NCBI GenBank assembly: GCA_009785175.1
Contig: WQWV01000006.1
Location: 1 to 36,264 of the forward strand
DNA from: Alphaproteobacteria bacterium
GTDB taxonomy: Bacteria; Pseudomonadota; Alphaproteobacteria; Rs-D84; CACZYB01
Direction: 5' to 3'
DNA length: 36,264 nucleotides
Shown: in pieces, positions 1 through 36,264 of the stretch
How positions within the stretch are numbered: the first letter of the stretch is position 1
Layout: each line of letters starts with the position of its first letter
The notes under the pieces: model-generated
What the model was told of the DNA's origin: nothing
What the model saw: the letters and a program-made list of their open reading frames with translations, nothing else
Databases searched by the model: none
Position numbers and translations under genes: made by a program

Positions 1-133
1 TGCTGTAGGGATTTAAGACTAAGCGTTTACGCGTGCCACCTTTTTTATAGCACGTATAGAATCTGCCTTCGAACGCCACGTCGGTGGCCTTCGCACGGCG
101 GCGCGAGTGCTTGCGCAGCTCGCAGAAATATCG
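1..133 (+). repeat. Family A intergenic repeat, left part cut by window edge (A1)
   Basis: This is the right half of a family A element. It has the ATTTAAGACTAAGCG block, a short GCGT/ACGC stem, the AATCTGCCTTC block and the imperfect hairpin CGAACGCCAC / GTGGCCTTCG, ending in the GC-rich CGCGAGTGCTTGCGCAGCTCGC tail, which is only partly palindromic. The same order of blocks is seen at 5063, 11618 and 34307. The tail supplies the -35 box (111-116) of the following acetyltransferase gene. Confidence 0.7.
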
Positions 134-139
134 TATAAT
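111..139 (+). promoter_or_regulatory. Promoter of the GNAT gene, leaderless type
   Basis: The -35 is TTGCGC (111-116), the spacer is 17 bp and the -10 is TATAAT (134-139). Six bases separate the -10 from the ATG at 146, so transcription should start at the A of the start codon. There is no Shine-Dalgarno sequence. Confidence 0.7.
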
Positions 140-145
140 ACCGCC

Positions 146-619
146 ATGGTTAAAATCAGGAAAATAAGAAAATCCGACGCCGGCGCCATAGTCAAAATAC
201 TAAGGACGTTCGTGCGTTTCGCGCACACGCTTGGCGACGTGAAGATAAATCCGCTGACCGAAAAATCGTATTTGGAATTGGCATTCGGACCCAAGCGCGC
301 CTTCGATGGCCTGATTGTGCTGGACGATAAAAACAAGGCGATCGGCTATATGCTTTACTCCTTCGGGCTCGAGTGCAATCTGTATCGCCGCTATATCACG
401 CTCGAGGATTTGTTTGTGGTGAAATCCGAACGCGGGCACGGCCTGGGGCGGCGCCTTATGCAAAAACTTTCCAACATCGCCCACGCCGAGGACTGCGTGC
501 AGATAAGAATTTCCGTATGGGATAAAAACCCCGAGGCGATGAAGTTTTATAAAAAGCTCGGTTTCAAGAATTATTCCAGCATAGAAGAAAAGTATGTTGT
601 AAGGGAACTTGTTGGATAA
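146..619 (+). CDS. GNAT-family N-acetyltransferase
   Basis: A 157-residue protein with the GNAT (Gcn5-related) fold. It has an N-terminal MVKIRKIRKSDAGAI strand-helix, a central strand ending in LEDLFVV (about 97-103), and the acetyl-CoA binding loop R-G-H-G-L-G-R-R-L (motif A, Q/RxxGxG/A, about 108-116). The usual C-terminal RISVWDKNPEAMKFYKKLGF segment follows. The substrate cannot be named from sequence; the family acetylates small amines or protein N-termini. The ATG at 146 is preferred over one 39 bases upstream because the -10 box TATAAT ends six bases before it and the homologous domain starts there. The gene is single and convergent with the flavoprotein gene, with a family B repeat between the two 3' ends. 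Confidence 0.85.
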   Translation: MVKIRKIRKSDAGAIVKILRTFVRFAHTLGDVKINPLTEKSYLELAFGPKRAFDGLIVLDDKNKAIGYMLYSFGLECNLYRRYITLEDLFVVKSERGHGLGRRLMQKLSNIAHAEDCVQIRISVWDKNPEAMKFYKKLGFKNYSSIEEKYVVRELVG

Positions 620-639
620 TTATTTTTGTTATTAAAATG

Positions 640-748
640 AAGCTTTAAGCGAGTTCACTCGCTGCGCGCTGAACGCCGCCCCCACGCAGGTCAGCGCGCA
701 CTAGGAGTGCGCCGCCGCCAGCTCGGCGTTCAGAGTTGTAAAAAGCTT
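640..748 (+). repeat. Family B intergenic repeat (B1)
   Basis: A GC-rich element of about 105 bp bounded by AAGCTT-like ends, lying between two convergent 3' ends. Positions 664-699 match 9052-9087 over 36 of 36 bases in opposite orientation. The right terminal AAGCTTAA supplies the stop codon of the minus-strand flavoprotein gene. Confidence 0.75.
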
Positions 749-2135
749 AATAACCGGTTTTAATTTGAGCAACAAGCTCTTCAACCGAAGGTATAAACGT
801 CCCGCCGCGATAGAACGGGTCGGTCTTGAAACGATGCGCGATTTGGCCCGAGAAAATCAACCCCTCGTCCGCCGGCGCCCCGTGCGCGATATCCTGCAAC
901 GCGCGTTGGATACAGAAACTGCGCGGATCGGGCATGATTACGCGCTCCCCCTTTTGATCCCAGCCAGAAAATAAACAGGCCGACAAACAGCCGGAACACG
1001 CGCGCATATCCTCTTGTATGCGGGCATACTTCTCGTCGTTCGCGAACATCAGCGTGCCGCCCGGAGTTTTAAGCGCATTCACGAACCCACCGGCCTTCAA
1101 TGCCTCAAGCCGCGCCCGATCGCCCTCGCGGACATACACGGTCTTGCCCGATCCGGCCATTACGACCGGCAGCGCAAATTCGCCCTCCGCCGATTCGGAA
1201 AATTCCACCTGACGGCCAAGGGAATCCTCAAGCTCCTTCAAAAACCCATTACGCAAAGCGGATGAATAAAGACCCGTAGGCGAGAACTGCTGCAACACCA
1301 CGTCGCCCGGCTCAGAGTTCATAAGGCGTAGCTTCACGTCGTCGCCGATGGGCGATTCGCGGACGACCATGGTGCGCGTGCCGAATTGGAACGCCACCGG
1401 CGCGATTTCCTTGTCCTCGATATAATCTTTCCATTCGTTAAGCCACCACACGCCGCCGGCGATGACTATGGGCACGGCGACAAGACCGACCGAGTTCATG
1501 AACTTGCGGATTTCGCGCAAACGGGCCAAAGGCTTTTCCGGCGCGTCCTTGTTGTCCGAACCGCTAAGGCCGTTGTGCCCTCCGGCGATCCACGGATCTT
1601 CGTATATTACTGCGCCGATCCAGTCTTTGAACTTGGAATACGAACGCTTCCAAAGCAGCTGTAGCGCGCGCGCAGACGATACGATGGGGTTATAGAATAC
1701 TTTGTTGTTCGCGCAAATCTCGCTAAGCTGGAAAGGCATTCCCGCGCCGCAGGATATCGAGCGGATCGTGCCCTTCGCGCGGGATAAAACGCGCTCCAAA
1801 AGCTCGCGCGATGCGCCCTGCTCCCAAAGGATATTCATGGCGACGATTCCGCGACCGCGAGATTCCTCGTGCGCGATTGCCGCTTGGTCAAGGCAGCCTT
1901 GGACGCCCAAATCGACAAGCGATGCCTGGCGCAGGGTTCGCGAGTTTCCAACCGGCACAGGCTGAACTGATTTACCGTCGATGATAAGGTCGGGGTTCAC
2001 ACCCGAGAATGTGCCCATACAGTCGTTTGCGGCGAACGCACCGGCGGTTTTCCCGGTGGAAACGTTTATACCCTTGCCCCCTTCGATAATAGGTAGGATT
2101 TCGCGCCCGGCAAGCAATATAGATTTAAGGTTCAT
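747..2135 (-). CDS. Nitronate monooxygenase-like flavoprotein (2-nitropropane dioxygenase family)
   Basis: A 462-residue FMN-dependent TIM-barrel protein of the nitronate monooxygenase / 2-nitropropane dioxygenase family. Visible are the GAGMPFQLSEI strand-loop (about 131-141), the W-I-A-G-G-H-N-G-L loop carrying the family's conserved His, and the IAGGVWW phosphate-binding region (about 226-232), followed by a QFGTRTM strand. Members oxidise alkyl nitronates or act as enoyl reductases; the actual substrate is unknown here. The C-terminal extension has four cysteines, C380-x2-C383-x3-C387-x20-C408, which are not part of the core catalytic motifs and look like a metal or disulfide site. The ATG at 2135 has a Shine-Dalgarno AGGAAA and a good promoter 18 nt upstream. 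The stop codon lies in the end of a family B repeat. Confidence 0.8.
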   Translation of the reverse strand: MNLKSILLAGREILPIIEGGKGINVSTGKTAGAFAANDCMGTFSGVNPDLIIDGKSVQPVPVGNSRTLRQASLVDLGVQGCLDQAAIAHEESRGRGIVAMNILWEQGASRELLERVLSRAKGTIRSISCGAGMPFQLSEICANNKVFYNPIVSSARALQLLWKRSYSKFKDWIGAVIYEDPWIAGGHNGLSGSDNKDAPEKPLARLREIRKFMNSVGLVAVPIVIAGGVWWLNEWKDYIEDKEIAPVAFQFGTRTMVVRESPIGDDVKLRLMNSEPGDVVLQQFSPTGLYSSALRNGFLKELEDSLGRQVEFSESAEGEFALPVVMAGSGKTVYVREGDRARLEALKAGGFVNALKTPGGTLMFANDEKYARIQEDMRACSGCLSACLFSGWDQKGERVIMPDPRSFCIQRALQDIAHGAPADEGLIFSGQIAHRFKTDPFYRGGTFIPSVEELVAQIKTGY

Positions 2136-2153
2136 GTCTTTCCTGTTTGAAGA

Positions 2154-2182
2154 ATAGTAGCGGGTTTGAAAGGGGAAGTCAA
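2154..2182 (-). promoter_or_regulatory. Promoter of the flavoprotein gene
   Basis: On the minus strand, -35 TTGACT (2177-2182), 17 bp spacer, -10 TACTAT (2154-2159). An 18-nt gap follows, with AGGAAA ahead of the ATG, so this is a conventional leader. Confidence 0.7.
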
Positions 2183-2197
2183 ATGAAAACCTCCCCC

Positions 2198-2225
2198 GTC
2201 ATTCCGGCCTCCGAGCCGGAATCCA
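2198..2225. repeat. REP-like palindrome (GTCATTCCGGC / GCCGGAATCCA)
   Basis: A 28-bp imperfect palindrome, ATTCCGGC-CTCCGA-GCCGGAAT, with flanking GTC and CCA. The same sequence recurs at 8933 and 15222 and as variants at 15532 and 35095. Confidence 0.85.
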
Positions 2226-2239
2226 AATCAAGCATCAAC

Positions 2240-2358
2240 CCAAATCCCCCCAGCAGAGAGCTCGAGGCCACGAGAGCAAGGTTCTGTTGTTAAAGATTTA
2301 TGTTATAAAGCACCTTCGGTGCGCGCCATTGGCGCTGCCGCCCTGCTCGGCGTGGTTT
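2240..2358. repeat. Mosaic of family A left end and family B end (A2/B2)
   Basis: It starts with the family A left block (CCCAAATCC, then CAGAGAGCTCGAG) and ends with the reverse of the family B left end (CTGCTCGGCGTGGTTTGCTT). The left block is very similar to 33557-33600. It fills the gap between the 3' end of the Cys-rich gene and the flavoprotein promoter; I see no gene here. Confidence 0.6.
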
Positions 2359-2430
2359 GCTTGAATGGTATGGGAATTTCTAAATGAAAAGGGCGGACCG
2401 AAGCCCGCCCCGATTCAATCCATGCATAGG

Positions 2431-4998
2431 TTAAATATTGCAACCCTGCGCCCGTTTCGTAGCGGCCCATGCCGAGTCGACGGCACTTCTCCTATACGGA
2501 CTGTTGGCGGGCAGTTCGATTGTATTTCCTCCGCCCTGGACAATCACGGTTCCAAAGATGCCTATACCCCTGATTCCACAGACACGGCCTATCAAACACC
2601 CGTCGCCGATGAAACGCACCTGCATTTGCGGCACACCCAACTTGACGTTGGTAAGCGGCCTTGTCGCATGGCCTGATTCACCAAGGAAACAGCCTATAGC
2701 CGTCTGGTTGGGCATTGCTATGGTGCCACAGTCCGGCCCTGTCCTGCTGGTTGAGCTCAACGAATAGGAGTTAACCCACTGTGCAGAGAAATTTACGCCT
2801 CCTTGACCCGACACCCATATCTCGTCGCTACAGGTAAACAAGTTGTTAAGTTCGGCTGTCGAAAGCGCTGGGTTGGACGACGAACGATTATGGTCCGCCG
2901 TTGCTCCGGCAACCCAATCAGCAGGAGCGTTCGGCACGCTTGGTGTATCACCGTCGAATATAACCCTTGCAGGAAGTTTATCGGCGGCCAAATTGCTGGG
3001 GATATCGACAGCTCTTCTAATAACATTCGAATTGCCCAACTCAAATCGGGGGAATTCCGTTCCGGCATGCGGAGACGAGACAAGGCAAGTTTGGGTCGAG
3101 GTCAAGCAGTCCATTACCGCAACGATTTGTCCATCGAAGTTGCCCGTTGCTCCTTCGTTGGCGATCCTGACCCATTCTCCATTCCTACCTTGGGCTTCAC
3201 ACACTCTTGTTGACATTGGCACACTTGCCGGAATAAGCGGAGCTATAGTGCCATTCTCGGGGTTGTTAGTTGCCAAACGGAACCACGATTCTGAACAAGG
3301 TCCGTCTGTTGATCCCGTATTGTTATTATTATTTTCTCCATTCCAACCTCTGAACCAGAAATTACGCCAGTGGCCCGGAGCTCCATAACGCACAAGCATA
3401 TACATTCCTTCGCTACCCGGTCGTGTAATCGGCTTGGATCCTGTATCAAGGCCATGCATGGTGGCCGACCAAGCCCTGTGAAGCTGGTTTTGCGTTCCGT
3501 CCGGCGCCGCGGGGAAGCCGTTTATGTTCTGAGCCAGCAAGAAGTTGCTGCCCGAAGCGGTCCAGCTGTTGCCAGCGCCCGAAATGGTGCAGCTTTCTAT
3601 GCCTCTGCAATCCGGCACCTGGAAGGTGGTTCCAACGCCCGTAGTGGAATTGTATGAACCCAAAACCGTGGTTCTATCTGCAGAAAGGCAATTCAAAATG
3701 GTCCCTGGCGTAATGGAATATCCTGGGCATACCGTGGGATTGCAATGAACAGTCGGGCTTCCGGTTTGGTTAAACCAACTGCTTGCCCCAAGACCGTCTG
3801 CGCGGATCCAACAACCGGTAAATAGCTCGGGCGCCGGGTTAAAGACATGTTCTGGCGCGACCGAAGTAGGTCCGCCGAAAAGAATTTTGACATACTTGGC
3901 CGGCGCCGGGGGCGTGGTTATTACGTTCGGCTTGGGCTCGGTCCCCGGAATAAAGCACCTCCTATCGGCCGAGGAAATGGCTCTTCCCTCGATTTCGGGA
4001 TTGCAGCCGCTGGAATTTTCGCAACCGCCGCGGGCCTTACAGTTTCCGGCGGCATCGCAATGTATCCCGGTCCAAGGATTCGATTTTCCGGCATCCGTGG
4101 TGCTTCCTGATTCTTCAAGTCCGACTTTGCACCAAGCCTGCTCGACACCTCCGCCACTTCCATCAATAGTGGACATTATATGACCAAGGTGGAATTTCCT
4201 GCTGCTGTCGCCATGGACCCAAGTGCGGGTGGGCGAATGCACAGTAGCAAAAGCCCTGCACTCGAATGTTTCCGCAGGAACCCAGAAATTATAGTCAGGG
4301 GTGCACCCCCCCCCAGGGCAGCCGACGGCGGCAAGACGCACGTTGACATTCACATACAGCTCTTCGCCCGCGGGACAGAAACGTCCCTGCACACAGCTGG
4401 CCGCGTCGCTTCTCAAATTCCTGATCATCGGATTGTCGTCCGATGAAACGGTGGTAAGATCGGTAGGGCATTTACGCCTTACACCGCCCGTGCAATAATA
4501 ACCTTCGCCGCAAAGCCTGCACTCCCTGGCCCTTGCCCAGTTGCAACAGCCCGGAGCGGCGGAAATCTCCTCCGCTGTGATCGAAAACGTTCCTTCGGGA
4601 CATACTTCGCATGTGCGGCTGGCTTTGTTGTAATACTGTCCGGCTTGGCACGAGCACGGGGTTTGCCACCCTGCGATAACCGAGCTGCCCGCATGGGCGA
4701 ATCGACCCCAAGGCCACGAGCCTTCGAACGGTTTCTGAACGCAATAGGTTCCGAACGAGTTGTTCTGCATTCCCCATTCATAGGGGGCCGAGGGAACCCT
4801 TACATGCTCCATGGTATCGCCGATATAGCTGTGGTTTCCGATGCTCGACATAGCGCCGCGGACGCGCGTCCTCATGCCCGTATTGGCCGATATGTTCTCG
4901 CCGGCCGGACCCGATTGGGTGATAAGCGTCCTTGCCCCGGTATCGAATGCGACAACCAAAAACGCCAAGCAAAGCGCGCCTTTTAAGAATTTTATCAT
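2431..4998 (-). CDS. Large Cys-rich secreted or surface protein
   Basis: An 855-residue protein with a Sec-type signal peptide (M-I-K-F-L-K-G-A-L then a hydrophobic stretch, cleavage probably near residue 22). An N-terminal third is rich in Cys pairs: C-x-C-Q-A-G-Q-Y-Y, C-x2-C-P-E-G-T-F, C-x2-C-G-E-G-Y-Y-C and F-C-P-A-G-E. These resemble the CPxGTY repeats of ephrin-receptor/TNFR-like modules. The remaining 600 residues are Asn/Gly/Ser/Trp-rich with scattered Cys and no family I recognise. It probably acts outside the cell or on the surface. The ATG at 4998 has AAGGAG eight bases upstream and a TATAAT promoter; the reading frame stays open further upstream through a repeat but without a signal. 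A run of nine G (4306-4314 on the plus strand as C) codes three Gly near residue 229 and could switch the gene by slippage. Confidence 0.75.
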   Translation of the reverse strand: MIKFLKGALCLAFLVVAFDTGARTLITQSGPAGENISANTGMRTRVRGAMSSIGNHSYIGDTMEHVRVPSAPYEWGMQNNSFGTYCVQKPFEGSWPWGRFAHAGSSVIAGWQTPCSCQAGQYYNKASRTCEVCPEGTFSITAEEISAAPGCCNWARARECRLCGEGYYCTGGVRRKCPTDLTTVSSDDNPMIRNLRSDAASCVQGRFCPAGEELYVNVNVRLAAVGCPGGGCTPDYNFWVPAETFECRAFATVHSPTRTWVHGDSSRKFHLGHIMSTIDGSGGGVEQAWCKVGLEESGSTTDAGKSNPWTGIHCDAAGNCKARGGCENSSGCNPEIEGRAISSADRRCFIPGTEPKPNVITTPPAPAKYVKILFGGPTSVAPEHVFNPAPELFTGCWIRADGLGASSWFNQTGSPTVHCNPTVCPGYSITPGTILNCLSADRTTVLGSYNSTTGVGTTFQVPDCRGIESCTISGAGNSWTASGSNFLLAQNINGFPAAPDGTQNQLHRAWSATMHGLDTGSKPITRPGSEGMYMLVRYGAPGHWRNFWFRGWNGENNNNNTGSTDGPCSESWFRLATNNPENGTIAPLIPASVPMSTRVCEAQGRNGEWVRIANEGATGNFDGQIVAVMDCLTSTQTCLVSSPHAGTEFPRFELGNSNVIRRAVDIPSNLAADKLPARVIFDGDTPSVPNAPADWVAGATADHNRSSSNPALSTAELNNLFTCSDEIWVSGQGGVNFSAQWVNSYSLSSTSRTGPDCGTIAMPNQTAIGCFLGESGHATRPLTNVKLGVPQMQVRFIGDGCLIGRVCGIRGIGIFGTVIVQGGGNTIELPANSPYRRSAVDSAWAATKRAQGCNI
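4306..4314 (-). repeat. G9 homopolymer inside the Cys-rich surface protein gene
   Basis: Nine C on the plus strand are nine G in the coding strand, read as Gly-Gly-Gly between two Cys. In this window the frame is intact (gene ON). Gain or loss of one base would truncate the protein after about 230 residues. Confidence 0.8.
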
Positions 4999-5022
4999 GA
5001 AATCTCTCCTTATCTCGGAACA

Positions 5023-5051
5023 ATTATAAACCGGAACAGGATAAAAATCAA
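5023..5051 (-). promoter_or_regulatory. Promoter of the Cys-rich protein gene
   Basis: -35 TTGATT (5046-5051), 17 bp spacer, -10 TATAAT (5023-5028), then a leader of about 20 nt with AAGGAG. Confidence 0.75.
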
Positions 5052-5062
5052 GCGCAAGTATA

Positions 5063-5268
5063 ATAACCCCAAATCTAACCTGACGGGCAGCTAAGCTAGG
5101 CGCTTGCGCCGCGGCGCAGCCGGGACCCGGCGGGGGAGATTTATGCTTATAGCGCCCATAGGGCGCAAAGGGGGGGGGCGCGCGCCCTTCGGGCTTTAAT
5201 AACGATGGTTTAATTTGCCTCAAAAAGCCAAGAGCAGTTGGCTTTTTACCGGCGTGCTCGTGTATGCA
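5063..5268 (+). repeat. Family A intergenic repeat (A3)
   Basis: A nearly complete family A element: the CCCCAAATCT left block, a variable GC-rich stem, GAGATTTATGCTTATAGCGCC, a G9 run (5170-5178), GGTTTAATTTGCCTCAAAA, a hairpin with ten-base arms AAAAAGCCAA / TTGGCTTTTT, and a GC-rich CGTGCTCGTG tail. Its right end runs into the 3' end of rsmA and carries that gene's stop codon. Confidence 0.75.
5222..5247 (-). terminator. Hairpin at the 3' end of rsmA (part of repeat A3)
   Basis: Perfect ten-base arms AAAAAGCCAA and TTGGCTTTTT around GAGCAG. Read on the minus strand it follows the rsmA stop codon and ends in five T, so it can work as an intrinsic terminator. The stop TAA overlaps the base of the stem. 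Confidence 0.6.
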
Positions 5269-6058
5269 CACTCGCGGATAACCGCAAAAAATCCCCCGGA
5301 CTCAACTCCTCCGCCCGCGCAGTAGGAGCAATTCCCATCGCCTCAAGCTTCTCGGACGTGAACAAGCCTTTCAAACTCTGGCGCAGCATTTTCCTCCGCC
5401 CTCCGAACGCCGCACGCAAAATCTCGTCAACGCGATCCAGCAGTTCAGGCCGTGCGAAATCCGGCCTCCGCTTGAAGCTTACCACCGTCGATACCACTTT
5501 TGGCGCCGGAGTAAAGCATTTCGGCGACAAATCGAACTCGCATTTGACGTCATAGCAAAGCTGAGCCAGCACGCTTATCCGCCCGTATTCCTTTGATCCG
5601 GGTTTAGAGGCGATTCGTCGCGCGACTTCTTTTTGAAACATCAAAACCATGTTGGGAACGCTCGCCGCCCGCATGCACCACCCGGCCAAAAGCGGTACGG
5701 AAATATTATATGGCAGATTCGCGCAAATCGTAATGACTCCGAAATCCGCGACATCGATTTCCATCGCATCGGCGTTCAAAACCTCAAGCGCGGGATAGCT
5801 GGCGCGAACCTCCTCCAAAATTCCGATAGCGCGTGCGTCAAGCTCGATCGCGATAACGCGCTTTGCGCCTGCCTCAAGAAGCGAGCGTGTAAGCCCCGCC
5901 GGCCCCGGCCCGACCTCGACCACCGTAGATTCGGCGATCCTCGGGACAAGACGTGCGATTCTGTCGGTTATGTCAGAGTTCAATAAAAAATTCTGCCCAA
6001 ACCGTTTGTCGGGCATAAGGCCGTGGCTTTTTATCATCTTCATAACGGTCGGTAGCAT
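5246..6058 (-). CDS. rsmA: 16S rRNA dimethyladenosine transferase RsmA (KsgA)
   Basis: A 270-residue protein that dimethylates the two adjacent adenosines near the 3' end of 16S rRNA (A1518/A1519 in E. coli numbering) using S-adenosylmethionine. Motifs seen are K-R-F-G-Q-N-F-L-L (about 18-26), the SAM loop VVEVGPGPAGLTR (about 46-58), the acidic IELD that binds the ribose, and the catalytic NLPYN (about 114-118). The C-terminal domain with RRKMLRQSLK is present. The last residues (about HTRARR) are encoded by the tail of a family A repeat, so the C-terminus has probably been altered by repeat insertion. The ATG at 6058 has AAGGGA upstream. The gene is divergent from the pseudopilin gene, sharing a 59-bp AT-rich promoter region. 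Confidence 0.93.
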   Translation of the reverse strand: MLPTVMKMIKSHGLMPDKRFGQNFLLNSDITDRIARLVPRIAESTVVEVGPGPAGLTRSLLEAGAKRVIAIELDARAIGILEEVRASYPALEVLNADAMEIDVADFGVITICANLPYNISVPLLAGWCMRAASVPNMVLMFQKEVARRIASKPGSKEYGRISVLAQLCYDVKCEFDLSPKCFTPAPKVVSTVVSFKRRPDFARPELLDRVDEILRAAFGGRRKMLRQSLKGLFTSEKLEAMGIAPTARAEELSPGDFLRLSASVHTRARR

Positions 6059-6067
6059 TTATTTCCC

Positions 6068-6096
6068 TTGTCGCTTATTCATAATTATGATATAAT
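6068..6096 (+). promoter_or_regulatory. Promoter of pseudopilin gene 1
   Basis: -35 TTGTCG (6068-6073), 17 bp spacer, -10 TATAAT (6091-6096). A leader of about 15 nt with AAAGGAG precedes the ATG at 6118. The same AT-rich stretch must also hold the rsmA promoter on the other strand, which I could not assign. Confidence 0.65.
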
Positions 6097-6117
6097 AATT
6101 CCCAAAAGGAGTCAACC

Positions 6118-6702
6118 ATGGGAATACTAAAACGCGGTCAATCAGGCGCCTCCCTAATCGAACTTATGGGCTACATGGCGCTTGCAAGCATGATCGTCGC
6201 GGCCTCGCTGCGGCTTTATAACCAATCTCGCAACAGGGCGAAACAGGCCGAGTTCCAGATAATGGTCGACGACATAGCGCGCAAGACCTCGGACCTTTTC
6301 TTGGGCCGCTCCGAATGGCCGGCCGCCATATCCCCATGCACCGGAAATAACCTTACGTGCTATCTTGCGGACAAGGGTGTAAGGCTCCAAAGCCCGTTCG
6401 GAAGACTTAGCGTCCATGGCCACCCCTCGACCAATTTCTTCTATATTCAAATCGAGAAGATAAACACTTCCGAATGTATGGAGGCCGTGGCGAACAGCTT
6501 CCGTCGCGCGTTCTGTATCACAAACAACACCAGCGCCAGCTTTAGCCCGGTAAATCCGACCCTTATTGATGGAAGACAGGTCAACAACCGCACCGCCGGA
6601 GCTTGTATTCAAAACGTCGGCGATACGGCCCACTCGACCGCTTGCGCCGGCATAGGCGAACCCCCGGAAATAAATTTACGCTTTTACTTCAGGAAGAATT
6701 AG
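6118..6702 (+). CDS. Type IV pilin-like (pseudopilin) protein 1
   Basis: A 194-residue protein with a class III (prepilin) signal. A short basic leader ends in Gly10, then A-S-L-I-E gives the Glu at +5 of the mature protein, followed by a hydrophobic helix to about residue 33. Prepilin peptidase would cleave after Gly10. The globular part has paired Cys (S-P-C...L-T-C, S-E-C-M-E-A-V...A-F-C, G-A-C-I...T-A-C), suggesting disulfides in the periplasm. It shares E-L-M-G-Y, a later L-F-L-G-R and the E-C-x-x-A motif with the product at 18024, so the two form a local paralogous family. No pilus assembly ATPase or prepilin peptidase is in the window. ATG 6118 has AAAGGAG at the right distance. Confidence 0.75.
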   Translation: MGILKRGQSGASLIELMGYMALASMIVAASLRLYNQSRNRAKQAEFQIMVDDIARKTSDLFLGRSEWPAAISPCTGNNLTCYLADKGVRLQSPFGRLSVHGHPSTNFFYIQIEKINTSECMEAVANSFRRAFCITNNTSASFSPVNPTLIDGRQVNNRTAGACIQNVGDTAHSTACAGIGEPPEINLRFYFRKN

Positions 6703-6895
6703 ATAAGCCAGTCCCACCGCCTAAGAAAAGCCAACTGCTCTTGGCTTTTTTAGGCGAATCAAACCTATGTTATTTAAGGGGGGGGGCGCCCTCCGGGCGT
6801 AGCTATAAATCTATCCCCATGGATTCCTTGCTCAGTCGCGGCTGCGCCTAACTGAGCTTTCCATAGGGAGAGATTTGGGGTTAAATCATTTAATA
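6700..6895 (-). repeat. Family A intergenic repeat, inverted (A4)
   Basis: The family A blocks in reverse orientation: hairpin AAAAGCCAA / TTGGCTTTT, GAATCAAACCTATGTTATTTAA, G9 (6778-6786), CGCCC / GGGCG stem, ATAAATCTATCC, a variable stem, and finally GAGATTTGGGG. It lies between the convergent 3' ends of pseudopilin 1 and groEL. The 6896-6990 remainder holds the hairpins listed separately. Confidence 0.75.
6726..6751 (+). terminator. Terminator-like hairpin after pseudopilin 1 (part of repeat A4)
   Basis: Arms AAAAGCCAA (6726-6734) and TTGGCTTTT (6741-6749) with a CTGCTC loop, followed by TT. It starts 24 bases past the stop codon and has the shape of an intrinsic terminator. Confidence 0.55.
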
Positions 6896-6900
6896 AACCG

Positions 6901-6937
6901 GTCCCGCCCAGCGGCGTTATACCAGCGTAGGCGGGAC
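6901..6937. repeat. Inverted repeat GTCCCGCC / GGCGGGAC
   Basis: Eight-base perfect arms (6901-6908, 6930-6937) enclosing a 21-base loop with a second partial pairing (CAGCG / CGT). It is distinct from families A, B and C; its role is unknown. Confidence 0.5.
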
Positions 6938-6948
6938 ATGATATTACC

Positions 6949-6988
6949 CAAATCAAATCGCACAAGCAACGCGCGGAGATTTGATTTG
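6949..6988 (-). terminator. 3' hairpin of groEL
   Basis: Perfect 11-base arms CAAATCAAATC (6949-6959) and GATTTGATTTG (6978-6988), starting two bases past the groEL stop codon. There is no good U-run after it, so it may be a stabilising 3' stem rather than a classical terminator. Confidence 0.5.
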
Positions 6989-6990
6989 AA

Positions 6991-8616
6991 CTAGAAGTTC
7001 ATTCCTGCCATTCCGCCCGGCACGCCGGCAACTTCCTTAGAAGCCTCCTCCGGCTCGTCGGCGATCATGCACTCGGTGGTCAAGAGGACGCCCGCAACCG
7101 ACGCGGCGTTCTGAAGCGCGATGCGCACAACCTTGGCCGGGTCGACTATTCCGGCCTTGAACATATCGTCAACGAACTCGCACTTTTTCGCGTCATAGCC
7201 TTTTTTGCCGTCAAGTTTCGCAAGCACTTCCGCGGCGTCCAAACCTGCGTTGGCAAGGATTTGCCTGACCGGCGCCTCAAGCGATTTTTTGATGATTTCG
7301 ATTCCAGCTTTTTTGGCGTTATCGGCTTCGTTCAAAGACAATGCGGCTTTGGCGTAAAGCAGGGTTATTCCACCGCCGGGAACTATGCCCTCTTCGACTG
7401 CGGCACGAGTAGCTGCAAGCGCGTCGTCCACGCGGTCTTTCTTTTCTTTGACCTCAAGCTCGGAACCTCCGCCGACCTTGATAACGGCAACGCCGCCGGC
7501 AAGACGGGCAAGACGTTCGGCCAACTTTTCCTTGTCGTATTCCGAAGTCGATTTTTCAATCGCCATCTTGATTTCGCCGACACGCTTGTCGATCGCCCCC
7601 TTGTCGCCCGCACCGTCGACTATTGTTGTCGAGTCCTTTGCGACCGAGATTTTTTTGGCGGTGCCAAGGTATGACACGTCCACGTTTTCAAGCTTCATGC
7701 CAAGGTCTTCGCTTACCACTGTCGCTCCGGTCAACGCGGCGATATCGCCAAGTATTTCCTTTTTGCGATCGCCGAATCCCGGAGCCTTGACCGCCACCAC
7801 TTTCAATCCGCCACGCAAACGGTTCAAGACAAGCGCGGCAAGCGCGTCGCCGTCGACATCTTCCGCGATGATCAAAAGCGGCTTGCCGGATTGCGCCACA
7901 GCCTCAAGCACAGGCAAAAGCCCCTGCAGGTTCGAAACTTTCCCCTCGGAAAGCATGATAAGGGGATTTTCGTAATCCGCGCTCATCTTCTCGGCGTTTG
8001 TGATGAAATAAGGGGAAAGATAGCCGCGATCGAACTGCATTCCCTCGACCACTTCGACTTCGGTGTCGAAACCCTTGGCCTCTTCGACGGTGATTACGCC
8101 CTCTTTGCCCACGCGCTTCATGGCGTCGGCGATTTTCGCGCCGATGTCCTCGTCGCCGTTGGCCGAGATGGTTGCGACCTGCGCGATTTCGGCGTCGTTC
8201 GAAACGCGCTTGGCGCGCCCTTCGATTTCCTTGACCACAATGGCAACAGCGGCGTCTATACCGGATTTAATTCCCGTAGGATTAACGCCCGCGGCGACAA
8301 GCTTCACGCCTTCGGTATAGATTGCCTGGGCAAGCACGGTGGCGGTGGTCGTTCCATCGCCGGCGTCGGAGGCGGCCTTGGCGGCCACTTCTTTGACAGC
8401 TTTCGCCCCCATGTTTTCAAACGGGTCCTTAAGGGGAGTGATTTCCTTGGCGACGCTAACTCCGTCCTTGGTCAGTTTCGGCGAACCGTATGCCTTGTCG
8501 ATCATGACGGTGCGGCCTTTGGGTCCAAGGGTTGTTTTTACTGCGTCGGCCAAAAGGTTTACGCCGGCGGCGATTTTCCCGCGCGCTTCGTTCGAGAATT
8601 TGAATATCTTGGTCAT
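6991..8616 (-). CDS. groEL: Chaperonin GroEL (Hsp60)
   Basis: A 541-residue ATP-dependent chaperonin subunit that forms the 14-mer folding cage in the cytoplasm with GroES as lid. The ATP site is in place: T-L-G-P-K-G-R at 30-36 and D-G-T-T-T-A near 86-91. The apical domain is intact, the catalytic Asp is in the [10 protein letters not shown] region, and the signature [12 protein letters not shown] is near 405. The C-terminus is the short G-G-M-A-G-M-N-F tail typical of alphaproteobacteria. It lies one base after groES with GGAGAAAT overlapping the groES 3' end, so the two are co-transcribed and coupled. Confidence 0.98.
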
Positions 8617-8617
8617 T

Positions 8618-8908
8618 TTATTTCTCCAGTATGGCTAGGACGTCGGTTTCTTTGATTATGACAAGCTCTTCGCCGTCGATTTTGGTGTCTGTGCCGCCCC
8701 ATTTGGCGAAAAGCACGACGTCGCCGGCCTTGACGGTCATAGGAATCCGCGAGCCCCGCTCGTCGAACGCGCCCTCGCCGGCGGCAACGACCTGCCCGCG
8801 GCTGGGTTTCTCTTTGGCGGAGTCGGGGATTATGATTCCCCCGGCGGTCTTTGCCTCTTCCGGCAGGCGCTTGATTATAATGTTGTTGTGAATGGGCTTG
8901 AGTTTCAT
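8618..8908 (-). CDS. groES: Co-chaperonin GroES
   Basis: A 96-residue seven-stranded lid protein of the GroEL cage. It has the N-terminal [13 protein letters not shown], the mobile loop [13 protein letters not shown] (about 17-29) that docks on GroEL, and the conserved C-terminal Y/F-x-K-W-G-G-T and [13 protein letters not shown] 8908 is preceded by AAAGGAG. It is the first gene of the groESL operon. The promoter upstream fits the alphaproteobacterial heat-shock pattern, and the leader contains a REP palindrome; no CIRCE inverted repeat for HrcA is present. Confidence 0.98.
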
Positions 8909-8932
8909 TACATGCTCCTTTAATTCTTTCTC

Positions 8933-8960
8933 GTCATTCCGGCCTCCGAGCCGGAATCCA
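8933..8960. repeat. REP-like palindrome in the groESL leader
   Basis: The same 28-bp sequence as at 2198 and 15222, here between the heat-shock promoter and the groES start, so it is transcribed in the 5' leader. Confidence 0.85.
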
Positions 8961-8974
8961 TGAATTGAACATGT

Positions 8975-9006
8975 ATTATATAGGGAACATAGGGGGTTAA
9001 GTCAAG
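8975..9006 (-). promoter_or_regulatory. RpoH-type heat-shock promoter of groESL
   Basis: CTTGAC (9001-9006), 16 bp, then CCTATATAAT (8975-8984). This matches the alphaproteobacterial sigma32 pattern CTTGAC-N16/17-CYTATNT. A sigma70 reading is also possible because the -10 contains TATAAT. Confidence 0.65.
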
Positions 9007-9009
9007 GGC

Positions 9010-9115
9010 AAAGCAAGTCATGAACGCCGAGCTGGGCTGCGATGCCGTAAGGCGCGCTGACCTGCGTGGGGGCGGCGTTCAGCGCGCTTTTGCTCACTTA
9101 CGTTCGCTTTTTCAA
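9010..9115 (-). repeat. Family B repeat forming the 3' end of rluB (B3)
   Basis: Opposite orientation to the copy at 640, with 36 of 36 identical bases (9052-9087 against 664-699) and the AACGCCGAGCTGGGC end. It is read as the last 20-odd codons of rluB. Confidence 0.8.
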
Positions 9116-9779
9116 CAATCCTAATCTCACCCGGCTTCAAATCGCCAAGCTCGATATCACCGTATGACACGCGTATCAAACGACTGACCTCGAACCCGAA
9201 ATGGCCAAGCACGCGGCGGATTTCCCGGTTCTTCCCCTCGCGAAGCACAACACGAAACCAAGAGTTCGTAGCACCGGCCTTTTCCACCTCAACCTCGATG
9301 GGCTTATATCGCACCCCCTCGATAACACAGCCAGCTGCTAATTTATCAAACACACTTTGCTTGGCAAGACCGCGCACCCGCACGCGATACACCCGCGGCA
9401 CGTCCGAGGTTTCGAAGGCCCGCTGCACCTCGCCGCTATTGGTCAGAAGTAGCAAGCCCTCCGAGTTCAAATCCAACCGCCCGATGGAGATAAGACGGCC
9501 ATATTCGGCCGGCAGTTTATCGAATACCGAAGGCCGCCCGCGCTCGTCCTTATGCGACACGACGATTCCCGCGGGCTTGTTATAGGCGTAAAGCACGGGC
9601 CGCGCCGCCGCCGAAATCTTCTTCCCGTCGACCTTAATAACGTTCGCCCCCGACACGTTCAAAGCGGGCGAGGCGATGACTTTGCCGTCCACGCTAACAC
9701 GACCAGCCACGATAAGCGCCTCTGCGTCCCGGCGCGAACATACCCCTGCTGCAGCGATTACTTTTGCTATTCGGTTCAT
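9018..9779 (-). CDS. rluB: 23S rRNA pseudouridine synthase, RluB/RsuA family
   Basis: A 253-residue protein with an N-terminal S4 RNA-binding domain (N-R-I-A-K-V-I-A-A-A-G-V-C-S-R-R-D-A-E, residues 2-20). The RsuA/RluB catalytic domain follows, with the motif G-R-L-D-L-N-S-E-G-L-L-L-L-T-N (about 99-113) holding the catalytic Asp, and the R-E-G-K-N-R-E-I-R-R motif (about 180-189). It isomerises uridine in rRNA; RluB itself acts on helix 89 of 23S rRNA, and assignment to RluB rather than RluE/RluF is by size and S4 domain. The family core ends near K-P-G-E-I-R-I-V-E-K. The last 25 or so residues (Arg-rich) are encoded by a family B repeat. The start overlaps the upstream kinase stop by four bases (ATGA). 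Confidence 0.88.
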   Translation of the reverse strand: MNRIAKVIAAAGVCSRRDAEALIVAGRVSVDGKVIASPALNVSGANVIKVDGKKISAAARPVLYAYNKPAGIVVSHKDERGRPSVFDKLPAEYGRLISIGRLDLNSEGLLLLTNSGEVQRAFETSDVPRVYRVRVRGLAKQSVFDKLAAGCVIEGVRYKPIEVEVEKAGATNSWFRVVLREGKNREIRRVLGHFGFEVSRLIRVSYGDIELGDLKPGEIRIVEKANVSEQKRAERRPHAGQRALRHRSPARRS

Positions 9780-10726
9780 TTTCCCCTACCTTTGATAATC
9801 ATAGGCATGTTATTCCGCACCTCGCCCGCCTCTTTAGATTTAAGCACGCCAAGGAGGCGCCGCATCTCGCCGCAATACCCGTCTATTTTTTCCACAAACT
9901 CTCCTTTGTCCTTGGTATTGCCGTTGCCAAGGAATTCATACATGTCGGTTATCGCCCGGCGCAGGTATTTGTATGTCTGGTGCTTGTCCTTGTCGAAATT
10001 CCACCTAAGCCCTGGATTCTTCCTGCGCGGCAGCTTGTCGACCATATCCCATATATCGTTGACGGCGGTGGCGTCGCTCTGATACATCGCCGCGAATTTC
10101 GTTTGAGGCCCGGCCATTTCTAAATCTATTACGGACAGCTTTCCGGTACCCGTGTCGACGAACATATTCCCCGAGTGCAAATCTCCGTGGGTGAACACAA
10201 GCTCCCTGTTTTCCGGCAGGTCGAACAGGAATTTGTAAACGGCCTTTATCGTCATGGTATTTTCGACGGGGATTATTCCCTTGAAACAATAAGTCAGCTT
10301 GTCAAGCTCGCCCGCATCTTTGACAAGCCGTCCGTCAATCTTGGCATTGGGACGACCCGATGTAGCCACGCGCAGTTCGGACATGTCGTTTATAAAACTG
10401 GCTATTGCGGTGTAAAGCCCGGTCCGGTTTGCCTCGAAATATTCCCAGCTCATATCGCTGACTTTATGGCCGGGCACAAGCTGCTCGTAAACTTTGTTAA
10501 AAAGGATATAGGTCCTCGGCACGAAGTATGCGTCATTGCCGACCGCGCGGATTTCGTCCGAGATTTTTTTGGCGTTAAGGATTCTTTTGCGCCACTCTTC
10601 CGGCCTGTCCTTGAACGCGCCGTCGGGTTTCATCACCTTCTCGACAACGCCGAAAAGCGCGCCCGTAGGCACTCGCTGCACGCTTGTCCCTAGCCCGGAC
10701 ATAGTATCTTCGTCGCCATCTCTCAT
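9776..10726 (-). CDS. Kinase of the aminoglycoside/choline phosphotransferase fold
   Basis: A 316-residue protein with the Brenner catalytic loop F-T-H-G-D-L-H-S-G-N (H180, D182, N187) and the metal-binding V-I-D-L-E-M-A-G (D201). These are the signature of the APH / choline kinase / fructosamine kinase superfamily. The N-lobe is poorly conserved, with Y-I-L-F-N-K-V-Y-E near 73-81 as a possible hinge. The natural substrate is unknown and resistance should not be assumed. It overlaps rluB by four bases and is translationally coupled with it. The ATG at 10726 sits six bases after a TAAAAT box with no Shine-Dalgarno sequence, hence probably leaderless. It is divergent from tyrA with overlapping promoters. 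Confidence 0.75.
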   Translation of the reverse strand: MRDGDEDTMSGLGTSVQRVPTGALFGVVEKVMKPDGAFKDRPEEWRKRILNAKKISDEIRAVGNDAYFVPRTYILFNKVYEQLVPGHKVSDMSWEYFEANRTGLYTAIASFINDMSELRVATSGRPNAKIDGRLVKDAGELDKLTYCFKGIIPVENTMTIKAVYKFLFDLPENRELVFTHGDLHSGNMFVDTGTGKLSVIDLEMAGPQTKFAAMYQSDATAVNDIWDMVDKLPRRKNPGLRWNFDKDKHQTYKYLRRAITDMYEFLGNGNTKDKGEFVEKIDGYCGEMRRLLGVLKSKEAGEVRNNMPMIIKGRGK

Positions 10727-10729
10727 GGC

Positions 10730-10758
10730 TTGATTTTACCACAATTACATATTAAAGT
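10730..10758 (+). promoter_or_regulatory. Likely promoter of tyrA
   Basis: -35 TTGATT (10730-10735), 17 bp, -10 TAAAGT (10753-10758). It overlaps the opposing promoter of the kinase gene base for base, so only one polymerase can bind at a time. Confidence 0.45.
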
Positions 10759-10761
10759 CTA
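10733..10761 (-). promoter_or_regulatory. Promoter of the kinase gene, leaderless type
   Basis: -35 TAGACT (10756-10761), 17 bp, -10 TAAAAT (10733-10738), then six bases to the ATG at 10726. Confidence 0.55.
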
Positions 10762-10784
10762 ATACGAAACGCAAAGGAATTAAC

Positions 10785-11615
10785 ATGAAGATTGGAATCG
10801 TCGGCCTCGGGTTAATAGGCGGCTCGTTGCTCAAGGCACTGCGTGAAAACGTCAAGGGCGTGAAGCTTGTGGGCATAAGCCGCAGCACCCGCGCGCTTGA
10901 ATACGGCGACGGCCTTGCGGACAAGCTCTCGAAGAACATCGCCAACGTCCGCGATTGCGATTTCGTTTTCATAGCCGACCACATAGGCGAAATCCCGAAC
11001 ATCCTTGACGAGCTGGAAAAGATAGTGTCTAAAAAGTGCATCGTGTCCGACGTCGGCAGTGTCAAAGCTATGATAATGAAAAAGGCTCGACCGTATGTGT
11101 TTATCGGCGGCCACCCTATGGCGGGCACAGAGCGTCGCGGCTTCGAAAACTCCTTCGCTGAGCTATTCAAGGGCGTGAAATGGGTCTTGACCCCCAAATC
11201 AAACGAATCAAAATCCAACGTCGACAAGCTAAAAAAAATCATAGAATCCGTCGGCGCGAAAACCATAATCACCACTCCAAAAAAACACGACGAGGCGGTT
11301 GCGATCATAAGCCACATGCCCTCGCTTTTGGCCAACGCGCTTATGATGACGCTCAAGGATAACAAACTGGCCAAAGAGCTTGCCGCCGGCGGGTTCAGGG
11401 ACATGACGCGCCTTGCGCTTCAGAATACGGACATGGCCGCCGACATGAAACGCTTCAACGGCGAGAATATGGCGGCCGCGGTCGAGGCGTTGGCGAAAAA
11501 TATTTACCTGCTCGAGTCCTTGCCCGTGGGCGCATACCACGACGAAATCTCGGCCGCGAAATCGATACGCGAAAAGATGTATGACAAGGACGGCCGGAAT
11601 ATAGTGAAATCCTAA
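10785..11615 (+). CDS. tyrA: Prephenate (or arogenate) dehydrogenase
   Basis: A 276-residue enzyme that oxidatively decarboxylates prephenate to 4-hydroxyphenylpyruvate in tyrosine synthesis. It has the N-terminal NAD(P) Rossmann loop G-L-G-L-I-G-G-S (7-14), then S-D-V-G-S-V-K (about 89-95) and the prephenate-binding G-G-H-P-M-A-G-T-E (about 109-117). The helical domain follows, with H-D-E-A-V-A-I-I-S-H-M-P-S-L (about 169-182) and G-G-F-R-D-M-T-R (about 206-213). No chorismate mutase or ACT domain is attached. The RBS is AAAGGA, seven bases before ATG 10785. Whether it prefers prephenate or arogenate cannot be read from sequence. Its 3' end faces holA across a family A repeat. Confidence 0.93.
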   Translation: MKIGIVGLGLIGGSLLKALRENVKGVKLVGISRSTRALEYGDGLADKLSKNIANVRDCDFVFIADHIGEIPNILDELEKIVSKKCIVSDVGSVKAMIMKKARPYVFIGGHPMAGTERRGFENSFAELFKGVKWVLTPKSNESKSNVDKLKKIIESVGAKTIITTPKKHDEAVAIISHMPSLLANALMMTLKDNKLAKELAAGGFRDMTRLALQNTDMAADMKRFNGENMAAAVEALAKNIYLLESLPVGAYHDEISAAKSIREKMYDKDGRNIVKS

Positions 11616-11617
11616 CG

Positions 11618-11795
11618 TAATAACCCTAAATCCCCTCCGGTGGACAGCTCGACGTAGGAGAGCCAGGCTCCGCCGGAGGAGATTTAAGACTACGCGTTTA
11701 CGCGCGCGCAAAAAATACAACACTGTGTTTAATTTGCCTCAAAACGCCACTCATGTGGCCTTTATGAGGCGAGCTCGTGCTAAAGCGACTCGCCG
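11618..11795 (+). repeat. Family A intergenic repeat (A5)
   Basis: A full family A element: CCCTAAATC, variable stem (CTCCGG...CCGGAG), GAGATTTAAGACTACGCG, GTGTTTAATTTGCCTCAAAA, hairpin GCCAC / GTGGC, then GGCGAGCTCGTG and CGACTCG. It sits between the convergent 3' ends of tyrA and holA. Confidence 0.75.
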
Positions 11796-11797
11796 TA

Positions 11798-12814
11798 TTA
11801 TTTATTCCGAAGCCCAGCGGAAATCCCCAACAACGCCTGCGCCACGAACACCTCGCCCGGCGCATGGTTGGTTCGGATTTGATTTTCAAGCTCGCCAAGC
11901 CGCGCGATAATGTTCGTGATTTTGGCACAGCTCAACGCGCCAAGTTGACGCCGATACGAATCCCTCACCTTCCAAAATTGCCGCGCTGCCACGGCGTCGA
12001 TATCCGCGCCCGCCTCGATTTCTTTCACCATATCGAATAGCCGCCAAAAATGGGAACGCACGCTTGCCACAAGATAGTTCGCGTCGTTTCCTTCGCCAAG
12101 CAATCGCACGACCGAAGACGAAACCTTTTTCACATCGCCCGAGGCCACGAACCCGCCCAAATCCGCGACCGCCAACAACGAGGAATCCATAAGGCACGCC
12201 TCGGCATCCTCCATCGTCATCGAAGTTTTACCCGAAAGATACAACCCGATTTTCTCAAGCTCCATGCGCGACGTCGCGCGGTTTTCGCCAAGGTATGAGA
12301 CTATGAAGTCCATGACCTCTAGCGGCACGGCGCGTATTCCGAATTCGGCCAAAGCCTTTCGCGCAAGATCGCGTATCGTCCGATCGTCGTCGACATAGCA
12401 TGCAATCGCGGCCAGACGTCCGGCATCGTTTTCGAACGATCGACGCAGCTCGGAACCGGGCGATAAATTCTCCGCCGCCAAAATCAAAATTCCCGCCGCA
12501 GGATCAAGGGGCGCAATCCCCGCCGCCGCCAAATCCGCCGGCGCGTTCTTGATTTTCACAACCTTGCGCCCTCCCATCAGGGAAATGGAATTCATCTCGT
12601 CCCGCGCGGCCGCCGCCAAATCCTCGACCGTTTTGAAATCAAGCGCATCCAATTCAAAAATAGAGAATCCGTCGTCGACCGGACAAGCTGCCTTGACCGC
12701 CGCGGACATGAACTCCTGGACTTTTCCCTTGTCCTCGCCATATATCAAAAGCCCCGCGACCGATGCCAACCCGCCCCGCGCCGCCGCAAGAAAATCTCCG
12801 TCCTTGTATTTCAT
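11798..12814 (-). CDS. holA: DNA polymerase III subunit delta
   Basis: A 338-residue clamp-loader subunit that opens the beta sliding clamp in the replisome. It shows the family's L-L-I-Y-G-E-D-K-G-K start of the first domain (about 22-31), M-G-G-R-K-V-V-K-I-K-N (about 79-89), and a C-terminal collar domain ending in L-E-N-Q-I-R-T-N. The family is weakly conserved and lacks a working Walker A site, as here. It overlaps lptE by four bases (ATGA), and lptE-holA is a standard neighbour pair in Proteobacteria. A family A repeat begins three bases past the stop. Confidence 0.88.
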   Translation of the reverse strand: MKYKDGDFLAAARGGLASVAGLLIYGEDKGKVQEFMSAAVKAACPVDDGFSIFELDALDFKTVEDLAAAARDEMNSISLMGGRKVVKIKNAPADLAAAGIAPLDPAAGILILAAENLSPGSELRRSFENDAGRLAAIACYVDDDRTIRDLARKALAEFGIRAVPLEVMDFIVSYLGENRATSRMELEKIGLYLSGKTSMTMEDAEACLMDSSLLAVADLGGFVASGDVKKVSSSVVRLLGEGNDANYLVASVRSHFWRLFDMVKEIEAGADIDAVAARQFWKVRDSYRRQLGALSCAKITNIIARLGELENQIRTNHAPGEVFVAQALLGISAGLRNK

Positions 12815-13299
12815 GGGCGCATGCTCAAGAAGCCAAGCGTCCCGCTTGAAATCTGGTTCGCAAGGTTTTTTATGATCAGGTTTATGGTTTCTATCCTAAG
12901 CATTTCGGTCGAATACTTGTCGACAAGAACGCCATAGGACAGCGAGTGGTTGACGGTATCCGAATGCACCGCCCGCCCGATCGAGTTGTCGATAATGGAA
13001 TAATCGGCGCTGATCGTGATAAGATACGACGACGCCGTTCCCTGCTTGCTAAGGGTATAGTCCTGCGAGCGTGGCTGGCTCATTCTTATCCGCAAAGTAT
13101 AGCGCGCGCGTTCGCCATTATTATCGGCGCGAAGATTGCGCTCGACCTCGTTCCTGAGTTTTATTCCATGCTGTCCGTCGAAACCCGATACCGGCGCTAT
13201 GTGTATATCGGCAGCCTGCTGTAGCGCTCGGGAATTATCCGTCGCATACATCGGCCGAAACCCGCAGGCGGATAAGATAAGGATTACAAGGTATCTCAT
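12811..13299 (-). CDS. lptE: LPS-assembly lipoprotein LptE
   Basis: A 162-residue outer-membrane lipoprotein that plugs the LptD barrel and helps insert lipopolysaccharide. A short signal is followed by a lipobox L-S-A-C (Cys12) and the characteristic C-G-F-R-P-M-Y mature start of alphaproteobacterial LptE. A single LptE/RlpB domain follows (R-Y-T-L-R-I-R and similar strands). ATG 13299 has AAGGAATG upstream and puts the signal peptide at the true N-terminus; an in-frame codon 45 bases upstream lies inside the promoter palindrome. Its presence implies an LPS outer membrane. Confidence 0.85.
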   Translation of the reverse strand: MRYLVILILSACGFRPMYATDNSRALQQAADIHIAPVSGFDGQHGIKLRNEVERNLRADNNGERARYTLRIRMSQPRSQDYTLSKQGTASSYLITISADYSIIDNSIGRAVHSDTVNHSLSYGVLVDKYSTEMLRIETINLIIKNLANQISSGTLGFLSMRP

Positions 13300-13317
13300 A
13301 ACATTCCTTCTTTCTTC

Positions 13318-13349
13318 ATTCTGTGGCAAGCGTAGCGCGACCACAGAAT
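13318..13349. repeat. REP-type palindrome over the lptE -10 box (ATTCTGTGG / CCACAGAAT)
   Basis: Perfect nine-base arms (13318-13326, 13341-13349), flanked by TC and CCAGT like the other REP copies. The -10 box of the lptE promoter lies in the loop. It could act as an operator or affect transcript start structure. Confidence 0.6.
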
Positions 13350-13357
13350 CCAGTCAA
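13329..13357 (-). promoter_or_regulatory. Promoter of lptE-holA
   Basis: -35 TTGACT (13352-13357), 17 bp, -10 TACGCT (13329-13334). The -10 and spacer are inside a REP-type palindrome. Confidence 0.55.
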
Positions 13358-13458
13358 GCATATATCGTCAGCGCGCCGCCAGGCGGCCAACGTCCGCCCC
13401 ACCCGGGCGTTGGCATTCGCAGGCTCATGCTTGCCCGTGGCGGCCGTTTGCCTAGCCC
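13358..13458 (+). repeat. Family C intergenic repeat (C1)
   Basis: GCGCGCCGCCAGGCGGCC, then CAACGTCCGCC and its pair GGGCGTTGGC, then GCCCGTGGCGGCCGT. It is closely related to 15403-15500 and to 33625-33710. It fills the gap between thrS and lptE and ends four bases before the thrS stop. Confidence 0.7.
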
Positions 13459-13461
13459 TAC

Positions 13462-15201
13462 CTACAACTCCGCACTCTTGCCTGCGATTTTTTCACGCAT
13501 CGACGCTATGAATTCGTCAAGCTTGATCCCGTTGATCTGTTTCCCATCGCGCGTGCGAACCGAAACCGTGCCGGCGGCTTCTTCTTGTTCGCCAAGCACG
13601 ATCATATACGGCACCTGGGCAAGCTGGGCTTCGCGGATTCGTTTCTGCATACTATCGGACGAATACATCTTTTCGACCTTGAATTCGCCCATCGCATCGG
13701 CCACGCTCTCGGCATAGCCGTGAAGCTTGTCGGAAATAGGAATCACGACGGCCTGCACTGGCGCAAGCCAAAGCGGGAACTTGCCGGCGACATGCTCTAT
13801 AAGTATTCCCATGAAACGCTCCAACGAGCCGAACAGCGCGCGGTGCAGCATGATTGGACGACGCTTCTCGTTGTCCTTGTCGATATAGTGTATGTCGAAA
13901 CGCTCGGGCAAATTCATGTCGAATTGAAGCGTCCCGCACTGCCACTCGCGCCCGATTGCGTCGGTAAGCGCGAATTCAAGTTTCGGGCCATATATCGCGC
14001 CCTCGCCGGGGAATAGCTCGTGGTCGTATCCGCCGACCTTCAAAGCGTTGGCAAGCGCCGCCTCGGACGCATCCCATACCTCGTCGGAACCAAGGCGCAC
14101 CTCGGGTCGCGTCGAAAGCTTTATTTTGATTTTCGCAACGTCGAAACCGAAATCCTCGTATACGCTGAGGATAAATTTTATGACCTTGACACACTCGGAC
14201 TCGACCTGCTCGGGCATACAGAATATGTGGGCATCGTCCTGAGTGAATTCGCGCACTCGCATAAGTCCCATCAAAGAGCCCGAGGATTCGTAGCGATCTA
14301 CCTTGCCGAATTCGGATATCTTAAGCGGCAGGTCGCGATAGGATTTGATTCCCTGTTTGAAGACGAGCATTCCGCCGGGACAGGATACAGGCTTGACCGC
14401 GAACTCTCCATCTTCTTCGTTAACGCGTGCGTAATACATGTGATGCGCATACATGCTCCAATGACCCGAAAGCTCGAACATTTTTCGCGTGTTTACGGAC
14501 GGAGTGCTGATTTCGACATAGCCCTCTTTATCCTGGCGTGCGCGCATATAGTTAATCATGCTCTGGAACATACTCCAGCCTTTGGGATGCCAAAACACCC
14601 CGCCCGGAGAAAATTCCGGCTCGAAGTGGAACAGATCCATGGCCGCGCCGAGTTTTCTGTGGTCGCGCTTTTCCGCCTCTTCCATCATGACAAGATGGGC
14701 GTCAAGCTCGGCCTTGTCGGCGAACGCATACGCGTAAATGCGTTGCAGCATTTTGTTTGCGCTATCGCCTTTCCAATACGCTCCTGCCACGCGGAAAAGC
14801 TTGAAAGAATCGCGCGGCAGTTCTTTCGAAGATTCGACGTGCGGCCCGCGGCACAAATCCACGAACCCGCGGAAGCCATAGGTGCAAATGGGCTCGCCGG
14901 ACTTGGCGACCTCCTCTATCCATTCAAGTTTATATGGCTCGGCCGCGAACGCCGAACGCGCTTCTACGGGCGTAAGGACGCGGTTTTCGAACTTTCCGCC
15001 GGATTTGATAAGCTCGCGCATTTCACGCTCGATCGCGGCGAAATCGTCCGGGCTGAATTTGTGTTCGGTGTCGAAATCGTAATAGAATCCGTGTTCGATA
15101 GACGGCCCTCCGGCGAACTTGGCGTCGGGGTATAGTTTTTTGATTGCCGCAGCCATAACGTGGGCAAGGCTGTGGCGGATTACATCAATGGGGTATGACA
15201 T
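13462..15201 (-). CDS. thrS: Threonyl-tRNA synthetase without the N-terminal TGS domain
   Basis: A 579-residue class II synthetase that charges tRNA-Thr. The protein begins directly in the editing domain: H10-x3-H14 and C117-x3-H121, the metal-type proofreading motif for Ser-tRNA-Thr, are at the N-terminus. The roughly 60-residue TGS domain of the usual 640-residue enzyme is missing. The catalytic core has V-S-C-P-G-G (zinc Cys), motif 2 R-x-R-E-F-T-Q-D-D-A-H-I-F-C and motif 3 H-R-A-L-F-G-S-L-E-R-F. The anticodon-binding domain is complete. ATG 15201 has AAAGGAC upstream, and a TGS domain cannot be added by extending the frame. A threonine-rich leader peptide and a REP palindrome precede it. 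Confidence 0.95.
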   Translation of the reverse strand: MSYPIDVIRHSLAHVMAAAIKKLYPDAKFAGGPSIEHGFYYDFDTEHKFSPDDFAAIEREMRELIKSGGKFENRVLTPVEARSAFAAEPYKLEWIEEVAKSGEPICTYGFRGFVDLCRGPHVESSKELPRDSFKLFRVAGAYWKGDSANKMLQRIYAYAFADKAELDAHLVMMEEAEKRDHRKLGAAMDLFHFEPEFSPGGVFWHPKGWSMFQSMINYMRARQDKEGYVEISTPSVNTRKMFELSGHWSMYAHHMYYARVNEEDGEFAVKPVSCPGGMLVFKQGIKSYRDLPLKISEFGKVDRYESSGSLMGLMRVREFTQDDAHIFCMPEQVESECVKVIKFILSVYEDFGFDVAKIKIKLSTRPEVRLGSDEVWDASEAALANALKVGGYDHELFPGEGAIYGPKLEFALTDAIGREWQCGTLQFDMNLPERFDIHYIDKDNEKRRPIMLHRALFGSLERFMGILIEHVAGKFPLWLAPVQAVVIPISDKLHGYAESVADAMGEFKVEKMYSSDSMQKRIREAQLAQVPYMIVLGEQEEAAGTVSVRTRDGKQINGIKLDEFIASMREKIAGKSAEL

Positions 15202-15221
15202 TTTAAGTCCTTTTTCTTCTG

Positions 15222-15249
15222 GTCATTCCGGCCTCCGAGCCGGAATCCA
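15222..15249. repeat. REP-like palindrome in the thrS leader
   Basis: Identical to the copies at 2198 and 8933. It lies between the leader peptide and the thrS ribosome-binding site, so it is part of the transcribed leader. Confidence 0.85.
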
Positions 15250-15298
15250 CTTAATTTTTAATATTATATGATAGGTGCGCGACGCGCAAGCGAAATTC

Positions 15299-15352
15299 TT
15301 AACCCTTTCGGGTAGTGGTGGTGCGAACGGCAAAGACAAAACGAATGTCCAT
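15299..15352 (-). CDS. Threonine-rich leader peptide of thrS (putative attenuator)
   Basis: A 17-codon open frame, M-D-I-R-F-V-F-A-V-R-T-T-T-T-R-K-G, with four consecutive threonine codons (ACC ACC ACT ACC, 15311-15322). It ends about 100 bases before thrS. The last Thr codon begins a hairpin, ACCC-GAAA-GGGT (15302-15313), and a second stem TGCGC/GCGCA follows. A strong promoter ends seven bases before the ATG, so the peptide is probably translated from a leaderless RNA. Runs of the cognate amino acid ahead of a synthetase gene are the hallmark of ribosome-mediated attenuation. I see no clear U-rich terminator, so the downstream mechanism (termination or RBS masking) is open. Confidence 0.65.
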   Translation of the reverse strand: MDIRFVFAVRTTTTRKG

Positions 15353-15359
15353 AGGACAT

Positions 15360-15388
15360 AATATATAGGGGGTTAAGGGAAATGTCAA
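15360..15388 (-). promoter_or_regulatory. Promoter of the thrS leader
   Basis: -35 TTGACA (15383-15388), 17 bp, -10 TATATT (15360-15365), seven bases before the leader-peptide ATG. A TATAAT at 15263-15268 with TTGCGC 15 bp upstream could be a weaker second start. Confidence 0.75.
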
Positions 15389-15402
15389 GCCCTTGCGTTT
15401 AT

Positions 15403-15500
15403 AGTGCATGCGCGCCGCAGGCGGCCAACGTCCGCTCGCCCTCGGGCGTTGGCTCACACAGGTGTTCGCCCGCTCCGTAGCGGCCGTGTGGCCTTGTGTT
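15403..15500 (+). repeat. Family C intergenic repeat (C2)
   Basis: GCGCGCCGCAGGCGGCCAAC, GTCCGC/GGGCGTTGGC pair, then AGCGGCCGTGTGGCC. It has the same order as C1 at 13358. Confidence 0.7.
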
Positions 15501-15531
15501 CGCGAAAAAAATCCCCCTCACCTACTCACCC

Positions 15532-15590
15532 GTCATTCCGGCCTCGAGCCGGAATCCATGCCGACTGGATACCGGGTCAAGCCCGGTATG
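15532..15590. repeat. Double REP-like palindrome
   Basis: GTCATTCC...GGAATCCA (15532-15558), followed at 15570-15590 by a second palindrome ATACCGGG-TCAAG-CCCGGTAT. The same pair occurs at 35095-35154. Confidence 0.8.
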
Positions 15591-15599
15591 ACGGGAATG

Positions 15600-15627
15600 A
15601 AAAAATCCCCTGGTATACCAGGGGATT
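15600..15627 (-). terminator. Intrinsic terminator of the 254-residue secreted protein gene
   Basis: Perfect palindrome AATCCCCTGG-TATA-CCAGGGGATT followed on the minus strand by a run of six T. It begins about 20 bases past the stop codon. Confidence 0.85.
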
Positions 15628-15647
15628 TCAATCATTCATAATAAATC

Positions 15648-16412
15648 TTACTCACTATCAGGCACGACAACAGCGGCATTGGAACCTCCGGCGGCTTCAT
15701 TATTACCCGTCCCCCTAATCTGCCTATAGCCCTGCCTTCCGCTCAATACACCGGCAGTACCGGACGCAGCGACACCAGCCGCACCAACTCCGACGGTGGC
15801 CATAGCCATGGATTTAGCGGTGTCAAGCTGGCGCGTGTTGATCTGGTTGAACATGGACGCAGCCTCGCGCGCGACGCTGACCCTCATGTTGAAACGGTCA
15901 AGCTCGCCGCTGCTCACCCCCGTCCCTGCTTCGGTTCGCGCCGAGAATGTTTCAAGCACGGAAATGGCGCTCATGCACTCCGAGAATTTGGCCTTGATCT
16001 TGTCAACAGCACCGGGAATGCCCCAGGTATAACCAACGGCGACTGCCGATCCTACGGCGGCGGTTCCGTGTCCGGCCACGCTCACTATCTGGGTTGCGGT
16101 GCCAAGCGCGCCCTCTCTGGCCGCTCCTACATAGCGTCGCGAAACATCAGCGCCGGTTCCGGCAACTCCGCCGACGGTTGCTACGGTAGCGCCGGTTTTG
16201 GCGGTGCCCGCGCCCTTTATTGCCCTATCGAGTTCATCGCGCATTTCCTTGTTGTTGCAGGCGTTCGAGGCTTCGACAAGCGCGGTTTCGAAACTGTTGA
16301 TGGTTGCTCGGCTAAGCGCGTTCGGTCCAGGAGTGGCGACCGCACCCTTGTTGCCGGCATCTGCCGCTCCTGATATAAGAAGGCCAAGACCCAGCGCGAA
16401 AATTTTCTTCAT
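15648..16412 (-). CDS. Secreted Gly/Ala-rich protein of unknown function
   Basis: A 254-residue protein with a clear Sec signal (M-K-K-I-F-A-L-G-L-G-L-L then S-G-A-A-D-A, cleavage near residue 20). The mature part is dominated by Gly, Ala, Thr and Val, with two stretches (about 75-130 and 205-225) that could be membrane-active or amyloid-like hydrophobic segments. Two Cys (N-A-C-N-N and S-E-C-M) may pair. I recognise no family. ATG 16412 has GAGGAG upstream and is 21 bases inside a longer frame. It has its own promoter (16434-16462) and terminator (15600-15627), so it is a single-gene unit, divergent from ruvB. Confidence 0.7.
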   Translation of the reverse strand: MKKIFALGLGLLISGAADAGNKGAVATPGPNALSRATINSFETALVEASNACNNKEMRDELDRAIKGAGTAKTGATVATVGGVAGTGADVSRRYVGAAREGALGTATQIVSVAGHGTAAVGSAVAVGYTWGIPGAVDKIKAKFSECMSAISVLETFSARTEAGTGVSSGELDRFNMRVSVAREAASMFNQINTRQLDTAKSMAMATVGVGAAGVAASGTAGVLSGRQGYRQIRGTGNNEAAGGSNAAVVVPDSE

Positions 16413-16433
16413 TTCAAACTCCTCTTCGCGCAT

Positions 16434-16462
16434 ATTATATCATAATTCAAAGGCTCCCACAA
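16434..16462 (-). promoter_or_regulatory. Promoter of the 254-residue secreted protein gene
   Basis: -35 TTGTGG (16457-16462), 17 bp, -10 TATAAT (16434-16439), leader with GAGGAG. Confidence 0.7.
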
Positions 16463-16472
16463 GCATAAATTT

Positions 16473-16575
16473 GTGTCTTTTAAGCGAGCTTTGCTCGCCC
16501 AAGCGCGCACAACGCCGCCGCACGCAGGTGGGCGCGCATTTGCAGAGCGCTGCCGCCCCTGCCGGCGTTGTTTGC
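16473..16575 (+). repeat. Family B intergenic repeat (B4)
   Basis: TTTTAAGCGAGC...GCTCGCC stem, ACAACGCCGCC-CACGCAGGTGGGCGCGC, then the CTGCCGGCGTTGTTTGC end. It lies directly upstream of the ruvB -35 box. Confidence 0.7.
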
Positions 16576-16577
16576 TA

Positions 16578-16606
16578 TTGCAATCCCTAGCCCTTATCGC
16601 TATAAT
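16578..16606 (+). promoter_or_regulatory. Promoter of the ruvB operon, leaderless type
   Basis: -35 TTGCAA (16578-16583), 17 bp, -10 TATAAT (16601-16606), seven bases to ATG 16614. No Shine-Dalgarno sequence. Confidence 0.7.
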
Positions 16607-16613
16607 CTTTCCC

Positions 16614-17621
16614 ATGGAGAGACTCATAGGCGCCGCCGAGCGCGCCGAAGACAAATCGCGATTCGAAAATATCCGCCCGCATGGGTTCGCGGAGTTCGTC
16701 GGTCAACCCGCGCTTAAATCCAATCTCGACGTTTTCATAAGATCGGCCAAGGAAAGAAAAGCTCCGCTTGACCATTGCCTTCTCTATGGCCCGCCCGGGC
16801 TTGGCAAGACGACGCTTGCGAACATTATCGCCAACGAGCTCAAGGGTAATTTCAAGGCGACCAGCGCGCCGATGTTCACGAAAACCGGCGACCTTGCGGC
16901 GATATTCACTACGCTCGAAGCCGGCGACGTGCTTTTTATTGACGAGATTCACCGCCTACCAATCGCGGTCGAGGAGGTGCTTTATTCCGTAATGGAGGAC
17001 TTCAAATTGGATTTGGTGATCGGCGAAGGCCCGGCGGCAAGGAGTGTCAAGATCGACGTCGCGCCGTTCACGCTTGTCGGCGCAACAACGCGCATAGGCT
17101 TGCTTTCGAATCCCCTGCGCGATAGGTTCCAGATTCCGCTTTCCTTCGAATTCTACGACGATTCAGAACTTTGCAAGATTATCACTCGTTCCGCCGGCAT
17201 CCTCGGTATCCCCGTTTCCGACGACGGCGCGAAGGAAATAGCCAAACGCAGCCGCGGCACGCCCCGCATCGCCAACCGCCTTTTGAAACGCGTGCGCGAT
17301 TTTGCCATAGTCGAGGGCAAATCCGACATAGACGCCGCCATGGCCGATTCGGCACTTCGCAAACTCCAAGTCGACAAGATAGGCCTCGACGCGCTCGACA
17401 CCAAATATTTGAAACTCATAATCGAAAACCACAGCGGCGGCCCGGTCGGACTTGACACCATAGCGGCGCTTCTTTCAGAAGAAACGGATACTATCGAAGA
17501 CGTGATCGAACCGTATCTGCTTCAATCCGGCTTTATTCAAAAAACGCCAAGAGGGCGCGTAGTATCCACAAAAGCCTATAAACATCTTGGCATCGACGCG
17601 AAAATCGGGGGCCTCCTATGA
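16614..17621 (+). CDS. ruvB: Holliday junction branch-migration helicase RuvB
   Basis: A 335-residue AAA+ motor that drives branch migration of Holliday junctions with RuvA. Walker A is G-P-P-G-L-G-K-T (59-66), Walker B is V-L-F-I-D-E (106-111), sensor 1 is L-V-G-A-T-T-R, and the arginine-finger segment is N-P-L-R-D-R-F. The C-terminal winged-helix DNA-binding domain ends in [15 protein letters not shown] 16614 gives the standard length; an in-frame extension of 47 codons upstream is read from repeat sequence and rejected. It is the first gene of a plus-strand operon with ybgC (ATGA overlap). ruvA and ruvC are not in the window. Confidence 0.97.
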
Positions 17622-18034
17622 CAATAAACTTCGGCGATTTCAAAAACGGCGCGCACCACTTCCCGGTGCATATATTCTGGAACGCGACCGACGCCGGCGG
17701 AGTCGTGTATTACGCCAATTACCTTAAGATGGCCGAAGAAGCGCGCGGCTCCCTCGAAAAACTTTTCGGTCCCAAACCGGGCGAGTTCATGGTTCGAAAA
17801 TGCTCCGTCGAATATATGAAGCCCGCCCGCCACAATGACGATTTGATGATAAGGACGACCTGCGGCGAGCTAAAGGGCGCCTCGATCACAATCGAACAAG
17901 AAGTCATGCGCGACGAAGAAATACTCGTCAAACTTTCGACCACGCTTGTATTCGTAGATCTGTCTACATTGAAACCCGCTCGCATACCCGAAACATACAT
18001 AGCGAAACTAAAGGAGATAAAAAATGAACAATAG
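17618..18034 (+). CDS. ybgC: Acyl-CoA thioesterase YbgC (4HBT hotdog fold)
   Basis: A 138-residue hotdog-fold thioesterase that hydrolyses acyl-CoA or acyl-ACP and is usually linked to the Tol-Pal envelope system. The catalytic motif is [12 protein letters not shown] (Asp25), followed by M-A-E-E-A-R (about 38-43) and [10 protein letters not shown] (about 64-73). It overlaps ruvB by four bases (ATGA) and the following pseudopilin gene by 11 bases. In many Proteobacteria ybgC is followed by tolQRAB; here that is not so. Confidence 0.9.
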
Positions 18035-18998
18035 AAGGCACGAATCCGGCCGCGGAATATTGGAAATCATGGGCTACGGAATATTGGTATCCATAATAGG
18101 CGTGGCGGCTATACGCTCGTATTCGACCAAGCGCAGCGAAAACCGCGTCGTAGCGCTCGAGCAGAGCGTGCTTAACGTTGCCAACGGTGCCCGCGCGCTC
18201 CTCTACGGCCGTGTCACCACCGACCTTAGGGACGGGCTTCCGGCCAACGGCATACTACTCGAGGACACATACGGCAACATTCTTGTCCCCTCCGCCGATT
18301 TCAACTGCATCGCCATCGAGGCCAGCAACCTGGGCCAACGCGAATGCCTTGCCGCCATGCATAGGATACAGTCCAACTGCCGCTTCCGTCCCTTGATCAA
18401 CAACCCGGACAACCTGTGGTGGAAAAACATAACTGTTGTCAATATGTCAAGGGGCTCCGCCAACTCGCTAAACGAGCTCAAAGACAAGGCGTCCAATATA
18501 AACAACTCGGCGGCAGACTTCTTTTTCACAGCGTTGATGGACGATGACGGCGAGCGCGTGATAAACGACCGCTTCCTTGAATACAAAGAAGCCGGCGGAG
18601 GGCAGGACATGGGCAACTGGCTTGGCCAGTGGCTAAGCGACCTTGACTCGCAGCACCGCAAGCTGATCATCGCCACGGACCAGAAGCTCGAGGCCTCCTC
18701 CCCATATATAGTGAACAACATCAAGGAGCTCAGGAACAACCTTACCGCGCTCTTTGAGTTCATGAGGAAGACCGAGGAATCCGACGTCGGCGCCTACAGG
18801 CTCAGCTCGCACATCTCCGACGAGCTAAAGGCCATCATCGACCAGATCAACGAACTTGAAAACACGACCATGGCGTTCGGCACTCAAGAGAACTACATAG
18901 TTCCCGTATCCCACTCCGACGATCCGGTCGGCACCTGTGAACCAAACCGAAACAACAGCATCATATTCTGGTTCAGCATGAAACGCAACGACAGGTAG
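18024..18998 (+). CDS. Type IV pilin-like (pseudopilin) protein 2
   Basis: A 324-residue protein with a prepilin-type N-terminus: H-E-S-G then R-G-I-L-E puts Glu at +5 after cleavage behind Gly10, followed by E-I-M-G-Y-G-I-L-V-S and a hydrophobic helix. It shares E-[LI]-M-G-Y, the later L-x-G-R and an R/S-E-C-[LM]-x-A motif with the protein at 6118. The C-terminal two thirds are mostly helical and polar (N-E-L-K-D-K, S-H-I-S-D-E-L-K). Cys residues in N-C-I-A, R-E-C-L, S-N-C-R and G-T-C-E may form disulfides. It begins inside ybgC and ends at the bamE start, so it is fully embedded in the operon. Function is unknown; a minor pilin or surface filament subunit is a reasonable guess. Confidence 0.7.
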   Translation: MNNRRHESGRGILEIMGYGILVSIIGVAAIRSYSTKRSENRVVALEQSVLNVANGARALLYGRVTTDLRDGLPANGILLEDTYGNILVPSADFNCIAIEASNLGQRECLAAMHRIQSNCRFRPLINNPDNLWWKNITVVNMSRGSANSLNELKDKASNINNSAADFFFTALMDDDGERVINDRFLEYKEAGGGQDMGNWLGQWLSDLDSQHRKLIIATDQKLEASSPYIVNNIKELRNNLTALFEFMRKTEESDVGAYRLSSHISDELKAIIDQINELENTTMAFGTQENYIVPVSHSDDPVGTCEPNRNNSIIFWFSMKRNDR

Positions 18999-19000
18999 TG

Positions 19001-19483
19001 ATGGGAAAGCTCTTGTCCACATCATTTTGCGTTGCGGCCTTAGCGCTTTCGGGCTGCTCGAACAAGAAGTATGACCTGGGCGTGAAAATCCGGCCCGACC
19101 AGATGCGCTCTATTGAAAATGCCAAGACCCAGGCCGAGGTTATCCAAATCTTGGGCTCGCCCCAGGCCGAAACAAGATACGGCGCCATACGTTGGTATTA
19201 CGCCTCGGCCGCCGCGACGCAATTCGCTTTCCTTCGCCCGTCGTTCAACGAATACACGATCCTTGCGATCGAATTCGATTCTAAGGGCAAGGTAGTCGAG
19301 GTCGCATCCCGCGACATAAGGGACGCGCGATTCAGACAAGCCGCCGGCAAAACGGAAATACTTACCGACATAGAGGTCGGCTTCTTCGAGGAGCTGTTCG
19401 GCAACGTCGGCAAGTTCGCCGTTGGCCCCATGGCGGTGGACCCGAACGCCACCCGCCGCTCGACCGTAGTAGGGGACGAGTAA
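19001..19483 (+). CDS. bamE: Outer-membrane assembly lipoprotein BamE (SmpA/OmlA domain)
   Basis: A 160-residue lipoprotein of the BAM complex that inserts beta-barrel proteins into the outer membrane. The signal ends in the lipobox L-S-G-C (Cys19). The SmpA/OmlA domain is recognisable by I-R-P-D-Q-M-R-S-I-E-N-A-K-T-Q-A-E-V (about 29-46), the I-L-G-S-P-Q turn, R-W-Y-Y and A-I-E-F-D-S-K-G-K-V-V-E-V (about 87-99). ATG 19001 is preferred; a GTG three bases upstream shares the end of the preceding stop and may be used for coupling. The C-terminal 40 residues extend past the usual domain. It overlaps the next gene by one base (TAATG). Confidence 0.75.
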   Translation: MGKLLSTSFCVAALALSGCSNKKYDLGVKIRPDQMRSIENAKTQAEVIQILGSPQAETRYGAIRWYYASAAATQFAFLRPSFNEYTILAIEFDSKGKVVEVASRDIRDARFRQAAGKTEILTDIEVGFFEELFGNVGKFAVGPMAVDPNATRRSTVVGDE

Positions 19484-19842
19484 TGGCCGGCATGACGAAA
19501 AAATCGCTTGTAAAACCTCGTCCGCACCACCTTCCGCGCCGACATCCGCTACAAAGGGTAAGGCTTTCGATCGTTGCCGCGTGGACGACCCTTGCGGCGC
19601 ATATTGTCTGTTGCATATCGCCGATGGCCTTGGCTGTCTTCAACCTTTTACTTGGGGCCGAGATCGCGTTCGAGCTCAATATCTTAGGCTATGGGTTCGA
19701 GGAGTTCATGTTTGTTATCGCGGGTCTGCTGATCCTAGCGTCCTATACGCACGAGAAGATAACTGGGCGCAAGGATCCGTTCCTTCCGCTTGTGGTGGTG
19801 ATACACTGCACGGCGCTGACTATATACTTCTTGATGCGCTAG
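19483..19842 (+). CDS. Small membrane protein with HxxCC motif (MerC-like), copy 1
   Basis: A 119-residue protein with a basic N-terminal 26 residues and three to four membrane helices. The first helix carries A-H-I-V-C-C-I-S-P (about 39-47), the third region I-A-G-L-L-I-L-A-S-Y and the last helix ends I-Y-F-L-M-R. The motif and helix layout recall MerC-type four-helix proteins, where paired Cys bind a soft metal, but the similarity is only at motif level. It is clearly related to the next gene (shared LxAHxxCCIxP, LGAxIA, G-x-L-x-L-x-S-x, D-P-x-L-P). Its start overlaps the bamE stop, so it is the last coupled gene of the ruvB operon. Confidence 0.55.
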   Translation: MAGMTKKSLVKPRPHHLPRRHPLQRVRLSIVAAWTTLAAHIVCCISPMALAVFNLLLGAEIAFELNILGYGFEEFMFVIAGLLILASYTHEKITGRKDPFLPLVVVIHCTALTIYFLMR

Positions 19843-19859
19843 GCAAGTTCGGATACTAT
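19831..19859 (+). promoter_or_regulatory. Promoter of HxxCC protein copy 2, leaderless type
   Basis: -35 TTGATG (19831-19836, inside the end of copy 1), 17 bp, -10 TACTAT (19854-19859), six bases to ATG 19866. No Shine-Dalgarno sequence. Confidence 0.6.
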
Positions 19860-19865
19860 TAATCG

Positions 19866-20162
19866 ATGAAGAAAAGGAAAGTCCATATCACATTGGCGGC
19901 GGTGCTTACCGCTCTTGCCATGCATCTGTTCTGCTGCATAATGCCGTTGGTGTTGGCTCTGGTAAGTTTTATTTTCGGAGCAAGCATAGCGCTTGATTCG
20001 CACTTGATAAGCCACGATGTTCAAGTTGTGGTGCTTGCCATATCGGGCGCGCTGCTTCTCGGCTCGTTTATTTATTCGCGGGTTAAGAAACACCCCGATC
20101 CGTTGTTGCCGTGGATAGCGGCACTGTATGCGATAACGGTCGCGTTGCATTTATTGCATTAG
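19866..20162 (+). CDS. Small membrane protein with HxxCC motif (MerC-like), copy 2
   Basis: A 98-residue paralogue of the preceding protein without the basic N-terminal extension. Helix 1 contains A-M-H-L-F-C-C-I-M-P (about 17-26), followed by L-A-L-V-S-F-I-F-G-A-S-I-A-L-D-S-H. A third helix carries I-S-G-A-L-L-L-G-S-F-I-Y-S-R, then K-K-H-P-D-P-L-L-P-W-I and a His-rich end A-L-H-L-L-H. The several His plus the Cys pair suggest a metal role in the inner membrane; this is inference. It has its own promoter ending six bases before the ATG, which would allow expression separate from the ruvB operon. Confidence 0.55.
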   Translation: MKKRKVHITLAAVLTALAMHLFCCIMPLVLALVSFIFGASIALDSHLISHDVQVVVLAISGALLLGSFIYSRVKKHPDPLLPWIAALYAITVALHLLH

Positions 20163-20171
20163 TATATTTTC

Positions 20172-20275
20172 CAAACAAACCACGCCGAGTTAGGGCGGCA
20201 TTATGTGGCCTGCCCGCCGTAGCCTTGGCGTAGGCCGGGTGCGCGCGGCTTCGCTACGCTCGCCAAAAAGGATAA
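20172..20275 (-). repeat. Family B intergenic repeat (B5)
   Basis: AAACAAACCACGCCGAGTTAGGGCGGC left end, GGCCTGCCCGCCGTAGCC stem region and a GCGCGCGGCTTCG end. It lies between the convergent 3' ends of the HxxCC gene and murA. Confidence 0.65.
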
Positions 20276-20277
20276 AA

Positions 20278-21588
20278 TCAATCGTCCGCCTCAAGCGTGA
20301 TATTCGCGCCAAGCGCCCGCAGGTTCTCGACAAACTTATGATAGCCCCTGAAGACATGGTTGGTTTTATGCACGACCGTTTCGCCGTCCGCGGCGATCCC
20401 GGCCAAGGTCAACGCCGCACCCGAACGCAGATCGGTGGCCTTCACCTCTGCACCCGAAAGCCCGACCACACCTTCGACAATCGCTGTGTGCGGATTAGCA
20501 ACGTTTATTATCGCGCCCATACGCTCAAGTTCGGGGACGATCATAAGCCTCTCGTAAATGGAATCGTGGAATTTCGACCTGCCCCGGGCAAGCGACATCA
20601 ACGCTATGAATATAGATCCTACATCGGTCGGAAAACCGGGATACGGCACGACATGAACGTCGACGCCGACAAGATCGGCTCCGCGGGCATCGGCAACGAT
20701 TCTCGTCCCTGAATCCAAGACTTCGATCTTCACCCCCGCCTTCCGCAAAGCCTCAAGCAGCGCACCCATCTTGGACGCATCCGCGCCCACGACCTCGACA
20801 CGACCGCCGGTGATTGCTGCGCCCAGAAGGTATGTGGCGGCCTCGAGCCTGTCGGGCATGACGCGATATCGAACGCCGCGAAGCGATTCTACTCCGTCGA
20901 TTTCGATTACGTTGACCTCGCCGCGCATAGCCCGTCGGATCTTCGCGCCCATAGCGTTGAGCATGTCGATAAGATCTCCTACTTCAGGCTCAAGCGAAGC
21001 ATGGGTGATCACAGTGCGACCGCGCGCCAACACCGCGGCCTCGATCATGTTGACGTTGCCGCCGTGCGTAGTGATTTCGATTCCGTCCTGTATGCGGACA
21101 AGGCCGTTGATCTCCGCTCCTATAAGTCCGCCTACGGGCGCCTTGGCGACTATGTATCCGTGCTGGTTTTCGATCGTTGCGCCAAGCGTTTCGAACGCGC
21201 GGAAATGCACGTCAAGGGGACGCGAGCCGAACACGCACCCGCCGGGCATGGAAACCTCGGCTTCTCCGAACCGGCCCAAAAGCGCGCCCAGCACGTATAT
21301 CGATGCCCGCATTTTCGATACGATTTCATACGGAGCTTTCAAAGAGGTTATGCCGGCGGCGTTTATTTTCAACATGCCTGCCGCCTTGTCCCACTCGACC
21401 TTGGCGCCAAGAGTTTCCAAAAGCGAGGACATGACGGCAATGTCGGAAAGTTCCGGCACGTTTTCAAGGATCACTTCTTCTGATGTCAATAACGCCGCGC
21501 TCATAAGTTCCAAAACAGAATTTTTTGCGCCGGATATGCTAACCGTTCCACAAAGCGGCGTGCCGCCCTGTATCCTGAATTTTCCCAT
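20278..21588 (-). CDS. murA: UDP-N-acetylglucosamine 1-carboxyvinyltransferase MurA
   Basis: A 436-residue cytoplasmic enzyme that transfers enolpyruvate from PEP to UDP-GlcNAc, the first committed step of peptidoglycan synthesis. It has K-x-x-I-x-G-x-x-P-L-x-G start residues, S-G-A-K-N-S (20-25), and the catalytic loop M-P-G-G-C-V-F-G-S-R-P-L-D with the Cys that PEP and fosfomycin attach to. R-G-G-R-A-like segments recur in the two inside-out alpha/beta barrels, and near the end it has R-S-G-A-A-L. The ATG at 21588 overlaps the mrcA stop by one base (TGATG), with GAGGGG upstream; the frame upstream of it is antisense to nothing useful and is read through mrcA in another frame. A normal Cys means fosfomycin sensitivity is expected at the target. 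Confidence 0.96.
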   Translation of the reverse strand: MGKFRIQGGTPLCGTVSISGAKNSVLELMSAALLTSEEVILENVPELSDIAVMSSLLETLGAKVEWDKAAGMLKINAAGITSLKAPYEIVSKMRASIYVLGALLGRFGEAEVSMPGGCVFGSRPLDVHFRAFETLGATIENQHGYIVAKAPVGGLIGAEINGLVRIQDGIEITTHGGNVNMIEAAVLARGRTVITHASLEPEVGDLIDMLNAMGAKIRRAMRGEVNVIEIDGVESLRGVRYRVMPDRLEAATYLLGAAITGGRVEVVGADASKMGALLEALRKAGVKIEVLDSGTRIVADARGADLVGVDVHVVPYPGFPTDVGSIFIALMSLARGRSKFHDSIYERLMIVPELERMGAIINVANPHTAIVEGVVGLSGAEVKATDLRSGAALTLAGIAADGETVVHKTNHVFRGYHKFVENLRALGANITLEADD

Positions 21589-24068
21589 CAGAATATCCCC
21601 TCGATGTTGATTGCGCCGCCACCCTCGTCGTTGTTGATGAAACCGCTCCTGACACCCGAGGGAGTGCCGACCCGCGGCTCGGTTCCGATCTTGAACGCCT
21701 CGGATATTATATCGCGCGGCAAGTCGCTGGCGGTGGCCAGGCGGCCTGTGTTGCGGTTGATCCGAACGAAGGTTATGCCCTCGGGCACTCGGAAGGCTAC
21801 GTCTTTGACTCCGACAAGGGCCCGCTCCATGAACTCGCGGAACACCGGCGCGGCATGCGACCCTCCGTGCACGTTCTGGCCAAGCGAGCGCGGCTGGTCG
21901 TGCCCCATGAATACTCCTACGACCAAGTCTGGCGTGCCGCCGATGAACCACACGTCGCGTGAATCGTTCGAGGTTCCGGTCTTGCCGGCGATGGTGCGAC
22001 CGGTGATCCGAGCGCGCCAGCCGGACCCATGCTCGACCGCGCCCTGCATCATGTTGACCATCTGGTATACGGACGCTGCGTCGGCAAGCTGCTCGCGCAG
22101 GTCGGGCAAGTCGGGCGGCAGCATTCCGTCGACAAATTCGGGAGCAAAGCAATCCGGACATTCGCGCATGTCGGTCTTGAAAATAGTTTTGCCGTCCCTG
22201 TCCTGCACACGGTCGATCAACACTGGCGATACTTTCTTTCCGCCGTTGATAAGACGCGCAAAGGCCGTGGTGATGTCGATCAGGCGCGTATCGCCGCTTC
22301 CAAGCGCCATGGATAGGTTGGGGTTGCGGACATTGCGGTAAACTCCGAAATCTACGGCCGTGCGGATAAAGCGACGGATTCCTATGTCAAGCGCCACTCG
22401 GATCGAGGGAATGTTTTTCGATTTTTCGAACGCTCGGCGCAGGGTGATTTCGCCCTCGAACACGTCGTCATAGTTTTCCGGCCTCCACTGCTCGCCCGAT
22501 TCGCGATCCATGACTATTGGCGTGTCAAGCAGTATCGAAGCGGGCGTGAACCTGCCGGATTCCAAAGCAGGCAGATAAACGAAGGGCTTTATTGTGGAAC
22601 CAGGCTGGCGCAATGCTTGCGTCGCGCGGTTGAACTTGCTCTGCCAATACGAGAATCCTCCGACCATAGCGTATACGCGCCCGGTGTGGGGGTTCATAGC
22701 GATCATCGCGCCGCTGACCTGTGGAACCTGCTGAAGTCCCCAGGCGCCCGCGGCATTTCTCTGGACGAACACGACGTCGCCGAACCGCAACGCGCCGCGC
22801 GCCCAGGCAAGCGATTCGGGGGACAGCTCGCCCTCCTCGGCATTTCTAAAAACAAACGCCGCACGCTCGGGGGAAACAGAGGTTATTATCGCGCGGCGCC
22901 AACCGTCGTCCTCCATGCCGGACGAAATTTCCGAACGCCGGAAAGCCGCGGTGAAATCTCCGTCGGTAATATACTGCGCCAAGTTTTCTTCGGCCCCTCG
23001 CCAACCTCCGCGACGGTCAAGTTGCAACAGGGCTTTTCGCAAAGCCACGGTGGCCATGTCCTGAAAATTCGGATCGATGGTAGTGCGGACGGCAAGCCCT
23101 CCTGAATAAAGCTCCTCCTCGCCGTATATGTCGGCCAAAAACTTGCGAACTTCTTCCGAGAAATAAAGGGCGTTGCGCTGCGCCCGGGACATAAGGCGCT
23201 CGTTTACAACAAGATCTTCTTCCTGTGCCGCGCGCATTTCCTCGCGTGTTATATAGCCGTTCGCGAACATGCGTTCAAGCACCCAGTCGCGGCGGGCCAC
23301 CGCTCGCGCCTTGTTTGTGATTGGGTTGTAGTTGCCTGGGGCTTTGGGCAAAGCGGCCAAAAACGCACCCTCTGCCAATGTCAATTCGCCAAGGGATTTT
23401 CCGAAATAGTTCGCGGCGGCGGCGGCGACTCCGTATGAACGATATCCCAAAAATATCTGGTTCATGTAAAGGGTCAGGATGTGGCGTTTGGTAAACGTGC
23501 GCTCCATCTTAAGCGCCAATATCGCCTCGCGTATTTTTCGCGACATCGAGCGTTCGGAGCTAAGGAAGAAATTCTTCGCTACCTGCTGGGTTATGGTCGA
23601 CGCCCCGCCCACTCGGCCCACTCCGAAAAGCTTGTTGCTTACATTGCCGATGGTGGCGCGAATTATACCCAGTATGTCAAAGCCGTGGTGCGTCCAAAAA
23701 TTCTTATCCTCGGCGGATATGAATGCGTTGATAAGGTTCGGCGGCATATCGTCAAGCTCGACGAAGATCCTTCGCTCGGTTGCATATTCGGTCAGAAGCG
23801 ATCCGTCGCCGGCGTAAAAGCGCGAAGTGATAGGCGGCCTATATTCTGCCAAAGCCACATAGTCCGGAAGGTCGACGCCGTATCGTATGAATATGAATAC
23901 CAACGAGGCAAGGGAAATCACGCCCGCGGCGAAAAATGCTATGAAGAAAAGTTCCAGCTTGCTGCGCTTGCGTTTTTTCCTGGCGGGCTTAGGCGCGGCT
24001 GCTGGTTCGGCAAGCGCCGGCGCGGCCTGTATCGCGGATTGTATATTCGAAGTGTTGTTGTCGCTCAC
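21588..24068 (-). CDS. mrcA: Class A penicillin-binding protein 1A
   Basis: An 826-residue bifunctional peptidoglycan synthase. It has a cytoplasmic Lys/Arg-rich tail (27-38), one membrane helix (39-61), and a GT51 glycosyltransferase with catalytic E120-D-K-N-F and G-G-A-S-T-I-T-Q-Q-V-A-K-N. An OB-type linker domain (about 350-450) follows, then a transpeptidase with S491-T-I-K494, S550-K-N552 and K696-T-G-T-S. Length and domain order match alphaproteobacterial PBP1A. The start is GTG at 24068 with AAAGG upstream; no ATG precedes the Lys-rich tail. It is co-transcribed with murA, which it overlaps by one base. Confidence 0.95.
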   Translation of the reverse strand: MSDNNTSNIQSAIQAAPALAEPAAAPKPARKKRKRSKLELFFIAFFAAGVISLASLVFIFIRYGVDLPDYVALAEYRPPITSRFYAGDGSLLTEYATERRIFVELDDMPPNLINAFISAEDKNFWTHHGFDILGIIRATIGNVSNKLFGVGRVGGASTITQQVAKNFFLSSERSMSRKIREAILALKMERTFTKRHILTLYMNQIFLGYRSYGVAAAAANYFGKSLGELTLAEGAFLAALPKAPGNYNPITNKARAVARRDWVLERMFANGYITREEMRAAQEEDLVVNERLMSRAQRNALYFSEEVRKFLADIYGEEELYSGGLAVRTTIDPNFQDMATVALRKALLQLDRRGGWRGAEENLAQYITDGDFTAAFRRSEISSGMEDDGWRRAIITSVSPERAAFVFRNAEEGELSPESLAWARGALRFGDVVFVQRNAAGAWGLQQVPQVSGAMIAMNPHTGRVYAMVGGFSYWQSKFNRATQALRQPGSTIKPFVYLPALESGRFTPASILLDTPIVMDRESGEQWRPENYDDVFEGEITLRRAFEKSKNIPSIRVALDIGIRRFIRTAVDFGVYRNVRNPNLSMALGSGDTRLIDITTAFARLINGGKKVSPVLIDRVQDRDGKTIFKTDMRECPDCFAPEFVDGMLPPDLPDLREQLADAASVYQMVNMMQGAVEHGSGWRARITGRTIAGKTGTSNDSRDVWFIGGTPDLVVGVFMGHDQPRSLGQNVHGGSHAAPVFREFMERALVGVKDVAFRVPEGITFVRINRNTGRLATASDLPRDIISEAFKIGTEPRVGTPSGVRSGFINNDEGGGAINIEGIF

Positions 24069-24086
24069 TGCTTTGCCTTTCGCAGG

Positions 24087-24115
24087 ATTTTATCCCGTAA
24101 ACGTATGAGATTCAA
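24087..24115 (-). promoter_or_regulatory. Promoter of mrcA-murA
   Basis: -35 TTGAAT (24110-24115), 17 bp, -10 TAAAAT (24087-24092), then a leader of about 12 nt with AAAGG before the GTG. Confidence 0.6.
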
Positions 24116-24202
24116 GCGAAATATAACTTAAAATCAAACCCGCCCAAAAGGACAAGCCCCCTCAAATCGCGCGAATGGCAAGCGAAGTTAGTCGTGATGA
24201 TT

Positions 24203-24850
24203 TCAGGGGGTGCTAAATTTAACGCGAAGAACGACCCGCATATTAAGCTCGCCCTCCGATTCGTCGGAAACCATAGACGCGCTCTCGTCCTGCTCTACGG
24301 ACACTACGGTAAAATCGGCGTCGCCAAGTTCCAAAGCAGCACGAAGCTTCGCGTCCTCAAGCGCTTCGGCGAAACAGGATTTATACTCTTCTTCGAATTC
24401 TTTTTCGCCGACCCCAAGGCGTTGCGAGGTTCGAACGATTTCGCCCTTGGCGGGCGCGCCGGCCCAAAGACGCTCGAAAAACGAATCCAAATCGTCGATC
24501 TCGCGCTCCCCTATTTTGGGTATTGAAACTGCGAAAGGCATTTCGACATTGCGCTCTTCCTCGCCGCTTTTGCGATCGCGCACGCGCACGTTGACCGAGC
24601 CCTCCACGTCTTTTTTATCGGCGCCCTCGTATACGTCGGCTATTTTCGCAACGGCTTTTTTCGCCATGGCAAGACCCGAGGCTATTGCGCGATCAAGGTC
24701 GATTTCGACCTCCCGACTGATACGCGAAGGAATGATTTGGCGCTCGCACACGCCGCTGATTTCAACGATTTTCGGCGCGGCCACAGACGCGCTGCACCCT
24801 CCGCCCGAAACGGCCACCGCGATCAACGCGTATGAAAGAATTTTTTTCAT
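24203..24850 (-). CDS. Periplasmic SIMPL (DUF541) domain protein
   Basis: A 215-residue exported protein. The signal (M-K-K-I-L-S-Y-A-L-I-A-V-A-V) is followed by S-G-G-G-C (Cys19), possibly a lipobox, or by cleavage after S-V-A-A. The rest fits the SIMPL/DUF541 pattern: I-S-G-V-C-E-R-Q-I-I-P-S-R at the start, a long helix A-S-G-L-A-M-A-K-K-A-V-A-K-I, and a final strand M-R-V-V-L-R-V-K-F. Family members are periplasmic or outer-membrane proteins with poorly defined roles in oxidative-stress or surface layers. The middle is unusually rich in Glu/Asp and Lys. It starts 14 bases after thyX with a strong GGAGAGGGG site, so it is probably co-transcribed with thyX. Confidence 0.6.
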   Translation of the reverse strand: MKKILSYALIAVAVSGGGCSASVAAPKIVEISGVCERQIIPSRISREVEIDLDRAIASGLAMAKKAVAKIADVYEGADKKDVEGSVNVRVRDRKSGEEERNVEMPFAVSIPKIGEREIDDLDSFFERLWAGAPAKGEIVRTSQRLGVGEKEFEEEYKSCFAEALEDAKLRAALELGDADFTVVSVEQDESASMVSDESEGELNMRVVLRVKFSTP

Positions 24851-24864
24851 TCCCCTCTCCTAGC

Positions 24865-25569
24865 TTAAACCTTTGTTCCACACCTGGCGTCGATGTCGTC
24901 CATAGTCTTTTTAGCCCAGTCGCTAAGCTCGGCATCGTCGAATTCAATATCGTCGAATATGATGGGAATATGGCGCTTGAATTCCTTCAAAAGCGCGCGC
25001 ATCATGGAGTGTATAGTGGCATGCGCCTTGACCGACGCGCGTAGCTTGAATATGTGGCGCCACTCGCGCAAGTTGCAGGTAAGATTTATGTCGGCCTTGC
25101 TTGAATGCGGCAAAAGCATTCGGCACATATCGGGTTTATGACCCATGGCGGCAAGCTCGAGATAGCCCTTTTCTATCGCTACGATCGCCTTGTGCCAAGC
25201 GTCGTAATCGGGCGTGCCGGGTTCGACGAACGGCGGCTCCATGACACAGATCTCGTTTCCGAACTTATCGTTTGCATACATGCAATAGCGTGTCGATTCG
25301 ATCGCGAACGAGGCTATGCGGTGGCGAGTTATATCCTTATAGAATCCAAGGTCGGCGGTGAAGCACACGGAAATCGAGGCATGCTCGATCATCGCCTCGT
25401 GGCCAAGTTTGATAAGGTTCTTTACGATTTTCTTGGCTGACTCTCCGTCCTCGGTTATCTTGTCCTCGGATTTATAGCAAGTGCGGGCGATGGGCTCGAT
25501 ATGTTTCAAGATTGAATTTCCGCAAATCGGCGTAAGGATTCTGTATGCGGGCTTTACGATTTTGGGCAT
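24865..25569 (-). CDS. thyX: Flavin-dependent thymidylate synthase ThyX
   Basis: A 234-residue enzyme that makes dTMP from dUMP using methylene-THF, FAD and NADPH. The family signature RHR-x7-S is present as R-H-R-I-A-S-F-A-I-E-S-T-R-Y (about 84-97); the usual Asn-Glu pair inside the motif is replaced by Ala-Ile. H-E-A-M-I-E-H-A-S (about 57-65) and L-R-E-W-R-H-I-F-K-L-R (about 175-185) are the other conserved blocks. ATG 25569 has AAGGAG; the frame extends upstream but through the promoter. It is the only dTMP synthase visible, and folD, which supplies methylene-THF, lies 1.9 kb upstream on the same strand. Confidence 0.93.
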   Translation of the reverse strand: MPKIVKPAYRILTPICGNSILKHIEPIARTCYKSEDKITEDGESAKKIVKNLIKLGHEAMIEHASISVCFTADLGFYKDITRHRIASFAIESTRYCMYANDKFGNEICVMEPPFVEPGTPDYDAWHKAIVAIEKGYLELAAMGHKPDMCRMLLPHSSKADINLTCNLREWRHIFKLRASVKAHATIHSMMRALLKEFKRHIPIIFDDIEFDDAELSDWAKKTMDDIDARCGTKV

Positions 25570-25599
25570 TGGCTTCTCCTTCTTTTCTTCTATTACATG

Positions 25600-25628
25600 A
25601 TAGTAGGAGGTCGCCACGCGAAAAGCAA
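25600..25628 (-). promoter_or_regulatory. Promoter of thyX
   Basis: -35 TTGCTT (25623-25628), 17 bp, -10 TACTAT (25600-25605). A leader with AAGGAG follows. Confidence 0.65.
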
Positions 25629-25634
25629 GGTTTT

Positions 25635-27500
25635 TTACCTTTGCACCATATAAGTTATAACCGAGCGGAAAATCCTCGCCGGCACGCCGCCGCCATAAGT
25701 ATTCTCGCCCATAGGACTGCGGTTGTCGTTTCCGATCCAAATTCCGCCTACGATTTCCGAAGTAAATCCGACAAACCAAGCATCGCGGTTTTCGTTCGAG
25801 GTTCCGGTTTTACCGGCAATTACAACTCCTGGCACGCGGGCGTTCGCGCCGGTTCCGCCCTCGACCGCCGCCGTCAACATAAAATTCATATCTGCCACCA
25901 CCGATTCTCGGACAAGCCGTCCTACGCCGCTACCGCTCCGCGCCCAAAGGACATTCCCCCGCTCGTCGACAATACGCTCGATTGCATAAGGCAGAACGCC
26001 CACGCCCTTGTTTGCAAACACAGCATAAGCCGAGGTCAAATCCAGAAGCGACACGTCCGCGGTGCCAAGGGTGATTGACATATCCCTCGCCATCGGTTCC
26101 ACAAGCCCCATGCGGTTGGCCGAGGAAATTATACGGTTGATTCCGACCTTCTTCGCGATCTGCACGATGACAGTGTTGACCGAAAGCTCAAGCGCGCGCG
26201 TCATGGTCATTTTGCCGTGATACTTGTCGTCGTGGTTGCGCGGCGCCCACTTGCCGATCGAGGTGATCTCGTCTACGAAAGTATCGGCCGGTTTCATTCC
26301 AGCCTCAAGCGCCACCAAATACACAAATGGTTTGAACGCCGAGCCCGGCTGCCGCCTCATCTGCACCGCTCGGTTGAATTGGGAATCGGCATAGCGCCGC
26401 CCTCCCACCATAACCAAAATCCCTCCGTCGGTTCGCATGAAAAGCGCCGCAGCCTGCCCAAACCCGTATTTTGCGCCGTCCGCCATAGCCACAGATGCCA
26501 CGATCGCCTCGGCACTTTTCTGCGCGTCCAAATCAAGCGTGGTGTGTATGGTGATGTCCGATGACACGTTCGGCACGAAGGAATCAAGCGCGCCCATGAC
26601 ATAGTCTATGAAATACCGCGTATCTCCGCCTGTGCCGCCGCCACCCTCGCGCGCATAGGTATAAAGAAGAGCCTCGGCATGCTGCAACTGCGTGATGTAT
26701 TTCGCCTCAAGCATTTTATCAAGCACGATTCTCATTCGTGCATGCGCGCGATCCCAATTCGTCGCCGGATTATAATGCGATGGCGAACGTAGCATTCCGG
26801 CAAGTATCGCGGCCTCGGGAATCTCGAGTTCATAAATCGACTTTCCGAACACCGATTCCGCCGCCGCCGCGAATCCGAATTTTCCCGCGGCGATCGACAC
26901 GCGGCTAAGATAAAGGGATAGAATTTGCTCTTTGCTAAACTTCCGCTCAAGCCATAGGGTAAGCATAAGCTCCTGAGTCTTTCGCGTCATAGTTTTGCGC
27001 GGCGATAAAAACAGGTTTTTCGCAAGCTGTTGCGATATCGTCGATCCTCCCTGCACCCTCGCGTCGCTTCGCACATTTTGGATCACTGCCCGCATAACGG
27101 CGCGCGCATCTACGCCGCTGTGTCGGAAAAAGCGCCTGTCCTCAATCGCAACCACCGCCTGCCACACATGCGGCGGAAGCTTGAAAAATTCGATTCTCTC
27201 GCCATACATGTCGTTGATCGAGGCGACGCGTTTTCCCTCGCGGTCAAGTATAGTGATAGTGGGTTGCCGCCTCTGCTCGATAACATCGTTCACGTCGGGC
27301 AAAGTGAAAGCAAGATAGATCAGGATACAGGCAAGCACCGCCGCCGTCCATATCGCGGCCACAATCGTCCAGCGGACAAGATACGGCACTATACCGGGGG
27401 TATATTGATAATTGTCGCGTTTGATACCCGGGCCGCAACGATAATACTTCGCCCCTCGCGCAAGCTTGTATTTGAATTTAAGGCGCCGACGGAAAAACAT
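25635..27500 (-). CDS. Second class A penicillin-binding protein (PBP1B/1C-type)
   Basis: A 621-residue bifunctional peptidoglycan synthase, shorter than mrcA because it lacks the OB linker. It has a basic cytoplasmic tail, a membrane helix (41-63), and GT51 with E120-D-R-R-F-F and G-G-S-T-I-S-Q-Q-L-A-K-N. The transpeptidase has S387-A-F-K390, S440-V-N442 and K564-T-G-T-S. ATG 27500 is favoured, with AGGAGG 11 bases upstream inside folD's end; a TTG nine bases earlier is possible but would be too close to AGGAGG. It starts five bases past the folD stop, so the two are one operon. Exact assignment to mrcB or pbpC is not possible from motifs alone. Confidence 0.92.
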   Translation of the reverse strand: MFFRRRLKFKYKLARGAKYYRCGPGIKRDNYQYTPGIVPYLVRWTIVAAIWTAAVLACILIYLAFTLPDVNDVIEQRRQPTITILDREGKRVASINDMYGERIEFFKLPPHVWQAVVAIEDRRFFRHSGVDARAVMRAVIQNVRSDARVQGGSTISQQLAKNLFLSPRKTMTRKTQELMLTLWLERKFSKEQILSLYLSRVSIAAGKFGFAAAAESVFGKSIYELEIPEAAILAGMLRSPSHYNPATNWDRAHARMRIVLDKMLEAKYITQLQHAEALLYTYAREGGGGTGGDTRYFIDYVMGALDSFVPNVSSDITIHTTLDLDAQKSAEAIVASVAMADGAKYGFGQAAALFMRTDGGILVMVGGRRYADSQFNRAVQMRRQPGSAFKPFVYLVALEAGMKPADTFVDEITSIGKWAPRNHDDKYHGKMTMTRALELSVNTVIVQIAKKVGINRIISSANRMGLVEPMARDMSITLGTADVSLLDLTSAYAVFANKGVGVLPYAIERIVDERGNVLWARSGSGVGRLVRESVVADMNFMLTAAVEGGTGANARVPGVVIAGKTGTSNENRDAWFVGFTSEIVGGIWIGNDNRSPMGENTYGGGVPARIFRSVITYMVQR

Positions 27501-27505
27501 TGCCC

Positions 27506-28351
27506 TCAAGCCCTCCTGTTGGCGTGATACGCCTCGACAAGCTGGCTCATAAGAGCGATGACTGTCATGGGCCCGACGCCGCCCGGCACAGGAGTTATGA
27601 AGCTGGCTTTACGCGCCACACCTTCGATGTCAACGTCGCCGCAAAGCTTGCCGGTTTTCGCCGAGCGCAGCATGGCGACATCGATCACTGCCACCCCCTT
27701 TTTGACCATGTTCGCGGTGATAAGGTTCTCGACCCCTGCGGCGGAAATTATTATGTCCGCGCGCTTGGTATACGACGCAAGGTTCTTGGTCCTTGAATGA
27801 CATATCGACACAGTCGCTCCCATGTTAAGAAGCATCATCTCGGCCGGCTTTCCGACTATGTTCGAGGCGCCCACGACCACCGCGTCCTGTCCCTCGACGG
27901 GCACGCCGTAATGCTCTATGAGCTTTTTTATTCCGCGAACGGTTGCCGGAAGGAATACCGTGTCGTTATACATTGAAAGCATGCCTTTGTTATATGGGCA
28001 CAGCCCGTCCACATCTTTCGAAGGATTTATGTGCGAGCACACCCACGTCTCGTCAAGATGCGGCGGCATCGGCATCTGCACCATTATCCCATCTACGCCT
28101 GGATCAAGGTTAAGTCGGTTTATTGCGGCCAGTATCTCGTCCTCCGAGATATCGTCTTTGAAATGAAGTAGTTCTGCCTCCATGCCAAGCTCGCGCGCTT
28201 TTTTGATTTTCATGTTGTCATACATAAGCGATGCGGGATCGTCGCCCACAAGTATAATGGAAAGTTTTGGCTTAGATGGCAGCTTCGCGACTTCCGCCCT
28301 AAGGCATTCCGCGATTTCTCCGGCCAACTTTTTTCCGTCAAGCAATATCAT
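27506..28351 (-). CDS. folD: Bifunctional methylene-THF dehydrogenase / cyclohydrolase FolD
   Basis: A 281-residue cytoplasmic enzyme that interconverts 5,10-methylene-THF and 10-formyl-THF. The catalytic S-L-M-Y-D-N-M-K (Tyr44, Lys48), V-Q-M-P-M-P (about 77-82), the Rossmann region V-V-G-A-S-N-I-V-G-K-P and the closing P-V-P-G-G-V-G-P-M-T are all present. ATG 28351 has AAGAGG upstream; an in-frame ATG 27 bases upstream falls before the -10 box and is rejected. It is the first gene of an operon with the second PBP and is divergent from grpE. Confidence 0.96.
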   Translation of the reverse strand: MILLDGKKLAGEIAECLRAEVAKLPSKPKLSIILVGDDPASLMYDNMKIKKARELGMEAELLHFKDDISEDEILAAINRLNLDPGVDGIMVQMPMPPHLDETWVCSHINPSKDVDGLCPYNKGMLSMYNDTVFLPATVRGIKKLIEHYGVPVEGQDAVVVGASNIVGKPAEMMLLNMGATVSICHSRTKNLASYTKRADIIISAAGVENLITANMVKKGVAVIDVAMLRSAKTGKLCGDVDIEGVARKASFITPVPGGVGPMTVIALMSQLVEAYHANRRA

Positions 28352-28368
28352 AAAAAACCTCTTTTGGA

Positions 28369-28397
28369 ATTCTACCATTTTACCCCTTGAAATTCAA
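28369..28397 (-). promoter_or_regulatory. Promoter of folD
   Basis: -35 TTGAAT (28392-28397), 17 bp, -10 TAGAAT (28369-28374). The -35 overlaps that of grpE on the other strand. Confidence 0.6.
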
Positions 28398-28415
28398 CAA
28401 GATTACCACTATCTA
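28387..28415 (+). promoter_or_regulatory. Promoter of grpE, leaderless type
   Basis: -35 TTGAAA (28387-28392), 17 bp, -10 TATCTA (28410-28415), six bases to ATG 28422. No Shine-Dalgarno sequence. Confidence 0.6.
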
Positions 28416-28421
28416 TATAGC

Positions 28422-28952
28422 ATGAGTAAAAAAGAAGAAAAAATCGAAACCGAAAACAATGTCGAACAACTTGCCGAATGCCGCATCGACGGCGAGGTCA
28501 AAGACGACGAGATCCAGCGCCTTACGACTCAGCTCGAGGACTGGAAGGACAAGTATATCCGCTGTCTTGCCGATATGGAGAACACAAAGCGTAGGTTGGA
28601 AATCGACCTGAAAAACGCAGTGGATTACAATTCGACGCAGTTCGCGAAATCCCTCCTGCCTGTGGCCGATTCGCTCTCCCTCGCGTTAAGGGCCATGGAC
28701 GGCAAGGTTGACGCAGCCGTGCTTGACGGAATAAAATCCGTGCAATCCCAACTCGACACAGCATTCAACGCCCGTCAAATCGCCAAGGTCGAAACCGTGG
28801 GCAAACCGCTTGATCCCATGACCATGTTGGTAATAGCTCAGGTCCCCTCCGACAAACCGGAAAACGAAGTGCTCGAGGAGTTGCAGGCCGGCTATACCAT
28901 CGGCCAAAAGATTATCCGCGAGGCGATGGTGTCCGTGGCCAAGAAAAACTAA
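28422..28952 (+). CDS. grpE: Nucleotide exchange factor GrpE
   Basis: A 176-residue homodimeric co-chaperone that releases ADP from DnaK. It has an acidic N-terminus, a long coiled coil (about 27-75: E-I-Q-R-L-T-T-Q-L, W-K-D-K-Y-I-R-C-L-A-D-M-E-N-T-K-R-R), and the C-terminal beta-wing with the GrpE signature N-E-V-L-E-E-L-Q-A-G-Y...I-R-E-A-M-V-S-V. ATG 28422 lies six bases after the -10 box; the open frame runs far upstream through folD's 5' end, but only this start gives the family N-terminus. A family B repeat lies between it and yraN. dnaK and dnaJ are not in the window. Confidence 0.95.
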   Translation: MSKKEEKIETENNVEQLAECRIDGEVKDDEIQRLTTQLEDWKDKYIRCLADMENTKRRLEIDLKNAVDYNSTQFAKSLLPVADSLSLALRAMDGKVDAAVLDGIKSVQSQLDTAFNARQIAKVETVGKPLDPMTMLVIAQVPSDKPENEVLEELQAGYTIGQKIIREAMVSVAKKN

Positions 28953-28954
28953 CT

Positions 28955-29042
28955 AAGCAAGCGACGCCGAGCTGGGCGGCAAGCGGTGTATACCGCGCGC
29001 GTCCAGCGTGGGGGCGGCGGAAGCTTAGGAGCCCTTCGGGCT
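28955..29042 (-). repeat. Family B intergenic repeat (B6)
   Basis: AAGCAAGCGACGCCGAGCTGGGCGGC, a GTATAC-centred stem, CAGCGTGGGGGCGGCGG and the AAGCTTA end. It separates grpE from yraN and ends just before the yraN ribosome-binding site. Confidence 0.75.
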
Positions 29043-29057
29043 GGAGAAGGAAATAAA

Positions 29058-29408
29058 ATGGATAACTACTCCGACGGCCTGATCGCAGAAAGCAAAACCA
29101 TCGCCCTCCTTACCGAAAAGGGCTTCGAAATAATCGAGCAAAGATATTCAAGCACGCGCGGCACCGACGCCGGTGAAATAGACCTGATCGCCGCGAAACA
29201 AAACCTGATTATATTCATCGAAGTAAAAAAACGCGCGACCATAGCCGCCGCCGCGGAATCGATCACGGAAATCCAGAAACAGCGCGTCCGCAAAAACGCC
29301 GAAGCCTTCCTTGCCCGACACCCCAAATACGCAGCCTTCGATTGCCGCCTCGACGCCGCGCTTTTTAACGACGACTTCGCCTACGAGTATATCGAGAACG
29401 CGTTCTAG
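29058..29408 (+). CDS. YraN/UPF0102 family endonuclease-like protein
   Basis: A 116-residue protein of the UPF0102 (YraN) family with a restriction-endonuclease-like core. G-E-I-D-L-I-A (39-45) and I-F-I-E-V-K (52-57) supply the D-(E)xK catalytic triad, and Q-x-R-V-R-K-N-A forms the following helix. Its role is uncertain; the family is often found next to rsmI, and Holliday-junction or repair roles have been proposed. ATG 29058 has GGAGAAGGA upstream. The last seven codons (Y-I-E-N-A-F-stop) are duplicated as Y-I-E-D-A-F-stop at 29782-29802, beyond a composite repeat. Confidence 0.85.
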   Translation: MDNYSDGLIAESKTIALLTEKGFEIIEQRYSSTRGTDAGEIDLIAAKQNLIIFIEVKKRATIAAAAESITEIQKQRVRKNAEAFLARHPKYAAFDCRLDAALFNDDFAYEYIENAF

Positions 29409-29802
29409 CAAAATCAATCCAAATCTCTTCTTGCGGGCAGTTAAGCTAGGCCGAAGGCCGCGGCGAAACGGGGCCCCGCTGGAAGGGATTTATAGCTAAG
29501 CGCTTGTGCGCTCCCCTTTATAACATAGGTTTAATCCGCCTCAAACTCGCCTCGCCGGAGCCTTACTCGGATACCGTTCAAGCAAACCACGCCGAGCAGG
29601 GCGGAAGCGATGTATATCGCGCACGCACGGAGCCTGTCCTCGCTGGTGCGGGGATGGGGGCGGCGTGGTGCGCGCAGCTCTTCGAGCTGAAAAGCTTAAA
29701 TGTATAGAAAGGTTGTGGCTAAGGCGGGACGCCAAGAGCATTTGGCGTTTGTGTGGTGGTGGGAGCATTAACGCGCACTAGTATATCGAAGATGCGTTCT
29801 AG
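29388..29802. repeat. Diverged direct repeat of the yraN 3' end flanking a repeat cluster
   Basis: 29388-29408 and 29782-29802 match at 18 of 21 bases, including the GCGTTCTAG end, and both read as seven yraN codons with the stop. The 373 bp between them are family A and B repeat sequence. Confidence 0.65.
29412..29760 (+). repeat. Composite repeat: family B nested in family A (A6/B7)
   Basis: 29416-29545 is the left part of a family A element, ending TTTAATCCGCCTCAAA. 29576-29700 is a family B element (CAAGCAAACCACGCCGAGC ... AAAGCTTAAA). 29729-29756 is the missing right part of family A, matching 36167-36194 in 28 of 28 bases on the opposite strand. No gene is seen between 29409 and 29845. 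Confidence 0.7.
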
Positions 29803-29810
29803 GCCGCCGC

Positions 29811-29839
29811 TTGACATGCGCCGCCGCCTGCGCTACTCT
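29811..29839 (+). promoter_or_regulatory. Promoter of lolA-tsaE, leaderless type
   Basis: -35 TTGACA (29811-29816), 17 bp, -10 TACTCT (29834-29839), six bases to ATG 29846. No Shine-Dalgarno sequence. Confidence 0.65.
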
Positions 29840-29845
29840 CTCGGC

Positions 29846-30472
29846 ATGAGGAAATTCTTACCCGCACTATTCGTGTTCTTTGCGCTCGGAGCAGTCGCAA
29901 ACCCGACCGCACCCACGCCCGAATTCACAGCGCGTGTCGAAGCCTATGTCAACTCGCTAAGGCACATATCCGGCGACTTCACGCAACGCTCCTCGAACGG
30001 CAAGTCCGATTCCGGCACGTTCCACATCTCGAAACCCGGCCGCATGCGTCTTGAATACAAAAGCCCGATATTGCTGATCGCCGATGGTCGCGACCTGGTT
30101 TATTATGACAAGAAGCTCGAGCAGATAAGCTATATCTCGCTCGCAAGTAATCCCGCATCCATAGTCTTGACGAACGACGTGTCGCTCTCCTCGCCCGACT
30201 CACCGATTCGCATACGCGAAGTGTTCGAGACGGATAACAACACGACCGAAATTTTCCTTTCCTATACTTATGAAAAACGCTCGGGTGAAATAGTGCTGAT
30301 TTTCACCACCAAACCTTTCGCGCTTGCCGGCTGGAGGATTCGGGACGCCCAGGGAATCACCACCGAAATCACGCTTTCTAACATACGGCCGGCGACCGGC
30401 TTTGACGCAAGCCTTTTCAGAATTACGGGAAGGGGCGTAAGCGGTGGCCGCACGACAAGCAGACATTACTAG
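29846..30472 (+). CDS. lolA: Outer-membrane lipoprotein carrier protein LolA
   Basis: A 208-residue periplasmic chaperone that carries lipoproteins from LolCDE to the outer membrane. Signal peptide M-R-K-F-L-P-A-L-F-V-F-F then A-V-A, cleavage near residue 18. The half-barrel shows F-T-Q-R-S-S-N-G-K, the family's G-x-F-x-I-x-K-P-G-R-M-R-L-E-Y (about 56-70), L-L-I-A-D-G-R-D-L-V-Y-Y-D and the L-x-N-I-R-P strand near the end. ATG 29846 places the signal peptide correctly and sits six bases after the -10 box. It overlaps tsaE by 29 bases. Confidence 0.88.
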   Translation: MRKFLPALFVFFALGAVANPTAPTPEFTARVEAYVNSLRHISGDFTQRSSNGKSDSGTFHISKPGRMRLEYKSPILLIADGRDLVYYDKKLEQISYISLASNPASIVLTNDVSLSSPDSPIRIREVFETDNNTTEIFLSYTYEKRSGEIVLIFTTKPFALAGWRIRDAQGITTEITLSNIRPATGFDASLFRITGRGVSGGRTTSRHY

Positions 30473-30851
30473 CCTTCGGGATACTAATTCCCTCGCGCTC
30501 GAATTGGCGGACAAAATCGCCGCCGACAAACCGCTGCTTCTTTACGGGGATCTTGGCGCCGGCAAAACCGAACTCGCGCGGGCAATAATAAAGAAGCTCG
30601 CAAACGCAAACGAAATCCCCTCGCCCACATTCACGCTTGTGCAAGATTACGGAACCGTCGCGCACTTCGATTTGTATCGCCTTAAAACCGCGGACGAAGC
30701 GTTCGAGCTCGACCTTGACACCTATATAAAAACGCGCCCGGTGATTATAGAATGGCCGCAGCTGGTCGAGGATTATATCGCCGCAAATTTCGCACCTATA
30801 AAACTCGAGCTTAAATTGAACGGCGATACGCGCACGGCGACGTTTTTTTAA
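30444..30851 (+). CDS. tsaE: tRNA threonylcarbamoyladenosine biosynthesis ATPase TsaE
   Basis: A 135-residue P-loop ATPase that works with TsaB and TsaD to make t6A37 in ANN-reading tRNAs. Walker A is G-D-L-G-A-G-K-T (35-42). I-P-S-P-T-F-T-L-V (58-66), H-F-D-L-Y-R-L (74-80) and V-I-I-E-W-P (about 105-110) are the family blocks. The start is GTG at 30444, inside lolA, with AGGGG nine bases upstream; no ATG precedes the P-loop at a sensible distance. It is translationally linked to lolA and ends in T-F-F. Confidence 0.92.
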   Translation: MAARQADITSLRDTNSLALELADKIAADKPLLLYGDLGAGKTELARAIIKKLANANEIPSPTFTLVQDYGTVAHFDLYRLKTADEAFELDLDTYIKTRPVIIEWPQLVEDYIAANFAPIKLELKLNGDTRTATFF

Positions 30852-30880
30852 TTGCGTCCGCGCCGCATTTCCTGTATAAT
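30852..30880 (+). promoter_or_regulatory. Promoter of the MaoC-like gene, leaderless type
   Basis: -35 TTGCGT (30852-30857), 17 bp, -10 TATAAT (30875-30880), six bases to ATG 30887. The -35 starts at the tsaE stop codon. Confidence 0.75.
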
Positions 30881-30886
30881 CTTCCT

Positions 30887-31330
30887 ATGCCCAAAGATAA
30901 ACTAGACCAAAGCAATAACAAGAAATCCATGACCATAGACGAGGTCAAGGTCGGCATGTTCGCCACCACCTCGCGGCTTAACCGCGACCGCCACGTCCGC
31001 GATTTCGCGACTATCTCGGGCGACAAGAATCCGATACACCTTGACGACAAGTTCGCGAAAAATTCAAGGTATAAGAAACGCATAGTCCAAGGCATGCTAA
31101 GCGCCACGCTTTTCCCGGCGATGTTCGCAACGCGCTTGCCGGGCGCGGGCTGTGTCTATGCCTCGCAAAAAACGGTTTTCAAACGCCCCGTCTTTTTGGG
31201 CGACAAGGTAGTCGCGACGGTCAAGGTCAAATCGGTGATCAAAGATAAAAAAATCGTCGTGTTCGACACTAAATGCTATGTCGGCAACAAGGTCGTGATC
31301 GACGGCGAAGCGGAAATTTTCATTCCGTAA
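30887..31330 (+). CDS. MaoC-like (R)-specific enoyl-CoA hydratase
   Basis: A 147-residue single-hotdog hydratase of the PhaJ/MaoC group, which hydrates trans-2-enoyl-CoA or -ACP. The hydratase-2 catalytic pair is present as S-G-D46-K-N-P-I-H51, followed by F-A-K-N-S-R-Y, I-V-Q-G-M-L-S-A (about 71-78) and the strand F-K-R-P-V-F-L-G-D. An N-terminal stretch of about 14 polar residues is not part of the fold. PhaJ links beta-oxidation to polyhydroxyalkanoate or R-3-hydroxyacyl supply; no PHA gene is nearby, so the pathway is unknown. The gene has its own leaderless-type promoter. Confidence 0.82.
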   Translation: MPKDKLDQSNNKKSMTIDEVKVGMFATTSRLNRDRHVRDFATISGDKNPIHLDDKFAKNSRYKKRIVQGMLSATLFPAMFATRLPGAGCVYASQKTVFKRPVFLGDKVVATVKVKSVIKDKKIVVFDTKCYVGNKVVIDGEAEIFIP

Positions 31331-31340
31331 TTTTCAACCG

Positions 31341-31553
31341 CTAACGCACACCGCTCTCAAGATGAAGTTCTCGCTTAAAACGAAGGCTGTGGTAATTTCG
31401 CGCTTCCGCCTCGGGACAAAACGGCTTTCCGGCCGCGTCCGCAAGCTCCTTGGCCCTAAGATATAATTCTACAAGCCGCCCCCTTGAAAGATAAATCCCC
31501 TCGGCCTTAAGCGCGACCTTGAACGCGTCCACGTTGGTTTTGAAATCTGCCAT
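31341..31553 (-). CDS. Small protein of unknown function, 70 residues
   Basis: A 70-residue soluble protein with no family I recognise: an N-terminal M-A-D-F-K-T-N-V-D-A-F helix, G-I-Y-L-S-R-G-R-L-V-E-L-Y-L-R-A-K-E-L-A-D-A-A-G (about 20-43), and an acidic then basic C-terminal helix with one Cys. The pattern suggests a small helical bundle. The coding call rests on a textbook promoter ending six bases before the ATG, consistent GC-rich third positions, and tight packing against the MaoC-like gene (10-base gap between convergent 3' ends). Confidence 0.6.
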   Translation of the reverse strand: MADFKTNVDAFKVALKAEGIYLSRGRLVELYLRAKELADAAGKPFCPEAEARNYHSLRFKRELHLESGVR

Positions 31554-31559
31554 ACAAGA

Positions 31560-31588
31560 ATAATAGCAGATATCTAAACGCCGGTCAA
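31560..31588 (-). promoter_or_regulatory. Promoter of the 70-residue protein gene, leaderless type
   Basis: -35 TTGACC (31583-31588), 17 bp, -10 TATTAT (31560-31565), six bases to ATG 31553. Confidence 0.7.
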
Positions 31589-31614
31589 CAAACCAAAAAC
31601 CTCCCCGCCCCCCA

Positions 31615-31684
31615 GTCATTACCCGGCTAGATCGGGGTAATCCAGTCCTTCCCCCGTCATTACCCGGCTCGACCGGGTAATCCA
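31615..31684. repeat. Tandem REP-like palindromes (GTCATTACCCGG type)
   Basis: Two copies (31615-31643 and 31656-31684) of GTCATTACCCGGC...GGGTAATCCA with different loops. They have the same ends (GTCATT / AATCCA) as the CCGG-type REP copies but another stem. Confidence 0.75.
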
Positions 31685-31699
31685 GTGAATCATACAGAA

Positions 31700-31832
31700 G
31701 CCTTCAGCGAACTTGCTAGCTACGCGCACCACGCCGCCCCCGCGCATGGAGAGCCGCACCTTACGGCTTGCCCGCCCTGCCGAAAGTCCACCGAAGCCTT
31801 GGCGGGTGTGGATCGGCGTTGGTGGCTTGCTC
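31700..31832 (+). repeat. Family B intergenic repeat (B8)
   Basis: CTAGCTACGCGCACCACGCCGCC-CCCGCGCATGG, a GCCGCACC...GGCTTGC stem, GCCCTGCCGAAAGTCC / CCTTGGCGGGT and the right end CGGCGTTGGTGGCTTGC. No gene is seen in 31554-31834. Confidence 0.65.
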
Positions 31833-31834
31833 GT

Positions 31835-31860
31835 AAAAAATCCCCCGCAGACCGCAGGGG
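31835..31860 (-). terminator. Intrinsic terminator of the 100-residue membrane protein gene
   Basis: On the minus strand CCCCTGC-GGTCT-GCGGGGG (seven pairs with one G-U) followed by ATTTTTT, about 24 bases past the stop. Confidence 0.8.
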
Positions 31861-31883
31861 ACTTGAATCCAAAGTAAGAAAAC

Positions 31884-32186
31884 TTACCTCGCTGCCTGAC
31901 GTGCGGCGCGACGCTCCTGCTTCTTTTCTTTCCAAACTGCGCGCTCTTCGGCCGAGCGTTCGAATCCCTGGCCTCCGCGCATAGGGCCTTTGTGCTTTTT
32001 ACAGCACATTTTACAGGCCGCGAAACCGACGATTACGCCCAAAAGGACGGCGATCGTGATCTTCATGATTTTCTGGGCCTTGGTACAGCCGCAAGCGCCG
32101 CCGGACATGGCGCACATTGCGGGTTTAACGGGCGCGGCAGCCTTTACGACTTTCGCAGCGGGTTTTTTCGTTTTTTTGGCAGCCAT
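31884..32186 (-). CDS. Small Lys/Ala- and Cys-rich membrane protein, 100 residues
   Basis: No known family recognised. The first 20 residues are Lys/Ala/Pro repeats like a histone H1 tail. Then comes M-C-A-M-S-G-G-A-C-G-C (three Cys), one membrane helix I-T-I-A-V-L-L-G-V-I-V-G-F-A-A (about 43-57), C-K-M-C-C-K-K-H-K directly after it, and a long Arg/Glu-rich helix to the end. Six Cys flanking a single helix suggest metal binding or disulfide cross-linking at the membrane; this is inference. ATG 32186 has AAGGAG, a strong promoter (32222-32249) and its own terminator (31835-31860), so it is a well-expressed single gene. Confidence 0.65.
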   Translation of the reverse strand: MAAKKTKKPAAKVVKAAAPVKPAMCAMSGGACGCTKAQKIMKITIAVLLGVIVGFAACKMCCKKHKGPMRGGQGFERSAEERAVWKEKKQERRAARQAAR

Positions 32187-32221
32187 TTTGTTCTCCTTAT
32201 TGTTAAATTCTACCGGGAAAT

Positions 32222-32249
32222 ATTATAGCACATACATAATATATGTCAA
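32222..32249 (-). promoter_or_regulatory. Promoter of the 100-residue membrane protein gene
   Basis: -35 TTGACA (32244-32249), 16 bp, -10 TATAAT (32222-32227). This is the closest match to consensus in the window; a leader with AAGGAG follows. Confidence 0.8.
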
Positions 32250-32290
32250 ATAGGAAGTTGCGGCCGCCTCGCGTATGATGATATTCACAT

Positions 32291-33511
32291 CTAGCCTAAG
32301 TTCAGTTTTATCTGTCTATCGACCCGTATCATCAAATATCCCGACAACGCCACGGCGAACGTCAACACCGCCAGATACCAGCGCAGCCATTCATAGCCAA
32401 GCCATAACCCCACGACCAGAAGCAACGAATACGCTAGCACGCGCCCGATGGTCATTGCGGCTTCGCGGAACACGAAATATTCGGTCGAATGATTTTTGGA
32501 GATTAAAGACGATTTGGAAAGGGCGTAAAGGTTCACGCTATAGACTTTGCTCATAAGCGCTATGCCCGTCGCGAATACGAAGTTGTATATTAAAAACGTT
32601 ATTTCGGACGCATGCGATACGAACAGCGTCAAGCTGCAAAGCGCGGCCAAGGTCGATACGACAATGATTCTTGGAAACATCGTTTTCTTGACGAACCTTC
32701 CGAACATGAACGATGTTATAAGGCCGCACACGGCGAATATGGTCGTGAACATGCCAAGCTTGAAGTCCGTCTTGAACATATATACGGTATACATGGTGAT
32801 AACGGTGGCCAATGCGCCGTCCCTTGTCGCGCCCTGTAGTATCGATAACGAAAAGAATTTCCGTATCACCGGCGATTTCATCATGCACCGGAAAAATCCG
32901 CCGAAATCCAACTTCTTTTTCGACTTATGACGGGCGGGCTTCAAAAGAAAGGTGAAAAGGAATTCGACTATTACTACCGCCAAAATGACCCACGCCATTT
33001 CCTCGTATGAATTGATCGTGATGAAAAGACCAAGCAGCACCGGCGCTATGATTCTTGCCAACCCCTCGAACAACGAGCTATAGCCCGAGAATTTGGTCAA
33101 AGCCCCGGACGACACCTTTTCCCTTACCATTAAATGCAGCGGCGCCCAATACATCGCGGCTTTTATTCCCACAAGGACTCCCATAGGGATTACGAAGTCG
33201 ACTATGGACTCCCTAAAAAATATGATCGCCAGCACGAAAACTATCTTTGGAATTACATAAAGCCTGAAGACTGCGACGCTGTTGGTTTTGATGCCTCGCG
33301 CCAATGCGACGAAGCCCGCCATCATAGCGATGAAAAAGACAAGTTTGTATATCGATATGGACGCTATTTCGGCAACGCTCGAGCGCATGATGAACGATAT
33401 GAAGAATGTGCCAAGGAACAGGCCGGAAACCTCGTTTAACGAACGGATCGCCAAAAGCAGCCTTGCGTCGGTCGAAAGTTTCGCATCAATGGGTTTCTTG
33501 CTTCGTGCCAT
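32291..33511 (-). CDS. MFS-type transporter, 12 membrane helices
   Basis: A 406-residue integral inner-membrane protein with about 12 hydrophobic helices in two halves joined by a basic cytoplasmic loop (K-P-A-R-H-K-S-K-K-K-L-D-F-G-G-F, about 196-211). The layout is that of the Major Facilitator Superfamily. The charged A-R-G-I-K-T-N turn after helix 2-3 and F-G-R-F-V-K-K in the second half stand where MFS loop motifs lie. I cannot assign a substrate. ATG 33511 has no Shine-Dalgarno sequence and is six bases from a TAATAT box. It is transcribed alone; neighbours on both sides have their own promoters. Confidence 0.75.
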   Translation of the reverse strand: MARSKKPIDAKLSTDARLLLAIRSLNEVSGLFLGTFFISFIMRSSVAEIASISIYKLVFFIAMMAGFVALARGIKTNSVAVFRLYVIPKIVFVLAIIFFRESIVDFVIPMGVLVGIKAAMYWAPLHLMVREKVSSGALTKFSGYSSLFEGLARIIAPVLLGLFITINSYEEMAWVILAVVIVEFLFTFLLKPARHKSKKKLDFGGFFRCMMKSPVIRKFFSLSILQGATRDGALATVITMYTVYMFKTDFKLGMFTTIFAVCGLITSFMFGRFVKKTMFPRIIVVSTLAALCSLTLFVSHASEITFLIYNFVFATGIALMSKVYSVNLYALSKSSLISKNHSTEYFVFREAAMTIGRVLAYSLLLVVGLWLGYEWLRWYLAVLTFAVALSGYLMIRVDRQIKLNLG

Positions 33512-33517
33512 CTGTGA

Positions 33518-33546
33518 ATATTATCACAAATTATGTATAAAGTAAA
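33518..33546 (-). promoter_or_regulatory. Promoter of the MFS gene, leaderless type
   Basis: -35 TTTACT (33541-33546), 17 bp, -10 TAATAT (33518-33523), six bases to ATG 33511. The -35 is weak; GATAAT two bases upstream is an alternative -10. Confidence 0.5.
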
Positions 33547-33552
33547 TAGAAC

Positions 33553-33735
33553 ATACACCCAAATCCCTCAAGCAGAGAGCTCGAGGAACGAGAGCGAGGC
33601 TTCACTCCCCCCCCCTCGTTAATTGTGTCCGCGCGCCGCAGGCGGCCTGCGAACGCCCCACATCGGGCGCAGGCGTTCACAAGTTCACGCACGCCCGTGG
33701 CGTCCGACTGACCGCAGCAGCCAATCAAGAATAAA
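33553..33735 (+). repeat. Mosaic of family A left end and family C (A7/C3)
   Basis: 33557-33600 repeats the family A left block as at 2245 (CCCAAATCCC, AGCAGAGAGCTCGAG, ACGAGAGC). A C9 run follows at 33607-33615, then a family C element (CCGCGCGCCGCAGGCGGCC ... GCCCGTGGCGTCCG). No gene is seen in 33512-33744. Confidence 0.65.
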
Positions 33736-33744
33736 CCCAAATTT

Positions 33745-34242
33745 CTATAAATTAAGTCCCAAAAACATCTTCGCCGCCTGACCGATACCGAACGAGATCA
33801 CGGACACGATGATACAAATGCAAATCATCTCGAACGAGTTTTTAAGGAACTTGTGCGGCTTGGCACATGAAACCGCATGGTTGAAGGCGAAGATTATGAC
33901 AACAGCGATCGCGGCCATGACGCCAAGCGCGGGCCCCCTGTCGTCAAGCACTATGAACGGCACGATAAGCAATACCACGGTCAGAAGGTAGGCCATGCCG
34001 GTATATATCCCGGACTTGATCGCATACGGACTTCCGTCCGCTTTTTGGGCAAGGTAATTCGACGCTCCCATGGAAATCGACGAGGACACGCCGGCAACTA
34101 TTCCGGCAAGCGCTACGGTCGCGTTGTCCGAAAATACGAAGGCAAGGCCGACGATGACACCGGCAAGCTCGACGATGGCGTCGTGAAAGCCAAGCACCAT
34201 CGCGCCGATGTATTTGATCTTGTCCTCGGGAATTTTCTTCAT
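33745..34242 (-). CDS. VIT1/CCC1-family iron or manganese transporter
   Basis: A 165-residue membrane protein with five helices of the VIT1/CCC1 family, which moves Fe2+ or Mn2+. Family blocks seen are V-L-G-F-H-D-A-I-V-E-L-A-G (about 16-28), A-G-I-V-A-G-V-S-S-S-I-S-M-G-A-S-N-Y-L-A (about 46-65) with the conserved Met and Asp/Glu-rich ion path, and I-Y-T-G-M-A-Y-L-L-T-V-V-L-L-I-V-P-F. The cytoplasmic metal-binding helix of plant VIT1 between helices 2 and 3 is reduced to K-A-D-G-S-P-Y-A-I-K. ATG 34242 has AAGGAGG. Ion specificity cannot be read. Confidence 0.82.
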   Translation of the reverse strand: MKKIPEDKIKYIGAMVLGFHDAIVELAGVIVGLAFVFSDNATVALAGIVAGVSSSISMGASNYLAQKADGSPYAIKSGIYTGMAYLLTVVLLIVPFIVLDDRGPALGVMAAIAVVIIFAFNHAVSCAKPHKFLKNSFEMICICIIVSVISFGIGQAAKMFLGLNL

Positions 34243-34262
34243 GTGCCCTCCTTGAAAGGACG

Positions 34263-34291
34263 ATTTTAATGGAATATTATTTCCTAGTCCA
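34263..34291 (-). promoter_or_regulatory. Possible promoter of the VIT1-like gene
   Basis: -35 TGGACT (34286-34291), 17 bp, -10 TAAAAT (34263-34268). A leader with AAGGAGG follows. Other AT-rich boxes nearby make this one less certain. Confidence 0.4.
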
Positions 34292-34306
34292 GCCAAAAAT
34301 AAACAT

Positions 34307-34482
34307 AAACCCCAAATCTAGCCTGATGGACAGCTCGACAGAGGAGAGCAAGGCTCCATGGGAATAGATTTATGCTTTTCGCGCTTTGCGCGGGCGCCCT
34401 CTAAAACACATATAAGATTTGCCTTCTAAGGCCAGGTGGCTGGCCTTAGTGGCGGCGAGCTCGCCTTCAGCTCGCGGAATTT
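34307..34482 (+). repeat. Family A intergenic repeat (A8)
   Basis: CCCCAAATCTAGCC, GACAGCTCGAC, variable stem (GGAG...CTCC), ATAGATTTATGCTTTTCGCG, AAGATTTGCCTTC, hairpin AAGGCCAG / CTGGCCTT, then GGCGGCGAGCTCGCC and AGCTCGC. A full copy between the VIT1-like promoter and the 3' end of the next gene. Confidence 0.75.
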
Positions 34483-34493
34483 CCACAAAAATC

Positions 34494-34994
34494 CTATCTC
34501 CCGCTATCGGCGGCATTCGCGGCGGTATCCGCGAACTGCTTGTTGAACTTGTCAAGGAACTCCTGATCCTTCTTGGTTTGCGCGGCGGCGTTAAAGCCCA
34601 CAATAAAAGAAGAAACGTTTTCGCCGTTTATTTTCTTTATGTTGCTTTCGCCATTGTTTTTGACAAGGTCGACATAGAAGTTGTTCCTTTCGCGCTTGGG
34701 CATGGAAACTTCGGTCCCCGGGACAAGCAGCTCTTTGCGCGCATTGCGCAGCGAAGGCACATACCAAGACTCTTTATCTTCTTTATTTATGCGGAAAGCT
34801 CCGTCGGCCTGGCCGCTCCCGCTCCTGTCGAAAGCGATAAGGGAGTCGTTCTGCCCGACTATGCGGACTTTGGTTTGACCAAGCGAGATTTGGTCGCTGA
34901 CCTCGCCAAAGGCCCCCACCAAGACAGTAAGGGCTATTCCGACCGCCAAAGTTATAAGCGAGCCAATAGTAAGCTTGAATATAATGTTTTCCAT
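34494..34994 (-). CDS. Single-pass membrane protein of unknown function, G9 promoter
   Basis: A 166-residue protein with one N-terminal membrane helix (I-I-F-K-L-T-I-G-S-L-I-T-L-A-V-G, about 4-28) and a polar domain, probably periplasmic. The domain has V-R-I-V-G-Q-N-D-S-L-I-A-F-D-R, K-E-S-W-Y-V-P-S-L, and a Lys/Asn-rich end. I recognise no family. Start ATG 34994 has AAGGAT nine bases upstream; an ATG 18 bases earlier is the alternative. The promoter resembles that of dapB and contains nine G between -35 and -10, so expression may be phase variable. Confidence 0.6.
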   Translation of the reverse strand: MENIIFKLTIGSLITLAVGIALTVLVGAFGEVSDQISLGQTKVRIVGQNDSLIAFDRSGSGQADGAFRINKEDKESWYVPSLRNARKELLVPGTEVSMPKRERNNFYVDLVKNNGESNIKKINGENVSSFIVGFNAAAQTKKDQEFLDKFNKQFADTAANAADSGR

Positions 34995-35049
34995 TTTCTT
35001 ATCCTTTTTCATTGTTGTTCGAATCGCGCCCCACGAATCTATATAGACG

Positions 35050-35080
35050 AATCTACCCCCCCCCGCCATCATTTTGTCAA
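35050..35080 (-). promoter_or_regulatory. Promoter with G9 spacer tract (166-residue membrane protein)
   Basis: -35 TTGACA (35075-35080), a 19-bp spacer that contains nine G (35056-35064 on the plus strand as C), -10 TAGATT (35050-35055). The -35 and following AAATG match the dapB promoter. Loss of G would bring the spacing toward the optimal 17. Confidence 0.65.
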
Positions 35081-35094
35081 GAGAAAAATATCCC

Positions 35095-35154
35095 GTCATT
35101 CCGGCCCCCGAGCCGGAATCCATAATGACTGGATACCGGGTCGTTGCCCGGTAT
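35095..35154. repeat. Double REP-like palindrome
   Basis: GTCATTCCGGC...GCCGGAATCCA (35095-35122) plus ATACCGGG-TCGTTG-CCCGGTAT (35133-35154). This is the same pair as at 15532-15590 with a different second loop. Confidence 0.8.
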
Positions 35155-35163
35155 GACGAAAAC

Positions 35164-35190
35164 AAAAAAATCCCCCGGCCTAAACCGGGG
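35164..35190 (-). terminator. Intrinsic terminator of dapB
   Basis: On the minus strand CCCCGG-TTTAGG-CCGGGG followed by GATTTTTTT. It starts within 10 bases of the dapB stop codon. Confidence 0.85.
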
Positions 35191-35196
35191 AAGTTT

Positions 35197-36060
35197 TTAC
35201 CTGGCAAGTTCTTTTTCGATCAAAGGAACAAACCTATCCTTTATGATATCGGCATAGTCGATAAAGCCCTTCGTATTCGGATTGTCGGCGATCCATTCCA
35301 CCGCATCTACGGAGCCTTTGGCGAATCCACCGCGCCCCGCCGCCTCGTGCGAAAGTTTCACGGTGTCGCCACGGACATTGCCGTCGCGCGAAGCGTTGGT
35401 ATAGCGGATTTCGTGCTCGCCGAATACTCCGGCGATTCTGTTGACGGCCATCATTATCTGATGCGGCTCGACCGGATTTCCTTCCACAAGCGCGGTCAGA
35501 AGCTCGGACTTGCCGAAATATCCGCCCCTGATGATGTCCTGCGCCATGGTTTTTCCGGTGCCGGACGCGTCTTTCTTAAAGGGGTGATGCCCTTCGACAA
35601 TACCGGCGTCGAAATCCTTGATATCGTTAAGCATGGCCGAAAGAAGACGGTTAGCGATCATGGTTGCGTGCACTATGGGCGAGAAGTTCGATGCGTGGAC
35701 AAGCGTTATACCGGCCTCGTCGACCATCTTTTTGGCATAGGCGAAAGTGCCCGCATCCGTGCGCCACGTTCCGGTCGTGCCGACAACTGCATTAAGGCCG
35801 TTCGCACAATAAAAAGCTATGTTTTCCACTGCTGTTTTTGGCTCGGTGAAATCGATGAAGGTTATGTTGGCCTCTTTCGCCTTCTCGATATTTATATTTC
35901 TAAAATCGTTTAAGATGTCGATTCCGTTTTTATTTGAAATTATGCTTGGATACGCAGGGTCGATAATGCCGAGAACTGCCATATCTTCTCTGGCCATAGC
36001 GACTTTTTCCACCTCTTTACCCATTTTGCCATAGCCGGTGATGATGATATTGTTTTTCAT
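35197..36060 (-). CDS. dapB: 4-hydroxy-tetrahydrodipicolinate reductase DapB
   Basis: A 287-residue enzyme that reduces hydroxy-tetrahydrodipicolinate on the way to diaminopimelate (peptidoglycan) and lysine. It has the NAD(P) loop G-Y-G-K-M-G (9-14), V-V-G-T-T-G (92-97), A-S-N-F-S-P (123-128), and the catalytic block E-G-H-H-P-F-K-K-D-A-S-G-T (His158/His159, Lys163). The usual D-A-P-S-G-T is D-A-S-G-T here. R-D-G-N-V-R-G-D-T and S-H-E-A follow where other DapB have R-x-G-x-x-x-G-x-H and T-H-x-A. ATG 36060 has AAAGGAC. The promoter has a G9 run in its spacer. A clear terminator follows, so it is a single-gene unit. It is somewhat divergent but all key residues are kept. Confidence 0.88.
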   Translation of the reverse strand: MKNNIIITGYGKMGKEVEKVAMAREDMAVLGIIDPAYPSIISNKNGIDILNDFRNINIEKAKEANITFIDFTEPKTAVENIAFYCANGLNAVVGTTGTWRTDAGTFAYAKKMVDEAGITLVHASNFSPIVHATMIANRLLSAMLNDIKDFDAGIVEGHHPFKKDASGTGKTMAQDIIRGGYFGKSELLTALVEGNPVEPHQIMMAVNRIAGVFGEHEIRYTNASRDGNVRGDTVKLSHEAAGRGGFAKGSVDAVEWIADNPNTKGFIDYADIIKDRFVPLIEKELAR

Positions 36061-36096
36061 AAGATGTCCTTTCGCTTGTTAAACCCCTCTGGACAA

Positions 36097-36126
36097 CTTC
36101 TACCCCCCCCCGCGACATTTTGTCAA
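36097..36126 (-). promoter_or_regulatory. Promoter of dapB with G9 spacer tract
   Basis: -35 TTGACA (36121-36126), an 18-bp spacer with nine G (36103-36111 on the plus strand as C), -10 TAGAAG (36097-36102). TTGACAAAATG is shared with the promoter at 35050. Confidence 0.65.
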
Positions 36127-36139
36127 GGAGAAAGTTGTC

Positions 36140-36264
36140 CCGCAAACTGCAAAGCACTCGCACCGCCCACACAAACGCCAAATGCTCTTGGCGTTTTGGG
36201 CAGATTAAACCTGTGTTATTTAAGCGAAGCGCGCCCCACGCACCGAAGGTGCTCTAAGCTATAA
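36140..36264 (-). repeat. Family A intergenic repeat, inverted, cut by window edge (A9)
   Basis: CGCACC tail, hairpin CGCCAA-ATGCTC-TTGGCG, GATTAAACCTGTGTTATTTAAGC, GCGCGC...GCACCGAAGGTGC stem, CTAAGCTATAA. The reverse complement of the right half of family A. No gene is seen in 36127-36264. Confidence 0.7.

Follow-up and report, generated by a model that had tools for sequence, protein, structure and literature searches.

What does a run of four threonine codons do in front of the gene for threonyl-tRNA synthetase? The question is raised by a locus on the minus strand of a 36,264-nucleotide stretch of alphaproteobacterial DNA, referred to here as the window. An earlier note on this DNA had described a strong promoter, a frame with Thr codons, a hairpin beginning in the last of these codons, a second stem, a REP palindrome and the thrS ribosome-binding site, and all of these parts are indeed present. 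The reading that we favour, with a probability of about 0.6, is that the element is a leader-peptide control of thrS acting through codons cognate to the synthetase, and that it belongs to a set serving thrS, serS and, in one family, ileS. We consider the sensing part of this explanation very likely, on the evidence of comparison between genomes, whereas the output step, in the form that we propose below, has in our judgement no better than even odds.

The threonine-codon leader of thrS

All features of the window locus lie on the minus strand. The upstream promoter, P1 (TTGACA at 15388-15383 and TATATT at 15365-15360, 17 nt apart), has 11 of the 12 consensus bases, and its -10 box is separated by 7 nt from the A of the ATG of the leader ORF (15299..15352). 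This ORF, which is leaderless or nearly so, encodes MDIRFVFAVRTTTTRKG followed by a stop codon and has homologous leaders in 45 aligned regions. Its four Thr codons, ACC ACC ACT ACC, are read at 15311..15322, and hairpin 1 (ACCC-GAAA-GGGT, 15302..15313) overlaps the fourth and last of them and reaches the stop codon. Further downstream are hairpin 2 (TGCGC-GTC-GCGCA, 15276..15288), a second promoter-like element, P2 (15263..15289; TTGCGC at 15289-15284, 15 nt, TATAAT at 15268-15263), and the thrS Shine-Dalgarno sequence AAGGA (15208..15212). The thrS gene itself (13462..15201, with its ATG at 15201) encodes a threonyl-tRNA synthetase of 579 aa, identified by NCBIfam (TIGR00418, 643 bits against a cut-off of 383.65) and Pfam (PF00587, PF03129 and PF07973); the Pfam search gave no match to an N-terminal TGS domain in this protein. 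The REP-like palindrome ATTCCGGCTCGGAGGCCGGAAT (15225..15246), between P2 and the thrS Shine-Dalgarno sequence, is genome-specific and absent from the thrS leaders of relatives. Palindromes of this kind (ATTCCGG...CCGGAAT and related) occur in the thrS 5' UTR and again, at 15533-15597, in the intergenic region nearby. Another palindrome, ATGTCCTATGGACAT at 15345-15359, spans the predicted P1 start site and the leader start codon and was not seen in relatives.

The layout of this locus is more than a chance arrangement, being common to 45 thrS upstream regions, the window included, that carried a leader when those of 57 relatives were collected and read. In each of the 45 the leader ORF ends in a Thr run, nearly always followed by Pro-x-Gly-Val-stop or something near it; the typical peptide is ...TTTTTTPxGV and most end TTTT..PxGV. 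The complete genome G027 contributes one further thrS leader beyond these. Conservation of the Thr codons climbs towards hairpin 1: from the codon at the hairpin backwards, 45, 43, 40, 38, 33 and 25 of the 45 leaders carry Thr, the codon nearest the hairpin being partly fixed by the search pattern. The third positions of these codons vary (ACA 111, ACT 56, ACC 55, ACG 14). Alignment of the thrS upstream regions, which had been suggested as a way to check the proposal, shows variation in third positions and flanks but conservation, across the order, of the Thr codons and of the hairpin; the proposal thus passes the test by which it was to be refuted, a lack of conserved Thr codons in close relatives. 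A covariance model, R1, built from the leader and hairpin stretch of the thrS regions matches 171 of the 201 genomes of the window's order, a count drawn from related genomes and not from independent events. Among 385 genomes sampled in the class, about 380 of them from other orders, the same model matches a single one outside the order (G096, before thrS), and it matches only two of 399 sampled from the phylum, both of them from the window's order. In the window's own genome its single match (E 8.4e-4) is the leader site described above. One match outside thrS (L062 in G015) falls in a gene for a repetitive protein and was rejected as due to chance. A contig scan of 80 thrS loci of other proteobacteria yielded none with a convincing Thr-rich leader, and within the order leaders are missing from G047 and from some genera, so the element is dispensable.

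The leader of the window is among the most divergent of the set in both peptide and hairpin sequence. Its ThrRS is about 70-72% identical to that of G047, which belongs to another family, and only about 60% identical to that of G001, from its own genus; since the protein is thus nearer to G047, this suggests that thrS has been horizontally replaced. G047, the closest ThrRS relative, has no leader, whereas the window has one.

In the 45 thrS leaders the ATG follows the -10 box by 6-10 nt (6, 7, 9 or 10), behind a promoter of the form TTGA-17-TANNNT in nearly all of them, and in most serS leaders (see below) the start codon is likewise close behind the promoter. This leaves no room for a ribosome-binding site of the leader. 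The promoter geometry, on which this point depends, supports the earlier proposal of a leaderless leader peptide, with the transcription start predicted at the leader AUG or directly beside it, and with no Shine-Dalgarno sequence.

Exchange of the codon run between synthetases

Several genomes have a second R1 match, and most matches outside thrS sit before serS. The second tier of thirteen loci (L103-L115) comprises ten upstream of serS (the identity of serS at L104 being given by TIGR00414), one at thrS again (L103), one before a divergent ThrRS gene (L112) and one, L115, that was rejected as a chance match. The serS leaders, of which MKFKVIVFFLSSSSPVGE, MIRIFNFFSSSSSPLGE and MKTRFTFFSSSSSPLGE, each followed by a stop codon, are examples, have the frame and hairpin seen at thrS with Ser replacing Thr. 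Direct reading of serS upstream regions added some 20 further Ser leaders, mostly ending ..SSPFGVRI, with the ATG close behind a promoter. In residue content the thrS leaders are 32% Thr and 2% Ser, and the serS leaders 24% Ser and 3% Thr; at the two codons by the hairpin, Ser is found in 29 of 29 serS leaders, the last of the two being fixed by the search pattern. The hairpin changes along with the codons: part of the serS leaders have UCCCC-N4-GGGGA, with eight sequences in which the outer A-U pair of the thrS hairpin has become U-A. In two genomes of one family the same module stands before ileS with Ile codons (MFNQKIIYRIPCGGQ and MFQINQEIIFRIPVWGN, each followed by a stop codon), and other ileS leaders of the order (MKKAMIIIIK, MATKTIIIIE and others) are followed by a canonical GC-rich stem and TTTTTT. 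A scan of G027 that was blind to gene identity, and that looked for a start codon 5-11 nt past a promoter together with a codon run, ranked the thrS leader first and placed the serS leader among the next best; when no promoter was required, a second scan of this genome again picked out the thrS leader, together with the ileS leader, though mixed with many runs due to chance.

That the codon run changes with the synthetase, Thr with thrS, Ser with serS and Ile with ileS, the enzymes having been assigned through NCBIfam, supports sensing of charged tRNA, and we regard this swap as the decisive evidence, of a comparative kind, that these elements sense the matching charged tRNA. The proposal of the earlier note that thrS is controlled by charged tRNA-Thr is in this way strongly supported, as far as comparison of genomes can support it. 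Short ORFs with codon runs do arise by chance in a genome, and the Thr run could then be a by-product, whether of low complexity or of a functional small protein, that senses nothing. We consider this very improbable: the leader is conserved at one gene in 171 of the 201 genomes, its third codon positions vary, and the switch to Ser or Ile along with the synthetase contradicts it directly.

Several observations made alongside these concern other genes. The divergent second ThrRS gene at L112 (G561:C10:61382-61461), whose ORF is without the editing part at the N-terminus, is preceded by a Thr-run leader of its own; as in the G096 leader, the stop codon falls in the loop of the hairpin (ACCGC-CUAG-GCGGU). 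In two genomes, at L387 (1992-2067, minus strand) and L388 (1308-1383, plus strand), a tRNA-Thr gene (anticodon CGT) immediately precedes the Ile leader and ileS and is apparently co-transcribed with the leader. In G027, at 737715 on the plus strand (L193-L243), a short ORF, MIIIILQILLLSRQV, found 65 nt upstream of a valS-like gene may be either a leader or a product of chance. R2 matches with weak E-values outside synthetases (for example L162 and L152) were set aside as mostly ordinary gene terminators followed by a promoter.

Hairpins, P2 and the output step

If the leader senses charged tRNA, how would its translation be passed on to thrS? Comparison across the order shows conservation of the leader, of the tracking of codon run and synthetase, of the leaderless geometry, of both hairpins, of a U-rich patch and of the P2 spacing. 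Hairpin 1 has the form ACCCC-N4-GGGGU in thrS leaders, where it is built on the codons Thr-Pro-x-Gly-Val; 97% of its cells are paired, and there are double changes between the Thr and Ser families. A U-rich patch, defined as at least 5 T in 8 nt beginning within 6 nt of hairpin 1, follows it in 40 of the 45 thrS leaders (13 +- 3 in shuffles) and in 30 of 31 serS leaders. The distance between this patch and the core stem is about 5 nt. By a strict intrinsic-terminator rule, with the U tract 0-2 nt after the stem, only 11 of 45 thrS and 9 of 31 serS hairpins qualify, and that of the window does not. The earlier observation that there is no classical U-rich terminator is thus correct for the window and, by the strict rule, for most relatives, but must be qualified by the conservation of the offset patch.

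A per-sequence arm search tested against shuffles found hairpin 2 in 40 of 45 thrS leaders, compared with 3.9 expected and a maximum of 10 in 500 shuffles, with 16 distinct stem sequences. RNAalifold applied to the thrS alignment recovered only hairpin 1, because hairpin 2 shifts register. Hairpin 2 lies within the spacer of P2, which in relatives reads TTG(C)NN-17-(T/A)ATAAT and begins 5-9 nt past the leader stop codon in 44 of 45 thrS leaders; its spacing is 17 in 36 of 45 and 16-17 in 42 of 45, in a search that permitted TTG to -10 spacings of 15-18 only. The TTG to -10 spacing hardly changes, whereas hairpin 2 lies at varying distances from the -10 box. This fits a promoter P2 and a hairpin that is separately constrained, since a P2 transcript would not contain hairpin 2. 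If so, hairpin 2 would be relevant in the P1 transcript. Both the conserved element P2, with hairpin 2 in its spacer, and the conserved U-rich patch of the relatives go beyond what had been noticed before. A search for mutually exclusive structures, suggested earlier as a check, found none: individual folds gave two independent hairpins and no recurrent alternative pairing that could serve as an antiterminator, and the classical two-structure switch is consequently missing. Since ileS in the same order uses a classical terminator, missing machinery does not account for the lack of one at thrS and serS.

We propose the following model. RNA from P1 would start at or within about 3 nt of the leader AUG, so that a ribosome would begin on the 5' end. 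When Thr-tRNA is ample, the ribosome would pass the Thr codons and depart at the stop codon, and hairpin 1 would form, or re-form, on the nascent RNA. When Thr-tRNA is scarce, the ribosome would wait at one of the Thr codons. Its mRNA channel would then enclose the 5' arm of hairpin 1, as the usual footprint of about 12 nt downstream implies, and hairpin 1 could not form. Hairpin 1 and the U-rich patch together would be the off signal, most likely a weak intrinsic terminator or a hairpin-stabilised pause; its removal by the stalled ribosome would let RNA polymerase continue into thrS, and P2 would be the source of basal transcription. We infer that both promoters are used and that ribosomes stall on the leader. 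A ribosome at the stop codon would cover hairpin 1 as well, and the model therefore needs fast release. The thrS leader of G096, which is from another family of the class, has the same design with a better U tract: it encodes MRNFIETQINTTTGLTTTTTA followed by a stop codon, and its hairpin (ACCGC-UUAG-GCGGU) overlaps the Thr codons and is followed by ACAAUUUCUUUUU. This clearer U tract points the same way as the role of terminator or pause that we ascribe to hairpin 1.

An output at the level of translation has to be weighed against this model. In translation attenuation of the erm/cat type, pairing to the 5' part of the leader would mask the thrS ribosome-binding site until a ribosome stalled on the leader released it. 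The minimum-energy fold of the window looks just so, with AUGGACAUUCGUUUUGUCUUU paired to the thrS Shine-Dalgarno sequence and start codon. We subjected 45 leader-to-thrS RNAs to partition-function folding, with and without a simulated stalled ribosome and with synonymous leader shuffles. In the window, pairing between the Shine-Dalgarno sequence and the leader was 0.94, against 0.27 in synonymous shuffles, and total Shine-Dalgarno pairing fell from 0.95 to 0.35 on simulated stalling. Across the set, however, the natural leader exceeded its synonymous shuffles in only 19 of 45 cases, with a mean leader-Shine-Dalgarno pairing of 0.22 against 0.14, and simulated stalling in the 45 leaders shifted mean Shine-Dalgarno pairing only from 0.56 to 0.48. 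Sequestration that is strong in the window and not in the set is not the conserved mechanism, and transcripts from P2 would in any case escape it, so that we consider translation attenuation unlikely.

A stalled ribosome could also act on the fate of the RNA: from its position near the 5' end, where the leaderless ORF would place it, it would keep Rho, RNase E or RNase J off the P1 transcript; the hairpins would then be processing or protection elements and not terminators. The absence of a canonical terminator agrees with such a Rho-dependent or mRNA-stability output, as does the AU-rich and largely unstructured 5' UTR that follows the two short stable hairpins. It leaves unexplained, however, why a U-rich patch is conserved just past hairpin 1 and why the cognate codons are best conserved beside the hairpin, and we give it a small but appreciable chance.

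The near-fixed placement of P2, by which hairpin 1 would halt a polymerase over the P2 -35 box, allows yet another reading, in which transcription from P1, together with its stalled or moving ribosome, governs the access of polymerase to P2, itself the source of the main thrS mRNA. By the same token a polymerase paused at hairpin 1 would itself block P2, and many serS leaders have no P2-like element directly after the stop codon. Nor are hairpins in spacers a general feature of promoters in G027, where spacer palindromes as a general promoter motif were rejected (52 against 48.5 expected). A hand-over between promoters is accordingly quite unlikely in our view. Returning to attenuation at hairpin 1, its boldest version is that a ribosome stalled on a leaderless ORF works straight on the hairpin embedded in the codons, with neither an antiterminator nor a canonical terminator, and in this way adjusts how much each of two stacked promoters contributes; to this we give a fairly low probability. 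If true, it would describe a minimal attenuator that has been re-aimed between synthetases, in an alphaproteobacterial order of small genomes, by changing a codon run and its base-paired partner.

Comparison with known systems of synthetase control

The textbook examples of synthetase control are the T-boxes of Firmicutes and the feedback by ThrRS in E. coli. The T-box riboswitch and the E. coli thrS translational operator control aminoacyl-tRNA synthetase genes, including thrS, in other bacteria, but they do so by binding uncharged tRNA or ThrRS and not through translation of a leader. A comparison with Rfam turned up nothing at gathering score anywhere in the window; at E <= 10 the leader had matches of chance level only, and so, at E <= 1, had the loci of four relatives. 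The literature searched, which mostly did not extend to subscription papers and so is weak evidence, did not describe leader peptides of thrS or serS for Alphaproteobacteria. A 2010 study by Lopatovskaya, cited in PMC4833913, reportedly deals with attenuation in operons for amino acids and aminoacyl-tRNA.

Close in principle are the ribosome-mediated attenuators of amino acid and synthetase operons, such as E. coli thrL, trpL and pheM-pheST, which share with the present element a short ORF, successive codons for the amino acid that the downstream gene handles and a hairpin beside the regulatory codons. Unlike them, the element described here has no leader Shine-Dalgarno sequence, no canonical U-tract terminator and no visible antiterminator; its hairpin lies inside the last sense codons, a second promoter-like element follows directly downstream, and its targets are thrS and serS. 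Judging by leader and terminator sequences, classical attenuation is also used in the window's own order, at ileS, where leaders (L383, L384, L386-L388, L390 and L391) likewise place Ile codons before the cognate synthetase but have a canonical terminator (e.g. GGGCGC...GCGCC.. TTTTTTT) and no codon-embedded hairpin. A leaderless leader is known from another alphaproteobacterial attenuator, trpL of Sinorhizobium meliloti, whose transcript (rnTrpL) begins with the ATG of the leader ORF; it differs in having Trp codons before trpE(G), a classical terminator and antiterminator, and a biosynthetic operon rather than a synthetase as its target (PMC7298713). Overlap of regulatory codons with a candidate terminator hairpin, followed by poly-U runs, has been described for actinobacterial ilvB leaders, along with trpS and leuS attenuators in Streptomyces and cys leaders with no obvious terminators; the ilvB leaders differ from the present element in phylum, in genes and in the poly-U that follows their terminators (PMC1262725).

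The present set gives a little-studied alphaproteobacterial order a predicted sensor of charged tRNA for essential synthetase genes. The swap from Thr to Ser, with its compensating change in the hairpin, amounts to an experiment by nature on the requirements of such a sensor, and the presence of a canonical terminator at ileS and not at thrS or serS draws attention to the output step. The leaders also provide short, recognisable signatures for annotation and are good candidates for leaderless translation. Leader peptides with cognate codons are a textbook kind of control; what is new here, against the papers searched, is that a leaderless start is joined to a hairpin that lies within codons and lacks a canonical terminator, to a further promoter-like element and to a codon run exchanged between synthetases.
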